The notes beneath the pieces were generated by a model. That model made no database searches, was not told the origin of the DNA, and was given only the letters and a program-made list of their open reading frames with translations. 64,000 bases of DNA, taken from contig CAJFRT010000001.1 of the NCBI GenBank assembly GCA_904419525.1, positions 90,518 to 154,517 on the forward strand, written 5' to 3'. This document shows positions 1-64,000 of this stretch, piece by piece (position 1 is the stretch's first letter; every line of letters starts with the position of its first letter). Made by a program: the position numbers and the translations under genes. This DNA is from Candidatus Gallimonas merdae (lineage in GTDB: Bacteria; Bacillota; Clostridia; Christensenellales; Borkfalkiaceae).

Positions 1-886
1 TGCCGTGGTGCCCCGCCTTATAGAGCACCACATGCGGCAGCTCGTTATATTCCACCAGATGCTCTTCTCCCTCTTTTTCAAGATCACCCGTAAAGAGATA
101 ATGATTCGTCGTATTCCCGTCAAGCTCCTGCGAGAGGAGCATGCAGACGGAATAGTTGTTATTGTCGTCCGAATCGTGATCGTAAAAATAGTTGTACAGA
201 ATGTTCATGGAGACGGTCTGCGCGTCATCGAGATAGTATGTACGCTGCGCGCCGTCCTGGCTGTTCCAGCACTGAAGCCCCGTATAGACCTGTGTTCCCT
301 GCTCCCGGATCTGATCTACTGCCTCGCAATAATCCCTGTAGAGCGCCGTATTGTCTTTATGCCTGTCAAACTGAATGAGCGTTTCAATGCGGTAATCGCT
401 GTAAAAGATCCCGTTCCGCTTCCCGCCCGAACTGCTTCCGACAAAGCCGGAAATATGATCGCTGTCCGAATGGGTCGCAATGACATATTCGAGCACGTTA
501 TCCGTGCAATACGTTTCGAGATAGTCCAGGATCTCGGCCGTATTTTCCTTGTTGGGTCCCGCATCGATGAGAACTTCCGTATCGCCGACCTTGATCAGCG
601 AACAATCCCCGCTCGCTTTGACGGCCGGAGCGATGAAGTGAATGGACAGATCAGCCGAAACGATCTCCGTCTGATTCCCGTCGCCGACCGTCGTTCCGCC
701 CCCGTTCTGGGAGTCATCTCCCCCGGGAGACTGTTCGTCCCTGTTTTTGTAGACGAGAAAATACCAGCACGCCGCCGCAATGAGAGCGATCACCAGGATC
801 ACAATGACGGCCGTAAAAAATGCCTTGGGATTTCTTTTTGCAGCTTCCCGCACTGCACGTTCTGCCGAAGAACGTCTTTTTGCCAT
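1..886 (-). CDS. ComEC/Rec2-like metallo-beta-lactamase-fold hydrolase, N-terminal TM anchor (truncated at window edge)
   Basis: Minus frame from ATG at 886 reads MAKRRSSAERAVREAAKRNPKAFFTAVIVILVIALIAA...; contains THSDSDHISGF and KAGHHG MBL motifs. Confidence 0.8.
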   Translation of the reverse strand, partial: MAKRRSSAERAVREAAKRNPKAFFTAVIVILVIALIAAACWYFLVYKNRDEQSPGGDDSQNGGGTTVGDGNQTEIVSADLSIHFIAPAVKASGDCSLIKVGDTEVLIDAGPNKENTAEILDYLETYCTDNVLEYVIATHSDSDHISGFVGSSSGGKRNGIFYSDYRIETLIQFDRHKDNTALYRDYCEAVDQIREQGTQVYTGLQCWNSQDGAQRTYYLDDAQTVSMNILYNYFYDHDSDDNNNYSVCMLLSQELDGNTTNHYLFTGDLEKEGEEHLVEYNELPHVVLYKAGHHG

Positions 887-910
887 ATTTTTTCTCCTTC
901 ATTTTTCAGA

Positions 911-1261
911 TCAGACAAGTCCGACTGCCGCAGCGATATTGACAACGGCCTCGTCAATATTGTGCAAGAATTTATTGAGCGCTTTCTGCGCGGCCGCGTC
1001 GATCACGCCGTCCTCCGTTGTACGAAGAAGCCGGATGATCATATCAAAATTTTCGTAGATCACCACGCACTCCGGATCAAGCGCCTGCATAACGGAATCC
1101 TTGCTGCCGTGCTGAACGTCATGCATCTTCTTGATCGCCTCGTTCATCTCCGTAAAAAGCGCCACATTGCCCGACGAAAACAGTTCGCTCATCGTCGCAT
1201 TCAGACGCACAAGCTGCGTCAGAAATTCCGTTGTTTCCTTATTCGCCTCACGATCCATCAC
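911..1261 (-). CDS. hypothetical protein, 116 aa
   Basis: ORF between MBL gene and pyrophosphorylase gene, overlaps the upstream gene end by 4 bp. Confidence 0.6.
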   Translation of the reverse strand: MMDREANKETTEFLTQLVRLNATMSELFSSGNVALFTEMNEAIKKMHDVQHGSKDSVMQALDPECVVIYENFDMIIRLLRTTEDGVIDAAAQKALNKFLHNIDEAVVNIAAAVGLV

Positions 1262-2481
1262 AATTTCACTCCGTTTTTCTCAAGCAGGACGCGCGCAGTA
1301 TCCACACTGTCCGTACCCGTTCTGTTTTTGATCGGCGCAAACTCCCTTTCTCGCTCCACCTCAAAGGGAAGACAGCTCCCCGCACAGCGGATCATATCGA
1401 GGATCAGCGTCTCAAATTTACAGCCGTTCTCCGTTTCGGGTTCCACAAGGACGCCGTCCGCATTCAGGCAGGGAACTTTCTTTTTGGCGATATGAACGGG
1501 AAGCCTCTTTTCCGCAATCGAGCGAAGGATATCTGCGCGGAACAGGTAGTTGAGCGTCACGCCGTACGCATACACGAGTCTTCCTGCCTGATCGCGCAGC
1601 TCCGCCATTTTTCTGTCAAGCTCGTAATACTCAATGACGCCGGGAAGGCCGTCCTCCAGACAAAGCACGCCGACCCGCTCCTCAGGATATGCTTTCCGGA
1701 CATACTTTGCCCCCGTCGCCAGACCGCTTGCGATCGTCGCACCAAGAAAAACGGGATCTGCCATGCGTTGAAGAACATTGTCCACCGCAAAAACATTGAA
1801 CCACTCGATTCCGCGTTTTTCCGCCTCCGCAACCAATCCGGCCCGCATGAGCGAAGCATACCAGCCGCCGTTGCCGTTCGGAGAAAGCGCCAGGCTGTCC
1901 TTCGCCGACATCAGCAATTTTCCGTTCAGATCGACGGCGGGCGCCATTTCCTGACGGAAAAAGAAGATCTCACGTTCGGGATAACCGAAGAACGCATGTT
2001 CGCGGAAAAATGCCTGCGTTTCAGCGTCATTGGCCTCACTCGTCATAATGAACAGCGGGACATACGCACCGCAAGTCCGTACGACATCCTCGAGGTTCCG
2101 GATCAGTTGTTCAAAAATATATAAGGGCTTCGTCAAGCCGATGTCAAAGGTCCCCTTGGGCGCATCACTGCCCAGACGCGTGCCCTGCCCGCCGGCAAGC
2201 ATGACTGCGGCAACCTTTCCTTCCCGAACCGCCGAGCTGCCGAGCGAAAAAAATTCTTCCCGCCGCTCTGCGATCTCCCCGAGGTCAAGGCCGTCGATCG
2301 GCAGGATCTCCCCTCTGTCCGCCTCAGCCTCTTTATGCACGAGCGAGAGCAACTCCCAGTCGATCTGCCCGATCTGTTTTGCAAGTTGCGTCCTGCCCGC
2401 CTCATCCAGTTCATCCCACCATTTCAGAACATGGAGCTGCCCATGTTCTGAAAGAATTTTCTGCATTTCCCCGTACTGCAT
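1258..2481 (-). CDS. UDPGP-family UTP--sugar-1-phosphate uridylyltransferase / UDP-N-acetylglucosamine pyrophosphorylase
   Basis: Signature VMLAGGQGTRLGSDAPKG; start MQYGEMQKILSEHGQ. Confidence 0.85.
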   Translation of the reverse strand: MQYGEMQKILSEHGQLHVLKWWDELDEAGRTQLAKQIGQIDWELLSLVHKEAEADRGEILPIDGLDLGEIAERREEFFSLGSSAVREGKVAAVMLAGGQGTRLGSDAPKGTFDIGLTKPLYIFEQLIRNLEDVVRTCGAYVPLFIMTSEANDAETQAFFREHAFFGYPEREIFFFRQEMAPAVDLNGKLLMSAKDSLALSPNGNGGWYASLMRAGLVAEAEKRGIEWFNVFAVDNVLQRMADPVFLGATIASGLATGAKYVRKAYPEERVGVLCLEDGLPGVIEYYELDRKMAELRDQAGRLVYAYGVTLNYLFRADILRSIAEKRLPVHIAKKKVPCLNADGVLVEPETENGCKFETLILDMIRCAGSCLPFEVEREREFAPIKNRTGTDSVDTARVLLEKNGVKL

Positions 2482-2507
2482 GATTTCTCCCCAAATCTTA
2501 TTAAACG

Positions 2508-4310
2508 TTATAAAAACCAGACCTGCATGTCGTTTTTGCCCCTGTTCGCCCACATAAAGTAGGGAATCAGCGTCAGCGTAAAAGACTCTTTTTCCGGAGG
2601 CAGATAGGAATAGAGCGCATCGCCCGACCGGAGCCGGCGCGCGGGCACACGCACGCAGATGCCTTGCTGCGTGCGCTCTGTAACAGCATGTTCGAGCGAA
2701 GGGATTTCAATGCCGTATAATTCCCCGCCGTTGTCAACCTGTTCCGCACAGAGCACGAACGGGCCGTATTCCACCGCCTTTCTGCCGCTGTCAGCGCGGA
2801 CGCGTTCATTGGCGTAGACAAACCTGGGACGCATTTCAAAATTCACTTCGATCTGCGCCTTGCCGTTCACGTCAAAATACAGATAATCGTCTTTTTCTTC
2901 CGGCCGGACATATTCCCCGTTCACTCTGCAGGTAAGCGACATCTGCCAGACGGGAATACGCAGCGCAAGCCGCCCCTTCCCGTTGGCGGAAATCGTAACA
3001 TTTCCCGCGTACGGAAGCTCCGTTTTCAGTGATAAGTCGATCCCGCAAGCGGATACGTCCGAAGATATATATTGATTGACGAACAGAACGCCGTCCTCTT
3101 CCCCGTAGGCGAATCCGCCGACGCGTGCAAACAATCTGACAAGATTGGGCGGACAGCAGGAACAGTCGAACACCTCGACGCGTTCCAGAAGCGGTTTGAA
3201 GGGAATTCCCGGAACCGTGTTCGCATACTGCGCGTACTGCCGATCGGCCTCCAGCGGATTCACATAATAAAATGCCTTTCCGTCTGCCGATTCACCCGCC
3301 AGGATATTGTTATAGAGCGCACGTTCGATCGCGGCATGGTACTGTGCGCTGTTCCCCGCTTTTGCAAGCCTGTCACAGAAAAAGGCAAGCGCGATCGAAG
3401 CGCACGTCTCCGCATAGGCCTCCGCGTTGGGCAGATCATACGGCACGGTGAAGCGCTCCCCGTACCAGCCCGATCCCGCGCCGCCCGTGATATACAGCTT
3501 GCTGCGCACGATATCGGAAAAGAGCGCGCGGCAGGTATCGATCAAGGCTTCGTCCTGCGTCAGACGGCCGACATCGGCCATCGCAATATAGAGATAGAGC
3601 GCACGAACGGAATGCCCGACAGCCTCCCGCTGCTGCCGCACGGGCTTGTGCGACTGATCGTATTCTCTGTCCATCCACGGATAGATCTCTTCCGCCCGGA
3701 CGCCGCGCTCGTCAAGGAAAAATTTCGCAAGCGTCAGATATTTTTCCTCGCCCGTATGTTCATAGAGCCGCACGAGCGCAAGCTCGATCTCCGGGTGTCC
3801 GCACGTTGTGAATCCCGTGTCTCTGCGGACATAAAAGCGCTCGTAAATATAGTCCGCATACTTCCTCATGGCGGGAAGGAGTTCCGCATTCACGCCGCAT
3901 TCGTCAAGCGCAACCGCGGCTTCGATGAGATGGCCTGCGCAGTAGAGCTCATGCTCCATGCGTTCCATGAAGATCCGATCGGGTTTATAGACCTGATAAT
4001 AACTGTTAAAATACCCGCATGGGAGCTGATTTTTAACGATCGTACGCACCGTATCATCGATGACAGCGCCGACTTCTTTGTCCGGAAACTCCCTTTGAAG
4101 ATAGGCCGCGGCTTCCAGCCATTTGGCGACATCCGAATCATAAAAGATATGCGAAGGCTTCTCCTGCTTCTCACAGCGAAGCGCCGCAAATCTTCCCGTT
4201 TCCGCAAAGCGACGATAAATATTTTTCAAAGATATGCCTGCATTTTTCGCACGGATATCCTGCCAGAATCCGTTGTGGAGCGAAACGCGATCATACCCGA
4301 TGAGCGTCAT
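2508..4310 (-). CDS. glycoside hydrolase family 127 (beta-L-arabinofuranosidase-like)
   Basis: VEVFDCSCCPPNLVRLFARVGGFAYGEEDGVLFVNQY Cys-rich motif and overall GH127 layout; start MTLIGYDRVSLHNGFW after GGAGG RBS. Confidence 0.85.
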   Translation of the reverse strand: MTLIGYDRVSLHNGFWQDIRAKNAGISLKNIYRRFAETGRFAALRCEKQEKPSHIFYDSDVAKWLEAAAYLQREFPDKEVGAVIDDTVRTIVKNQLPCGYFNSYYQVYKPDRIFMERMEHELYCAGHLIEAAVALDECGVNAELLPAMRKYADYIYERFYVRRDTGFTTCGHPEIELALVRLYEHTGEEKYLTLAKFFLDERGVRAEEIYPWMDREYDQSHKPVRQQREAVGHSVRALYLYIAMADVGRLTQDEALIDTCRALFSDIVRSKLYITGGAGSGWYGERFTVPYDLPNAEAYAETCASIALAFFCDRLAKAGNSAQYHAAIERALYNNILAGESADGKAFYYVNPLEADRQYAQYANTVPGIPFKPLLERVEVFDCSCCPPNLVRLFARVGGFAYGEEDGVLFVNQYISSDVSACGIDLSLKTELPYAGNVTISANGKGRLALRIPVWQMSLTCRVNGEYVRPEEKDDYLYFDVNGKAQIEVNFEMRPRFVYANERVRADSGRKAVEYGPFVLCAEQVDNGGELYGIEIPSLEHAVTERTQQGICVRVPARRLRSGDALYSYLPPEKESFTLTLIPYFMWANRGKNDMQVWFL

Positions 4311-4338
4311 AAAATCCTCCGAAAATCCCCTTTTTCCT

Positions 4339-4367
4339 ATTATATAGAAAGCGGACGGGAATGTCAA
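4339..4367 (-). promoter_or_regulatory. sigma-A promoter for GH127 gene: TTGACA-17-TATAAT, -35 in the loop of the upstream gene's terminator
   Basis: Minus strand TTGACA TTCCCGTCCGCTTTCTA TATAAT. Confidence 0.75.
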
Positions 4368-4378
4368 TCCCCGTCCGC
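4351..4378 (-). terminator. hairpin downstream of the GH36 gene
   Basis: gcggacggg / cccgtccgc, 9-bp stem. Confidence 0.6.
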
Positions 4379-4383
4379 AAATT

Positions 4384-6510
4384 TCAGTCATTCTTTTCAA
4401 ACAGGAACGCTCCTGCACGGAAATTCATATCTTCTCCGGGGAGCGGGTACAGCCCCTCGCCGAACGTTATCCCGCGCGGCGCCCGCCCGCCGGCCGCGAG
4501 ACACAGCACACCGTTCTCAAACGAATACCTGCAATCGGTGAAGGCGCTTATGAGGCGATAGCCCTCCAGTCCGACCTCGACGGCATCGGGCTTTGCAAGC
4601 GCGTGGATCACTACCAGCCGACGGCTGCCCGACTGCTTCTGATAGATCTGTCTGCCGTACGGCGCACGGAAATAGTCAATGTCGCAGTCGATCCCGACGA
4701 TATCTCCGTCCGCAACAACATCCCGGACTTGCCGATAGAAATCAAGCCCTTCCCGAATGAGCGCGATTTTCTCCGGCGGCATATTCAGGACGTCGCCCGA
4801 AAGACAGATGCGCCCCAACATTGCCGCACACAGCGAATAGACGGTGCGCGACGGCGAATCGGCATCACGCAGGACGGCCCAGATCTGCATCTGACGGGCA
4901 GGGATCACGCGCGAAACGTTTGCCGCGACGAACGGGATCTCGGCACATTCGTGGGCATCTGAAAACGAACACATGGAGACCATGCTCATCCGCTTCGGTT
5001 CGATGCGGCTGCCGCCCGAAGAACAGTTTTCGATCACGATCCCCGGAACGGCCGCTCTGAGACGAATGAGCCAGGCAAGGCTTTCCTCCGCGACGGAACG
5101 TCCGCCCTCCCCCAGGCTCTCGGCGCCGTCGCACCCGACGCCGTATGTATCGTTGTAGTCGATCTTGAGATATCCGAACCCGTTCTCCGCCAAGAAATCT
5201 GCCATACGGGAAGACAGGTAGTCCCTGACCTCCTGTTTGCGCAGATCAAAAAACCTACGGTTCTTGCATGTGATCAGCGCGCCGTCTCTTTTCAGAAGCA
5301 AATCCTCACGCCGGAACGCTTCGGAATCCCGCCCCGCCACCTCAAATTCAAACCATATCCCGGGAATCATGCCCTCTGCGCGTATGGCGTCCGCAACGGC
5401 TCTGATCCCGTGCGGAAAGAGAGAGGCGCTCTCCTTCCAGTCCCCTGTGGCATTGCACCAACCCTTGTCATCGGGTTTGTACCAGCCCGCATCGATGACA
5501 AAATATTTCAAGCCGAGCGGCCTGACCGCCTCCAGAATGGCACGGATATTTTCTTCCGACGGACAGCCCCACGTCGTACAGTACTCATTGAAGAGAACGG
5601 GAAGATCCCGCTCGCTTTCCGGAAGATCCAAGCGAAGATCCTGCTCGTGCACGAGAGCGTTGCACGCTTCAAGTACACTTCCCCGACGTACCGTAAGAAA
5701 TACCTTATCCGTCTCAAAAACCGCACCCGCGGGAATATTTTTGCGCCAGTGCCCGCTTTCATAGTCGGCCCGTCCCGCCGACAGCGAACAGCTCTCCTTT
5801 TCCTGATACAGCTCCATCTGCCAGGAATAGGGCGCCTCCGACTGCATGGCCCAGACAATCCCCGCTTCCTCGTCCTCGACGGCGGCAAACGGGTACCATC
5901 CGCGGTTGGACATACTGCCAAGCTGTCCCCACTTTTCCACCTTCACGCCGTAGCGCGCCCAGCTCATGTCCATGCCGAGTTCGGAAAAGGCATCCGTTTT
6001 CATGCGGCATTCGCGGCTCCAGGCGCTTGTCATGCGATGCAATTTCAGGCCGCACGTTCCCCGCCCTTCCATGGAAACAGCCGTTATTCCGCTTAAAGAC
6101 AGGCTTTCCAGCAGTTCCAACGAGCGCATCTGTCCCGTTCCGTTTTCATAGCGCACCCAAGCGGTAAACACGCCGGTTGCACTATTGTATTCGAGATGAT
6201 GCGTATAAAAATTCCCCTTTCCGTCCGAAAGGCGGGTGACAACGCCGCCCTCATTCGCCGTCTGCTCCTCTGCATGAAGCAGAGTCCCCGCGCGGTTGCG
6301 CATGGTCTGCCCGAAGGTATAGCCGATAAGCCCTTCATCGCCCGTAAATGCGACCTGAACAAGGCTGTCACAAAAAAGCCTTGCGGGATCGATTTTTACG
6401 TCAGCGGGATACAGAGCAAGTCCTGTCTGCGTCTTGCTTTCGTGCCCCTCGACGGGGGATTCCACATAGTATACGGCCGTATCGCCGAAGATATATTGCT
6501 TGAAAAACAT
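4384..6510 (-). CDS. alpha-galactosidase, GH36
   Basis: GYLKIDYNDTYGVGCDG nucleophile motif, ENCSSGGSR, FVIDAGWYKPDDKGW. Confidence 0.85.
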   Translation of the reverse strand: MFFKQYIFGDTAVYYVESPVEGHESKTQTGLALYPADVKIDPARLFCDSLVQVAFTGDEGLIGYTFGQTMRNRAGTLLHAEEQTANEGGVVTRLSDGKGNFYTHHLEYNSATGVFTAWVRYENGTGQMRSLELLESLSLSGITAVSMEGRGTCGLKLHRMTSAWSRECRMKTDAFSELGMDMSWARYGVKVEKWGQLGSMSNRGWYPFAAVEDEEAGIVWAMQSEAPYSWQMELYQEKESCSLSAGRADYESGHWRKNIPAGAVFETDKVFLTVRRGSVLEACNALVHEQDLRLDLPESERDLPVLFNEYCTTWGCPSEENIRAILEAVRPLGLKYFVIDAGWYKPDDKGWCNATGDWKESASLFPHGIRAVADAIRAEGMIPGIWFEFEVAGRDSEAFRREDLLLKRDGALITCKNRRFFDLRKQEVRDYLSSRMADFLAENGFGYLKIDYNDTYGVGCDGAESLGEGGRSVAEESLAWLIRLRAAVPGIVIENCSSGGSRIEPKRMSMVSMCSFSDAHECAEIPFVAANVSRVIPARQMQIWAVLRDADSPSRTVYSLCAAMLGRICLSGDVLNMPPEKIALIREGLDFYRQVRDVVADGDIVGIDCDIDYFRAPYGRQIYQKQSGSRRLVVIHALAKPDAVEVGLEGYRLISAFTDCRYSFENGVLCLAAGGRAPRGITFGEGLYPLPGEDMNFRAGAFLFEKND

Positions 6511-6560
6511 GATGAAAAATACGGGGCGGTACGCAGTACCGCCCCACCCTTTCAGACAGT

Positions 6561-8036
6561 TTATTTGCGCTTCCAGATGATATCCGACCACATGAGCTGT
6601 TTCTTGAATTCATCGATCCTGGTGTTTTCATCGATCACGACGACTTCAATGCCCCACATATTGCCGAGATCCACCATCTCCTGAACGGACAGCTGCGAGG
6701 AAACGACGGTATGGTGCGCGCCGCCCGCATAGATCCAGGCAGCAACGCCGTCCTTGAAGTTGGGCTGATACTTCCACATCAGTCCGCCCACGGGCAGATT
6801 GGGCATCTTGTGAGGATACTTCACAAGCTCGATCTTCTGCACGATCAGGCGAAGACGATCGCCCATATCGATCATCGACACAGCAACTGCTTCGGGCGCC
6901 GAGATCCCTTCAAAGACAAGGCGCGCCGGATCAGACTTCCCGCCGATGCCGAGGGGATGCACCTGGATCTCGGGCTTGGTCGCGGCAAACTGCGGCGAGA
7001 CTTCAAGCATGTGCGCGCCGAGGCAGAGCCCGTCCGCAAGATCATAGGTGTAATCTTCCATCAGGCCCGTGCCCTTTTCTCCGGCCATATACTGCATGAC
7101 CGCACCGAGCGCGGCGATCTTCCAGTCGCCCTCCGCGCCGAAGCCGTAGCCCTTGCTCTGCAGGTCCTGGATCGCAAGGCCGGGCAGCTGATTGAGTCCG
7201 TGCAGCGCTCCGAAATGATCGACGATACCGATATAATCGCCCTTATCTTCGCAGAAACGATCGATCGCGATCTCGTATTTTGCCTGTTCGCGCACAACAT
7301 CGATGCGCTTTGTACCCATTGTATACTTTTTACCGTACTCCGCCATCAGGGCATCGACGTCCTGATCGGTGACTTTCTCAATATACTCGACAAGGTCTCC
7401 GATCGGATAGTAATCGACCTGCCAGCCGAGATCGATGTGCGCCTCGATCTTATCCCCTTCCGTCACGGCCACGTCGCGCATATTATCGGAGAAACGGCAG
7501 ACCTTTACCGTCTTGGAGAAGGCATAACCGGCAGCCACTTTACACCACGAAGCGAGCTGTTTCAGAGCCGTTTCATCTTTGTAGTAACCGACGACCACCT
7601 TGTTGTCCATGCGCAGACGTGTGACGATATAGCCAAACTCTCTGTCGCCGTGCGCCGCCTGGTTCTCGTTCATGAAGTCCATGTCGATGGTGTCATAGGG
7701 AAGTTTTTCATTGTACTGCGTGGCGAAGTGGCACATGGGCTTCTGAAGAAGTTTCAGTCCCTTGATCCACATCTTTGCGGGAGAGAACGTATGGCACCAG
7801 GTGATGATACCGATGCAGTTATCGTCCGCATTGACCTTTTTGATCGCCTCGACGACCTCGTCGGAGCTCTTGCAGGTCGTCAGGTATTTCACCGTGACGG
7901 GCATGCGCTCATTGACGTAATTGGCCATCTCTTCCGAGTGCTGGGCAACGTGCGCAAGCACATCGTCCCCATACAGCGTCTGCGAACCGGTGAGCCAGTA
8001 CACGACGTAATCTTTCATGTTCTTAAGCTGTTTCAT
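6561..8036 (-). CDS. araA: L-arabinose isomerase
   Basis: VVYWLTGSQTLYGDDVL start, full-length AraA architecture. Confidence 0.95.
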   Translation of the reverse strand: MKQLKNMKDYVVYWLTGSQTLYGDDVLAHVAQHSEEMANYVNERMPVTVKYLTTCKSSDEVVEAIKKVNADDNCIGIITWCHTFSPAKMWIKGLKLLQKPMCHFATQYNEKLPYDTIDMDFMNENQAAHGDREFGYIVTRLRMDNKVVVGYYKDETALKQLASWCKVAAGYAFSKTVKVCRFSDNMRDVAVTEGDKIEAHIDLGWQVDYYPIGDLVEYIEKVTDQDVDALMAEYGKKYTMGTKRIDVVREQAKYEIAIDRFCEDKGDYIGIVDHFGALHGLNQLPGLAIQDLQSKGYGFGAEGDWKIAALGAVMQYMAGEKGTGLMEDYTYDLADGLCLGAHMLEVSPQFAATKPEIQVHPLGIGGKSDPARLVFEGISAPEAVAVSMIDMGDRLRLIVQKIELVKYPHKMPNLPVGGLMWKYQPNFKDGVAAWIYAGGAHHTVVSSQLSVQEMVDLGNMWGIEVVVIDENTRIDEFKKQLMWSDIIWKRK

Positions 8037-8235
8037 AGTGTTACCTCATTCCTTTCAATCGTTTTATTTTTTCTCCGGAACCGCCGGAGTCCGGAACACA
8101 GGGATCGCACCGCAACCGGGTGCGGAGAGCTCAGAAATCAGGATATCCGATCATTGGCAAACATCGCAATACACGCCGTCCGTTTTACAGGCCGGGTGCG
8201 CGTCCGATGTCTTCCGTCCCGATCATTCAGAGCTC

Positions 8236-8940
8236 TTACTTCTTTTTCGTCTGTCCGTAGTAGGCATTCTTGCCGTGCTTGCGCATGTAATGTTTTTCCA
8301 TCATGAACTGATCTGCGCGCTGCACCTGCGGATTGATATGCTCGGTAAGGAACGCCATTTTTGCGACTTCCTCGATGACGGTCGCATTGTATACGGAATT
8401 GTCTCCGTCCTTGCCGAATGCAAACACACCGTGGCTCTTGATGAGCACGCCGGGCACTTCCAGAGGCTTCAGACCGTCATTCCTGAATTTTTCAATGATG
8501 GCAAGCCCCGTGTTCTTTTCGTACTCGCCCTCGATCTCCTCCTGTGTCAGCGAGCGCGCGCAGGGAATATCGCCGTAGAAGTAGTCGGCGTGCGTCGTCC
8601 CGTAGAAGGGAATGCTGCGCCCGGCCTGCGCCCATGCCGTTGCAAAGGTGGAATGCGTGTGCGTCACACCGCCGATCTCCGGAAACGCCTTGTAAAACTC
8701 GATATGCGTGGGCGTATCAGACGAAGGGCGCAAATCGCCCTCGACGACCTTACCGTTCAGATCGACGACGACCATGTCCTCCGCCTTCATCTCGTCATAC
8801 TCTACGCCGGATGGCTTGATGACGACAAGCCCCGTTTCCCTGTCGATCTCGGAAACGTTGCCCCACGTAAACAGGACGAGTTTGTTTTTCACGAGGTCGA
8901 GATTTGCCCGCAATACCTTTTCTTTCAATGCTTCCAACAT
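8236..8940 (-). CDS. araD: L-ribulose-5-phosphate 4-epimerase
   Basis: [44 protein letters not shown]. Confidence 0.93.
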
Positions 8941-8960
8941 GTCTTCATTCCTCCGCAAGA

Positions 8961-10559
8961 TCAATATTTGAGCGAGCGCGTCGCTTCCCGTACAATGGGA
9001 AGACCTGCGACATACCGCTTTTTGAATTCCTCAAAACCCGCAACGTCTGCCGGATCCGGGGCGATCGTCACGCCTTCCTGCCCCGCAAACACACGTTCAT
9101 CGAGATAGCGTTCCAGCGATTCGCCCTCCTTTTTTGTGATCAGATAATTTGCCAGGATCGCCATTCCCCAGGCGCCGCCCTCGCCCGCCGTCTTCATAAC
9201 GGTGACGGGAGCATTGATCGCCGCCGCCAGATAGCTCTGCCCGACGCGTTCCGTCTTGAAGAGTCCGCCGTGACCCGTGATGCGGTCCAGTTTCACGCCT
9301 TCCTCTTTCAGCATGATATCGCACCCCACTTTCAATGCGCCGAATGCCGAATACAGATGGGTGCGCATGAAGTTTGCAAGCGTGAATTTTCCCTCCGCCG
9401 TGCGCGCAAAGAGCGGCCTGCCCTTTTCCACCTTGGTAACGTGTTCATTGGAGACATAGTTGTAAGCGAGCAGACCGCCGCAGTCCTTATCCCCTTCTTC
9501 CGATTTGAAATAGAGCATGTCGTAGAGTTTCCACTTGGGGATCTCCACGCCGGCGAGCTGGGCAAATTCTCCGAAAAGGTTGACCCAGCCGTTGATATCC
9601 GACGTACAGTTGTTGCAATGGACCATACCGACGAGATCCCCGACGGGCGTCGTGACAAGGTCGATCTCCGGATAGGGCTTTGAGAGCTCCTTTTCGAGCA
9701 CGATCATCGCAAAGACGGAAGTTCCCGCCGAGACGTTTCCCGTGCGCTTTTTGATGGCGTTTGTTGCGACCATGCCTGTGCCTGCGTCCCCTTCAGGCGG
9801 ACAGAGCAGAACACCGGGCTGCAGCGTGCCCGTGGGATCGAGGAACTTCGCCCCCTCGGGCGTCAGTCTGCCGGCATCTTCGCCCGCAACAAGGATCTTC
9901 GGAAGAATGTCTTCCACCCGGAAAGGAACCCGGCCGGCCACAAGATTGTTGAACTTCGCAAGCATGCCGCTGTCATACTGTCTGGTCGCAGGATCGACGG
10001 GGAACATTCCGGACGCCTCCCCGATGCCGATGACCTTTTCGCCCGTGAGCATCCAGTGCACATATCCTTCCAGCGTCGTCTGGAACGCGATCTCCCTGAC
10101 GTGCGTTTCTCCGCTCAGGATCGCCTGATAGAGATGCGCGATCGACCAGCGGGCAGGAATATGATAATTGAACAGCTCCGTAAGCTTGTCCCCCGCCTCT
10201 GCCGCCGTATTGTTGCGCCATGTGCGGAAAGGCACCAACAGCTTGCCGTCCTTATCAAAAACCATATAGCCGTGCATCATGGCGGAAATCCCAAGAGCGC
10301 CGACCGTCGTAAGCGGCACCCCGTATTTGGATCCTACGTCGGCTGCAAGCTGCGCATAACAATCCTGAAGCCCCGTACGGATATCTTCAAGCGTGTATGT
10401 CCAGATGCCGTTGTCATGGCGGTTTTCCCACTCATGACTGCCCGATGCAATGGGCGTGTTCTTTTCGTCCACAAGGATCGCCTTGATCCGCGTGGATCCA
10501 AATTCGATGCCGAGTGCGGTATGTCCGCTCTCAATGCATGCTTTCGCGTGATTCTGCAT
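8961..10559 (-). CDS. FGGY-family carbohydrate kinase (probable ribulokinase)
   Basis: [44 protein letters not shown]; operon context with araA/araD. Confidence 0.85.
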
Positions 10560-10597
10560 AATTACCCCCTGACAGTTTTGTTGCTCTGCATAGTTTT

Positions 10598-10626
10598 ATT
10601 ATAGAATAAATCAAAGGAAAATTCAA
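10598..10626 (-). promoter_or_regulatory. promoter of the arabinose operon
   Basis: Minus strand TTGAAT-N17-TATAAT upstream of kinase gene. Confidence 0.6.
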
Positions 10627-10763
10627 TAGCAAAACGGAAATTAATTTGTCATTTGCCAGTTTTTTCCGAAAAATCAGACGGCGGCACGCTACACCCAAAG
10701 AACGCCCGCACTCTCTGCGGACGTTCCGGGTCTGCGGCGCGGCGCGCCGCCCGTTATTTGTTC

Positions 10764-13181
10764 TTACTTCTGTTCGGGCGTGTGCCACTTCCAGTTCTGG
10801 ATCTCGGGCAGATCTTCGCCGTACTCTGCAATGTAGTTGCGGTGCTCGACGAGTTTGTCGTTCATCATCTGCACAAGGAACGTACCCTTGTTGCCCAGCT
10901 GCGGCAGGCTCATCATCGCCTCGCGCACCAGATGGAACCGGTCAATGTGGTTCTGCACACGCATATCAAAACCGGTCGTGATCGTGCCCTCTTCCATATA
11001 ACCGAACACCTTGATGTTGCGGTTGTGGCGGGTGTACGTGAGTTCATGAATGAGCTTGGGATAGCCGTGATAGACAAAGATGACGGGCTTGTCCTTGGTG
11101 AAGATCGCGTCGAATGCATCGTCTCTCAGCCCGTGCGGGTGATTTTCGTGCGAATCGAGCTTCATCAGATCGACCACGTTGACAAAGCGAATCTTGAGAT
11201 CGGGCATATAATCGCGCAGAATGGTCGTTGCCGCAAGTGCCTCGACCGTGGGCGTATCGCCGCAGCATGCCATGACAAGATCGGGCTCCTCGCCCGCGTC
11301 GTTGGACGCCCACGGCCAGACGCCGATCCCCTGCGTGCAGTGCTTGACTGCCTGTTCCATCGTCAGCCACTGATACGTCGGATGCTTGCTCGCAACGATG
11401 ACGTTGATATATCCCTTGCTCTTGACGCAGTGGTCAAAGCAGGACAGCAGGCAGTTCGCATCCGGCGGAAGGTAGCAGCGCACCACATCCGATTTCTTTG
11501 TGGAAACATGATCGAGGAATCCGGGATCCTGATGCGTGAACCCGTTGTGATCCTGCTGCCAGACATTGGACGTAAGAATGAGGTTGAGCGAGGAGATGTC
11601 CTGTCTCCAGGGCAGCTCGTTGGTGACTTTCAGCCATTTTGCGTGCTGGGACACCATGGAATCGACGACACGGATAAACGATTCATAGGAAGCAAAGAAC
11701 CCGTGACGCCCCGTGAGAATATATCCTTCAAGCCAGCCCTCGCACATGTGCTCGGACAGATAAGCATCCATGATCCTTCCCTGCGGCGCAACGTTGTCGT
11801 CCTCGACATACACGCAGTCCTCGGGCGAAGCCTTGTCGTAGATCTTGCCCTCAAACGGGCGGGACGACGCTTCAAATGCGGCGTACATACGGTTGGACAT
11901 CGTTTCATCGGGACCGAACATGCGGAAGTTGCGGCTTGCCTCGTTGAGTTTCAGAACGTCGCGGATATAATAGCCGAGCTCCAGCATATCCTGCGCTTTG
12001 ACCGTTCCGGGCGCGTCCATCTTGACCCCGTACTTGGTGAAATCGGGCAGACGCAGATCCTTGAGGAGCTTCCCGCCGTTGGCGTGCGGATTGGCGGAAA
12101 TGCGACGGTCTCCCGTAGGAGCAAGCGCGCGCAGCTCCGGTTTCAGCCTGTAATCTTCCGTGAAAAGCTCCTCCGGTTTATAGGAGAGCAGCCACTCTTT
12201 GAGAAGTTCCAGGTGCTCCGGCTTGTCCATCGTGATCGGGACCTGATGGGCGCGGTAGCTGCCCTCGATGTGCTTGCCGTCCACGACCTTGGGCCCCGTC
12301 CAGCCCTTGGGCGTACGCAGAACGATCATCGGCCAGAACGGGCGCTGCGTGTTGCCCTCCGTGCGCGCCTTTCTCTGGATCTCCTTGATCTCCTTGATGC
12401 ACTTATCCAGCGTCTCCGCCATCTTCTTGTGCATCGTCATGGGGTCATCGCCTTCCACAAAGTAGGGCTTATATCCGCAGCCATGGAAGAAGCTTCTGAC
12501 CTCATCCTTGGAAATACGTGCAAAGACGGTCGGGTTGTTGATCTTGAACCCGTTCAGGTGCAGAATGGGAAGCACCGCGCCGTCGGTCACAGGGTTGAGG
12601 AATTTGTTGGAATGCCATGCGGTCGCAAGAGGCCCCGTTTCCGCTTCGCCGTCGCCCACGATGACCGCAGCAACGAGATCCGGATTGTCAAACACTGCGC
12701 CGTAGGCATGTGCGATGGAATAACCGAGCTCGCCGCCTTCATTGATGGAACCGGGCGTCTCCGGCGCAACGTGCGAGGAAATACCGCCGGGGAAAGAGAA
12801 CTGCTTGCACAGCTTCGTCATACCTGCTTCGTCTTCGGAGACATTGGGATACACTTCGCTGTACGTCCCCTCGAGATAGGAGTTTGCGACAAAGAAGTTG
12901 CCGCCGTGTCCGGGGCCGGAAAGCAGGATCAGATCAAGATCGAATTTCTTGATCACGCGGTTGAGATGCACATAGACAAAGTTCTGTCCGGGCACGGTCC
13001 CCCAATGTCCGACGATCTTCTTTTTGACCTGATCGCGCGTCAAAGGTTCGCGAAGAAGCGGATTCTTTAGCATATAGAGCTGCGCCGCCGCAAGATAATT
13101 TGCCGCACGCCAATACGCGTCCATCTTCTTCAGATACTCTTCCGTCAAAGGCTTCTTTTCGGGAATGATTTCGTTGCTCAT
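10764..13181 (-). CDS. xylulose-5-phosphate/fructose-6-phosphate phosphoketolase
   Basis: [60 protein letters not shown]. Confidence 0.95.
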
Positions 13182-13384
13182 GGATTCCTCCTGGTACTAT
13201 AGTTTTACGTCTCCCATTATATCCTATTGCATCGGGGTTGTCAATATCAGGAGCATAAAATCCGGTCAAGATTTTTTGAAGAGGCGTTTTTTTGCCATTT
13301 TTCAGAGCACCCCCTTCCGAAAAACAAGCAAAAAGGACGACTTCCGTCGTCCTCTTGCCCAAAAAATGCGGATTTTTGAAAGGG

Positions 13385-14305
13385 TCAGCTCAAAAATCCC
13401 TTGATAATCTGTTCTTCCGCTTCCTGCTCGGTAAGGCCGAGCGTCATAAGCTTCAGCAGCTGTTCGCCTGCGATTTTTCCGATCGCGGCCTCGTGAATGA
13501 GTTCCGCATCCACGTTGTTAGCGGCGAGCGCCGGGATCGCCACGACCTGCGCGTCGTCCATGATGATCGCATCGCACTCACTGTGCCCGTGGCACTTCCC
13601 GTTCCCGTCGATGCGCAGATAGAACTCCTGCCGCGAAGACTGCGCTGCGACCGACCTTGACACCACGTCCGCACCCGCGCCGTCGCCGTCCAGCGTCACG
13701 GAAAAGTCCGTCTTGGCATACTGCCTGCCGTGCGTGTAGATCTTTTCGCGAATGACGAGCTCCGCATTTGCCGCGAGCCGTGCACGCGTCGTGCGGGCCG
13801 TGGAATCGATCCCCTTGATCTGCGTCGTCTCCATTTCAAGGCGCGCGCCCTCATCAAGGCGGATGTCCGTTGTCGGATTCATCACGTTCTCCCCGTTGCC
13901 GTCGCCCGCCGCATAATGTTTTTCAACATATCTGACTTTTGCATTCTTGCCGACATGGAAGGTGTGGATCCCGCTGTGCTCGCTCGTCGCCTGCCCGCAG
14001 TTGTGGATCCCGCAGCCGGCTATGATGAGCACGTCCGCGCCATCTTCCACATAGAAATCATTGTAGACCGTTTCCCGGTAATCCGTTTGGGTGATGACGA
14101 CGGGAATGTGCACGCTCTCGCCCTGCGTCTCCTTAGAAATAAAGATGTCGATCCCCGCTTTTCCGTCCTTGCGGGCCTCGATGCGGATATGCGGCGTGCT
14201 CCGCCGGCCGTCCGCCTCGCCGTTTTTCCTGATGTTATAGGCGCCATCCGGCACCTTATGCAGATCCGCGATCTGCATCAAAAGCATTTTTTCAAGTTCG
14301 TCCAT
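13385..14305 (-). CDS. short SufB/SufD-family Fe-S cluster scaffold protein
   Basis: DVLIIAGCGIHNCG, VAIPALAANNVDAELIHEAAIGKIAGEQLLKLMTLGLTEQEAEEQIIKGFL; 306 aa. Confidence 0.85.
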   Translation of the reverse strand: MDELEKMLLMQIADLHKVPDGAYNIRKNGEADGRRSTPHIRIEARKDGKAGIDIFISKETQGESVHIPVVITQTDYRETVYNDFYVEDGADVLIIAGCGIHNCGQATSEHSGIHTFHVGKNAKVRYVEKHYAAGDGNGENVMNPTTDIRLDEGARLEMETTQIKGIDSTARTTRARLAANAELVIREKIYTHGRQYAKTDFSVTLDGDGAGADVVSRSVAAQSSRQEFYLRIDGNGKCHGHSECDAIIMDDAQVVAIPALAANNVDAELIHEAAIGKIAGEQLLKLMTLGLTEQEAEEQIIKGFLS

Positions 14306-14410
14306 AAAAAACCTCCTCACATGAGATCCGTCTGCGCCGCAGAAAATTTCACGTGATGACGGGAAACCCGCTGATCAATCAGAATAAAACAAACCGCCCG
14401 GAAAACCCGG

Positions 14411-15124
14411 TCAGTTCTGCAGGGCCGGGCAGATCCTGCCGGCCAGAAGGTTGGGCAATACCTCCTCTTTGGAGCCGACTTTCGTCACCTTTCCGTTTGC
14501 GATGACGATAATTTTATCTGCAATATTCAGAATACGCTCCTGATGGGAAATGATGAGGATACTCCCCTTTGTGCGCTCGTGCATCTTCTCAAACACAGAG
14601 ATGAGATTCTGGAAACTCCAGAGATCGATCCCCGCTTCCGGCTCATCAAAGACAGAAAGCGCCGTCCCGCGGGCGAGCACCGTTGCGATCTCGATCCGCT
14701 TGAGCTCGCCGCCCGAAAGAGACGCATTGACCTCCCTGTCAATGTAATCCCGCGCACACAGTCCGACCTCGGAGAGATAATTGCACGCCTCGCTCACCGT
14801 GATCTTTCTGCCCGCCGCAAGGGAAACAAGGTCTTTGACTGTCAGACCTTTGAAGCGGACAGGCTGCTGGAAAGCATAGGAAATTCCCTTTCTGGCGCGT
14901 TCCGTGACGGAAAGATCCGTAATATCTTCGCCGTCCAGCAGGATCTTTCCCTGCGTGGGCCTGATGATCCCGGCGATCAGTTTGGCAAGCGTGGATTTTC
15001 CGCTGCCGTTCGGGCCCGTGATCGCAACAAACCGTTCGCTCACCGTAAGCGAGACGTCGTCGAGAATTTCTTTATTTGCATCGCCGTCGGTAGCGGCAAA
15101 GCTGACATGTTGTAATTCAAGCAT
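14411..15124 (-). CDS. sufC: SufC-like ABC ATPase
   Basis: GPNGSGKSTLAKLI Walker A, LSGGELKRIEIATVLAR signature, FDEPEAGIDLWSF. Confidence 0.88.
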   Translation of the reverse strand: MLELQHVSFAATDGDANKEILDDVSLTVSERFVAITGPNGSGKSTLAKLIAGIIRPTQGKILLDGEDITDLSVTERARKGISYAFQQPVRFKGLTVKDLVSLAAGRKITVSEACNYLSEVGLCARDYIDREVNASLSGGELKRIEIATVLARGTALSVFDEPEAGIDLWSFQNLISVFEKMHERTKGSILIISHQERILNIADKIIVIANGKVTKVGSKEEVLPNLLAGRICPALQN

Positions 15125-15215
15125 AAATATAACTCCGTTTCGCGCGCCATTATATCACAGAATGCGCAAAAAGTCCATCAAATTTGTATCCCTGCTTTTT
15201 CTTCTTCTTTCACAA

Positions 15216-15241
15216 AAAAGAGGGAGTCCGGCTCCCTCTTT
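15216..15241 (-). terminator. hairpin downstream of 15242..16768
   Basis: aagagggagtccggctccctctttt. Confidence 0.6.
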
Positions 15242-16768
15242 TCACGGATTGTTCTTTCTGTCATTTTCAGAATCAAATAAATCGATATGGCCTTCCTGTG
15301 CCATGCCGCGTCCGAGCTGTTCCGCAAGGAATTTTCGGTTTCGTCTCTGCACATGCACAGCCACGATGACGATGACGACCGCTATCAGGAGCACGACACC
15401 GAGCAGGATCAAAGCGGTGACGATCGTCGGAGTAATGGTGTCATACGGATCATAGGGAACAAACGTGTTTATGCTCTGCCGGATCGTAAAAGAAAGGTCC
15501 CCCATCGGAAGAGAATCCTTCGTAAAAATATAAACGCCGTTTTGCTCGGTAAACTGCAAGGTGCTGTTTGACAGATAATATGGTGTCACAACACGAATAG
15601 TGATCGACCCGAAATCCGCCCAATACAATGCCGGCGTAAGAAAATAGTCGTAGGTATAATCCGGAACAGTTCCCTCGATCCCCGGATAGAGAGGAGCCGT
15701 GACCGTATTGGTGAGCGTTCCTCCGGCCGGGACGGTCAAAGAATATTCGCACCACAGCATCAGATAATCGAGAAGCGGAAGATCATCGGACAAAAAGAGC
15801 GCTCCGCTTTCCCCGCTCGTGAGCATGGCAACCACGGCATTGTACCAGTCCAACTGACTTACGCCGCCGTATTCATTCTCTTCATCCGGCCGGAATTCCT
15901 CTACAAAATCGAAAAAATTCTGTGTCTTTTCCGTCAGGACAGATACCCACCCGCCATTGGCTTCCTCCGAATACCCGCCCCAGCCGACACATAACTTGGT
16001 CTGGATATCGGGCGAGCTAAGCTGCTCTCCGACAGCGTAAAATGTTACTTCCCGCGTCTCCCCCGCAGACAGGTATGCATAGGCGATCCCTCTTCCGTCG
16101 TTCGTGGTTCCCGTGATCCCGCTCTCACAGATGACCTGTGTTTTACGGGGATTGCAGTCATAGATGAAACAGAACGTATAGGAATCGGCATCTTTAGGGG
16201 CAGTGACGGTATACGAATAACGCGTCACGTCCTGCTGCCCGTATGATCCCTCGTCTGTCAGCGTATCGGAAGGAAGACTGTTGACAAGATCATACTGATC
16301 AAACCGGAAACCACGATTTCCGGAATAGGTATGGCGGAACGTGATATCCGCGTCCCGAACCTCTCCGTCTTGTGTCAGAGTCACGGAGTAAGCATCCGCA
16401 CCCGGAAGCGCTGCCCCGTTTTCCTGATAGACATCATAATAATCGGGCCGGAACCCCACGGGAAAGAAAAGTGTAAGAGTTACGTCCTGCTCGGTAGGAT
16501 TGTACAATTCATACTCCGCCGTCACCCGGGAGTCATATTTTTCCATGGACATCAGCGGAAGATCGGGGATCCGGAATGTAAGTGTTTCGTGCAGGACTTC
16601 AATGGGGCAATCTCCCCCGTCATAGACGGCAACGATGCCGGAGCCGTCCGTCCCCGTCCAGTATGCGGGCGCAGAATTGGCGGACGCCTCCGTCCGTCCT
16701 GCAAACAGAGACAGACCACCCGCGGTCACAGGCAATGCAAGCAGCATTGCGCCTATCCTGTTTTTCAT
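15242..16768 (-). CDS. secreted/membrane-anchored protein of unknown function
   Basis: N-terminal signal peptide, long extracellular region, C-terminal TM (TPTIVTALILLGVVLLIAVVIVIVAV); overlaps histidine kinase gene by 4 bp. Confidence 0.7.
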   Translation of the reverse strand: MKNRIGAMLLALPVTAGGLSLFAGRTEASANSAPAYWTGTDGSGIVAVYDGGDCPIEVLHETLTFRIPDLPLMSMEKYDSRVTAEYELYNPTEQDVTLTLFFPVGFRPDYYDVYQENGAALPGADAYSVTLTQDGEVRDADITFRHTYSGNRGFRFDQYDLVNSLPSDTLTDEGSYGQQDVTRYSYTVTAPKDADSYTFCFIYDCNPRKTQVICESGITGTTNDGRGIAYAYLSAGETREVTFYAVGEQLSSPDIQTKLCVGWGGYSEEANGGWVSVLTEKTQNFFDFVEEFRPDEENEYGGVSQLDWYNAVVAMLTSGESGALFLSDDLPLLDYLMLWCEYSLTVPAGGTLTNTVTAPLYPGIEGTVPDYTYDYFLTPALYWADFGSITIRVVTPYYLSNSTLQFTEQNGVYIFTKDSLPMGDLSFTIRQSINTFVPYDPYDTITPTIVTALILLGVVLLIAVVIVIVAVHVQRRNRKFLAEQLGRGMAQEGHIDLFDSENDRKNNP

Positions 16769-18237
16769 GCCTCCTCCTTGCCGCGGCGCATGCTGCGGCG
16801 TTCGCCGTCTCTTTCGGACTCTCCCGGCTGGGGAAACTCCGCCCAGAAACAGCTTCCTTTTCCGGGCTCGGATATGACGCCGAACGGACAGTCATATCTT
16901 AAAAGAATGTTCTTGACGATAGAGAGTCCGAGCCCCGTTCCGCTGACGGGACGCTTGTGAGAAGCGCCCGACCGATAATATCTGTCCCAGATGGTATCCA
17001 GCTCCTCGGCCGGAATTCCCTTTCCTGTGTCGATCACTTCAAAACGCGCCTTGTCGCCCTTCTTATACAGCCTGACGCGTACACGCTTGTCTTCGCCCGT
17101 ATAGTTGACGGCATTGCCGATCAGATTGTAAAATACCTGCGCGATACGTTCCTTGTTCCCTTCTGTACAGAGTCCGTCCTCTACGTCCGTCTCGATCACA
17201 TATCCGCCCGTTTCGCGCAGATAAAGAAAACGCTCTGTGACCGAACGGACCTCATCGGAAAGATCGAACACCGTATGTTTTTCGTCCACGTCGACCCCGG
17301 CGCGCAGTTTGGAAAGATCGAGAAGATCGCTGACAAGCATGGTGAGACGATCGCATTCATCGATGATGACTTTTGCATGCGCGTCCCGCTTCTGCTTGTT
17401 CTCACCCGAAATTTCGCGGATCATGGACGCATAGGCCTTGATCATCGTAAGCGGCGTCTTGAAATCATGCGAGACATTGGCAATCAGCTCTTTCTGCATG
17501 GTGTCCGCTTTGGCGATCTCAGAACGGGCATGATCGAGGGCGTCTGAAAGCTCACGGATCTCCGCGCAGAAATAATCCTTGCGGAATCGGATCTCGTAAT
17601 TCCCCCGTGCAAGCTCCTGAGCCCGTGTCGTCACTTCGGTGACGGGACGCGTGATGAAGGACGCGACAAAGCCGCTCACAACAAACGCCAGCACCACCGC
17701 AACAAGCGCCGTAATGACAGACAACCACCGAAGTCCCGTTTCCAGATCGAGATGCCCCTGCATGGAAGCGGACAGATACAAAAACGCAGGCCGTCCGTTC
17801 ACGGATGTTGCCCTTGCAAGCACAAGATTTCCTTCCTGCTCGGACACATAAAACGAGGCGGGCGAACCGGAATCGAGTTTTTCGCGCAGAACAGCTGCAA
17901 ATGCACTGTAATCGGTCTGGCCGGTAAAATCAAAGACGGGCTGGCCGTCCTCATAAAAAAGCGCAACCGTCAGGCCATAGTCGTTTGCAATGTCGATGAG
18001 TCTGCGTTCCAGCTGCACGGAACTTTGCGAGGCATTGATCTCCTGTGTCATGCGCTCCCCTGCGTCCTCAAGCATATTGAGCGTATTTTCACGGTACTGG
18101 CGGACGACAAGCGCGTTCTGAACGAGGACAAACACGACCACAACGAGCAGAGCAAACAGAGAAAAAGCGAACCACAAAATGAGGCTCAGGCTTCTGCCTG
18201 CCCTCTCCCGCTTTTTTCTCTTTACACGTTCCGCCAT
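16765..18237 (-). CDS. HAMP-domain sensor histidine kinase
   Basis: ANVSHDFKTPLTMIKAYASMIREISGE H-box, NLIGNAVNYTGEDK, DTGKGIPAEE, GTGLGLSIVKNIL. Confidence 0.93.
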   Translation of the reverse strand: MAERVKRKKRERAGRSLSLILWFAFSLFALLVVVVFVLVQNALVVRQYRENTLNMLEDAGERMTQEINASQSSVQLERRLIDIANDYGLTVALFYEDGQPVFDFTGQTDYSAFAAVLREKLDSGSPASFYVSEQEGNLVLARATSVNGRPAFLYLSASMQGHLDLETGLRWLSVITALVAVVLAFVVSGFVASFITRPVTEVTTRAQELARGNYEIRFRKDYFCAEIRELSDALDHARSEIAKADTMQKELIANVSHDFKTPLTMIKAYASMIREISGENKQKRDAHAKVIIDECDRLTMLVSDLLDLSKLRAGVDVDEKHTVFDLSDEVRSVTERFLYLRETGGYVIETDVEDGLCTEGNKERIAQVFYNLIGNAVNYTGEDKRVRVRLYKKGDKARFEVIDTGKGIPAEELDTIWDRYYRSGASHKRPVSGTGLGLSIVKNILLRYDCPFGVISEPGKGSCFWAEFPQPGESERDGERRSMRRGKEEA

Positions 18238-18261
18238 ACCGCAGTCCGCGTCCTCCCAAAA

Positions 18262-18930
18262 TTACGCCTCGAACTTATATCCCAGTCCCCGCAGCGTCAC
18301 AATAAATTTGCGGTAGTCCTTCAGATTTCCGCGAAGCATCTTGACGTGGGTATCCACCGTTCTGTCATCTCCGTAGAAATCGTAACCCCAGACTTTATTC
18401 AGAAGGCGTTCACGCGTGAGCGCCACGCCGTTGTTCTGCACAAAATAAAAAAGCAGTTCATACTCTTTCGGGGTAAGATCGGCCTTTTCGCCGTCGACCG
18501 TGACACTGCGTCCCGCCATGTCAATGTGGAGTCCCTCAAAATCGTACACCTGTCCGCTCAGTTCCCGCGAAGGCTTGCCGCGCTTCATCACAGCATGGAT
18601 CCGCGCCATCACTTCCTTGGGAGAGAACGGCTTGGTCACATAATCGTCCGAGCCGATCTCGAAACCGAAGAGCTTGTCGTACTCCTCGCCGCGCGCAGAA
18701 AGCATGATGACAGGCGTCTGCTTGAACTTCCGGATCTCTTTCACGGCGGAAAACCCGTCCAGACGCGGCATCATGACGTCCATCAGAATGACATCGTAAT
18801 CATTGTCACGGCACATTTTGACCGCTTCCATGCCATCGCAGGCCTCGTCCGCTTCGCCTCCCTCAAATTCGATGTATTCGCGGAGTACTGCACGGATCAT
18901 TTCCTCATCATCTACGATCAATATCTTCAT
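18262..18930 (-). CDS. OmpR/PhoB-family response regulator
   Basis: ILIVDDEEMIRAVL, VILMDVMMPRLDG, winged helix LTPKEYELLFYFVQNNGVALTRERLL. Confidence 0.93.
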   Translation of the reverse strand: MKILIVDDEEMIRAVLREYIEFEGGEADEACDGMEAVKMCRDNDYDVILMDVMMPRLDGFSAVKEIRKFKQTPVIMLSARGEEYDKLFGFEIGSDDYVTKPFSPKEVMARIHAVMKRGKPSRELSGQVYDFEGLHIDMAGRSVTVDGEKADLTPKEYELLFYFVQNNGVALTRERLLNKVWGYDFYGDDRTVDTHVKMLRGNLKDYRKFIVTLRGLGYKFEA

Positions 18931-18992
18931 GACTTCCTCCTATGTCTTTCAAAGAGTATATCGCCTTTCCTTTAATAACGCTTTATCATTGC

Positions 18993-19026
18993 GTGAAATT
19001 CACGTGAAAACGCTGTACAATTTCAC
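18993..19026. promoter_or_regulatory. inverted-repeat cluster (GTGAAAT, TTCACGTGAA, ATTTCAC) upstream of the response regulator gene
   Basis: gtgaaattcacgtgaaaacgctgtacaatttcac; TTCACGTGAA is a perfect palindrome. Confidence 0.4.
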
Positions 19027-19094
19027 TTTCTCAGTATACCACAAAAATGATAAATTGGCAACACGAATTTTTTATGAAATATGCGAACGAATGT

Positions 19095-19123
19095 TTGACT
19101 TTTCACATTCGGCGTGCTATACT
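19095..19123 (+). promoter_or_regulatory. promoter TTGACT-17-TATACT; -10 ends 6 bp before the ATG
   Basis: ttgact tttcacattcggcgtgc tatact. Confidence 0.6.
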
Positions 19124-19129
19124 TACGGC

Positions 19130-20377
19130 ATGATCTCTGAAGAAAAACTGAAAATCCTGACGGAAAGCGCAAAATACGACGTCTCCTGCTCCTCATCGGG
19201 CAGCGGAAGAAAAAATGCGGGCGGGATCGGCAACGGTCTGCCGGACGGCTGCTGTCATTCTTTCACGCCGGACGGACGCTGCGTATCGCTCCTTAAAATC
19301 CTGCTGAGCAATGACTGTGTTTTTGACTGCAGATACTGCATGAGCCGCCGCAGCTGCGACGTCCCGCGCGCGACCGCGTCTCCCGAAGAGATCTGTGAAC
19401 TCACCGTAGACTTTTACAAGCGCAATTACATCGAGGGGCTCTTTCTCTCTTCCGCCGTGCACATATCTCCCGATCATACCATGGAACAGCTTGTCCGAAC
19501 CGTCCGGCTTCTGCGCACAAAGTACCGTTTTTTTGGATACGTCCACGTAAAAGGGATCCCCAAAGCCGACCCGCTGCTCGTTACGGAAGCAGCAAAGTAT
19601 GCCGACCGGATGAGCTATAACATGGAACTTCCGAGCGAAGCAAGCCTGAAACTTCTTGCCCCGCAAAAGAGCAAAGAAAGCCTGCTGCTTCCGATGAAGC
19701 AACTGCAGAAAGAGCGCGCCGTCTTTCGGGCAGAGAAGCGGAAAGGCTCCTTTCTGCCGGCCGGACAGACGACACAGATGATCGTGGGAGCATCTCCGGA
19801 GCGCGACGGCCAGATCTTGCGCCTGACGGAAAGTCTGTACCGGGTAACGGGACTGAAACGCGTATACTACTCTTCGTACACCCCCGTCGTAAACGACTCC
19901 CTTCTGCCCGCCGTACAGAGTCCCGCCATGCGGGAACATCGGCTCTACCAGGCCGACTGGCTGCTCCGCTTTTACGGTTTCGACATCGAAGAGCTGGTCC
20001 CGGAAGATGAAAATCTGCCCCTCGATATTGACCCGAAATGTGCCTGGGCGCTAAGAAATCTGCACTTATTCCCCATAGAAGTCAACCGCGCACCACTCGA
20101 AATGCTTCTCAGGGTCCCCGGGATCGGAGGAAGGAGTGCACAGAAAATTCTTTCCGCACGCAGATATACCGCGCTGACGTTCGATCATCTCAAAAAAATG
20201 CGCGTCGTCCTGAAACGGGCGCGGCATTTTATTACGGCAAACGGAAAATTTTCCGGAGAAAAGAACGAGCTTGCCGTGCGCGGCCTGCTCACATCGGGCG
20301 AGACGGAAGAACCGGCCCGACAGCTCTCTTTTTTCGACAATCCGGCGGCGCTATCCGCACTCACGGGCGAACTATGA
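19130..20377 (+). CDS. putative DNA modification/repair radical SAM protein (TIGR03916-like)
   Basis: EKLKILTESAKYDVSCSSSGSGR, CVFDCRYCMSRRSCD (CxxxCxxC-type cluster), HhH-like GIGGRSAQKIL. Confidence 0.88.
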   Translation: MISEEKLKILTESAKYDVSCSSSGSGRKNAGGIGNGLPDGCCHSFTPDGRCVSLLKILLSNDCVFDCRYCMSRRSCDVPRATASPEEICELTVDFYKRNYIEGLFLSSAVHISPDHTMEQLVRTVRLLRTKYRFFGYVHVKGIPKADPLLVTEAAKYADRMSYNMELPSEASLKLLAPQKSKESLLLPMKQLQKERAVFRAEKRKGSFLPAGQTTQMIVGASPERDGQILRLTESLYRVTGLKRVYYSSYTPVVNDSLLPAVQSPAMREHRLYQADWLLRFYGFDIEELVPEDENLPLDIDPKCAWALRNLHLFPIEVNRAPLEMLLRVPGIGGRSAQKILSARRYTALTFDHLKKMRVVLKRARHFITANGKFSGEKNELAVRGLLTSGETEEPARQLSFFDNPAALSALTGEL

Positions 20378-21183
20378 TTTACTTTTTTGACGGCAGCAAA
20401 GATGCATTTTTAACCGCTTTTCTGCTCGCATACCGCGACGAAGACGCCCTGCTGACGACAGGGAACCATCAGCTTGCCCTCGGGCAAAAAAGCATTTTTG
20501 TGCGTGCAAACACCGAAAAAGCGCGCCGTTGTGCGGCGCGCCTGACCGAACTTGACGCTCGGTGCATGCACGATCTTTCTCTCCTCCTTCGCAGCGGTGA
20601 ACCGGAGCGCGGACAGATCGCATTCTGTTATTTCCGTCTGATTGCCGCCCGTCAGCGTCCCATCCGCGGAGAACTCGCCGAAGAAGCCGTGCTCCGTGCA
20701 AAAGAATGCATCAGACGGGTCACCTTTGAAGTACATCGGCTCAAAGGATTTGTCCGTTTTCTGGAATGTGCAAGCGGCGCGCTCTACGCCCCCATTTCCC
20801 CCGATCACGACATCTGTGACCTGCTTCTTCCCCACTTCCGCAGCCGCCTTCCCGAGATTCCGTTTGCGATCCACGATATCCGGCGGAGCAAAGCAGCCGT
20901 ATGGGACGGCGGTCACACATTTGTCGCCCCGCTCGAAAGGGCTGAAATTGTTCTATCCGTCAACGAAACGGGCTGGCAGGATCTGTGGCGGCAGTACTAT
21001 GCGAGCGTCAATATTCCATCGCGCAGGCGGCTGCGCCAGATGAAAGGCTATATGCCCGTCCGTTACTGGAAATTCATGCCCGAAAACCCTTCCGCCGCGA
21101 TCGGCGACCTCATTCGAGAGACGAACGCAGCTCTTTCAGGATCGCCAGATGCCGCTCCTCATCTTCGCGGATCGGTTCAATAA
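20374..21183 (+). CDS. TIGR03915-like partner protein (DUF4130-type putative DNA metabolism protein)
   Basis: MIYFFDGSKDAFLTAFLLAY start; overlaps the radical SAM gene stop (ATGA); contains GYMPVRYWKFMPE. Confidence 0.8.
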   Translation: MIYFFDGSKDAFLTAFLLAYRDEDALLTTGNHQLALGQKSIFVRANTEKARRCAARLTELDARCMHDLSLLLRSGEPERGQIAFCYFRLIAARQRPIRGELAEEAVLRAKECIRRVTFEVHRLKGFVRFLECASGALYAPISPDHDICDLLLPHFRSRLPEIPFAIHDIRRSKAAVWDGGHTFVAPLERAEIVLSVNETGWQDLWRQYYASVNIPSRRRLRQMKGYMPVRYWKFMPENPSAAIGDLIRETNAALSGSPDAAPHLRGSVQ

Positions 21184-21607
21184 CGGCGCGGACATCGGGA
21201 TTCTGCACAGCGTCGAGGATCCGCGTATAGCAGGCGATCGCGTCTTTTTCTGCCCGGATATCCGCCGCGATCATCTGCGGGAGCGGCCTGGAATAGTCCA
21301 CATTGGATGCGGAATAGTAGGCCACCGGATAAGGCGGACACGCCGTAAATACGGGCGGCACGCCGAGTTTTACAAGCAGTGTACCGATCTTTTCGAGATG
21401 CCGCATCTCATCGACTGCAATTTTGATCAGAATTTTCGCCTGTTGTTCTTTCCCGCAGCCGCCCAACAATACCGACTGATAGACATATTGCAAAACGGCT
21501 GTCAGTTCTCCGTTCCGCCCCGCATAGGCCGGTGACAATGCGCGCAAAGCCTGCAAATCAACGCTTCTTTCCCCCATACCGCTCCCCCTTGACTGATTCA
21601 TTTCCAT
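21110..21607 (-). CDS. ferritin-like/rubrerythrin-family protein
   Basis: ELTAVLQYVYQSVLLG...DEMRHLEKIGTLL and RAEKDAIACYTRILD...REDEERHLAILKEL, duplicated ExxH-type motifs. Confidence 0.75.
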   Translation of the reverse strand: MEMNQSRGSGMGERSVDLQALRALSPAYAGRNGELTAVLQYVYQSVLLGGCGKEQQAKILIKIAVDEMRHLEKIGTLLVKLGVPPVFTACPPYPVAYYSASNVDYSRPLPQMIAADIRAEKDAIACYTRILDAVQNPDVRAVIEPIREDEERHLAILKELRSSLE

Positions 21608-21645
21608 CGTATGCAGAAAGAAGCCGGCCGGGTGCGCGCAATTGC

Positions 21646-21674
21646 TTGCAATTTTTATCCGGCTATGGTACAAT
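21646..21674 (+). promoter_or_regulatory. tRNA-Ser promoter TTGCAA-17-TACAAT
   Basis: ttgcaa tttttatccggctatgg tacaat. Confidence 0.6.
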
Positions 21675-21685
21675 ACATCGTACTT

Positions 21686-21773
21686 GGAAGGATGGCAGAG
21701 CGGTCGAATGCGGCGGTCTTGAAAACCGTTGAAGTGAAAGCTTCCGGGGGTTCGAATCCCTCTCCTTCCGCCA
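21686..21773 (+). tRNA. tRNA-Ser(TGA)
   Basis: GGAAGGATGGCAGAGCGG...CGGTCTTGAAAACCG...long variable arm...GGTTCGAATCC...CCTTCCG-CCA. Confidence 0.95.
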
Positions 21774-21774
21774 A

Positions 21775-21801
21775 AGCCCCGTTTCATCGGGGCTTTTTTT
21801 A
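21775..21801 (+). terminator. rho-independent terminator after tRNA-Ser
   Basis: agccccgtttcatcggggcttttttt. Confidence 0.8.
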
Positions 21802-21817
21802 TAAAACAAGGTAAAAG

Positions 21818-21847
21818 CCCGGGGCTGCGGATATCCGCAGCCCCGGG
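21818..21847. repeat. perfect 30-bp palindrome
   Basis: cccggggctgcggatatccgcagccccggg is its own reverse complement. Confidence 0.9.
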
Positions 21848-21900
21848 GTACAATTTTGAGCCACCCAATGGGCGGCTCAATTCCTCTTTTGTAAAAAATA

Positions 21901-22434
21901 TTATTTCAGCTTGGATACAAGCAGCGCAACACCGGCTACGACGCCACCGGACATCACAAAATATGCACCCGTCGCCGCAACAAAAGAAGTATTCGTGAGA
22001 TCGGAGATTCCGCCAAGGATATCGCCCCAGATCCCTCCCATACTTCCGCCGATGGACGAAAGATCATACTGCGCCGCATATGTCGCGGCAAAGGTAATCA
22101 CAAGCGCCGCAAACACGATGGTCGCAATCGCAAGAATGAGCTTGAAAAATCCTTTGAACTTGATCACGCCGAGTTTTCCGAGGATCACCAGCGCCGCCGC
22201 AATCACCGTGAATACAATGGAGATAATTGCAAAAGCCTGCACCGTTGCAAGCGGGAAGTCACTGCCTTCAGCGAGCCCCTCCTCAAACAGCCCCATTCCC
22301 GTGCTTCCGTCTGCAAGGTTCAGCTGGAAAAACGGAATGCAGATGCCGACGACCGCAAGTGCAAGACCTACCAAAGCCATCAGCATCATGAGCAGATCAA
22401 ATAAACCGATCTTGTTTGCCTTTTTCTTAGCCAT
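21901..22434 (-). CDS. hypothetical membrane protein, about four TM segments
   Basis: Hydrophobic pattern; MAKKKANKIGLFDLLMMLMALVGLALAVVGICIPFF. Confidence 0.65.
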   Translation of the reverse strand: MAKKKANKIGLFDLLMMLMALVGLALAVVGICIPFFQLNLADGSTGMGLFEEGLAEGSDFPLATVQAFAIISIVFTVIAAALVILGKLGVIKFKGFFKLILAIATIVFAALVITFAATYAAQYDLSSIGGSMGGIWGDILGGISDLTNTSFVAATGAYFVMSGGVVAGVALLVSKLK

Positions 22435-22546
22435 ATTCTTCTCCTTTTATCGGATTTTCTCTATTATACTATAAACTTCCGAAAAAGGGAATACTTTCTC
22501 CAAAATTTCTCCGAAAAAAATTTATTCCTTTACAAAGTGTACAATC

Positions 22547-23650
22547 TCAACGGGTAAGTTCGGCTTTCACCAAGTCGAGCGCGGACGCGATCGTATCATC
22601 CATATCATAATAGCGGTACTGCCCGAGACGGCCTCCGAACACCACCTTCCCCTCGTCCTCGGCAAGAACACGATATTGCTCATAAAGTCTGCCGTTTTTG
22701 GTATCATTGACGGGATAATAGGGTTCATCGCCCCGCTTCCATTCGGCAGAATATTCACGCGAAATGACGGTCTTCGGCTGAGTGCCGAATTCAAAATGCT
22801 TGTGTTCGATGATGCGCGTGAACGGAACGTCCGAATCGGTATAATTGACGACCGCATTCCCCTGATAATTGGGAATATCCAGTATCTCCGTCTCAAAACG
22901 CACTGAACGATATTCAAGGGCGCCAAAGCGATAGCGGTAATACGCATCAATGGGTCCGGTATAGATCACCCGACGCGCGAGCGCCAGATACCCCTCCCTG
23001 TCCTCAAGAAAATCGCTTTTGAGCTGAACATCGACATCGGCAAGCATTTTCGCGACAAATTTCGTATATCCGCCGACAGGGATCCCCTGATAGACGTCAT
23101 CAAAATAATTATTGTCGAATGTAAAACGGACGGGAAGACGGCGGATAATAAATGCGGGAAGATCCGCACATGCTCTGCCCCACTGTTTTTCCGTATAGCC
23201 CTTGATGAGCTTTTCGTAGATGGTCCTTCCGACAAGATTCAGAGCCTGTTCTTCCAGATTTTTCGGCTCGGCGACAAAGTTCTCCCCCCTCTCCGCATTG
23301 ATACGCTCCTCGGCCTGTGCAGGCGTGAACACATCGTTCCAAAGCTTGGTAAATGTATTCATGTTAAACGGAAGATTGTAAATTTCATTTTTATATCTTG
23401 CAATCGGCTGATTGACAAATGGGTGAAATTCAGCGAACCGGTTGACATATTCCCAGATTTTTTTGTCCGACGTATGAAAAATGTGCGCTCCGTAACGGTG
23501 AACATTGATCCCCCCGACACACTCCGTATAAACGTTCCCCCCGATATGGCCGCGCTTGTCAATGACAAGAACGCTTTTCCCTGCGCGGGACAGCTCATAA
23601 GCGCAGACCGCTCCATAAAGCCCACTTCCGACAATCAGATAATCGTACAT
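22547..23650 (-). CDS. glf: UDP-galactopyranose mutase
   Basis: YDYLIVGSGLYGAVCAYELSRAGKSVLVIDKRGHIGGNVYTE; NVHRYGAHIFHTSDKKIW. Confidence 0.95.
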   Translation of the reverse strand: MYDYLIVGSGLYGAVCAYELSRAGKSVLVIDKRGHIGGNVYTECVGGINVHRYGAHIFHTSDKKIWEYVNRFAEFHPFVNQPIARYKNEIYNLPFNMNTFTKLWNDVFTPAQAEERINAERGENFVAEPKNLEEQALNLVGRTIYEKLIKGYTEKQWGRACADLPAFIIRRLPVRFTFDNNYFDDVYQGIPVGGYTKFVAKMLADVDVQLKSDFLEDREGYLALARRVIYTGPIDAYYRYRFGALEYRSVRFETEILDIPNYQGNAVVNYTDSDVPFTRIIEHKHFEFGTQPKTVISREYSAEWKRGDEPYYPVNDTKNGRLYEQYRVLAEDEGKVVFGGRLGQYRYYDMDDTIASALDLVKAELTR

Positions 23651-23771
23651 ATTACATTCTCCTTTGCTTATCCGATATTGTACCAAATCATGCGCGTACT
23701 GTCAAGATACCATAAATGAATAAACAATCACATTCCTCGATAAAATTTCATAAAACGATTACAAAATATTT

Positions 23772-23808
23772 ATTTCACGGATACAAATCCTCAGTATAAT
23801 TGTGAAAT
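23772..23808 (+). promoter_or_regulatory. HtrA promoter region flanked by ATTTCAC...GTGAAAT inverted repeat
   Basis: atttcacggatacaaatcctcagtataattgtgaaat. Confidence 0.45.
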
Positions 23809-23843
23809 GTAGAAACGCTTGACAAACAGGAGGAACAAGCAGT

Positions 23844-25346
23844 ATGAAACGCATGGGCAAATGTCTTCTGATGACACTTGTCTCGGTAATTTTTATTTTT
23901 GCGCTTGTATTGAGCGGATGTGCGGCACAGACATCGGCCTATGTCACGTCCATTGCAAAGACAGGCTCGAACGGCGCAGAAGACATCTACACCATTACCT
24001 ATTCGGATGGAACGACCGACACTTTCACCGTGACGAACGGAACCGACGGCACGGACGGAAAAGATGCCGATATCTCCAACATTTACGAAGCATACAAAGA
24101 ACAGACAGGCAATTCCGATCTTTCCTTTGAGGATTTCCTGACGCAATATCTGACCCTGAACACCGATATGTCGTCCGCCATCAACAGCAGTCTGCGGTCG
24201 GTAGCCAAAATCTATGCGGAATTTGTCGAAACAGAGACCGTGATTACGGGCGGAAGCATGCTCAGGCCGGAATATGGCACAAGGTCCGGCATTTCGGTTT
24301 CAACGGGCGCCGCAGTCATTTACAGCATGGATACTTCGGAGGACGGTTACACGTACTTTGTCACGGACTACCATGTGATCTACAATAACGACGCAGACGC
24401 CTCTCTGAATAACGAAGACGGAACCAAGATCGCCCGTAATCTCCATGCATATCTATACGGGAGCGAGGGTTCCCCTTCCGCAGTCGACGAAAACGGCGAC
24501 GGGTATGCAGACACGGACGACAACGGCTATACGATTTACGACTACGGCGACTATGCCATTGATCTGGAATATGTGGGCAGCACGATCACCTATGACATTG
24601 CCGTTCTGCGCGCCAAAACATCAGATGTCTTGGCACGCAATGAAGATGCGCAGCCGGTAAAACTGGCCGATGAATATCACGTGGGCGAAACGGCGATTGC
24701 GATCGGCAATCCCGAAGGCGACGGATTGAGCGTGACCCAGGGAGTCATCAGCACAGAAAGCGAATACATCACCCTGAGCATCGACGATACACCGCGTTCC
24801 TATCGTTCTATCCGTATCGATACAGCACTCTACAGCGGAAACTCCGGCGGCGGACTTTTCAATAAGTCGGGAGAGCTGATCGGCATTACCAATGCGGGCA
24901 ACTCAACCGATCAGAATATCAATTATGCCGTTCCGCTCGAAATCGTCACGGGTACGGTAGACAGCATTATTTACTATGGCAATGACGGCAATGCAGACAC
25001 AAACGGCGTATACCGACTGTTGTTTGGCGTCAACGTCAATACGGAAAATTCAAAATACGTCTATGATGCTGCAAGCGGCTACGGCAATATATCGGAAGAT
25101 GTTATGATCGCTTCCGTCAACTCCGGATCGCTGGCGGAAAAACTGGGACTCCGGCAGGATGACAGGATCGCAGCCGTCATCATCAACGGCACGACGCACA
25201 CGATCGACCGCTCTTTCGATATCGAAAATCTCGCCCTCACCATCCGCGCAAACGACATCATACAGATCGTCTATGAACGCGGCGACGAACAGTTGCTGAC
25301 AGAATCCTTTACCGCATCGTTTTCCGATCTTACAGCCGTCGCATAA
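23844..25346 (+). CDS. HtrA/DegP-like trypsin-family serine protease with PDZ domain, lipoprotein signal
   Basis: VLSGCAAQ lipobox; VTDYHVIYN, YDIAVLRAK, DTALYSGNSGGGLFNKSGELIGI; C-terminal PDZ. Confidence 0.9.
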   Translation: MKRMGKCLLMTLVSVIFIFALVLSGCAAQTSAYVTSIAKTGSNGAEDIYTITYSDGTTDTFTVTNGTDGTDGKDADISNIYEAYKEQTGNSDLSFEDFLTQYLTLNTDMSSAINSSLRSVAKIYAEFVETETVITGGSMLRPEYGTRSGISVSTGAAVIYSMDTSEDGYTYFVTDYHVIYNNDADASLNNEDGTKIARNLHAYLYGSEGSPSAVDENGDGYADTDDNGYTIYDYGDYAIDLEYVGSTITYDIAVLRAKTSDVLARNEDAQPVKLADEYHVGETAIAIGNPEGDGLSVTQGVISTESEYITLSIDDTPRSYRSIRIDTALYSGNSGGGLFNKSGELIGITNAGNSTDQNINYAVPLEIVTGTVDSIIYYGNDGNADTNGVYRLLFGVNVNTENSKYVYDAASGYGNISEDVMIASVNSGSLAEKLGLRQDDRIAAVIINGTTHTIDRSFDIENLALTIRANDIIQIVYERGDEQLLTESFTASFSDLTAVA

Positions 25347-25381
25347 AAAATATCCCCGCATGAAAGCGGGGATATTTTTTT
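25346..25381. terminator. bidirectional hairpin terminator
   Basis: aaaaaatatccccgcatgaaagcggggatatttttttg. Confidence 0.8.
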
Positions 25382-25420
25382 GTCCGGGATCATCGCGCCA
25401 ATTCCCGATCTATCGCATGA

Positions 25421-26446
25421 TTACAGTTCATAGTGAAGAGGATAGGAAAGATATTTGATCTCATCCAACTCGTCCGCCGTCACATATCCCGCCGGAGCAT
25501 TCAGAAGAGACGGGATCCGGTTGACAATGGTCGCGCAGGTGTGCTCGACGGTCGCGGGCTTGACGACATGGAACTCCGTGTTCGGCTCGCCCGTGATCCA
25601 CCAGTCGCACATATCGCCGTCGTCCGGGCCGTACACCTTGCCGATGGTCTCTTCCTCCACGACAATGCCCTGATAGGTCTCGATCGTGACGACTGCGGAC
25701 ATGCCGATGCACCTGCCCGCCTTGATCGTCTTGCCGAGCGTTGCGCTGTACATATCCTTGTCCACCGTATAGGGAACATTTTCCTGCCTGATCGACTTGA
25801 CTGTCAGTCCGAGTTTATTGCAGATGGCCTCCGCCGCATTCCAGGCATAGGAAGGCACAACCTCGGTGGGATGCGCCAGTTCCTTTTCAAACTCCTTGAC
25901 CGTGAGATCGCAACCGTGCGCCTTGGCAAGCGCAAGCCCGTAGTCCTCTACGTTATAACTGTAAGCGCCCTTAATCTTTTTGATGTCCGCACAGCCGCCT
26001 GCGACCATGGCAACCATATTGATCCAGAAGATATCCTGCATGCCGCTGCCCGTCACCGTGCAGTTATGTTCTTTGGCGAGCGCATCGATTTTGTTTGTAA
26101 GCGTCGCCGCCGTCGTCCAGGGATAAATGGCTTCCTCGCACGTGGTGATCACATTGACCCCGCGCAGCACGCATTTTTCGACCGCTTCATAGATATCTCC
26201 CACAAAGCTGAACAGCGTGACGATGGCAATGTCTGCATCGCACTCGTCAAGCACCTTGTCCGCGTCATTCGAGATCACAACGCCCGTCTTGACGCCGAGC
26301 TCCGCATAGTCCCCCACGTCCATGCCAAGGATTGCGGGATTGACGTCGATCGCTCCGACGATCTCCGCACCCTTCTCATGCAGATAGCGCAAAATGTATT
26401 TGCTCATTTTGCCACATCCGTACTGCACCACTCTGATCCGTTTCAT
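25421..26446 (-). CDS. DapB-fold NAD(P)-dependent dehydrogenase, 2,4-diaminopentanoate dehydrogenase-like
   Basis: [33 protein letters not shown] Rossmann start; [18 protein letters not shown]. Confidence 0.7.
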
Positions 26447-26566
26447 AACAACACCCCTTATCTTTTATTGAATCAGGTATTTCCCCGACTCACCCAAATT
26501 ATACCAGCTGCAACTGCTTTCGTCAATGGGGGTTTTACGAAAATCCTGTAAAAACAGGCAAAATCT

Positions 26567-27622
26567 TCACGCAAAATAATGCAGAACGAGCGCCAAGGCT
26601 ATCCCCGCCGCAACGGAAACAATGTAACAGATGATATCCTGCTTTTTCAGGCGGAAGGAACGGCGGTAGGCGAAATAGAGCGCCGCACCGAAGACCGCAA
26701 CAAGGACATACATGATGATCTCATTGCCGATCAGTCTGTCCGCTGCACCAAAGAGCAAGACTGTATAGACCGGAATGAGCACGCGGTAGCCAAACCATGA
26801 ACCGGATATCTGTCCTGCATTCTCCGCCTTGTCCCGGTCCGCACACAGAAACAGGCCGATGTATGCCCCCACGCCCTCAAGAACGGCAAGCGGAACGACG
26901 AACCAAAGGGAAAATTCAGAAAACTCACCGAGCACGCTCCTGCAGACAAGAGCGTCGAAAATCCCCGAAATATATCCGAGCGGACTGTACGGGAAGAAAA
27001 ACGCCGCGACATCGAAGCCGCTGTAATAATTGAGGTATGCGGGCAGATCCGGATTCCAGCCAAGCGTAAAGCGCAGGCCGGAAAAACATACCAGCACGGC
27101 GAGCGGAAGGACGCACGCCCAGAGCAGCAGGAACACAAGGCCGTCCGCAACGGTATTGGCGCGGGAAAACAGGAAAGAACATACGCCGAACAGCCCGACG
27201 CCGAGGGGCAGAGAAAGAACCCAGAAAGAAAGATAATGCACGAACAGAAAGCGCGTCTCCTGCATGGCGACGCAGGCGACACCCAGCCAGTAGGCAAGCG
27301 TGTAGGGAACAAATACAAGCACAAGACCGCCCAAAACCCTGACCAGCACGAGCTTTTTCCGTCCGATGGGCAGCGAATACCATAAGTCCGCACTGCGCGT
27401 TTTCATGCGGTACGAAAACTGCATGACGGGCACAAGCGTACATAAAACACAGAGTATCGCCGCAAATACCCCGATACAGGAATCCGCCAGCTCCCCCGTT
27501 CCCTGTCCGTAGCTCAGCCTCGCCGTGAACGTATAGACGGCGGAAATACAGACTGCGACCGCGCAAAAAATAACAAGCGGCAGCAGGTTGCGCTTCCATT
27601 CATAGACAAACGCTCGTTTCAT
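26567..27622 (-). CDS. ABC transporter permease (ABC-2 type)
   Basis: Multiple TM segments; overlaps the ATPase gene by 4 bp. Confidence 0.8.
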   Translation of the reverse strand: MKRAFVYEWKRNLLPLVIFCAVAVCISAVYTFTARLSYGQGTGELADSCIGVFAAILCVLCTLVPVMQFSYRMKTRSADLWYSLPIGRKKLVLVRVLGGLVLVFVPYTLAYWLGVACVAMQETRFLFVHYLSFWVLSLPLGVGLFGVCSFLFSRANTVADGLVFLLLWACVLPLAVLVCFSGLRFTLGWNPDLPAYLNYYSGFDVAAFFFPYSPLGYISGIFDALVCRSVLGEFSEFSLWFVVPLAVLEGVGAYIGLFLCADRDKAENAGQISGSWFGYRVLIPVYTVLLFGAADRLIGNEIIMYVLVAVFGAALYFAYRRSFRLKKQDIICYIVSVAAGIALALVLHYFA

Positions 27623-28497
27623 TTCAGATACCCCCTGCTGCGCACTTCGCACAGGAAAAGTTCTTCAAAATCGACTTTGATCTCCTCGATAAAGAGCGGC
27701 GAAAGCGCCTCCAGCTCTTTGAGAACGGTTTCCCGATCGCCTCGGACGATCAGTTTTGCAACTCTGCCCGTAGCTTCAAACGAGATACAATCGAACGGGA
27801 TATCCCCGCGCCTGACTTCATGCGAAAGCGCGATCTGAAACTTGTGCACTTTCTCAAGCGCTTCCCCGATCTCCCCTGCGTCGGCGACCGCGCCGCCGTC
27901 AAGGAGCGCAAATCCGGAACAGATGTCCTCCAGTTCGCGCAGGGAATGACTGGAGATCAGAACGGTGCTTCCCCGCTCCTCCACCAGTTCAATGAGCCCG
28001 CGCTTGAGTTCCAGGCGCGCAAGCGGATCAAGCCCGTCAAACGCCTCATCCAGCAGCAGATAGCGCGGACGGCAGGCAAGCGCAAGCGTTACAAAGGCCT
28101 GCCGCTTCATTCCCTTGGAAAAATTGCGGATCGGAATGCGCCGTTCGACATGGAAAATGTCCGCATAGCGGGCAAACGCTTCCCGATCGAAGTCGTAAAA
28201 CGTTGCATAGAGCGCAGCAAGCTTTTCCACCGTGGTCCCCGTGGCATAAAACGGATCATCGGGAAGAAAAAACATCTCCCGCTTGATGCGCTCGTTGCCG
28301 GATACGCTCGCTCCGTCGATCAGGATCGCCCCGCAATCGGGGCGGAGCACGTCTGCGATCAGTCTCAGAAGCGTGGACTTTCCCGCGCCGTTGATCCCGA
28401 TCAGCCCGAACAAAGTACCGTCCGGGACTCTGAGACTGACATTTTCCAGAACCGTTCTGGTTCCGTACGATTTTTTCAGTCCGCTGATCTCAATCAT
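27619..28497 (-). CDS. ABC transporter ATP-binding protein
   Basis: GINGAGKSTLLRLIADVL, FSKGMKRQAFVTLALACRPRYLLLDEAFDGLDP. Confidence 0.93.
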   Translation of the reverse strand: MIEISGLKKSYGTRTVLENVSLRVPDGTLFGLIGINGAGKSTLLRLIADVLRPDCGAILIDGASVSGNERIKREMFFLPDDPFYATGTTVEKLAALYATFYDFDREAFARYADIFHVERRIPIRNFSKGMKRQAFVTLALACRPRYLLLDEAFDGLDPLARLELKRGLIELVEERGSTVLISSHSLRELEDICSGFALLDGGAVADAGEIGEALEKVHKFQIALSHEVRRGDIPFDCISFEATGRVAKLIVRGDRETVLKELEALSPLFIEEIKVDFEELFLCEVRSRGYLK

Positions 28498-28855
28498 TCT
28501 TTCCTCCTGTAACGCTTTCGCCGTACACCTCTTCGATGACCGCGAGCGCATCTTCCTTTTTCAGCCCTGCCGCCCTGAGCGCTCTGATGCGAACGCGGGC
28601 CTCCTGTACGGCGTCTGCGTCCGGCGGCGCACATACAAAGGCCCCTTTCTTGGGGAAAGTCCGTACAAAGCCGCGGCGCTCGAGTTCGGCATAGGCGCGC
28701 TCCACCGTGTTGGGATTGACCCCGAGCTGCATGGCAAGCGTGCGCACACTGGGAAGTTTCTCTCCCTCCCGAAGGGCACCCAACCGGATATACCGCTCAT
28801 ATTCGGCGGCAATCTCCTCAAAAATACTTTGTTTTCCGCTCAGACGGACTTCCAT
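28490..28855 (-). CDS. GntR/YtrA-family transcriptional regulator
   Basis: IRLGALREGEKLPSVRTLAMQLGVNPNTVERAYAELERRGFV. Confidence 0.92.
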   Translation of the reverse strand: MEVRLSGKQSIFEEIAAEYERYIRLGALREGEKLPSVRTLAMQLGVNPNTVERAYAELERRGFVRTFPKKGAFVCAPPDADAVQEARVRIRALRAAGLKKEDALAVIEEVYGESVTGGKND

Positions 28856-28880
28856 GCTTTTTCCTTTTCTACCTGACAAC

Positions 28881-28908
28881 CTGTATGAACTGTCTGTATT
28901 ATCTGTAT
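28881..28908 (-). promoter_or_regulatory. three ATACAG direct repeats, candidate GntR operator
   Basis: ctgtat at 28881, 28894, 28903 (13 and 9 bp apart). Confidence 0.4.
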
Positions 28909-28968
28909 TAAATATATCACCGATCGTTTCGGCTGTCAACCCTTTGGGAAAAAATTCCTTTGTATTTT

Positions 28969-28997
28969 TTGACATGTCGTTTCTGCCATGCTATAAT
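28969..28997 (+). promoter_or_regulatory. ogt promoter TTGACA-17-TATAAT
   Basis: ttgaca tgtcgtttctgccatgc tataat. Confidence 0.75.
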
Positions 28998-29017
28998 CAG
29001 GAAAACAGGAGGCAGCG

Positions 29018-29551
29018 ATGAATTTTTTTACCCATATCCTTTCCCCGCTCGGCGGCATCACGCTTGCCGGCGACGAAAAAGCGCTGACGGGGCTTTGGTT
29101 CGACGGTCAGAAATATTTTCCGGAACAGCTTTCCGGCGAAGAAAGAGAGACGCCCGTTTTCAGAAAGGTTTCGGATTGGCTGGACCAATATTTTGCCGGG
29201 AAAAATCCGGCAACGGAAATCCCCATTCATGTCTGCGGGTCACAATTCCGCCGGAACGTATGGGGAATTTTGCAGCAAATCCCTTACGGAACGACCACTA
29301 CTTACGGGCAGATCGCAAAACAACTCGCCGCCCGGACCGGGAAGAACGTATCCGCACAGGCTGTGGGCGGAGCCGTCGGTCACAATCCCGTCTCTCTGAT
29401 CATTCCGTGTCACCGCGTCGTAGGTTCCGACGGGAGCCTGACGGGTTATGCGGGCGGCATCGAAAAAAAGTATGCCCTTCTGAAGCTGGAGGGAGTGGAC
29501 CTGAGCGCTTTTTCCCTCCCCTGCGAAGATTCGGAAAAAAAGATAAAATAA
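29018..29551 (+). CDS. ogt: methylated-DNA--[protein]-cysteine S-methyltransferase
   Basis: VGHNPVSLIIPCHRVVGSDGSLTGYAGGIEKKYALLKLE. Confidence 0.95.
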   Translation: MNFFTHILSPLGGITLAGDEKALTGLWFDGQKYFPEQLSGEERETPVFRKVSDWLDQYFAGKNPATEIPIHVCGSQFRRNVWGILQQIPYGTTTTYGQIAKQLAARTGKNVSAQAVGGAVGHNPVSLIIPCHRVVGSDGSLTGYAGGIEKKYALLKLEGVDLSAFSLPCEDSEKKIK

Positions 29552-29611
29552 AACATTGACGGTACATTTTCAAAAAATTTTATTTCTTTGAAAAAAAGTG
29601 CGTTCCAACTG

Positions 29612-29640
29612 TTGACAAAATAAAACGTATCCTATATAAT
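29612..29640 (+). promoter_or_regulatory. fully consensus sigma-A promoter TTGACA-17-TATAAT
   Basis: ttgaca aaataaaacgtatccta tataat. Confidence 0.85.
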
Positions 29641-29777
29641 CCCCTCTGTTCATGGGGATATCGCAACCCGTGAGCAGAAAAATTTCGGCTTATCGGAGAA
29701 CTTGCGGCCGCAGCCGCAACGGTTGAGAAAGATACGGGTGCGCCCGATTGTTGCAAAACGATCGGGCGCACCTTTTT
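29641..29777 (+). ncRNA. structured leader with mutually exclusive pairing and intrinsic terminator (riboswitch/attenuator candidate)
   Basis: ACCCGT 29666-29671 complementary to ACGGGT 29734-29739, which overlaps the terminator 5' arm; hairpin TTGCGGC-CGCA-GCCGCAA 29702-29719. Confidence 0.55.
29737..29777 (+). terminator. 12-bp stem intrinsic terminator in leader
   Basis: GGTGCGCCCGAT...ATCGGGCGCACC TTTTT. Confidence 0.9.
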
Positions 29778-29817
29778 CTGTTCTCTGAAAAAACGAAAAA
29801 TAAAAAAAGGAGTATCT

Positions 29818-30346
29818 ATGAAACTTATATTGCGATTCTTGAAACCACACTGGAAGCTGTGTCTTGTAACGGTTCTCCTGCTCATCGTGGACGTTGTGGG
29901 TGCGCTCATAATTCCCACCCTTGCTTCGGAAATGATGAAACAGGGCGGCGCAGGCGTGGATTTTCAGGCGCTTCTGACCACCGCGATCGCCATGGCGGTT
30001 GCAGCGGTCATTTCCGGCGCAGGCGGCAGATTTCGTCCGCGCTCTCCCCGATCAGCTCAACTCCTTCGTGGCGCAGGGCGGCACCAACTTTTCAGGCGGA
30101 CAAAAACAGCGTCTTTCGATCGCGCGCGCTCTTGTCAAAAAACCGGAACTGTATATCTTTGACGACAGCTTTTCGGCACTCGACTTCAAGACGGACGCCG
30201 CGCTCCGCAAAGCGCTTGTCGCCAAGACACGCGATGCCGCCGTCATGATCATCGCCCAGCGCGTCAGCACGATCCTCCATGCGGAACAGATCATCGTACT
30301 GCACGAGGGCGAGCCCGTAGGCATCGGCATGCCGGAACCGTCGTGA
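29818..30346 (+). pseudogene. ABC multidrug exporter remnant: N-terminal TM part joined out of frame to C-terminal NBD part
   Basis: MKLILRFLKPHWKLCLVTVLLLIVDVVGALIIPTLASEMM... then in another frame AQAADFVRALPDQLNSFVAQGGTNFSGGQKQRLSIARALVKKPELYIFDDSFSALD; TMD2-6 and Walker A absent. Confidence 0.85.
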
Positions 30347-30897
30347 CGCCCGTCTTGCGGGTCATAAGCGTTCTTGGAAACGGCGGAGCGATCTTTATCG
30401 CCGCCGCGGTCGTCTTTCTTCTGTTCAGAAAGACAAGAACGACAGGCATTTCCGCCCTGATCGCACTGCTCATCGGCGCTCTCGTCACCAATCTGCTGTT
30501 AAAGAACGTCATCGCGCGCGAACGCCCCTTTGTCGATGAGAATTCCGTCTATTTTACCTATTGGCTGAATACGGGCAGCATGGCAGCAAGCGGATATTCC
30601 TTCCCTTCCGGCCACACCACGGCGGCAATGGCATTTGCAACAGCGCTGTTCTTGCACGGAAACAAAAAAATATCCTGGCTGGCCTTTCTGATCCCGCTTT
30701 TAATGGGATTTTCAAGAATTTATTTCAGCGTGCATTTCTGTACAGACGTCCTGGCAGGCATGGCTGCGGGGCTTGTTGCCGGCATTCTTGCCTGGACAGT
30801 CGTTCTTCTGCTTCGGAAAAACAGATATTTTGTAAAATTCGAGCAGGCGCAGGGAATTGTCGGATATATCCGTTCCAAGCGCGGAAAAGACCAATAA
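30343..30897 (+). CDS. PAP2-family phosphatase, apparently 5'-truncated (GTG start)
   Basis: NVIARERPF, SGYSFPSGHTTAAMAFA, GFSRIYFSVHFCTDVLAG. Confidence 0.8.
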   Translation: MTPVLRVISVLGNGGAIFIAAAVVFLLFRKTRTTGISALIALLIGALVTNLLLKNVIARERPFVDENSVYFTYWLNTGSMAASGYSFPSGHTTAAMAFATALFLHGNKKISWLAFLIPLLMGFSRIYFSVHFCTDVLAGMAAGLVAGILAWTVVLLLRKNRYFVKFEQAQGIVGYIRSKRGKDQ

Positions 30898-31059
30898 CAG
30901 CGTGCAATGCCCGCGGCGAATCCGCTGTCGTACAATCAATATTTCGTTTGTTGCAATTTTCCTGTTCCGTCTCGTGCAAACCCCGGTGAAAGAGTTGTCC
31001 TCTCCCATGAAAAGGCGTAAAATATGAGAACAGGCACGCCTGACAACGGGAGAACGAGC

Positions 31060-31479
31060 ATGTGGATCGCAGCGGCAATTTTATCAGCGATATTTGCGGG
31101 GATTACGGCAATCCTCTCCAAATGCGGCATCAGAAACACCAATTCCGACGTTGCGACTGCCGTACGCACCTCTGTCGTGCTCGTCCTTGCCTGGCTGATC
31201 GTCTTCTGCCGGAAAGAGCAGAAATTCGTACGGGAAATCCCGAAAAAGGAACTCGGCTTTCTGATCCTCTCCGGAATCGCGACGGGAGCCTCATGGCTGT
31301 GTTACTATTATGCGATTCAGCAGGGACAAGTCAGCGTTGTCGTGCCGATCGACAGACTGAGCATTCTGATCACCGTGTTGTTTTCCGTCTTCGTTCTGAA
31401 AGAAAAGCTGTCCGCGAAATCATGGGTCGGGCTGAGTCTTCTGACGGCCGGAACTGTCTGCATGGCCGTTTTCACCTGA
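31060..31479 (+). CDS. EamA-family single-repeat transporter
   Basis: MWIAAAILSAIFAGITAILSKCGI...VVPIDRLSILITVLFSVFVLKEKLSAKSWVGLSLLTAGT. Confidence 0.8.
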   Translation: MWIAAAILSAIFAGITAILSKCGIRNTNSDVATAVRTSVVLVLAWLIVFCRKEQKFVREIPKKELGFLILSGIATGASWLCYYYAIQQGQVSVVVPIDRLSILITVLFSVFVLKEKLSAKSWVGLSLLTAGTVCMAVFT

Positions 31480-31490
31480 CCGATTCTGTA

Positions 31491-31527
31491 AAAACAGAGG
31501 CCGCAATGTCTGCGGCCTCTGTTTTTA
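31491..31527. terminator. bidirectional terminator overlapping the metH stop codon
   Basis: aaaacagaggccgcaatgtctgcggcctctgttttta. Confidence 0.8.
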
Positions 31528-33885
31528 TCCTTTCCGCAACCGACACAACCGGTCGAGCTCTGCGACAAACGACGGTGCGTCAGGCGTGTAGCCGTCGGCG
31601 CCGATCTTTTCGGCGATTTCAGCCGAGAGGACAGCCCCGCCGACATAGATCTTTGCTTCTGTCTTTGCCGCACGAAGCGCCGCAATCGTCTCTTCCATGC
31701 TTTTCACGGTCGTCGTCATCAGGGCGGACAGGCCTACGACAAAGGGCTTTTCCCGCAATGTGACTTCGACAATGCGTTCGGGCGGGACGTCTTTTCCGAG
31801 GTCGATCACCTCATATCCATGCGACTGCGCCACGACCTTGACGATATTTTTGCCGATATCGTGAACATCACCTTTTACGGTCGCAAGAACAATTTTTTCG
31901 CGGACGTTTGCGTCTTTTCCGAACTTTTCCCCAATAACGGCAAATGCCGCTTTCGCAGCTTCCGCACAGGAAATCAGCTGCGGCAGGAAAAGTTTTCCGG
32001 CCGCGTACTGTTCCCCCACCTGCGTCAGAGCAGGAACGAGCGTCTTTTCAACGATCTCGAGCGGAGGCCGGGCGGAGAGCTCCTGCCGGGCAAACGAAGG
32101 CGCATCTTTGGCCAGGCCGCGCAGGACACAGTCAAACAGATCTTTTGCAGGTGATGCCTGTCCGGTCGTCGTTCCCCGCGCCACGGGCGCGGAAGCGTCG
32201 ACCGCCGCATCGCGATACATGGAAATATATCTTTCCGCCCCCTTATCGGTGCAGGAAAGCACGTCGAACGCATGGACGGCGCTCATCATGTCGCCGTCCA
32301 AAGGGTTCATGATGGGCATCGACAACCCGTGCGCAAGCGCCATCACAAGAAACGTCTTATTAAGAAGCGGCCTTGCGGGAAGCCCGAAAGAGACGTTGGA
32401 GACCCCCAGCGCCGTACAGACGTTCATTTCCCGCACCAGGGACAGCGCTTTCAACGTCTCGGTTACAAGCGTTTGTTCTGCCGAGGCCGTCAGGACAAGC
32501 GTATCGATCATGACACGGCTGCGGGGGATCCCGAATTCTTCCGCAGTCAGAAGAATACGTTCTGCGATCTCGGCGCGCTCCAGCGCCGTTCGGGGAACGC
32601 CTTTTTGATCCATGGTAAGTCCCAGAACGACCGCGCCGTACTTTTTGGCGATCGGGAACACGCGCTCCATGACCGCGCGATCGCCGTTCACGCTGTTGAG
32701 AAGCGGTATCCCGTTATAACAGCGCGCCCCCGCTTCCAGCGCGGCCGGATCCGAGGAATCGAGCTGCAGAGGGAGCATACAGCTCTCCTGCACCGCAAGT
32801 ACGGCGCGGCGCATGACGGAAGGTTCGTCGATGTCGGGAATCCCCACATTCAGATCGAGAAGATCGGCGCCCGCTTCCTCCTGCCGGAGCGCTTCCGCTG
32901 CGAGATAGTCATACTGCTCCGAACGGAGCGCTTCCCGAAGTTTCGGCTTTCCCGTCGGGTTCATGCGTTCCCCGCAGACGCGGACATTCTCAAAACGCAC
33001 GAGCCGGGTCGCGGAACAGACCGCCGTCACGGGACAGGTGTGCCGCACGGGGACTTTCTTCCCGCCAAGCGAGGCGATGCGGCGGATCGTTTCAGGCGTC
33101 GTCCCACAGCAGCCGCCAAGCACCGCGACCCCCGCCCCGGCATACTTTTCCGCCCATTCCGCAAACGTTCCGTCGGACAATTCATAGACGGTTTTCCCCT
33201 CCCGCCAGACTGGGAGCCCCCGGTTGGGCTGTACAATGACGGGAAGATCAGTCGCGGACAGAAAGCGCTGCACGATCGGAAACAACTCCTCAGGTCCGAG
33301 CGAACAGTTGACGCCGAGCGCATCGACCCCGAGCCCCTCCAGAAGCAGCGCGACGATCTCCGGCGATGAACCCGTGAGCGTACGGCCCGTCCCGTCAAAT
33401 GTCGCGGTGGCAAACACGGGCTTGTCCGAATGTTCTTTCAGGGCGAGAACGCACGCCTTGAGTTCATACAAATCGGAAAAGGTTTCCGCGATGTAACCGT
33501 CCACCAGACCGGAAGTAAGACGTGCGATCTCGGCATATGCTTCATAGGCCTCGTCAAATGTGAGCGTTCCGACGGGAGCCAGCAATGCACCCGTCGGGCC
33601 GACGTCAAAAAATACCGGCTTCCCCGCCCGACGCGCATTTTCGACCGCTGCGCGGACAAGCTCTTCAAGCGGATATTCCCCGCGGTACTTGATGCGGTTG
33701 AGTCCGAATGAATTTGCCGTGATGACATCGGCTCCGGCCTCAGCATAGGCACAGTGAATGCGGCGCACCGCCTCTGCGTGCGTAAGATTGAGCTCCATGG
33801 GGTCGTTTCCGCCGAGCCCGATGCGCTCCAGCTCGCTCCCCATGCCGCCGTCGAAGATCAACAGTTCTTTTCCGAGCCGTAACAT
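31525..33885 (-). CDS. metH: cobalamin-dependent methionine synthase lacking the reactivation domain
   Basis: LLIFDGGMGSELERIGL, VLGGCCGTTPETIR, B12-binding VKGDVHDIGKNIVKVVAQSHGYEVIDLG, VGLSALMTTTV. Confidence 0.92.
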   Translation of the reverse strand: MLRLGKELLIFDGGMGSELERIGLGGNDPMELNLTHAEAVRRIHCAYAEAGADVITANSFGLNRIKYRGEYPLEELVRAAVENARRAGKPVFFDVGPTGALLAPVGTLTFDEAYEAYAEIARLTSGLVDGYIAETFSDLYELKACVLALKEHSDKPVFATATFDGTGRTLTGSSPEIVALLLEGLGVDALGVNCSLGPEELFPIVQRFLSATDLPVIVQPNRGLPVWREGKTVYELSDGTFAEWAEKYAGAGVAVLGGCCGTTPETIRRIASLGGKKVPVRHTCPVTAVCSATRLVRFENVRVCGERMNPTGKPKLREALRSEQYDYLAAEALRQEEAGADLLDLNVGIPDIDEPSVMRRAVLAVQESCMLPLQLDSSDPAALEAGARCYNGIPLLNSVNGDRAVMERVFPIAKKYGAVVLGLTMDQKGVPRTALERAEIAERILLTAEEFGIPRSRVMIDTLVLTASAEQTLVTETLKALSLVREMNVCTALGVSNVSFGLPARPLLNKTFLVMALAHGLSMPIMNPLDGDMMSAVHAFDVLSCTDKGAERYISMYRDAAVDASAPVARGTTTGQASPAKDLFDCVLRGLAKDAPSFARQELSARPPLEIVEKTLVPALTQVGEQYAAGKLFLPQLISCAEAAKAAFAVIGEKFGKDANVREKIVLATVKGDVHDIGKNIVKVVAQSHGYEVIDLGKDVPPERIVEVTLREKPFVVGLSALMTTTVKSMEETIAALRAAKTEAKIYVGGAVLSAEIAEKIGADGYTPDAPSFVAELDRLCRLRKG

Positions 33886-34475
33886 GTGCGTCCCTCCTTG
33901 CGATACTGACAGTTCCCGGCAATCATACATCCCGTACATGACTTGTGTGCGCTCTTTCCCAATCCGATGATCCCGGCCATCGACTTCTGCGGTGCGATCA
34001 TTCCGGACGGAAGAAGCTGCATACCGATGCGCGAAGGATCGAGTTCCCGGAAGATCTCCGCATTGTCCCCGATCCCGCTCCCGCCATAGCCCGGACAGAA
34101 CCGATAGGTGCGATCCGCGCCGAATCGTTCCTCCCACGCGTCTCCTTCGCACTCTACCAGAGCGCTTGCACAGGCGTCGAGCACGACGGCGCGCGCCGGA
34201 TCCAGCGTCATAAGCGCCCGGATCCGCCGCTCGATCTCCGCCCCAAGCGTCATCGCCGCAAGCACATATCCGGAACAGCCCGCAAGAAACGTGCGGTACG
34301 GTTCTTTTTCCAAAAATGGAAGCAGGCTGCGGTACTCCCTTGCCACTGCCCGGAAGCGCAATAGCGAACGCGCCTCCCCCAGGCAGTCTTCCACGAGAGA
34401 ATGCATTTCCCCCGGCACTTCCCCATGGCAGCCGAGATAATTGCATGCCCGCCGCACGAGTTCAGAAGAGTTCAC
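33858..34475 (-). CDS. vitamin B12-dependent methionine synthase activation-domain protein
   Basis: YRFCPGYGGSGIGDNAEIFRELDPSRIGMQLLPSGMIAPQKSMAGIIGLG; C-terminal Cys cluster SCTGCMIAGNC. Confidence 0.85.
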   Translation of the reverse strand: MNSSELVRRACNYLGCHGEVPGEMHSLVEDCLGEARSLLRFRAVAREYRSLLPFLEKEPYRTFLAGCSGYVLAAMTLGAEIERRIRALMTLDPARAVVLDACASALVECEGDAWEERFGADRTYRFCPGYGGSGIGDNAEIFRELDPSRIGMQLLPSGMIAPQKSMAGIIGLGKSAHKSCTGCMIAGNCQYRKEGRTCYGSEKNC

Positions 34476-35334
34476 GGAGCACCCTCTCGAGCCTTGCGCA
34501 GATCGCCTTTGCCGTCCGCGCGTTGTTCATGACGTAGAGATGGATCCCGGGCGCCCCCTTGGCGATCAGGTCCATGATCTGATAGACGGCGTAATTGTAA
34601 CCGATCTCCTCCATGACGGCGGGTCGGGAGGCATAGATCTCGATCATGTTGCGGAATTCCAGCGGGATCGCACTGCCGCACATCTCCTTGATCCGGCGGA
34701 TATTCTTCGGATTGACGAGCGGCATGATCCCCGGGATAATGGGCGCAGTCACGCCGATCCTGCGCGCCTCGTTGACAAGGCGGTAATAATAGGAGTTGTC
34801 ATAAAAGAGCTGAGTGATGAAAAATTTTGCACCCGCATCCTCTTTTTTCTTCATGTTGACGAGATCCGCATACAGCGATTCGCATTCCATATGTCCTTCG
34901 GGATAGCAGGCCGCTCCCAGCGTAAAACGATAGGGAGCAAGATATGCGGCAAGATCGGTCGCATGCGGAAAGTAGCGGCAGTATTCCGCTTCATAGTTGG
35001 CCGGTCGGTCACCGCGCAGGCAGAGAACGTTTTCAACGCCTTTGTCTCTGAGTGCGGACGCAACGGCGTCCACATCCTCCGGAGAGGACGGTCCGCCCGT
35101 GATATGCGCAAGCGCAGTCAGCCCGGCACGGTTCTGAATATAGTCGGCGATCCCGACCGAATTTTTGGAATCCGAACCGCCCGCGCCGTATGTGACGCTG
35201 ATAAAATCGGGGGAAAGCTCTTTGAGCTCATCGATCGCGGCAAACAGCTTGTCCCGTTCCTCCGCCCCTTTTTTGGGCGGAAATACTTCAAAAGAGAGCG
35301 TACGTTTGCGTGCAAGAATTTCATCGATCCGCAT
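34462..35334 (-). CDS. metF: methylenetetrahydrofolate reductase
   Basis: RTLSFEVFPPKKGAEER, SVTYGAGGS, FFITQLFYDN. Confidence 0.93.
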   Translation of the reverse strand: MRIDEILARKRTLSFEVFPPKKGAEERDKLFAAIDELKELSPDFISVTYGAGGSDSKNSVGIADYIQNRAGLTALAHITGGPSSPEDVDAVASALRDKGVENVLCLRGDRPANYEAEYCRYFPHATDLAAYLAPYRFTLGAACYPEGHMECESLYADLVNMKKKEDAGAKFFITQLFYDNSYYYRLVNEARRIGVTAPIIPGIMPLVNPKNIRRIKEMCGSAIPLEFRNMIEIYASRPAVMEEIGYNYAVYQIMDLIAKGAPGIHLYVMNNARTAKAICARLERVLRELF

Positions 35335-35360
35335 GTGTGAACCTCGCATTCATTTGGAAT

Positions 35361-35389
35361 ATTATAAAAGAAAACAAAAAAAATGTCAA
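35361..35389 (-). promoter_or_regulatory. metF operon promoter TTGACA-17-TATAAT
   Basis: Minus strand TTGACA TTTTTTTTGTTTTCTTT TATAAT. Confidence 0.75.
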
Positions 35390-35463
35390 ACAGGCTGCAT
35401 GTCCAAAAAAATACGGAGACGGCATGGACTTCCGATCGCCCTGCCCTCTCCGTTTCACTCCGA

Positions 35464-36174
35464 TCAATCTGCCAGAAAATCCTCCCGGTTGAGTCCGTCG
35501 CGCAGTTTTTCCAACGCTCGTTTTTCAATGCGCGAGACATACGAACGAGAGATCTTCAGCCGCCGTGCAACCTCTCTTTGCGGGAGCGGAACGCCGCCTG
35601 CCAAAGCGTATCTCAGGCATATGACCGTCGTCTCGCGCTCGCTCAGAAGTTTTTTGACCGCTGCAAGAAATTTTTCCTGCATGAGAGACTGTTCGACGCT
35701 GCCGAAAACTTTGTCCTCTTTTTCAAACAGAAGATCCATGAGCGTGAGTTCATTGCCGTCCTTGTCGGTACCCACGGGATCGGAGAGCGAAAGCGTGGAC
35801 TTGTGTTTTTTGCCCGCACGGATAAACATGAGGATCTCATTTTCAATACACCGCGCCGTATAGGTGGCGAGGCGGGTCCCGCGCGAAGGCTCATATGTGT
35901 TGATCGCCTTGATGAGCCCGATGCTTCCCACGGAGATCATGTCGTCCGTTTCGGCCGCTCCCGTATATTTTTTTACGACGTGCGCGACGAGCCGCATATT
36001 GTGCCGGACAAGTTTATCCCGCGCATTTTTATCCCCTGCACGTGCAAGCGACAGGCACCGCTGCTCCTCCTCTTTTGAAAGCGGTTTCGGATAAGACCCC
36101 TCGTCCCGCACCGCCCCCGTAAAAAAGAACAGACGACACAGCAGAGAACAAAGCATTTCCAGCATTCTTTTCAC
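35464..36174 (-). CDS. sigK: sporulation sigma factor SigK (uninterrupted)
   Basis: LVRHNMRLVAHVVKKYTGAAETDDMISVGSIGLIKAINTYEPSRGTRLATYTARCIENEILM; region 4 helix-turn-helix present. Confidence 0.85.
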   Translation of the reverse strand: MKRMLEMLCSLLCRLFFFTGAVRDEGSYPKPLSKEEEQRCLSLARAGDKNARDKLVRHNMRLVAHVVKKYTGAAETDDMISVGSIGLIKAINTYEPSRGTRLATYTARCIENEILMFIRAGKKHKSTLSLSDPVGTDKDGNELTLMDLLFEKEDKVFGSVEQSLMQEKFLAAVKKLLSERETTVICLRYALAGGVPLPQREVARRLKISRSYVSRIEKRALEKLRDGLNREDFLAD

Positions 36175-36413
36175 CTCGTACGTCTACCTTATGCGCGAAA
36201 GTCCTTGTCCCATGCGAAATATACAAAATTTTGGCAGATAAATGCGAATTCTACTGTGAGTAGAGTCCTTTCGGGCGCCGTGGAGTTAAGAAATATGGCA
36301 ATAGACACAAAGTGAACAAATAGAGAGCAAGGAAGGGCTGAAATAGGGTGTAATTTTCCGGCATGCGTGATATGCTGATAAAAAACGGAGATTTCCGTTC
36401 ATGAGGTTCAGCC

Positions 36414-37355
36414 ATGAAGAAATTTGCCATTTACGTCGATTCAGGAGCCAATATCCCCAACGATATCCGCATCGCGCGCGATATCCGGGTGATCCCCTTT
36501 CATTACATGATCGACGGGGAAGAACACCCCTGCTTTACCGAGGATATGCCCTTTGAAGAGACGGCTAAAAAATTTTATGACGCCATGCGTGCAGGCGCGG
36601 AGGCAAAGACCTCCCTTCTGAGCGCGGACGTCTTTGAAGAGGCACTCACCCCCGCCCTCGAGGAAGGACGCGACGTGCTGCTTTTTACCATTTCGTCGGG
36701 CATCAGCGGAACGTTTGCGCAGGCACAGGAAGCAGCGAAGCGGCTGACAGAGCGTTATCCCGGCCGCAAAGTATTTGCATTGGACAGTGCAAACGCCTCC
36801 TTGGGTGAAGGTCTTATCGCCATCAAAGTGGCCGACCTGAGAGATCTGGGCGAAAGCGCAGAAGCCTGTGCGGAATGGGTCAGAGAAAATACCTATAAAA
36901 TGAACAGCTATTTCACTGTGGACGACCTGAAATATCTTCGCAGAAGCGGCCGCATTTCCCGTACGGTCGCCATTGCAGGGACGCTTCTGAACATTAAACC
37001 CCTTCTCCGGGCAGACGAAAGCACCAACGCAAAAATCGTGGCATGCGGAAAGGCCCGCGGCAGAAAAAAGGCTTTGGAAGAAATTGCCGATATCTTTTTC
37101 AAACGGGCTGTCCGTCCCGACAGCAATACTGTTGCGATCACGCACGGGGACTGCCCCGAAGATGCAGAGTTTCTTGCAAATCTTCTGCGGGCAAAAGGTG
37201 TGAGCGATATCATTGTGGAGATCCACGACATCTGTACGGGTGCGCATGTCGGCCCCGGAATGGTCGGACTCTTCTTCTGGGGAAAAGACCGCCGCATCGC
37301 GTTCCCCATCGGTGATTCGCAGCCTTCCGCATCTCCCGTTGCCCACAAGGTATAA
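36414..37355 (+). CDS. DegV family fatty-acid-binding-like protein
   Basis: FAIYVDSGANIPND, FTISSGISGTFAQAQ, GAHVGPGMVGLFFWG. Confidence 0.9.
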   Translation: MKKFAIYVDSGANIPNDIRIARDIRVIPFHYMIDGEEHPCFTEDMPFEETAKKFYDAMRAGAEAKTSLLSADVFEEALTPALEEGRDVLLFTISSGISGTFAQAQEAAKRLTERYPGRKVFALDSANASLGEGLIAIKVADLRDLGESAEACAEWVRENTYKMNSYFTVDDLKYLRRSGRISRTVAIAGTLLNIKPLLRADESTNAKIVACGKARGRKKALEEIADIFFKRAVRPDSNTVAITHGDCPEDAEFLANLLRAKGVSDIIVEIHDICTGAHVGPGMVGLFFWGKDRRIAFPIGDSQPSASPVAHKV

Positions 37356-37359
37356 CCGC

Positions 37360-37388
37360 TTGCCTTTTCTTCACGGCTGTGCTATACT
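37360..37388 (+). promoter_or_regulatory. tRNA-Leu promoter TTGCCT-17-TATACT
   Basis: ttgcct tttcttcacggctgtgc tatact. Confidence 0.55.
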
Positions 37389-37396
37389 GGCACCAT

Positions 37397-37483
37397 GCCG
37401 CCGTGGTGAAACTGGCAGACACGCGGGACTTAGAATCCCGTGGCAGAAATGCCGTAGCGGTTCAAATCCGCTCGGCGGCACCA
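37397..37483 (+). tRNA. tRNA-Leu(TAG)
   Basis: GCCGCCGTGGTGAAACTGGCAGACACGCGGGACTTAGAATCCCG...GGTTCAAATCCGCTCGGCGGCA-CCA. Confidence 0.95.
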
Positions 37484-37490
37484 TACATTG

Positions 37491-37522
37491 CAAAAAAGAT
37501 CGGTTAAGTCCGATCTTTTTTC
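37491..37522 (+). terminator. terminator after tRNA-Leu
   Basis: aaaaaagatcggttaagtccgatcttttttc. Confidence 0.75.
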
Positions 37523-37566
37523 ATAAAAAATCTTTGTGCAAATGATTTATATTTTTGAAATCATAG

Positions 37567-37595
37567 TTGACGAGCATGATAACAATGCATATAAT
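37567..37595 (+). promoter_or_regulatory. LysR gene promoter TTGACG-17-TATAAT
   Basis: ttgacg agcatgataacaatgca tataat. Confidence 0.6.
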
Positions 37596-37635
37596 CATTA
37601 TGACATCATCGTCCGGTCAGGGAGGGAACGCAGCG

Positions 37636-38529
37636 ATGGAACTGCGCGTTTTGCGATACTTTATCGAAGTGGCAAGGACACAAAATATTACGGCTGCCGC
37701 CGAACATCTGCATATCACGCAGCCAACGCTTTCCAAACAGCTTATGGAACTTGAGGAAGAACTCGGGAAACAGCTTTTTGTCCGCGGGAAGCGGAATACC
37801 ACGCTGACTGAGGACGGTATATTCCTGTACCGTCGGGCACAGGAGATCGTCGAACTTGCAGATAAGACGCGCACTGCTCTTCTTTCCACCGAAGAAACGA
37901 TCTCAGGAGATATTGCCTTTGGCTGCGGTGAAACGCCCGGCATGCGGCTTATCATTGACGTCATGAAGCAATTTAACGACCGCTACCCCGACGTCCGCTT
38001 TCATCTGTACAGCGGAAACGACGAGGATGTATCGCAAAAACTGGAATGCGGACTTGTCGATTTCGGGCTGTTCGTGGGCCGCACCGATTTGAAGCCTTTC
38101 GATTACATCAAACTTCCGGAAAGCGACGTATGGGGCCTGCTGATGCGGAAAGACGATCCGCTTGCAGCGCATAACGTCATTTCGCCGGCGGATCTGGAGC
38201 GCATTCCCCTTTCCTGTTCAAGGCAGGCTCTGCATTCCAACGAGCTGTCCGGTTGGCTCGGCCATGATTTTTCCCGTCTGGAGATCATTTCCACGCATAA
38301 CCTCGTCCACAATGCAGTCATTATGGTTGAAGCAGGCATGGGCAGCGCGCTGACAATCGCGGGACTGATCAATACGGAAGGAACTGAGCTCGTATTCCGT
38401 CCGCTGAACCCGCCGATGACGGCGGAGCTTCACTTCGCCTGGAAAAAACACCGCGCATTCTCCGGGGCGGGAAGAAAATTTCTGGAATTCATGCAAACAC
38501 AGTTCAGACAAAAAATATCCGCGCAATAA
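37636..38529 (+). CDS. LysR family transcriptional regulator
   Basis: MELRVLRYFIEVARTQNITAAAEHLHITQPTLSKQLMELEEELGKQLFVRGKR. Confidence 0.93.
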   Translation: MELRVLRYFIEVARTQNITAAAEHLHITQPTLSKQLMELEEELGKQLFVRGKRNTTLTEDGIFLYRRAQEIVELADKTRTALLSTEETISGDIAFGCGETPGMRLIIDVMKQFNDRYPDVRFHLYSGNDEDVSQKLECGLVDFGLFVGRTDLKPFDYIKLPESDVWGLLMRKDDPLAAHNVISPADLERIPLSCSRQALHSNELSGWLGHDFSRLEIISTHNLVHNAVIMVEAGMGSALTIAGLINTEGTELVFRPLNPPMTAELHFAWKKHRAFSGAGRKFLEFMQTQFRQKISAQ

Positions 38530-38544
38530 TGCGCGGATATTTTT
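38511..38544. terminator. terminator overlapping the lysR stop codon
   Basis: aaaaatatccgcgcaataatgcgcggatattttt. Confidence 0.8.
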
Positions 38545-38578
38545 TGGGGGAAGAAGGCAGAAAAATTCTGCCGTGCGA

Positions 38579-40048
38579 TCATGATCCGATTTCAATGACT
38601 GCACCATGCAGCCGATAGGTGAAGATGTTCTCATTATCCCAGGAATTGTGTCCCGTGGAAACAATGACGCGCACCTCATCGGAGTCCGGAAGGAATCCGC
38701 GCTCATCGCGCACGATCCCGGGATTATGGTTGCGTTCCCATCCCGTATCGGACGGGCCGACATACCCTGCCATCTGCCAGACATAGGAGCCGCTCTGCAG
38801 CAAGCTGCATAATTCCTCGGGACTTTCCACGTTGTCCAGATAGGCAACCATGCAGTGCGAATTGACGCGTGTGATCGTCTCGTCGGCAGGATTCTTTTCA
38901 TTGGTCACGCCGCATACATAGAAGCGTTTTCCGATGGGATCGTAGGCAAAATCGGGAATGTTGATGTTGCATTTCTGTCCCGCAGAATTGACGATCCCGT
39001 TGTGCGTGATGCGCGTTGTGAACAGGCAGGTCGGATTGTCGAGATCGGAAAAAACCCAGTGCTGGATTCCCGTCCCCTGCAATGTGGACTGATAGAACAT
39101 GAGCACGTCGCCTTCGCCGTCCAGACTGATGAGTGCAGGCATTCCCGTGCCCCAATAGATGCTTGAAGTTCCCTGCATCTCCTCGTACTTCTTCTGTTCT
39201 TCCGCTTCGTCTCCGTTGTCATACCACGGTACGATGGGATTGAGAGAAGCAACTTTCACCCATGGGCCCTCCGGCGCATTGGCTACCGCAATGCCCGTCT
39301 CGTTCTTCTGGTAATCCTCCGTCGTACAGCCCAGATATGCCATGAGATAGGTATAGTCCGTTCCCTCATAGCGGAATTTTCCGCGGATCACGGCTGGGTC
39401 ACAGGTGTGACGGGAATCCCATGTGCCCTGCGTGGGTGCGAGCACGATCTGCTGTTCCGAAAACAGCCATTTGCCGTCTGCCTGCTTTACTCCTTTGCGA
39501 TATCCGATATGATCCATGATGACGCCGTCATCTTTATTGGTACAGTACCAGACGTGCATCACCTCTTCGCCGTCGACCGTCTCAGTCAGAATGGCCGGAC
39601 AGTAATTGAAGATCTTGCTGTCTGAAACGTCCGGGCCGAACAGAACGCTTTCAAAGTCCACCGCTTGGGGTCCCGTTTCTTCCTGTTCCCGTTCAAGCAG
39701 GACAGATATGCCGTCATACTGCGTTCGCAGGCCGTCTCCCTCCTTTGTATAGGTAAAGGTATCTTCCCGGTATGTCTCTGTCACCGTCGTACCGTCAAAG
39801 GTATATGTTGAATTGCGCGTTTCTATGGAGCCGAGATATCCGATGACGACACGCAGGTTTCCGTCCTCAGAAAATGTAGCCGTATAGGTCTGGAAATCGC
39901 CGGTACAGTCAACGCCGTCCAAAGTGGCGGAAGCCAGCTGAAAAGTTCCTGTCAGGGACTGTGTGGTCTGCGAAGCACATGCTGCCACAGGCAGAACGCA
40001 GGCTGCCGCAAAACCCGCGGCAAAAACAGCTGCCATTGTCTTTTTCAT
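38579..40048 (-). CDS. secreted lipoprotein, glycosidase-like beta-propeller family, paralog 1
   Basis: Lipobox VAAC; FNYCPAILTETVDGEEVMHVWYCTNKDDGVIMDHIGYRKG, HTCDPAVIRGKFRYEGTDYTYLMAYLG, GIAVANAPEGPWVKV. Confidence 0.65.
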   Translation of the reverse strand: MKKTMAAVFAAGFAAACVLPVAACASQTTQSLTGTFQLASATLDGVDCTGDFQTYTATFSEDGNLRVVIGYLGSIETRNSTYTFDGTTVTETYREDTFTYTKEGDGLRTQYDGISVLLEREQEETGPQAVDFESVLFGPDVSDSKIFNYCPAILTETVDGEEVMHVWYCTNKDDGVIMDHIGYRKGVKQADGKWLFSEQQIVLAPTQGTWDSRHTCDPAVIRGKFRYEGTDYTYLMAYLGCTTEDYQKNETGIAVANAPEGPWVKVASLNPIVPWYDNGDEAEEQKKYEEMQGTSSIYWGTGMPALISLDGEGDVLMFYQSTLQGTGIQHWVFSDLDNPTCLFTTRITHNGIVNSAGQKCNINIPDFAYDPIGKRFYVCGVTNEKNPADETITRVNSHCMVAYLDNVESPEELCSLLQSGSYVWQMAGYVGPSDTGWERNHNPGIVRDERGFLPDSDEVRVIVSTGHNSWDNENIFTYRLHGAVIEIGS

Positions 40049-40057
40049 CTGATCACC

Positions 40058-41575
40058 TCAGCGAATGGTAAATTCTATCCCGTGGATCCGATAAGTATGC
40101 AGAGACGGCCACTGTCCGTCCATATTCCAATCGGGGAAATCGGTCGCCAGCTGTGCAGCCGTATAGAGCACCGGAACGCGGTACGGATCGATCAGGTTGC
40201 CCTTACCGTCCTTGATGATGCCCGCATTGTGATTGCGCGCATGTCCTGTTCCCGTATCGAGTGCGGCAAATCTGTTCCAGACATACGGCTCATCGCCGAA
40301 CAGCAGATCAAAATCGTCACCGACCTCGAGATAGAGCAGCGTATTGCTCCCCGTGATCCAGCTGACGCCGCCGTCCGTCGGATAAGGGAAGTCCTCCTTG
40401 ATGCAGTACAGCCTTCCGCGCGCGGGATCATAGGCAAAATCGGCATTATTGATGCAGTCGGCAGAGCCGCTCGCATTGGTCACGCCGCGTTCGCGAAGCT
40501 CCGCTTTCCGAAGCATCTCCGGAGCATCAAGATCGGAAAGATCCCACTCCTCCACGACCGTACATGTCTTTGCCGCTCCCATGGCATAAAAGAGAAGTAC
40601 TTTCCCGGCGCCGTCCGAACTGACAAGGGAAGGCTGGCCGAAGCCCCATGCCGTTTCGCTGTAATGTTCCGACTCATAAAAATTCGCAATGGGATTGAGT
40701 GATTCCACTTTCACCCAGGGACCTTCGGGAGATTTCGCAACGGCGATCCCCACCTCATTGCGGGTGTTATCGCTTGTTTCACAGCCAAGATAGGCCATGA
40801 GCCAGGAATAGTCCTCGCCACCCATGCGGAATGTCCCGCGGATCACGCTCGGGTCACACACATGGCGGCTGTCCCATTCGCCGTTTGCCCCATGTTCGAG
40901 CACAAGCTTTTTTTCGGTAAACTCCCATTTCCCGTCCGCATGGAGCGTTCCCTTGCGGTATGCAACATAGTCGGTGACATTCCCGCTGTCCTTGTTGCTG
41001 CAATACCAGACGTGCATCGTATCGTTTCCTTCCATGACCGCCGTCGGGCAATAATTATAGAAGTTTTCGCTCTTATCCTCGCCGAACAGTTCGTCAGTGA
41101 AACTGACTCCGCCGCCTTCCCCGGCGGGAAGAGCATAATTTTCATCATACGTGTAGCGCATCGTCACATCCTGCCTGTCAATTTTTCCGGAAAACGTAAG
41201 CGTTTTTCCGGAAGCATCATAAACAAACTCATATTCCCGCACGCCGATCACAAGTACGATCCCGTCGTCTGTCTTTTCGACCGTTCCCTCGCGCTCGCTC
41301 CTGCCCGTGTAATCCGTTTCATACCAGACAGCCTCTTCGTCGGACAAATGCAGGCAGTTGAACAGGTATCCGTCTGTGGTATCATATCCTTCAACCGTCT
41401 TTTGCGAAAGCACATAATATCCGTCCTGGATACCTTCCTGCTGCGTATCGCCGCCCGGCCGGTCCCCGGACGGATCCGAGCCGCCTTCACTGCACGCCGT
41501 AAACGCAGCAAGCGGAATGCTCATCGCGCAGATGCATGCAAACGCCGCCACACGCGAAACAAAACGTTTTGTCAT
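40058..41575 (-). CDS. secreted lipoprotein, glycosidase-like beta-propeller family, paralog 2
   Basis: YNYCPTAVMEGNDTMHVWYCSNKDSGNVTDYVAYRKG, HVCDPSVIRGTFRMGGEDYSWLMAYLG, GIAVAKSPEGPWVKV; close relative of 38579..40048. Confidence 0.65.
   Translation of the reverse strand: MTKRFVSRVAAFACICAMSIPLAAFTACSEGGSDPSGDRPGGDTQQEGIQDGYYVLSQKTVEGYDTTDGYLFNCLHLSDEEAVWYETDYTGRSEREGTVEKTDDGIVLVIGVREYEFVYDASGKTLTFSGKIDRQDVTMRYTYDENYALPAGEGGGVSFTDELFGEDKSENFYNYCPTAVMEGNDTMHVWYCSNKDSGNVTDYVAYRKGTLHADGKWEFTEKKLVLEHGANGEWDSRHVCDPSVIRGTFRMGGEDYSWLMAYLGCETSDNTRNEVGIAVAKSPEGPWVKVESLNPIANFYESEHYSETAWGFGQPSLVSSDGAGKVLLFYAMGAAKTCTVVEEWDLSDLDAPEMLRKAELRERGVTNASGSADCINNADFAYDPARGRLYCIKEDFPYPTDGGVSWITGSNTLLYLEVGDDFDLLFGDEPYVWNRFAALDTGTGHARNHNAGIIKDGKGNLIDPYRVPVLYTAAQLATDFPDWNMDGQWPSLHTYRIHGIEFTIR
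41559..41572. promoter_or_regulatory. LacI-type operator-like palindrome ACAAAACGTTTTGT inside codons 2-6 of paralog 2
   Basis: Perfect 14-bp palindrome sharing AAAACGTTTT with the site at 51933-51944. Confidence 0.35.
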
Positions 41576-41629
41576 AACCCCTCCTGTTGCATGCGGGCGC
41601 GGATATTCCGCGCCCGCCGCGCAGTGCCG

Positions 41630-42790
41630 TCACTGATAGTCGATCTCAAATGTCATCAGATTCTGCGTAAACAGATAGTCGTCCGTATCCGCCTCAAGCA
41701 TGCAGACATTATAGATAATCTCCGCGCCCGAGGCCCCGTCCGTGTGTCCGTAGGCGTCCGAAACGATGCACGCACCGTAGAGCCGCTCATACATGCCGTC
41801 CGGCGTATCGGTATTGTCCCATGTGCGGATCCCCGCCCAACCTTCGCCGAGATCGGTCGTATAGAGCTCTTCTTCCGCAATGGAGAGAAGCTGGATACGC
41901 CTTGCAAAGGCAGGCGCCTGCGAAGGCGTGGGCGAATAGTCTTTCACCGCATAGAACGTTCCGCCCGTCGCATCGTATGCAAAATCTGCATTGGGGAACA
42001 TCGCCACCGTGTCGCCGCCCGCGATCTCGCCGTTGTTGGGCACCATTGCCTCACCCGAAAGGACGGGCGCGTCCAGATCGGAAGCATCGATATCCACGAA
42101 CTTGGCAAAATGGCCGTACGAATCGGCAAACGTATAGAACAGGCGGATCCCGCTCTCTTTATCGTAATTGACCAGCGACGGCGCGTAATTCCCGACCGCT
42201 GTTGCCGCACTGCCCGTATTTGCTTCGTCAAATGCGATGATGGGCTGTGTGCCGACTTTCGTCCATGCCCCGTCGGGCGACTGCGCAACGGCGAGCCCGA
42301 TCGAGAACTGCGTCTCACCGGCCTGCGACGTACCGCAATAAGCCATCAGCCAGCCGTACTCCGTGTCGCCGTATTCAAACGAACCCTTGACCACGGATGC
42401 AGACCCGATGTATTCATCCCAGCTTCCGTCGCCTCCGCGAAGAGCGATCGTCTCCTCTCCGTAAGCCCAGCCCTTGTCTGCGCCCTCTTCAAAAACCGCC
42501 TTGCGCACGGCGATCACATTATCCTCTTCGCCGGAAGTCTCGTTGGTCGTATAGAAGAGCCAGCGCGTTCCGTCATCTTCAAACAGATCGGAGTTATTGA
42601 TGTAGTGACCGCGTTCGGCAACGGGAAGCCCATAGACAGTTGTCTCGCCGCCGGGATTCTCCCCGCCGGGATTTTCTCCGCCCGGGTTCTCTCCTCCCGG
42701 CCCGTCGGACGGCGCACATGCCGCCATCGTCCCGATCGCGATGCTCATGGCAAGCGCATAGAAAATTGCAAGCAGATTTTTCTTTTTCAT
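41630..42790 (-). CDS. secreted lipoprotein, glycosidase-like beta-propeller family, paralog 3 (shorter)
   Basis: MAAC lipobox, (GGENP)n linker, ASVVKGSFEYGDTEYGWLMAYCGTSQ, GLAVAQSPDGAWTKV. Confidence 0.6.
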   Translation of the reverse strand: MKKKNLLAIFYALAMSIAIGTMAACAPSDGPGGENPGGENPGGENPGGETTVYGLPVAERGHYINNSDLFEDDGTRWLFYTTNETSGEEDNVIAVRKAVFEEGADKGWAYGEETIALRGGDGSWDEYIGSASVVKGSFEYGDTEYGWLMAYCGTSQAGETQFSIGLAVAQSPDGAWTKVGTQPIIAFDEANTGSAATAVGNYAPSLVNYDKESGIRLFYTFADSYGHFAKFVDIDASDLDAPVLSGEAMVPNNGEIAGGDTVAMFPNADFAYDATGGTFYAVKDYSPTPSQAPAFARRIQLLSIAEEELYTTDLGEGWAGIRTWDNTDTPDGMYERLYGACIVSDAYGHTDGASGAEIIYNVCMLEADTDDYLFTQNLMTFEIDYQ

Positions 42791-42804
42791 ATCATTTTTC
42801 CTCC

Positions 42805-44865
42805 TCAGATGAGTCCCAGAAGCTCGGGGATCGTCTTTCCGCCTGCGTCCACAAACGAAGACGAGAACTGCGGCGTGGTAGTATAAGCGCCGATGTTGTT
42901 GATGCTGAACGACTGGTTGAGATAGCTTGCCGCGGAAACCGAAATGCCGAGATAGGCAACGACGGAACCCTCGCCCATAAACTCTTCTTTGGATACGCCG
43001 CTCGACCAGCTTGCGCGCTCAAATGCCGAGAACGGAATGCGCACCCAACCTTCAAACCCCGCGGGAAGCGTCGCCGTGGGACGGGTCATATAGATGGTTG
43101 TTTTGCCCGTATTGACATCATACAGCCAATAGCGGTTGCCCTGCAGAATATTGAATCTGGAACGCGCTCCGCTTGCGACTTTGCAGTCGATTTCAAAGTT
43201 GAAAGACACTTCGGCATCGCTGTCATTGCGCGCCCAGAAGGATACGCCCTTCCTGTTCGCCCAGTCAATATCCTCGCCGTCGGAGAGCGTGAACGCCGTG
43301 TATCCGTCGCCCGTGATGCCGGTCGCCGTGAGCTGCATTGCATCTTCGTCGTAAGAATCTTTGACCACTTTCAGGGAACCGTAGGAACCGTTGATCAGCA
43401 CATTACCGGTCGTGCCGCCTTCTTCGCTGAAAGAAGAATCCGTCTTCCCTTCGCCCTTAATATCGATCGTTGCGTCTCCCATCGTCTCGCGGACGGCATC
43501 AGCCTCAATGAAAGAGAGCGAACCACGGTTTGCTTCAAGGTCGCTTGTCACGGCGAATTTGTCGGATTTGTCGGACGAAAGGTCGAGAAGTTTGGTGAAC
43601 GTTCCGCTGCCGGCCTCGCCTGTATACAGACCGATCTCGCCGATCATGATCCGATAGTTGTAGTTATACTGTGAGTTGGTCGTAAGGACAAGCGTGTCGA
43701 TTGCCGTAAGGTCGCGGTTTGCCACCTCTCCGGACTGCCATGCCATGGAATCCATGGGAATGATCATTGCGCCCAACTTATTAGCGCCGGGCGCCGTAAC
43801 CGCCCCGTTGGTGACATTTGCCGCCTTTACACTTGCAGCGTCATTTTCCCCCATGAAATAGACGGGTTTCCCGTCCGCCTCGGCAGCTCCGACCGAATAG
43901 CGCGCTCCCTTATTTTCCAGCCCGAACGTAATGCCGGGAGCGCTGACCATCCCGTAATACTGAATGATCAGATAGCTCGCTTCGGAAAAATCGACGGTCG
44001 CCTGATCGAATTTGACCGTAAGCGTCTGCCAGTTCTGGGAAGAATCTCCATTGACGGGTCCCTGCCAGACAGCTGCCCATGTATCCGCTTCTTCACCCGT
44101 GCGGAACGGATATGCCATTTCGGGGGGCTCGGGTTCCACAATCCCGGATTCCGAAGGCATTTTCATACAGTCAGGATTGACGGAATCCACATGATATTTG
44201 CTCTTTGCACGCTCTGCCTGTGAACAATCCGCAAGTTTTCTTATGGCAGTCGCATCGGGTTCCCCTTCGTAGATTCCGACGTCACCGACGGAAATCTTCC
44301 ATCCTGCGTGATATTGCGAATTATGTGTAAAGTATACGGAATTGATCTTCGTCAGATCACCCGTTTTGCCCTCCTGCCAGCTCAGCTGGTCCATCGGAAG
44401 GAGCAACGTCCCGCTCATACCCTGTTTGAACGCAAGCTCCGTGTTGAGCATCGACATCTCCTGGATCGTGCCGTCCTCCGAAAGGAAATATGCCTTGTTT
44501 CCGTCGGTCACCGTCATGTAGCGATTTCTGCTTGCATCATGAATACCAACCGTGAATCCGGGATTTCCCTGTTCGATCCGCATCTGGATCGCGACATATT
44601 TCGCCTTCGAAAAATCCGCAGTCGCATCATCGAGAAACACCTGGATAAATTCCCAATGCAGATCCTGCGTCGTTTCGCTCACGCCCGTAAATGTCGGTGC
44701 GTACCGAAACGCCTCTTCCCTCGTCTCAAACGGATACGTCATCTGCGTGGAAGTATCCAGCGCATTTCCGTCCACCGTTACAGCGGGAAACGCCGCGCAG
44801 ATCCCGCTCAGTGCAATTCCGGCCCCGAGCATGAGAGCAAGCGCTTTTGTTCTTGTCTTTGTCAT
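42805..44865 (-). CDS. secreted multidomain protein with internally repeated carbohydrate-binding-like domains
   Basis: Signal peptide; repeats starting TYPFETREEAFRYAPTF and AYPFRTGEEADTWAAVW share ...TVDFSEA/ATADFSKAKY..IIPMDSMAWQSG/LLPMDQLSWQEG..TNSQYN/THNSQYH..IGEIGLY/VGDVGIY. Confidence 0.6.
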   Translation of the reverse strand: MTKTRTKALALMLGAGIALSGICAAFPAVTVDGNALDTSTQMTYPFETREEAFRYAPTFTGVSETTQDLHWEFIQVFLDDATADFSKAKYVAIQMRIEQGNPGFTVGIHDASRNRYMTVTDGNKAYFLSEDGTIQEMSMLNTELAFKQGMSGTLLLPMDQLSWQEGKTGDLTKINSVYFTHNSQYHAGWKISVGDVGIYEGEPDATAIRKLADCSQAERAKSKYHVDSVNPDCMKMPSESGIVEPEPPEMAYPFRTGEEADTWAAVWQGPVNGDSSQNWQTLTVKFDQATVDFSEASYLIIQYYGMVSAPGITFGLENKGARYSVGAAEADGKPVYFMGENDAASVKAANVTNGAVTAPGANKLGAMIIPMDSMAWQSGEVANRDLTAIDTLVLTTNSQYNYNYRIMIGEIGLYTGEAGSGTFTKLLDLSSDKSDKFAVTSDLEANRGSLSFIEADAVRETMGDATIDIKGEGKTDSSFSEEGGTTGNVLINGSYGSLKVVKDSYDEDAMQLTATGITGDGYTAFTLSDGEDIDWANRKGVSFWARNDSDAEVSFNFEIDCKVASGARSRFNILQGNRYWLYDVNTGKTTIYMTRPTATLPAGFEGWVRIPFSAFERASWSSGVSKEEFMGEGSVVAYLGISVSAASYLNQSFSINNIGAYTTTPQFSSSFVDAGGKTIPELLGLI

Positions 44866-44909
44866 CTTGTTACCTCCATTATCATATTCCCGGGCCATGC
44901 CCGATTTTT

Positions 44910-45806
44910 TCAACAGCCGAGACGCGATTCAAGCCAGTCATAGAAGGCTTTTTTGTCGACGTCTACGGCAATGTTTGCGGGAAAATATCCCGCCTGCGGC
45001 GAGCGCTGTACAAAAAACGCACCGCGCTCCTGTTCCAGATCGGCCCGGACATACATCGTCTCAAAGCGGCAGAGCGGCCGGAAAGCACTTGCCACGGCGA
45101 GCGGATCGTGCATGACGCTCTTTTCAAACCCGAAATGCTTGAACCAACGGTCAAACCACAGCGACAAGAGCCGGTTGGTTTCCCGTTCCGACGACGCGAC
45201 CCGTTCCAGAAGCCCGTCTTCCAGAGTACAGCGCAGCGTCACATCCAGTCCGACCGCATAGAGAGGGATCCCGCTCGAATAGACGGTCTGTGCCGCTTCC
45301 GGATCGCAAAGAATATTCCACTCAGGTTCCGTGTGCAGAAAACTTCCCCCCATCGTATAGATGGCGCCGACGGACTTCATCTCATCGGGGAAACGTTCGA
45401 TCGCCCGTGCAAGATTTGTCAGCGGACCGACCGCAAAGATCACAAGCTCTTTTTTCCACCGCTTTGCGCTCGCCGCCAGAAACTCGGCCGCGCCCGTATG
45501 TACCGGAAAGGAACGGTAATCCTCGCTCCACTGACAGACGTTTTCCCGTTCGGGCGAAGCGCCGTTCTCCCATGCAAAGGGCCGGATCTTCTCTTTGATG
45601 GGAATGCACTCCCCCGCAAAGACGGGAACATCCGTTCTGCCCGCGGCAAGCAGAAGTTTTTGCACAAGCTGTGCGCGCTGTGCCGTATTCCGATAGACAG
45701 TCGTGACGCCGAGCAGTTCCGCCTCCGGTTCGGCGGCGAGCGAAGCAAGCGCAAACGCATCGTCGATGTCGTCGCCGATATCCGTATCAAAAATGACCTT
45801 TTTCAT
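44910..45806 (-). CDS. inosine-uridine preferring nucleoside hydrolase
   Basis: KKVIFDTDIGDDIDDAFALASL Ca-binding motif, VIFAVGPLTNLARAI. Confidence 0.92.
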   Translation of the reverse strand: MKKVIFDTDIGDDIDDAFALASLAAEPEAELLGVTTVYRNTAQRAQLVQKLLLAAGRTDVPVFAGECIPIKEKIRPFAWENGASPERENVCQWSEDYRSFPVHTGAAEFLAASAKRWKKELVIFAVGPLTNLARAIERFPDEMKSVGAIYTMGGSFLHTEPEWNILCDPEAAQTVYSSGIPLYAVGLDVTLRCTLEDGLLERVASSERETNRLLSLWFDRWFKHFGFEKSVMHDPLAVASAFRPLCRFETMYVRADLEQERGAFFVQRSPQAGYFPANIAVDVDKKAFYDWLESRLGC

Positions 45807-45823
45807 ACCTCTCCCTTCCGCCG

Positions 45824-47698
45824 TCAATAGGTGCGGTACAATGAAAGATCGCCATTGGGCTGCGTTCTGTCAAGCGGATTGACGTACCCTTCCTGCCATG
45901 CCGGCCATGCGACGGTGATCCCGAGTTTTTCCTTTGTTGCCTGATACGCTTCCGAATTGAGTTCGATGACCAAAGCGAGATTGCGTTTTTCGAGCAGTTC
46001 CACCGTCTGCCGATAGATCTGTTCCGCTTCGGAACGGGAAGTCGCCTGCAGAATTTTGGTCGTCTGCTGACCGATCAGCGCATTGATCCGCGTCAGAGCA
46101 TTGTTGTAGTCCTGGAATCTGTCGTCCGTAGCGTCCACCACAAAGTGCGTTGCGTTATAGTCATAGGCATAGACCGAGAGCGGCCGCTTCAGATTGGCAC
46201 GGAATACTTCGGCCTCCGTCTTGCCGTGATTCGTCCGGGGCTGAACATTGTCGTAATACTGATAATTGAGCAGCAGATCCACCGTCATCAGGCCAAGATT
46301 CGCCGCGCCCTGCGTTCCCTTGAGTTCCAGGTAATCCTCGGTATAGGCGATTTTCGGCTCTTCCTCGTCCGTCCAGTTCCAGGTTTCTCCCTCGACCCCG
46401 AAGCAGACCAGCCGCTGACCTTCGTCGCTCGAAAGATAGTCAAACAGTTTGATGACGAGATCGGGGCGTTCGCAGTCGGTCGTGATCATGTTCATCAGAT
46501 ACCCGTAGCCGCGGATATCTGCCAGCACAGGCGCATCGCCGTCCGAATTGGTGATGTACATGCTGACATATTCATAGCCGCCGTCCTTGGCCGTGGCGAA
46601 ATGCATCTGATAGTCCTGCGGGGTGGCAAGCGTCGCAAACGCCTTTCCGCCCGCGATCACGCTTCCGACGCCGTCATACGTCTGCGTGAAGTTATCGCGT
46701 GAAATGAGCGTGTTTCCGTTCGCACGCGTTGAGCAAAGATCGTTGAGCCAGTACAGCATCTCGGCGTACTCTTCCTGCGTAAAGCGGTATTCATATTTCC
46801 CGTCGCGCGTTTCAAACGGGATCGCAAAGAACTGTGCCAGCCATTCCAGAGACGCATTGCCCTGATCCGTGAACTGCGAAAGCTGCAGCGCCGTTGTGAT
46901 CTGTCCGTTTCCGGTGCCGTAATAATTGGACATCGCCCAGGTCGCAGCCGCCTTGAAGCCCTCGGGCGTAGTGATATACCCCTGCCACTCGACACTCTTG
47001 GTCGAACCGTCGAGCGCTTCGTACGAAATCATTCCGTTTGAATCTGCCAGTGTCTCGGCATGCGCCTGCCATGCATCGAACAGGTCTTTTCTGACCATCA
47101 TTCCGCCGTTGGGCTGGAGCTGTTCGCCCTCGGGGATATCCTCATAGCTGTAATAATGATTGGGAATGCCGTATGTCTTATTGTTTCCATAGGCCCACCA
47201 GTCCATGACGTCTTCGGGCAGATGATCGTAGAGCGTGGGCGCCCATTTGTCGGCAAGCGTGTTGATATCATAGACATATCCCTGCTGCGCAAGCGATGCA
47301 AGGGTCTGCGTCTTGGAAGTGGTGGTCGAGATCACGTCCGGCAGATCGCCGCCGGCGATCATCGTGGACAGCTTCTGCCCGTCGTCCTGGACAGGCGTTG
47401 TAAAATGAATGGAAATGCCGGTGTCTTCCTTGATTTTACGAAGGACATCGTTCTCGGCAGGAATGGGCCAGCTGGACACGTCGACATACCACTCGATCGT
47501 CATATCGTTGTCCTCGGGGATATATTCCCAGCTGTTCTTGTCGGACGGTGTCTCCTCAAAATCGGGATAAGTGAGCTCCGCCATGCCGTCTTCGCCGATC
47601 GGCGGCATCGTCTCGCCGTTGCATGCCGCCATGGGAAGCACAAACGATCCCGCGCAGACGGCCGTCAGAAAGCCCGCAAATAATTTTTTTCCTTTCAT
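45824..47698 (-). CDS. extracellular solute-binding lipoprotein of a carbohydrate ABC importer
   Basis: Lipobox MAAC; LplA-like layout, IKEDTGISIHFTTPVQDDGQKLSTMIAGGDLPDVIS. Confidence 0.88.
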   Translation of the reverse strand: MKGKKLFAGFLTAVCAGSFVLPMAACNGETMPPIGEDGMAELTYPDFEETPSDKNSWEYIPEDNDMTIEWYVDVSSWPIPAENDVLRKIKEDTGISIHFTTPVQDDGQKLSTMIAGGDLPDVISTTTSKTQTLASLAQQGYVYDINTLADKWAPTLYDHLPEDVMDWWAYGNNKTYGIPNHYYSYEDIPEGEQLQPNGGMMVRKDLFDAWQAHAETLADSNGMISYEALDGSTKSVEWQGYITTPEGFKAAATWAMSNYYGTGNGQITTALQLSQFTDQGNASLEWLAQFFAIPFETRDGKYEYRFTQEEYAEMLYWLNDLCSTRANGNTLISRDNFTQTYDGVGSVIAGGKAFATLATPQDYQMHFATAKDGGYEYVSMYITNSDGDAPVLADIRGYGYLMNMITTDCERPDLVIKLFDYLSSDEGQRLVCFGVEGETWNWTDEEEPKIAYTEDYLELKGTQGAANLGLMTVDLLLNYQYYDNVQPRTNHGKTEAEVFRANLKRPLSVYAYDYNATHFVVDATDDRFQDYNNALTRINALIGQQTTKILQATSRSEAEQIYRQTVELLEKRNLALVIELNSEAYQATKEKLGITVAWPAWQEGYVNPLDRTQPNGDLSLYRTY

Positions 47699-47720
47699 AT
47701 TGTTCCTCCTGTATTTTCGT

Positions 47721-48860
47721 TTATCCTTTCAGCGAACCCACCATGATCCCCGAAGCGAAGTTCTTCCGGATCAGCGGGAAGAAGCAGAAGACGGGAATAA
47801 TGGAAAGAATGATCGCTGCAAGCGACAGTGTCTGCGAAGAGAGCCGCTCCATCATTTCGGGCGGCATGCCCTCCGTCATCGAAGATGTCTGGATCGCTTT
47901 GAGCAGGAAATATTGAAGCGACTGCAGTTCTTCGCTGTTGGTATAAATCATCGTGTCAAAGTAGCTGTTCCAGTGTCCGACCGCGACCCAGAGCACGATC
48001 GTTGCAAGAACGGGTTTGGACAGCGGCATGTAGATCTGCCACCAGATGCGGAATTCCCCTGCGCCGTCTATGAGCGCGGCATCGTGAATATCGGAACTGA
48101 TGGATTTGAATCCGCTTTGCAGCACGATCATGTTGTACACGGAATAGAGACCCGGTATGATGTACACCCAGAACGTGTCGTAAAGACCGATGCTCTTGAT
48201 GATGAGGAAATACGGGACGAGTCCGCCCGAAAAAAACATCGTAAAGATGTTGATCCAGTAAAAGACACGCCGGAATTTCAGATTGGGCCGGCTCATCGCA
48301 TAGGCAACAATGGCGGTGTAGATGAGCGCCGTCGCCGTTCCGAGCAGCGTGCGGGCGATCGTGATCCCGTAACTCATCCAAAAATCCCCGTCCTGCAAAA
48401 CGACCGCATAGTTTTCAAACGTAAACACGCGGGGAAGAAACCACACGCCGCCGATCGAATAGTCGGCGCCCTGATTGAAACTGCCCGCCAGGACATAGAT
48501 GATCGGATAGATGCAGAGAACGCAGAAAATCCCGATCACAACGGCCAGAACGACATCGAATGTCCGGATGCGGCGGTTGAGTTTGCTCTTCCGGAAACGG
48601 GAAAGCCATATCTTCTGCCGCTTTGCGTGCACATAGAGAAAAAATCCGACAGCCGCCGCCGCAACGGGAAGCAGTCCGCAGAATATGTAGAACAGAACGT
48701 CCAGCGTGCGATAGGTCTGCTCTGTCCCTCCGTCGATCTGCACGTTGGCGAGATAAGCAAATACGAGCACCCCGAGCACGATCGCTCCGACAAAGAGAAA
48801 GATGGCTTTTTTGAAACGGAAATAGGCATCGCTGTACAGATCGGTCAATTTTTCCATCAT
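47721..48860 (-). CDS. carbohydrate ABC permease (LplC/YtcP-like)
   Basis: DAALIDGAGEFRIWWQIYMPLSKPVLATIVLW EAA loop. Confidence 0.9.
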   Translation of the reverse strand: MMEKLTDLYSDAYFRFKKAIFLFVGAIVLGVLVFAYLANVQIDGGTEQTYRTLDVLFYIFCGLLPVAAAAVGFFLYVHAKRQKIWLSRFRKSKLNRRIRTFDVVLAVVIGIFCVLCIYPIIYVLAGSFNQGADYSIGGVWFLPRVFTFENYAVVLQDGDFWMSYGITIARTLLGTATALIYTAIVAYAMSRPNLKFRRVFYWINIFTMFFSGGLVPYFLIIKSIGLYDTFWVYIIPGLYSVYNMIVLQSGFKSISSDIHDAALIDGAGEFRIWWQIYMPLSKPVLATIVLWVAVGHWNSYFDTMIYTNSEELQSLQYFLLKAIQTSSMTEGMPPEMMERLSSQTLSLAAIILSIIPVFCFFPLIRKNFASGIMVGSLKG

Positions 48861-48861
48861 G

Positions 48862-49854
48862 TCAGTAGATCCCCTTTCCGCTGATTTTTTTGCAGATCCA
48901 ATTCCCCGATACGAGCAGGAAAAGTGCAACGATCGATTTGATGAGCCCGATCGCCGTCGCGTAGCTGTAACGGAAATCGGGAATGCCGTACTTATAGATG
49001 TACGTGTCGAGAACTTCACTGCGCTCGATATTGCTCGTGTTCTGGAAGACGAGCAGATGCTCGATCCCGTTGTTCAGAAGCCCGCTCACCGAAAGAATGA
49101 AAAACAGCGCGATGGTCGGCGCGATCGACGGGATCGTGATATAGACGATCTTATGGAACCGGTTCGCTCCGTCCATTTTTGCCGCCTCATAGAGCTCCTG
49201 CGGGATCGCCGCGATCGCAGCGACATAGATGACGGAACCCCAGCCCATCCCTTTCAGAAGAGATGTTCCGATGATGATCCACCAGAAATAATCGGGATCG
49301 CCGAGGATATCCACTTTGTATTCGGTGAGCCCCCACTGCTGCAGGAGCGCAGGCAGCCCCGTATCCAGCGCAAACAGACTCAGGAAAATGCCGCCGTATA
49401 CCGCCCACGATATGAAATGCGGGAAAAAGGTGACCGTCTGCACGAATTTTTTATAGTGATCGCTCAGCAGTTCCGCCGTAAAGACCGCAAATAAAATGGG
49501 AAGCGGGAAATTGATGAGCAGCTGCAGAAGATTGAGCCCCAGCGTATTCAGAATGATATTCCAGAAATCGGGATCTTCAAAAAATGCAACAAAGTTATCC
49601 AGGCCGCACCAGTCTGCAACTGAGATCGCCTGTGAGATGTTCAGCCAACCGTCCCCGTCCTTGAATGCAAGCACCAGCCCGTACAACGGCGCATAGGCAA
49701 ACACTGCCAGAAAGATAACGCTCAGGGACGCCATGCCCACAAGCACCCAATCATTTCCCGTCCAGGGTTTGCGTTTTTTCCGTTCGGACTTTTCTTCCGC
49801 ATTGCCGAACGTCTGTGTTTCGCTTTCTGCACGCGTCAAGATCTCATCGGTCAT
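48862..49854 (-). CDS. carbohydrate ABC permease (LplB-like)
   Basis: ELYEAAKMDGANRFHKIVYITIPSIAPTIALFFILSVSG EAA loop. Confidence 0.9.
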   Translation of the reverse strand: MTDEILTRAESETQTFGNAEEKSERKKRKPWTGNDWVLVGMASLSVIFLAVFAYAPLYGLVLAFKDGDGWLNISQAISVADWCGLDNFVAFFEDPDFWNIILNTLGLNLLQLLINFPLPILFAVFTAELLSDHYKKFVQTVTFFPHFISWAVYGGIFLSLFALDTGLPALLQQWGLTEYKVDILGDPDYFWWIIIGTSLLKGMGWGSVIYVAAIAAIPQELYEAAKMDGANRFHKIVYITIPSIAPTIALFFILSVSGLLNNGIEHLLVFQNTSNIERSEVLDTYIYKYGIPDFRYSYATAIGLIKSIVALFLLVSGNWICKKISGKGIY

Positions 49855-49885
49855 GCCGTTCCCTCCTCGGATAAGTTTTTTATTT

Positions 49886-49932
49886 CAGGTAATTCCCGCT
49901 TGGAATTACCTGACGCGAGGGGCGCCCCTCGC
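49886..49932. terminator. two consecutive perfect hairpins between the lacI-like gene and the permease genes
   Basis: caggtaattcc-cgctt-ggaattacctg and gcgaggggcgcccctcgc. Confidence 0.7.
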
Positions 49933-49948
49933 AAAATTTTTGTTTTTT

Positions 49949-50983
49949 TCAGTTTTCTGAAATATCCGCCACACTGGAACGGCGCACCAGCTGCGCAGGA
50001 CAGCAGGCAGGCGCTTCCATATCTTCGTCCTCAATGAGCGCAAGAATGGCGCGGCAGACCTCTTTGGCGATCGTCTCCACCGGCTGACGCATTGTGGAAA
50101 GCGGGACTTCCAGCACGGAAGAATAGATATTGTCATCAAATCCCATCACGGAAACATCGTCCGGGATCCGCTTCCCTGCGCGCTTTGCACTCTCATAGAC
50201 GCCGTATGCCTGCATATCGCTGAATGCGAAAACAGCCGTAACGCCTTTCCCGAGCAGCATTGCCCCGCCGTTCACACCTGTTGCAAAATCATATTTGCCC
50301 TCATAGACGCAGTCGTCGGGCAGGCTCAGTCCCCGCTCCGACAGTGCCCGGCGCACACCTTTCAGACGATTCCGGCTGCTGTTGAGCGTCAGCGGCCCGG
50401 CGATCACGCCGATTCTTTCATGGCCGTTTTCAAGCAGATACTGCGTTGCCGCATAGCTGCTCGCTTCGTTGTCCACCGCGACCCGCGTCCCCCCGTCTGC
50501 ATAATAGCGGTCAAAAAACAAATAGGGAATGCGCAGTCCCGTCAGAAGACGCTTCATTTTTTCTGCATTTTCCGCAGTGAACGCTTCGGCGCTCGGCGTC
50601 AGAATGAGTCCGTCAACATTTCTTCCGGCAAGCAGGCGTATGTAGCGATAGTCGTTTTCGGCGCGCTCTTCGCTGTTGCACAGAATGATGTCATACCCGT
50701 AACGCGCGATCTCCACCTGAATATGGCGCACTGCTTCGGAAAAGAATGCATTGGAAATATCCGGAACAACGACGCCGACAATGTTCGTTTTACGGGTGAC
50801 AAGAGCCCGCGCAAGGATATCCGTATTATAGTCCAGTTCGGCTGCCGCTGCCCGCACCCGCTCGCAGGTGCGCTCGGGAAGCGCGGCGTCCTTTCCGTTG
50901 AGCACCATGGACACCGTGGTCGGCGAGACCCCTGCACGGAGTGCGACATCCTTTATGGTCGCTTTTTTTCTTGCTTCTTTCAT
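49949..50983 (-). CDS. LacI family transcriptional regulator
   Basis: KKATIKDVALRAGVSPTTVSMVLNGKDAALPERTCERV; periplasmic-binding-like C-terminus. Confidence 0.95.
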   Translation of the reverse strand: MKEARKKATIKDVALRAGVSPTTVSMVLNGKDAALPERTCERVRAAAAELDYNTDILARALVTRKTNIVGVVVPDISNAFFSEAVRHIQVEIARYGYDIILCNSEERAENDYRYIRLLAGRNVDGLILTPSAEAFTAENAEKMKRLLTGLRIPYLFFDRYYADGGTRVAVDNEASSYAATQYLLENGHERIGVIAGPLTLNSSRNRLKGVRRALSERGLSLPDDCVYEGKYDFATGVNGGAMLLGKGVTAVFAFSDMQAYGVYESAKRAGKRIPDDVSVMGFDDNIYSSVLEVPLSTMRQPVETIAKEVCRAILALIEDEDMEAPACCPAQLVRRSSVADISEN

Positions 50984-51900
50984 ACAAAAACGCCCTTTTC
51001 TTTTGCATATTTCTCCGCCTCAGCCCGCACCGGAATGGCGCATTGCGCCCCCCGCCGGGTGACAGTGAGCGCGGAAGCCGTGCTGGCAAAGCGCATTGCC
51101 GTCTCGATGTCCGCCCCCTCGGAAAGGCGGGTCACAAAGGCGCCCACATAGGTATCGCCTGCCGCCGTCGTGTCGACGGCCTTTGCCGGAACCGCGTCCG
51201 TGCGGCGGAATACCCCTTCGCTCACGCTTGCGGACCCGTCTGTTCCAAGCGTGATGAGCACATTCCTGACGCCCAGTTTTCCGAGTTTTTCGGCACAGCG
51301 GCGGACGCTTTCCTCGTCCGAAGGGTAGATCCCCGTATAAAATTCCGCCTCCGTCTGATTGGGCACAAACCAGTCGCAGTCGGCATACAGCTCTTCCGGA
51401 AGCTGTGCCGCGGGTGCGGGATTGAGCACCGTGATCATGCCGCGTTTTTTTGCCTCCTTCAAAGCATATGCAACCGTGGGAAGCCCGATCTCCAGCTGCA
51501 CCAGAAGATAATCCCCGGCTTGGGCATCAGCAAACGCACGGTCAACCAATGCATTGTCCGTCCGCCCGTTGGAACCCGCATCGAGAATGATGCGGTTATC
51601 TCCGTCCGCAACAACGATCACGGCAATGCCGCTTGAAATATCCGGTTCCGTCCGCACATAGTCGGCATGAACGCCGTATCCTTTCAGCGCATCTGTCAGT
51701 TCGCCGCCGAATTCCCGTCCGACACAGCCGACCATATAGGATTCACCCCCGAGCTTTGCCACGGCCACGGCCTGATTGGCGCCTTTCCCCCCGGGATTGG
51801 TCATAAATCCTTCACCGGAGATCGTTTCGCCTCCCTCCGGGACCCGCGGCGCGCGGATTACAAGATCCATATTCAGACTTCCGACGATATAAATGCGCAT
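50980..51900 (-). CDS. rbsK: ribokinase (PfkB family)
   Basis: GSLNMDLVIRAPRVPEGGETI, NPGGKGANQAVAVAKLGG, DTTAAGDTYVGAFV. Confidence 0.92.
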   Translation of the reverse strand: MRIYIVGSLNMDLVIRAPRVPEGGETISGEGFMTNPGGKGANQAVAVAKLGGESYMVGCVGREFGGELTDALKGYGVHADYVRTEPDISSGIAVIVVADGDNRIILDAGSNGRTDNALVDRAFADAQAGDYLLVQLEIGLPTVAYALKEAKKRGMITVLNPAPAAQLPEELYADCDWFVPNQTEAEFYTGIYPSDEESVRRCAEKLGKLGVRNVLITLGTDGSASVSEGVFRRTDAVPAKAVDTTAAGDTYVGAFVTRLSEGADIETAMRFASTASALTVTRRGAQCAIPVRAEAEKYAKEKGVFV

Positions 51901-51919
51901 TTTTCTCCTCCAAATGAAG

Positions 51920-51944
51920 TAAATCGATTTAATAAAACGTTTTA
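51920..51944. promoter_or_regulatory. two tandem 12-bp LacI-type operators, TAAATCGATTTA and TAAAACGTTTTA
   Basis: Both perfect palindromes with central CG, between the -10 and the rbsK start. Confidence 0.75.
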
Positions 51945-51954
51945 GTACGTTGCT

Positions 51955-51983
51955 ATCATAACATACTCTCAGGTGCTTGTCAA
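51955..51983 (-). promoter_or_regulatory. rbsK-lacI promoter TTGACA-17-TATGAT
   Basis: Minus strand TTGACA AGCACCTGAGAGTATGT TATGAT. Confidence 0.75.
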
Positions 51984-52140
51984 CACCTTCTGAAAAAATT
52001 ATTTCATAAAAAATAAAATTTCACAATCAAAGGATTCAAACCCCTGCACCCACATATCCGGGACACGTACCGGTAACAAGGTCATTATGGGCGCTGAGCG
52101 CATAACGATACCTTTACCCCTCCGATCTGCTCATACAGAA

Positions 52141-52177
52141 AAAGCGAGCCCGCGGCAGACTGCCGCGGGCTCGCTTT
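52141..52177 (-). terminator. mscL terminator
   Basis: agcgagcccgcggcagactgccgcgggctcgct, long perfect stem, U-tract on minus strand. Confidence 0.8.
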
Positions 52178-52186
52178 GATCAGATT

Positions 52187-52726
52187 CTATTGTTTGTCGG
52201 GCGGAGCCGCACTGTCCGCGGGCTTATCCGCAGGCGTTTCCGCAGTTCCTTCCTCGGTCGCAGCCGCTCCGGCCGTTTCGGCCGTCTTCTCCGTTTTCCG
52301 CTTTTCAGCAGCTTCTTCAAGCGCCTTCTTCGCCTCTTCGCGCATCTTGCTTACCTTCATGACCGCCTTGATGATCAGGAACAAAACAAGCGCCGTCAGA
52401 AGGAAATTAATGATCGCATTGATGCAAGTCCCCCAATCGATATAAATGGAATTTGCAAGATCAATGACCTGCGCTCCCGCCTCATTCGTCGTATACGCCG
52501 TACTGAGAAATGTATATACTTCATTGAGAGAATCGGTACCGATGATCGCCGCAAGGATCCAGTTGATGATCGGCTTCAGGATATTATTGCAGAGCGCGTT
52601 GACGATGGCCGTAAAAGCACCGCCGATGATGATGCCGACCGCCATGTCAAGGATGTTGCCCCTTGCAATAAATTCCTTAAATTCCTTCCAGAATCCTTTC
52701 TTTTCTTTCTTTTGTTCGTCTGCCAT
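52187..52726 (-). CDS. mscL: large-conductance mechanosensitive channel MscL with extended C-terminus
   Basis: GFWKEFKEFIARGNILDMAVGIIIGGAFTAIVNALCNNILKPIIN. Confidence 0.95.
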   Translation of the reverse strand: MADEQKKEKKGFWKEFKEFIARGNILDMAVGIIIGGAFTAIVNALCNNILKPIINWILAAIIGTDSLNEVYTFLSTAYTTNEAGAQVIDLANSIYIDWGTCINAIINFLLTALVLFLIIKAVMKVSKMREEAKKALEEAAEKRKTEKTAETAGAAATEEGTAETPADKPADSAAPPDKQ

Positions 52727-52729
52727 TCC

Positions 52730-54214
52730 CTACCTCCGATACAATTTAATCCAGTGTCTTAATTTGCCCGCGACCCCCGCGGGAAGTCTGTCCAGGCGGA
52801 ACCGCCAGTTTCCGTCATCCGTACCCGGATAATTCATACGCGCCTCATTCCCAAGTCCCAAAAGATCCTGCACGGGAAGCACGGCAAGCCGCGCATCCGA
52901 GGCGAGAGCAAGTCGGCAGAACGCTTCCGGGAAACCTTCGCCGTGTTCGCCGAGCTTTACATAGACGCCCTCTTCCTGCAATGTCTGCGCGACGCGCGAA
53001 CGGAACAGCAGAAAATCTTCCGTGGCAAGTGTCTGCACATAGCCCGCAACCGTGTCGTTATCGTGCGTTCCCGTATAGCAGACGCTGTTCTCCCCTATAT
53101 TCTCAGGAAGAAATTCATTTTTTTCGTTTCCGTCAAATGCAAACAACAGCACTTTCATGCCGGGGAAACCGAGCTTTTCGCGCAGAGCCTTCACGCCATC
53201 GTCCATTATACCGAGGTCTTCGGCAATGATGCGACCCTTTCCGCCGACGTTGGCAAACAGTTTTTCCCCGGGGCCCTCTTTCCACTCGCCCTTGACGGCC
53301 GTCTCCGCAAACGCCGGGATCTCATAGTAGCGGTCGATTCCGCGGAAATGATCGATCCGGACGACATCGTAGGTTGCAAGCGCGCTTTCAAGCCGGTTGG
53401 TCCACCAGGCAAACCCCTCTTTTTCATGCGCCGCCCAATCATAGATGGGATTGCCCCAAAGCTGTCCCGTTTCCGAAAAGTAATCGGGAGGGACCCCTGC
53501 TACCTTTGTAGGGCGCAGGTCGCTGTCCAGCTTGAACAATTCCGGATGAGCCCAGACGTCCGCACTGTCCGCCGCCACATAGAGCGGAATATCCCCGATG
53601 ATCTGAATGCCGAGCGAATTGCAATATTCCTTGAGCGCCCTCCACTGCATTCCGAATTCATACTGAAGAAAATTCCAGAACAAATATTCTTCATGAAAAT
53701 CGGTGCGCAGCTTCTCGAGCGCCTCCGGGTCGCGGAATTTCAGCGGTTCTTCCCAGTACAGGAAATTTTCGCCGTAGACACGTTTTGCCGTCATGAACAG
53801 CGCATAATCTTCCGCCGCCCCGCTCTTGACAAATGCGCGAAACTTTGCATCATCGAAGTTAAACCGCGAAAACGCCTTGCGAAGCGTCACATAGCGCTCA
53901 TTATACAGCGAGCCATAAGAAACGGAACCCGGCTCATGGCGCGCTTCCGCAAGCTCATACTTTGTAAGAAGACCATCCTGGGCGAGCTTCTCCAGGTCAA
54001 TGAAATAGGGATTGCCCGACGTACAGGAAACGGAGCTGTATGGCGAATCGCCATAGCCCGTCTGCACGAGCGGAAGCACCTGCCAATATTTCACGCCGCA
54101 CTTTTTCAGGAATTTTGCAAACCGATACGCTTCATTTCCGAACGAACCGATGCCGTACTTCCCCGGAAGGGAAGAGATATGGCACAATACGCCCGCCTCT
54201 CTGCACGCTTCCAT
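52730..54214 (-). CDS. malQ: 4-alpha-glucanotransferase
   Basis: REAGVLCHISSLPGKYGIGSFG, VRIDHFRGIDRYYEIP, IIAEDLGIM, YTGTHDNDT. Confidence 0.95.
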   Translation of the reverse strand: MEACREAGVLCHISSLPGKYGIGSFGNEAYRFAKFLKKCGVKYWQVLPLVQTGYGDSPYSSVSCTSGNPYFIDLEKLAQDGLLTKYELAEARHEPGSVSYGSLYNERYVTLRKAFSRFNFDDAKFRAFVKSGAAEDYALFMTAKRVYGENFLYWEEPLKFRDPEALEKLRTDFHEEYLFWNFLQYEFGMQWRALKEYCNSLGIQIIGDIPLYVAADSADVWAHPELFKLDSDLRPTKVAGVPPDYFSETGQLWGNPIYDWAAHEKEGFAWWTNRLESALATYDVVRIDHFRGIDRYYEIPAFAETAVKGEWKEGPGEKLFANVGGKGRIIAEDLGIMDDGVKALREKLGFPGMKVLLFAFDGNEKNEFLPENIGENSVCYTGTHDNDTVAGYVQTLATEDFLLFRSRVAQTLQEEGVYVKLGEHGEGFPEAFCRLALASDARLAVLPVQDLLGLGNEARMNYPGTDDGNWRFRLDRLPAGVAGKLRHWIKLYRR

Positions 54215-54236
54215 ACCCTTATCTTTCTCTCTCCGA

Positions 54237-55436
54237 TCAGTTTTTGCCGCCGAGCAGGGCACGGATCCGATCGCATGCCCTCCGCGTATTTTCCTCCGTA
54301 CCGAATGCCGTCAGGCGGAAGAACCCTTCGCCGTTTGTCCCGAAACCGCTTCCGGGCGTTCCGACGACCTGCGCATTTTCCAGAAGATAATCAAAAAATT
54401 CCCAGCTCTTCATGCCGTTCGGACATTTGAACCAGATATAGGGCGAATTTTTGCCGCCCGTATACCAGATGCCCAGTTCGTCAAGGCAGTCGGAAATGAT
54501 CTTTGCATTGGCGCGATAATAATCGATATTGGCGCGGATCTGCTTTTCGCCCTCTTCGGTAAAGACTGCCGCCGCGCCCATCTGCGTGATGTAGGACACG
54601 CCGTTGAACTTGGTGGACTGTCTGCGCGCCCAGAGCTTGTTGAGGGGCGTACCCTCCCGCACGAGCGCATGAGGTACGATCGTATAGCCGCAGCGCACGC
54701 CGGTAAATCCGGCCGTCTTGGAATAGGAGCACAATTCGATCGCGCACTCCTTGGCCCCCTCTACCTGATAGATGCTGCGCGCATACTGGTCGTCCGATAC
54801 AAAGTATTCATATGCGGCGTCATAGAGAATGACCGCGTCGTGTCTGCGGGCATAGTCCACCCACACCTTGAGCTGTTCGCGCGTATAGGCCGCACCCGTG
54901 GGATTGTTCGGAGAACAGATATAGATAATGTCTGCCTCCGTATTCTCGTCGGGCATGGGAAGGAACCCGTTCTCCTCATTGGCATCGGCAAACACGACCT
55001 TGCGTCCCGCCATGATGTTGGTGTCCAGATAGACGGGATAGACGGGATCGGGCACAAGGACGACGTTGTCCCCGGAGAAGATGTCGAGAATGTTGCCGCA
55101 ATCCGACTTAGCGCCGTCCGACACGAACACTTCTCCCTTTTCGAGAGCGACCCCTTTCCTTGCATAGCTTGCCACGATGGTGTCGAGCAGACAATCGTAC
55201 GCATAGCAGTACTGATCGGGTCCGTATCCTTTGAACGTCTCCGCACGGGACATATCGTCAACCGCTTTGTGCATGGCCTCGATGACCGCAGGCGCCAACG
55301 GACGCGTCACATCGCCGATCGAGAGGCGGATGACCTCCTTTTCAGGGTGCGCCTTTTTATATTCCGTCGTCTTTCTCCCCACTGTGGCGAAGAGGTAGCT
55401 GTCCTTCAGCTTCAGGAAATTTTCATTGATCTTCAT
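54237..55436 (-). CDS. dapL: LL-diaminopimelate aminotransferase
   Basis: NENFLKLKDSYLFATVGRKTTEYKKAHPEKEVIRLSIGDVTRPL; CSYSKTAGFTGVRCGYTIVP. Confidence 0.95.
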   Translation of the reverse strand: MKINENFLKLKDSYLFATVGRKTTEYKKAHPEKEVIRLSIGDVTRPLAPAVIEAMHKAVDDMSRAETFKGYGPDQYCYAYDCLLDTIVASYARKGVALEKGEVFVSDGAKSDCGNILDIFSGDNVVLVPDPVYPVYLDTNIMAGRKVVFADANEENGFLPMPDENTEADIIYICSPNNPTGAAYTREQLKVWVDYARRHDAVILYDAAYEYFVSDDQYARSIYQVEGAKECAIELCSYSKTAGFTGVRCGYTIVPHALVREGTPLNKLWARRQSTKFNGVSYITQMGAAAVFTEEGEKQIRANIDYYRANAKIISDCLDELGIWYTGGKNSPYIWFKCPNGMKSWEFFDYLLENAQVVGTPGSGFGTNGEGFFRLTAFGTEENTRRACDRIRALLGGKN

Positions 55437-57044
55437 TTATTTTGCCTTCTTTTCCGAATATTTTACCGCATAACGGATAAATTCGCGGAACAAGGGATGT
55501 GCATTATTGGGCCTGGATTTGAATTCGGGGTGAAACTGCACGCCGACGAAGAAGTCGTTTGCAGGGATCTCCACCGCTTCGCAGAGCGTACCGTCCGGCG
55601 AAGTGCCGGCGATCTTCATGCCGCCCTGCTCAAACTGCTCGCGATAGTCGTTGTTGAACTCAAAGCGGTGGCGGTGGCGTTCGTGAATGAGATCGGCCTT
55701 GTAAGCCTCTTTCATCTTATCCCCCAAAACCAGGCAGGGATATGCGCCCAGGCGCATCGTTCCGCCCATCTTCACGCCGTACTGATCTGGCATGAGGTCA
55801 ATGACGGAGTGCTTGCCCTCGGGGAAAAATTCCGAGGAGTTGGCATCTTCGATGCCGAGTACGTTGCGCGCATATTCAATGACGGCGACCTGCATACCCA
55901 GACAGATGCCGAGATACGGGATATTGTGCTCGCGGGCATAGCGGCAGGCCGCCACCTTTCCCTCGATCCCGCGCACGCCGAAGCCGCCGGGAATGAGCAC
56001 GCCGTCCACGTCCTTGAGGATCCTGTCCACATTTTTATTATTCAGCGCCTCGGTATCCACCCATTCGATCTCCACCTTTGCGTCCGACTCGAACCCGCCG
56101 TGCGCAAGCGCCTCCGCAACGGAAAGGTATGCGTCGTGAAGCTGCACGTATTTTCCGCAGAGGGCGATCCTGACCGTCTTTTTGCGGGCGTGAATACGGG
56201 CGAGCATTTCCTGCCACTCCGTCAGGTCGATGGTGCGCGGCTCCAGGTGCAGGATATTGCACACGATCGTGGAAAGATTGCTCTTTTCCAGCATCATGGG
56301 CGCTTCATAGAGCACCGGGACCGTCAGATTTTCAATGCAGCATTCGGGCCGCACGTTGCAGAACATGGCGATCTTTTCACGAATGCTTGCCGGCATGGGC
56401 GCATCCACGCGCGCCACGATGATATCGGGGAAAATACCCATGCCCTGCAGTTCCTTGACGGAATGCTGGGTGGGTTTGCTCTTGAATTCGCAGGAACCGG
56501 AAATATAGGGCACAAGGGTGACGTGGATAAAGCAGCAGTTGTCACGTCCCACTTCGCGTGCGACCTGACGGATCGCCTCCAGGAAAGGCTGGCTTTCGAT
56601 ATCGCCCGTCGTGCCGCCGATCTCCGTGATGACGATGTCGGCATTCGTCGATTTGCCGACCTGATAGATAAACGATTTGATCTCGTTCGTGATGTGCGGA
56701 ATGACCTGCACCGTCTGTCCGAGATATTCGCCCGCGCGCTCCTTGTTGAGCACGTTCCAATACACTTTGCCCGTGGTAAGATTGGAAAACTTGTTGAGAT
56801 CTTCGTCAATGAAACGCTCATAATGGCCGAGATCGAGGTCGGTCTCGGCTCCGTCCTCCGTAACAAAGACCTCGCCGTGCTGATAGGGACTCATGGTACC
56901 CGGATCGATGTTGATATAGGGATCGAGCTTCTGCGAAGCGACCTTATAGCCCCTCATCTTCAGAAGCCGCCCCAAAGAAGCCGCCGTGATGCCCTTTCCG
57001 AGTCCCGAGACAACGCCGCCCGTGACAAAGACGTATTTTGCCAT
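55437..57044 (-). CDS. pyrG: CTP synthase
   Basis: [49 protein letters not shown]. Confidence 0.98.
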
Positions 57045-57095
57045 ACCCTCTTTCTTTCCTCCTGTGCAACAGCCGCCCTTTCCGCGGCGAAAAAT

Positions 57096-57935
57096 TCAGA
57101 TTTCCGCTTCGCCCTCAAAGGCAAAAGCCGCAGGCCCCGTCATAAACACGGCGTCCTTTGTGACGCGGATCACAAGATCTCCGCCGCGCAGATGCACGGT
57201 GACGTCTTTGTCCAAACCGCAGTATCCGTTCAGCACGCCCGCAACCGCCGCCGCGCATGCACCCGTGCCGCAGGCCCAGGTCTCACCGCTGCCGCGCTCC
57301 CAGACGCGCATGGTCAGTTCATTTTCAGCATCTGCGCGCACGAATTCCGTATTCACACGCGCCGGAAATGCCGCATGATGCTCAAATCGGGGACCGATCC
57401 GCTCCAGATCGACGGCATACGGATCAGCCACAAAGGTGACGCAATGCGGATTGCCCATCGAGACGCATGTGACGCGGCAGATCTTTCCGTCCACGTCAAG
57501 AGGCACGTCCACCGCCCGTTCCCCCGCAAAGTCTGCCGGGATCTGTGCGGGCCGAAGCTCCGCCGCCCCCATATCCACCCGTACGGAATCCACCGTCCCG
57601 TCTTTGACGCCGAGCACCAGCGTCTTGACGCCGCTCTCCGTCTGAACGGTAAGCACCGGCTTGCGGATCCCCTTGACTTCATACAAAAATTTTCCGATGC
57701 AGCGGATCGCGTTGCCGCACATCTTGCCCTCGCTGCCGTCGGCATTGAACATACGCATTCTGCCGTCAGCGATCTCGCTGCGGCAGATATACACAACGCC
57801 GTCGCCGCCGACGGAGAAATGCCTGTCGGACAGCTTTTCGGCAACTGCAGAAGGATCGGACGGAAACCAATCGAAACAATCGAAATAGATGTAATCGTTT
57901 CCGATTCCCTGCATTTTCCAGAAATGTTTTTTCAT
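57096..57935 (-). CDS. dapF: diaminopimelate epimerase
   Basis: FWKMQGIGNDYIYFDC, FNADGSEGKMCGNAIRCIGKF, ERGSGETWACGTGACAA. Confidence 0.97.
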   Translation of the reverse strand: MKKHFWKMQGIGNDYIYFDCFDWFPSDPSAVAEKLSDRHFSVGGDGVVYICRSEIADGRMRMFNADGSEGKMCGNAIRCIGKFLYEVKGIRKPVLTVQTESGVKTLVLGVKDGTVDSVRVDMGAAELRPAQIPADFAGERAVDVPLDVDGKICRVTCVSMGNPHCVTFVADPYAVDLERIGPRFEHHAAFPARVNTEFVRADAENELTMRVWERGSGETWACGTGACAAAVAGVLNGYCGLDKDVTVHLRGGDLVIRVTKDAVFMTGPAAFAFEGEAEI

Positions 57936-57938
57936 CGT

Positions 57939-59210
57939 TTAACGAATGACGATCTGATCGCGCTCCGCGCCGACCGAAATGTATGTGATCTTGCATTCGC
58001 AGAGCTTTTCGATGAGCTCCACATAGTCGCGCGCTTCCTTGGGGAGATCTTCATATCTGCGGCATGCAGTGATGTCGCAGTTCCAGCCCTTCACCTTTTC
58101 AAACACCGGCTTGCACTGATCGAGCGCATCGGGGAAAGGAAATTCGGTGATCCGCTTTCCGTTCAGCTCATAGGCCGTGCAGATTTCAAGTTCCTCGTAC
58201 CCGGAAAGGACGTCCAGCTTGGTGAGCGCGATCTCGTCCGCCCCCTGGCAGCGGATCCCGTAGCGGGAAGCGACAACGTCGAACGGCCCCACCCGTCTCG
58301 GTCTGCCCGTGGCCGCGCCGTACTCGCCGCCGGCCGCACGGAGCTTTTCCGCGGGTTCTCCGAAGTATTCTGCCGTAAAAGGCCCCTCGCCCACGCAGGT
58401 GGAATAGGCCTTCATGATGCCGACGGATTTATCCAGTTTGAGATTGGGAACACCCGCACCGATGGGCGCATAGGCCGCGATCGTCGAGGAAGAGGACGTA
58501 TACGGATAGATCCCGAAATCGATGTCACGGAGCGCGCCGAGCTGCGCCTCGAACATGATGTTCTTGCCTGCCTTGTTCGCTTCGTGCAGATAAAATCCGA
58601 CATCGCAGATATAATCTTTCAGCGGCTCGCCGTACTTTTTGAAATATTCAATAACTTCCTCCGCCGTTACGGGAGCATGGCCGTACCCTTTTTCCACGGT
58701 CAGGTTTTTCCACTCCACGATATCCTTGACGCGCGCATACAGACGCTCCGGGTGCAGAAGCTCGCCCATCCGGAACGCTTTCTTCATGTATTTATCCGCA
58801 TAGACGGGCGCAATGCCGCGGCGGGTAGAGCCGAACTTTTTATCCGCAAGGCGCTCTTCTTCCAGACAATCCATGAGCACGTGATAGGGCATTGTGATGA
58901 CTGCCCTGTCGCTGATCTTCAGATTTTCGGGCGTGATGGAGATCCCTTGCGAGCGGAGTTTGTCCGCCTCTTCGGTGAGGTGTCTGATATCCACCACCAT
59001 GCCGTTGCCGAGCACATTGACAACGCCTTCGCGCAGAATGCCCGAAGGAAGCAGATTGAGAATGAACTTCCCCCTCTCGTTGATAACGGTATGGCCCGCG
59101 TTGTTCCCGCCCTGATAGCGGCAGACGATATCGTAATCCTCGGACAGAAGGTCGACCATGCGCCCCTTGCCCTCGTCGCCCCAGTTGATCCCGCAGATCG
59201 AAGTCAGCAT
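57939..59210 (-). CDS. purA: adenylosuccinate synthetase
   Basis: GINWGDEGKGRMVDLLSEDYDIVCRYQGGNNAGHTV. Confidence 0.96.
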   Translation of the reverse strand: MLTSICGINWGDEGKGRMVDLLSEDYDIVCRYQGGNNAGHTVINERGKFILNLLPSGILREGVVNVLGNGMVVDIRHLTEEADKLRSQGISITPENLKISDRAVITMPYHVLMDCLEEERLADKKFGSTRRGIAPVYADKYMKKAFRMGELLHPERLYARVKDIVEWKNLTVEKGYGHAPVTAEEVIEYFKKYGEPLKDYICDVGFYLHEANKAGKNIMFEAQLGALRDIDFGIYPYTSSSSTIAAYAPIGAGVPNLKLDKSVGIMKAYSTCVGEGPFTAEYFGEPAEKLRAAGGEYGAATGRPRRVGPFDVVASRYGIRCQGADEIALTKLDVLSGYEELEICTAYELNGKRITEFPFPDALDQCKPVFEKVKGWNCDITACRRYEDLPKEARDYVELIEKLCECKITYISVGAERDQIVIR

Positions 59211-59480
59211 ACTTTCCTCCTTGCAGGTGCCCGTTACAACCACATGACACCCATGAAAACAATCGCCGATATTATACTATAATATCGCCGATCTTGTCAA
59301 GCGGTAATCCCAAAAAAGCAAACCTGAAGTTCCCTGCTCACAGCTCCCGCTTTTTGGCCGGAACGCGTTGCCTGCTTTCTGTTTTTGACAGATATTTACA
59401 AAAATTTCGCCGCAAAGGGTTGACAATCCGTTCTTTCGGGCGTAAAATATAAGACTAACAAAGTATGCGAGGTAGCAAAT

Positions 59481-59972
59481 ATGTATTGCAGAGACTGCGG
59501 CGCAAAACTCAGCCTTCGTTTCCTGGAAAATGAAGGACTCATTCCCTATTGCGAACAGTGCGGCGCATTCAAATTTCCGTTCTTTCCCGTTGCCGTCTCC
59601 ATGACGGTCGTCAACCGTGCCGAAAACAAAATTCTGCTCGCACGCCATACCGGAGAAGAGAGCTACAAATTGTTCGCAGGCTACATCAAAAAGGGAGAAA
59701 GCGCGGAAAAGGCGATCCCGCGCGAACTGCGCGAGGAGACCAGGCTGACAGCGATCAAATGGCGCTATCATGCTTCGCGCTATCACGACGCGAAGGACGT
59801 GCTGATGCTCAATTTCATCGTCACGGCGGACGAAGGAGAAATCGTACTCAACGATGAGATCGAAGAGGCGCACTGGTTCTCCCCCGAGGAGGCAAAGGAA
59901 CGCGTCGTCAAAGGTTCGACCGCCGAATACTTCCTGCTGGGCGCGCTCAGCGAACTGGGAAGAAAGAAGTAA
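59481..59972 (+). CDS. NUDIX hydrolase with N-terminal zinc ribbon
   Basis: YCRDCGAK...YCEQCGAF; GYIKKGESAEKAIPRELREETRL (Nudix-like box). Confidence 0.85.
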   Translation: MYCRDCGAKLSLRFLENEGLIPYCEQCGAFKFPFFPVAVSMTVVNRAENKILLARHTGEESYKLFAGYIKKGESAEKAIPRELREETRLTAIKWRYHASRYHDAKDVLMLNFIVTADEGEIVLNDEIEEAHWFSPEEAKERVVKGSTAEYFLLGALSELGRKK

Positions 59973-60004
59973 AATACACGCGGAACTGCATATAGGAACA
60001 ATCC

Positions 60005-61036
60005 ATGCGCCAGGAACTCCTTCCCGCACGCGGGAAGTTTTATAAAGCCAACCTGCATATGCACACCACGATCTCGGACGGAGAACTGACGCCCGAGGAA
60101 GTCAAGCGCGTCTTTTCGGATCACGGTTATTCCATTGTCGCTTTCACCGATCATGAAATCATCGTTCCGCACAATGACCTGACAGACGAACATTTTCTGG
60201 CGCTTACAGGATTTGAAACCGCCGTCAATCTCCCCCATCCACCGTCCTGGGATTTTGATTTCATGACCGCCTGTCACATGAATTTTTATGCAAAGGACTC
60301 CGGAAACGTCCTCTGTCCCGCATTCTGCGAAGAAGGCGTCTGGCTCAAACATTCCCGTAAATATGTGACGGACGCCATGCGCGCACTCTCCCGCAGGCGG
60401 GATTACTCTGCCGAATGCTTCAACCGCATGATTGCCGAAGCAAATGCGGCGGGATTTCTCGTCTCGCTCAACCACCCTGTCTGGTCTTTGCAGAACTATT
60501 CCGATTATTGCGGAATGAAAGGATTGTGGGGCGTGGAGGTCTACAACGCCGGATGTGCGCTGGCCGGATTTCCGGACACTGTTCAGCCGCTTGATGACCT
60601 TCTGCGCCTCGGACAGCACGTGCTTCCGCTTTCGACGGACGACGGACATCTCCTGCAAAATTGTTTTTATGGTTACGTCATGGTAAAGGCGGAGAGCCTG
60701 ACCTACGATGCGGTGATGCAGGCGTTGGAGCACGGCGATCTGTACGCCTCTACAGGGCCTTCCGTCGGGGAACTCTTCTGCGAAGACGGAATCTTACACA
60801 TCACAACCTCCCCCGCCGCAGAGATCACTCTGACAACAGAACGCAGGTTTGCCGTTCATACCACGGCAGAACCGGATGAACCGCTGCTCGGCGCCCGATT
60901 CGATCTGCGCGAATACCTGCACAAATCCAGAACAGGTCCCGATGCAAACAAAAACTGTTACTTCCGCATCACGATAAAAGATGCTGCCGGGCGCTGCGCG
61001 TGGACGCGCGCCTATTTTGCGGACGAGATCGGATAG
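60005..61036 (+). CDS. PHP-domain phosphoesterase
   Basis: YKANLHMHTTISDGELTPEEV, VAFTDHEIIVP, SLNHPVWS. Confidence 0.85.
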   Translation: MRQELLPARGKFYKANLHMHTTISDGELTPEEVKRVFSDHGYSIVAFTDHEIIVPHNDLTDEHFLALTGFETAVNLPHPPSWDFDFMTACHMNFYAKDSGNVLCPAFCEEGVWLKHSRKYVTDAMRALSRRRDYSAECFNRMIAEANAAGFLVSLNHPVWSLQNYSDYCGMKGLWGVEVYNAGCALAGFPDTVQPLDDLLRLGQHVLPLSTDDGHLLQNCFYGYVMVKAESLTYDAVMQALEHGDLYASTGPSVGELFCEDGILHITTSPAAEITLTTERRFAVHTTAEPDEPLLGARFDLREYLHKSRTGPDANKNCYFRITIKDAAGRCAWTRAYFADEIG

Positions 61037-61058
61037 TCCCCTTATCGGGCAACATACA

Positions 61059-61095
61059 GACGCGGCGCGCATGTGCTTGACATGCGCGCCGCGTC
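61059..61095. terminator. bidirectional terminator, 15-bp perfect stem
   Basis: gacgcggcgcgcatg...catgcgcgccgcgtc. Confidence 0.8.
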
Positions 61096-61106
61096 TTTCA
61101 ATCTTT

Positions 61107-62342
61107 TTATCCTCTTATCTGTCCGCTTCCGCGAATCACAAATTTATAGGAGGTAAGCTCTCTCAGTCCCATCGGGCCGCGCGCATGGAGCTTCTGCGTC
61201 GAAATCCCCATTTCCGCGCCGAATCCGAATTCAAATCCGTCCGTGAAACGTGTGGACGCATTCCAGTAGACACAGGCGGAATCGATCATTTTCAAAAACT
61301 TTTCCGCCGCCGCCTTATCCTCCGTCACGATGCTCTCGCTGTGATGCGTCGAATGTTCATTGATCCAGGCGATCGCCTCGTCCGCATTCTGAACGATTTT
61401 CACCGAGATCTTCATGGCAAGATACTCTTTATAGAAATCTTCCTCCGACGCGGGGCCGACCGCCGGCATATATCTGCGCGCCTTCTCGTCCCCCACGATC
61501 TCCACGCCCCGTTCCAGCAGAGGAAGCAGCAGGACATCGAGATGTTCGCGCGCAAAGGCATCGTCGACGACAAGGCTTTCGCAGGCGTTGCATACGCTGG
61601 TCCGCTGCGTCTTGGCATTGCACAAGATCTTTGCCGCCATTTTCATGTCGGCAGACTTTTCCACATAGACATGGCAGTTCCCCGTCCCCGTCTCGATCAC
61701 TGGCACGGTTGCGTGTTCGAGCGCGGCCTGAATGAGAGAAGCGCTCCCACGCGGAATGAGTACGTCGAGCGTTCCCTTCTGGCGCATGAATTCACGGGCC
61801 CCCTCATGCGAACAATCGGCGATCAGCTGAATAAACTCCGGGTCATACCCGCCCGAACGGATCGCATCCTTTATGATACGCACAATGGCCTCATTGGAGG
61901 TGTAGGCATCCCGGCTGCCACGCAATACTGCGGCGTTTCCGCTCTTGATGCAAAGGCCCACGGCGTCTGCCGTCACGTTCGGACGGGCTTCGTAGATGAT
62001 TCCGACCACACCGAACGGCACGCGGACGCGGGAAATATCCAGACCGTTCGCTGTCGTATAGTGTTCCGTCACTTCCCCGACCGGACAGGAGAGGCGCACG
62101 AGCTGCCGCAACCCTTCGGCAATGCCCGCAATTCGGGCGGCATTGAGCATCAGCCTGTCACGGAATTGTTCCCCCCGAGTACAGGAACTGACGTCCTGCG
62201 CATTGGCCGCAATAATCTCGTCGGCATGTGCTTCCAGAGCATCCGCCGCGAGCGAAAGCATTTGATTCTTATCCGATTCCGAGGAATATGCAACTGCCCC
62301 CGCATGCTCCTTGGCAAGCCGGCAGGTTTCGGAAATGGTCAT
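61107..62342 (-). CDS. proA: glutamate-5-semialdehyde dehydrogenase
   Basis: RVPFGVVGIIYEARPNVTADAVGLCIKSGNAAVLRGS; RTSVCNACESLVV. Confidence 0.97.
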   Translation of the reverse strand: MTISETCRLAKEHAGAVAYSSESDKNQMLSLAADALEAHADEIIAANAQDVSSCTRGEQFRDRLMLNAARIAGIAEGLRQLVRLSCPVGEVTEHYTTANGLDISRVRVPFGVVGIIYEARPNVTADAVGLCIKSGNAAVLRGSRDAYTSNEAIVRIIKDAIRSGGYDPEFIQLIADCSHEGAREFMRQKGTLDVLIPRGSASLIQAALEHATVPVIETGTGNCHVYVEKSADMKMAAKILCNAKTQRTSVCNACESLVVDDAFAREHLDVLLLPLLERGVEIVGDEKARRYMPAVGPASEEDFYKEYLAMKISVKIVQNADEAIAWINEHSTHHSESIVTEDKAAAEKFLKMIDSACVYWNASTRFTDGFEFGFGAEMGISTQKLHARGPMGLRELTSYKFVIRGSGQIRG

Positions 62343-62371
62343 AATCCCCTCCTTTTTCTGAAAATTATAGC

Positions 62372-62402
62372 AAAAAAAAGCGGCGCTGTCAACGCCGCTT
62401 TC
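62372..62402 (-). terminator. terminator between yebC and proA
   Basis: aaaaaaagcggcgctgtcaacgccgcttt. Confidence 0.7.
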
Positions 62403-62404
62403 AG

Positions 62405-63145
62405 TTATTCTTCTTCGTCCTCTTCGGGAAGCTCCACGTTGTGCCAGACGGTCTGCACATCGTCGTTTTCTTCCAGCTTGTCGAGCATCTTCCGGAATGT
62501 TTCGAGCTTGTCCTCAGGCAAAGTGATCTTGCTCTGCGGGAACATTCCCAGTTCCGCGCTGAGGAAGGAAAGCCCTTTGTCCTCAAGGAATTTACGGACT
62601 TCCGAGAAAGCGGCCACGGACGTATAGACCTCGTAGACGTCCTCCTCGGTGACGACATCATCGGCACCGGCTTCAATGGCGTAATCCGTCATGGTGTCTT
62701 CGTCAAGATCGGGCGTGCGCTCGACCACGATCAGTCCCTTGTTATCGAACATGTAGGAGACGCTGCCCGTCGTTCCGAGAGATCCGCCGTGCTTGGACAT
62801 GATCGCACGGACATCGCCCGCAGTACGGTTGTTATTGTCCGTCAGCGTGGAAATAATGACCGCCGCACCGCCGACGCCGTAGCCTTCATAGGTCAGTTCC
62901 TTATAGTCCCTGTCCCCCAGCTCACCCGCAGCGCGCTTGATCGAACGCTCGATGTTATCATTGGGCATGTTTGCCGCCTTCGCCTTTGCGATAACGTCAG
63001 CCAGCTTGGAATTGGTAGAAGGATTGGGATTGTTGCGCGCCGCAACCGCGATCTCGCGGCCGAGCTTGGTGAAGATCCTTCCGCGGGCAGCGTCCGCCTT
63101 GCCCTTTTTTGCCTGAATATTGTGCCACTTGCTGTGACCCGACAT
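62405..63145 (-). CDS. YebC/PmpR family transcriptional/translation regulator
   Basis: MSGHSKWHNIQAKKGKADAARGRIFTKLGREI. Confidence 0.97.
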   Translation of the reverse strand: MSGHSKWHNIQAKKGKADAARGRIFTKLGREIAVAARNNPNPSTNSKLADVIAKAKAANMPNDNIERSIKRAAGELGDRDYKELTYEGYGVGGAAVIISTLTDNNNRTAGDVRAIMSKHGGSLGTTGSVSYMFDNKGLIVVERTPDLDEDTMTDYAIEAGADDVVTEEDVYEVYTSVAAFSEVRKFLEDKGLSFLSAELGMFPQSKITLPEDKLETFRKMLDKLEENDDVQTVWHNVELPEEDEEE

Positions 63146-63149
63146 AAAA

Positions 63150-63893
63150 TTACCTCCGTTCGTGGAATGTTCCCGCTCTGAGCGCGTACATCAGGATCCC
63201 CGCCGAAACCGCCGCGTTCAGGCTCTCTGTTCGCTCATCCATGGGAATGCGCACCGTAAAAGCCGCCCTCTCGCGTACCTGCCGGGACAAACCGTTCCCC
63301 TCGCTGCCGACCGCAAGACAGAATTTCTCGGACGGCTGAAAGGAAAATGCATTCTCCCCGTCCATGTCCGCCGCAATCAGCGGAACATCGATCGCGGAAA
63401 GAAGCTCGTCCCGCGTCCCCTGCATGAGGCGGGCAAAGAATACGCCGCTCATGCTTGCGCGCACGCTCTTGGGGGAAAACGGATCGGCGCAGTCGGCAAG
63501 ATAGATCTCGCCATACCCCGCGGCGACCGCGGTACGAATAATCGCACCGACGTTTGCGGGATCCTGCAATCCGTCCAAGAGGACGCAGCGCCCCTCGGGA
63601 GGGCGCACCCCTGCCGCAGGGATCGCGACCTCCGCCAGGATCCCCTGCGGCGTCTTCTCGTCCGAGACGGCGGCGAACGCGTCCCGTCCCAATACGGCGG
63701 CAGGCGGACAGAACGTCTCGCCCGCATAATCCTCGCGCACGATAACGCGCACGATGTGCATGCCGGCGGAAAACGCCTCCCGAACCATCTTCGTTCCCTC
63801 GACGAGGAAACTTCCCCGCGCGCGCCTGCCCTTTTTGTCGTGAAGAGCCGCAAGCTCCTTTACGAGCGGATTTTGTCTGGATACGATGACCAT
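63150..63893 (-). CDS. TrmH/SpoU family RNA methyltransferase
   Basis: LLDGLQDPANVGAIIRTAVAAGYGEIYL; LAVGSEGNGLS; IPMDERTESLNAAVSAGILMYAL. Confidence 0.95.
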   Translation of the reverse strand: MVIVSRQNPLVKELAALHDKKGRRARGSFLVEGTKMVREAFSAGMHIVRVIVREDYAGETFCPPAAVLGRDAFAAVSDEKTPQGILAEVAIPAAGVRPPEGRCVLLDGLQDPANVGAIIRTAVAAGYGEIYLADCADPFSPKSVRASMSGVFFARLMQGTRDELLSAIDVPLIAADMDGENAFSFQPSEKFCLAVGSEGNGLSRQVRERAAFTVRIPMDERTESLNAAVSAGILMYALRAGTFHERR

Positions 63894-63904
63894 GAATATA
63901 CGGA

Positions 63905-64000
63905 TGAATTGTCAAACTAAGTGCAACACAAAGAGAGATTTTCAATGAACAAATCTTGTGGTGTATGGTAATGCAAAACTTTCTTAGGCCTGGCGTTAAT
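63905..64000 (-). mobile_element. 3' end of an IS30-family insertion sequence, transposase C-terminus 63917..64000
   Basis: Minus frame reads ...INARPRKVLHYHTPQDLFIENLSLCCT*, matching the NxRPRKxLxYxTP tail typical of IS30 transposases; continues off the window. Confidence 0.75.

Follow-up and report, generated by a model that had tools for sequence, protein, structure and literature searches.

The rus locus of Bacteroides thetaiotaomicron, reportedly described by Glowacki et al. 2020, is said to be a Gram-negative system of the SusCD type in which an importer is accompanied by ribokinases, by a nucleoside hydrolase and by an exported protein, a putative glycoside hydrolase (GH) of unassigned family. 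The locus studied here differs from rus in having a CUT1 ABC importer under predicted LacI regulation, three propeller lipoproteins and a CBM11-like protein; no SusC/SusD pair was found in the operon, which encodes the ABC importer instead. It has a LacI regulator, two permeases, a binding lipoprotein and the lack of an operon-encoded ATPase in common with the CUT1 loci of Firmicutes (LplABC-type), whereas its coupling to a ribokinase, a nucleoside-hydrolase (IUNH) homologue and an apparently new propeller family sets it apart from them. We consider it somewhat probable that this is a LacI-controlled Gram-positive operon for the utilisation of a ribofuranose-containing oligo- or polysaccharide, working by the mechanism proposed below.

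The window (the whole 64,000-nucleotide stretch analysed, G000:C1:90518-154517, from the 2.08-Mb genome of the gut Clostridia bacterium Candidatus Gallimonas merdae) carries ten genes, all on the minus strand, within 38579-51983. In order they encode RbsK, LacI, two CUT1 permeases, the binding lipoprotein, the IUNH homologue, the secreted protein REP and the propellers P3, P2 and P1 (Table 1), which is the order, strand and number given by the original prediction, whose coordinates also match closely the unit running from promoter to terminator (51983 to about 38512). Since the successive intergenic gaps are only -4, 94, 0, 22, -4, -4, 14, 54 and 9 bp, the ten genes fit one operon. This apparent single operon is well bounded by a predicted strong promoter, a similar version of which (TTGACA-N17-TATAAT) lies 5' of rbsK in the relative G650, and by a putative terminator after P1 comprising a GC-rich hairpin and a T-run. 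The closest named relative locus is that of Candidatus Gallimonas gallistercoris (L018), with a P1 that is 88% identical. A GC-rich hairpin, GGCGGGCGCGGAATATCCGCGCCCGC, lies between P3 and P2 (41576-41629), similar ones occupy the same place in L082, L083 and L014, and it is possible that the element serves in mRNA processing or as a stabiliser. A gene for a LysR-type regulator (37567-38529) is convergent with the operon, and a strong promoter-like site marks where it starts; it is adjoined by a tRNA-Leu (37397-37483).

Table 1. Features of the operon, with window coordinates and the evidence for each.
Feature	Coordinates	Strand	Evidence
Promoter (predicted), TTGACA-N17-TATGAT	51955..51983	-	scan, 11/12 match
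Putative LacI-type operators, palindromes TAAATCGATTTA and TAAAACGTTTTA	51920..51944		adjacent, perfect, 12-bp, central CG
RbsK, ribokinase	50980..51900	-	TIGR02152, 316.6 bits (cut-off 299.65)
LacI-family repressor, RbsR-like	49949..50983	-	PF00356 and Peripla_BP_3
Intercistronic hairpin GCGAGGGGCGCCCCTCGC, between lacI and permB	49915..49932		
ABC permease, CUT1-type (LplB-like)	48862..49854	-	PF00528, 2e-17
ABC permease PermC, CUT1-type (LplC-like), corrected start	47721..48860	-	PF00528, 1e-13
Solute-binding lipoprotein	45824..47698	-	lipobox MAAC
IUNH homologue, cytoplasmic	44910..45827	-	PF01156, 2e-54
REP, secreted, three beta-sandwich domains, CBM11-like	42805..44913	-	CBM_11, sub-threshold, E 0.0026
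P3, propeller lipoprotein, no CDP/RNHN signature	41630..42790	-	alignment, residue table; GH43, sub-threshold, E 0.0056
P2, propeller lipoprotein, N-terminal beta-barrel, CDP/RNHN class	40058..41575	-	model, Foldseek, residues
P1, propeller lipoprotein, CDP/RNHN class	38579..40048	-	39% identical to P2; phmmer to GH117 3p2n, E 1.4e-4
Intrinsic terminator (putative), AAAAATATCCGCGC-ATTATT-GCGCGGATATTTTTT	about 38512..38549	-	read directly from sequence

The regulator contains the HTH and sugar-binding domains of the LacI family, and its nearest NCBIfam model is RbsR (NF047341, 240 bits, 4e-71), under the cut-off. The family's palindromic operator with a central CG has a putative counterpart in the twin palindromes just downstream of the promoter. 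Their common pattern, TAAAWCGWTTTA, has an expectation of 0.02 occurrences in the window and only two matches in the whole genome, both at 51920-51944. Furthermore, TAAAACGTTTTA is kept 5' of rbsK in G650 and TAAATCGATTTA in the same position in a second relative (G514), and TAAAACGTTTTA is also contained in the Bacilli locus L028. From this distribution we infer that control is probably local, exerted by the operon's own LacI protein alone. A further palindrome at the start of P2, CAAAACGTTTTG (41560-41571), shares AAAACGTTTT with the operator; it was discarded as a candidate site, as it is not conserved in relatives.

RbsK is the only ribokinase in the genome above the TIGR02152 equivalog cut-off. 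Of the importer subunits, the LplB-like permease has UgpA/GlcT as its nearest models, under cut-off, and the open reading frame listed for PermC (to 49019) begins too early, the likely start being at 48860 (MMEKLTD). The solute-binding lipoprotein matched family-1 extracellular solute-binding proteins in phmmer (5g5y/5gub, E 5e-6 to 9e-6). No ATPase gene was found in the operon, and one MalK-type ATPase is encoded elsewhere in the genome.

The IUNH homologue scores 185.6 bits against PF01156 (gathering cut-off 34.2) and at most 109 bits against the RihA, RihB, RihC and UriH equivalogs, which have cut-offs of 382-459. Inspection of its sequence revealed no signal peptide. The identities originally predicted for the kinase, regulator, importer and hydrolase genes are thus borne out by TIGR02152, PF00356 with Peripla_BP_3, PF00528 and PF01156. 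The catalytic Asp cluster, the Glu-x-Asn and the His-Asp are common to this protein, CfIUNH (1mas) and RihA/B/C, with D14, D16, D22, D23, E169, N171, H240 and D241 all kept. In contrast to CfIUNH, it has a two-residue insertion in the motif DTDIGDDIDDA and a shortened GNxT loop, the loop that in CfIUNH presumably carries Asn160. Loss of the Asn160 loop was considered as a mark of propeller-linked IUNHs and dropped because most other IUNHs of these genomes also lack it. We propose that the homologue may act as an intracellular ribosidase. Many IUNH genes in these genomes adjoin CUT1 importers without propellers or ribokinase (L107-L126, L039 and L040), so an IUNH alone is no proof of ribose; they sit beside the CUT1 permeases as if the enzyme processed oligosaccharides in general.

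P1, P2 and P3 all carry lipobox signals. The original prediction treated the three as related, which they are; they do not, however, form a single class, since P3 is diverged (26% identical to P1) from the P1/P2 pair (39%). The model of P2 (pLDDT 89.9, pTM 0.87) comprises an N-terminal beta-barrel, an extra domain predicted from it for P1 as well, and a five-bladed propeller. A structure search with this model gave GH43, GH117 and GH62 as the best Foldseek matches (E 4e-8 to 1e-6, 10-15% identity, target TM about 0.5-0.67; for GH117, E about 1e-7 and TM about 0.5), and many members of these families act on furanosides. A profile of 39 propeller members also matched GH117 3p2n over part of the chain (E 1.1e-11). 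Against the GH43 (PF04616) cut-off of 32.2 bits, P2 and P3 reached 14.2 and 16.5 and P1 gave no match, and Pfam, NCBIfam and PHROGs searches returned no family above cut-off for any of P1-P3 or REP.

The residues point away from GH117 proper. C240, D241, H449 and N450 are invariant in 48 of 80 propellers, nearly all of which also have W310 and R496, the latter being near-invariant in this CDP/RNHN class; the remaining 32, including P3 and most type II proteins (see below), lack the signature. The case for D379 as an invariant catalytic acid is weakened by the Q, N or E that some members have at this position. We take the GH117 triad to be Asp90/Asp245/His302, positions deduced from the H302E entry 4ak6. 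In direct register, the base Asp90 aligns with Cys176, the base position being Cys or Ala in the propellers, and in a blade-shifted register Asp245 aligns with D241 only. Membership of GH117 was therefore rejected on catalytic residues, the triad being absent in direct register. P2 probably shares its predicted fold class with the five-bladed propellers of GH117 (3,6-anhydro-alpha-L-galactosidase), GH43 and GH62, whereas the propeller family has different invariant residues from GH117 at the low identity given above. Given this fold and the absence of any Pfam or NCBIfam assignment, we regard the propellers as a candidate hydrolase family outside the named families; to our knowledge no enzyme activity has been described for any member.

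REP scored 18.3 bits against CBM11 (PF03425), where the cut-off is 27. Its model has a pLDDT of 80 and a pTM of 0.39, which is too low to fix the domain arrangement, and one domain matches 1v0a in Foldseek (probability 1.00, E 5.5e-4). As the PF03425 cut-off is missed despite this fold match, we call REP CBM11-like only. The original view that nothing recognisable explains the exported proteins can be refined at the level of structure, where a five-bladed fold of furanoside-hydrolase type is predicted for the propellers and three beta-sandwich domains, one of them nearest CBM11, for REP.

Among 301 family-level genomes, 21 encode propellers, at 27 loci. A synteny comparison, as proposed with the original prediction, found an IUNH gene within 10 kb at 26 of these, the exception ending at a contig edge. 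The chance rate is about 3% per random 20-kb stretch, given a total of 56 IUNH genes across about 40 Mb; the 27 loci are related by descent, so that 26/27 is no independent test. The stronger point is that the linkage recurs across phyla, in Bacilli (L019, L022, L028 and L030), Oscillospiraceae (L024) and three Actinobacteria (L031, L032 and L035). Single-propeller loci exist in Actinobacteria, and five CDP/RNHN loci, some on short contigs, have no IUNH nearby (L023, L025, L026, L027 and L029). A dockerin protein is encoded near the propeller of L027. RbsK is present in nine loci (the window, L024, L028, L030, L082, L083, L085, L087 and L088), and the kinase adjoining the propellers is ribokinase-like in several lineages. 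The predicted release and phosphorylation of ribose inside the cell is supported by the sole above-cut-off ribokinase and by the recurring propeller-IUNH linkage. The family is rare and patchy: phylum-wide sampling detected it in no genome other than this one, and class-wide sampling added only weak outliers. Around a match on a Methylobacterium plasmid (25% identity), the annotation shows neither an IUNH gene nor sugar genes.

The loci fall into two types. Type I resembles the window, with RbsK and LacI; type II has AraC, BNR_2 propellers, an FGGY kinase and an HpcH aldolase, in some cases an esterase-like protein, and no RbsK inside the cluster. The genome studied here also has a second propeller-IUNH importer cluster (L038, G000:C25:1-16000). 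It is of type II, encodes an esterase-like protein besides its BNR_2 propellers, and likely serves a different sugar.

A clue to the substrate comes from a sister locus of the same genus, L088. There, one strand carries RbsK, a class II aldolase, RhaA (rhamnose isomerase), RhaB (rhamnulokinase), a GH78-like (rhamnosidase-like) protein without signal peptide and an IUNH, followed by two propellers, REP, the binding protein, two permeases and LacI. The Pfam match of the GH78-like protein was scored on its homologue in L087, to which the L088 gene was joined by clustering; L087 resembles L088 but shows only the GH78-like gene. The L088 IUNH is a divergent subtype in which Trp replaces His240, and its role may differ. 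The presence of a cytoplasmic rhamnosidase-like gene with rhamnose isomerase, rhamnulokinase and aldolase makes a ribose-containing oligosaccharide a likelier import than a nucleoside, and suggests that the cell can take up an oligosaccharide containing both rhamnose and ribose. Bacterial O-antigens are known to include beta-D-ribofuranose (PMC5462993). In the literature searched, no paper combined 'ribofuranosidase' with 'glycoside hydrolase'.

Operon structure, gene families, predicted folds and operators, and conserved linkage can be read from the sequence; catalysis by P1 and P2, an O-ribosidase role for the IUNH homologue and the substrate itself are what we would add to them. REP would hold the glycan at the cell surface, where P1 and P2 would cut it as hydrolases of the unnamed five-bladed family, while P3, a diverged paralogue, may bind it or act on another linkage. 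The CUT1 importer, powered by an ATPase encoded elsewhere, would take in the ribosyl-oligosaccharide, from which the cytoplasmic IUNH homologue would free ribose for phosphorylation by RbsK, and an inducer would lift LacI off the twin operators. More tentatively, and with somewhat less than even expectation, P1 and P2 may found a new GH family that cuts O-linked ribofuranosides of microbial surface glycans, with the IUNHs linked to them forming a clade recruited as cytoplasmic O-ribosidases for imported oligosaccharides, not nucleosides; judged by the literature available here, this would be a Gram-positive ribosyl-glycan system of an undescribed kind.

The original prediction left the substrate between a ribosyl oligosaccharide and a nucleoside conjugate, and our data favour the glycan. 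Were the operon to scavenge nucleosides or nucleotide conjugates, the propellers and REP would capture or trim these outside the cell, and the nucleosides brought in by the importer would be processed by an ordinary nucleoside hydrolase and a ribokinase, which agrees with the identity of RbsK and with the Ca/ribose core residues that the IUNH homologue keeps from true nucleoside hydrolases. We think this unlikely, because the importer, with its family-1 binding protein, is of the CUT1 type for oligosaccharides, the operon contains no phosphatase, nuclease or base-salvage gene, the CBM-like and GH-like character of the exported proteins suggests glycans, and the rhamnose genes of L088 would be left unexplained. 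Similarly improbable is a glycan operon with a main sugar other than ribose, in which the IUNH homologue would hydrolyse a different furanoside or pentoside and the sugar set free would be phosphorylated by the RbsK-like kinase. The IUNH genes beside many CUT1 importers without RbsK are in keeping with such a scheme, as is the pairing of propeller and IUNH with FGGY kinase and aldolase in type II clusters, but RbsK passes the ribokinase equivalog cut-off as the sole such gene in the genome, and kinases next to propellers are ribokinase-like in several lineages.

It is rather doubtful, if less so than these two schemes, that the propellers are non-catalytic surface proteins that bind a glycan cut by enzymes of other organisms or by products of genes elsewhere. 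A row of three paralogous lipoproteins could consist of binding proteins, and the GH43/GH117 catalytic triad is not conserved in direct register; against this, D241, H449 and N450, invariant across phyla (single-propeller loci of Actinobacteria included) together with the near-invariant R496, resemble an active site. The substrate we prefer does not depend on the propellers being catalytic, so the likelihoods assigned to the different readings partly overlap.

The propeller family, tied to IUNH homologues in Clostridia, Bacilli and Actinobacteria, provides concrete enzyme candidates. Furthermore, many genes of gut Clostridia that carry the annotation 'nucleoside hydrolase' adjoin CUT1 importers, which suggests that their products may act on imported oligosaccharides and not on nucleosides. 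In the locus of Paracholeplasma vituli (L020:2970-3864) the IUNH gene is split over two open reading frames, and the remaining cluster is intact.
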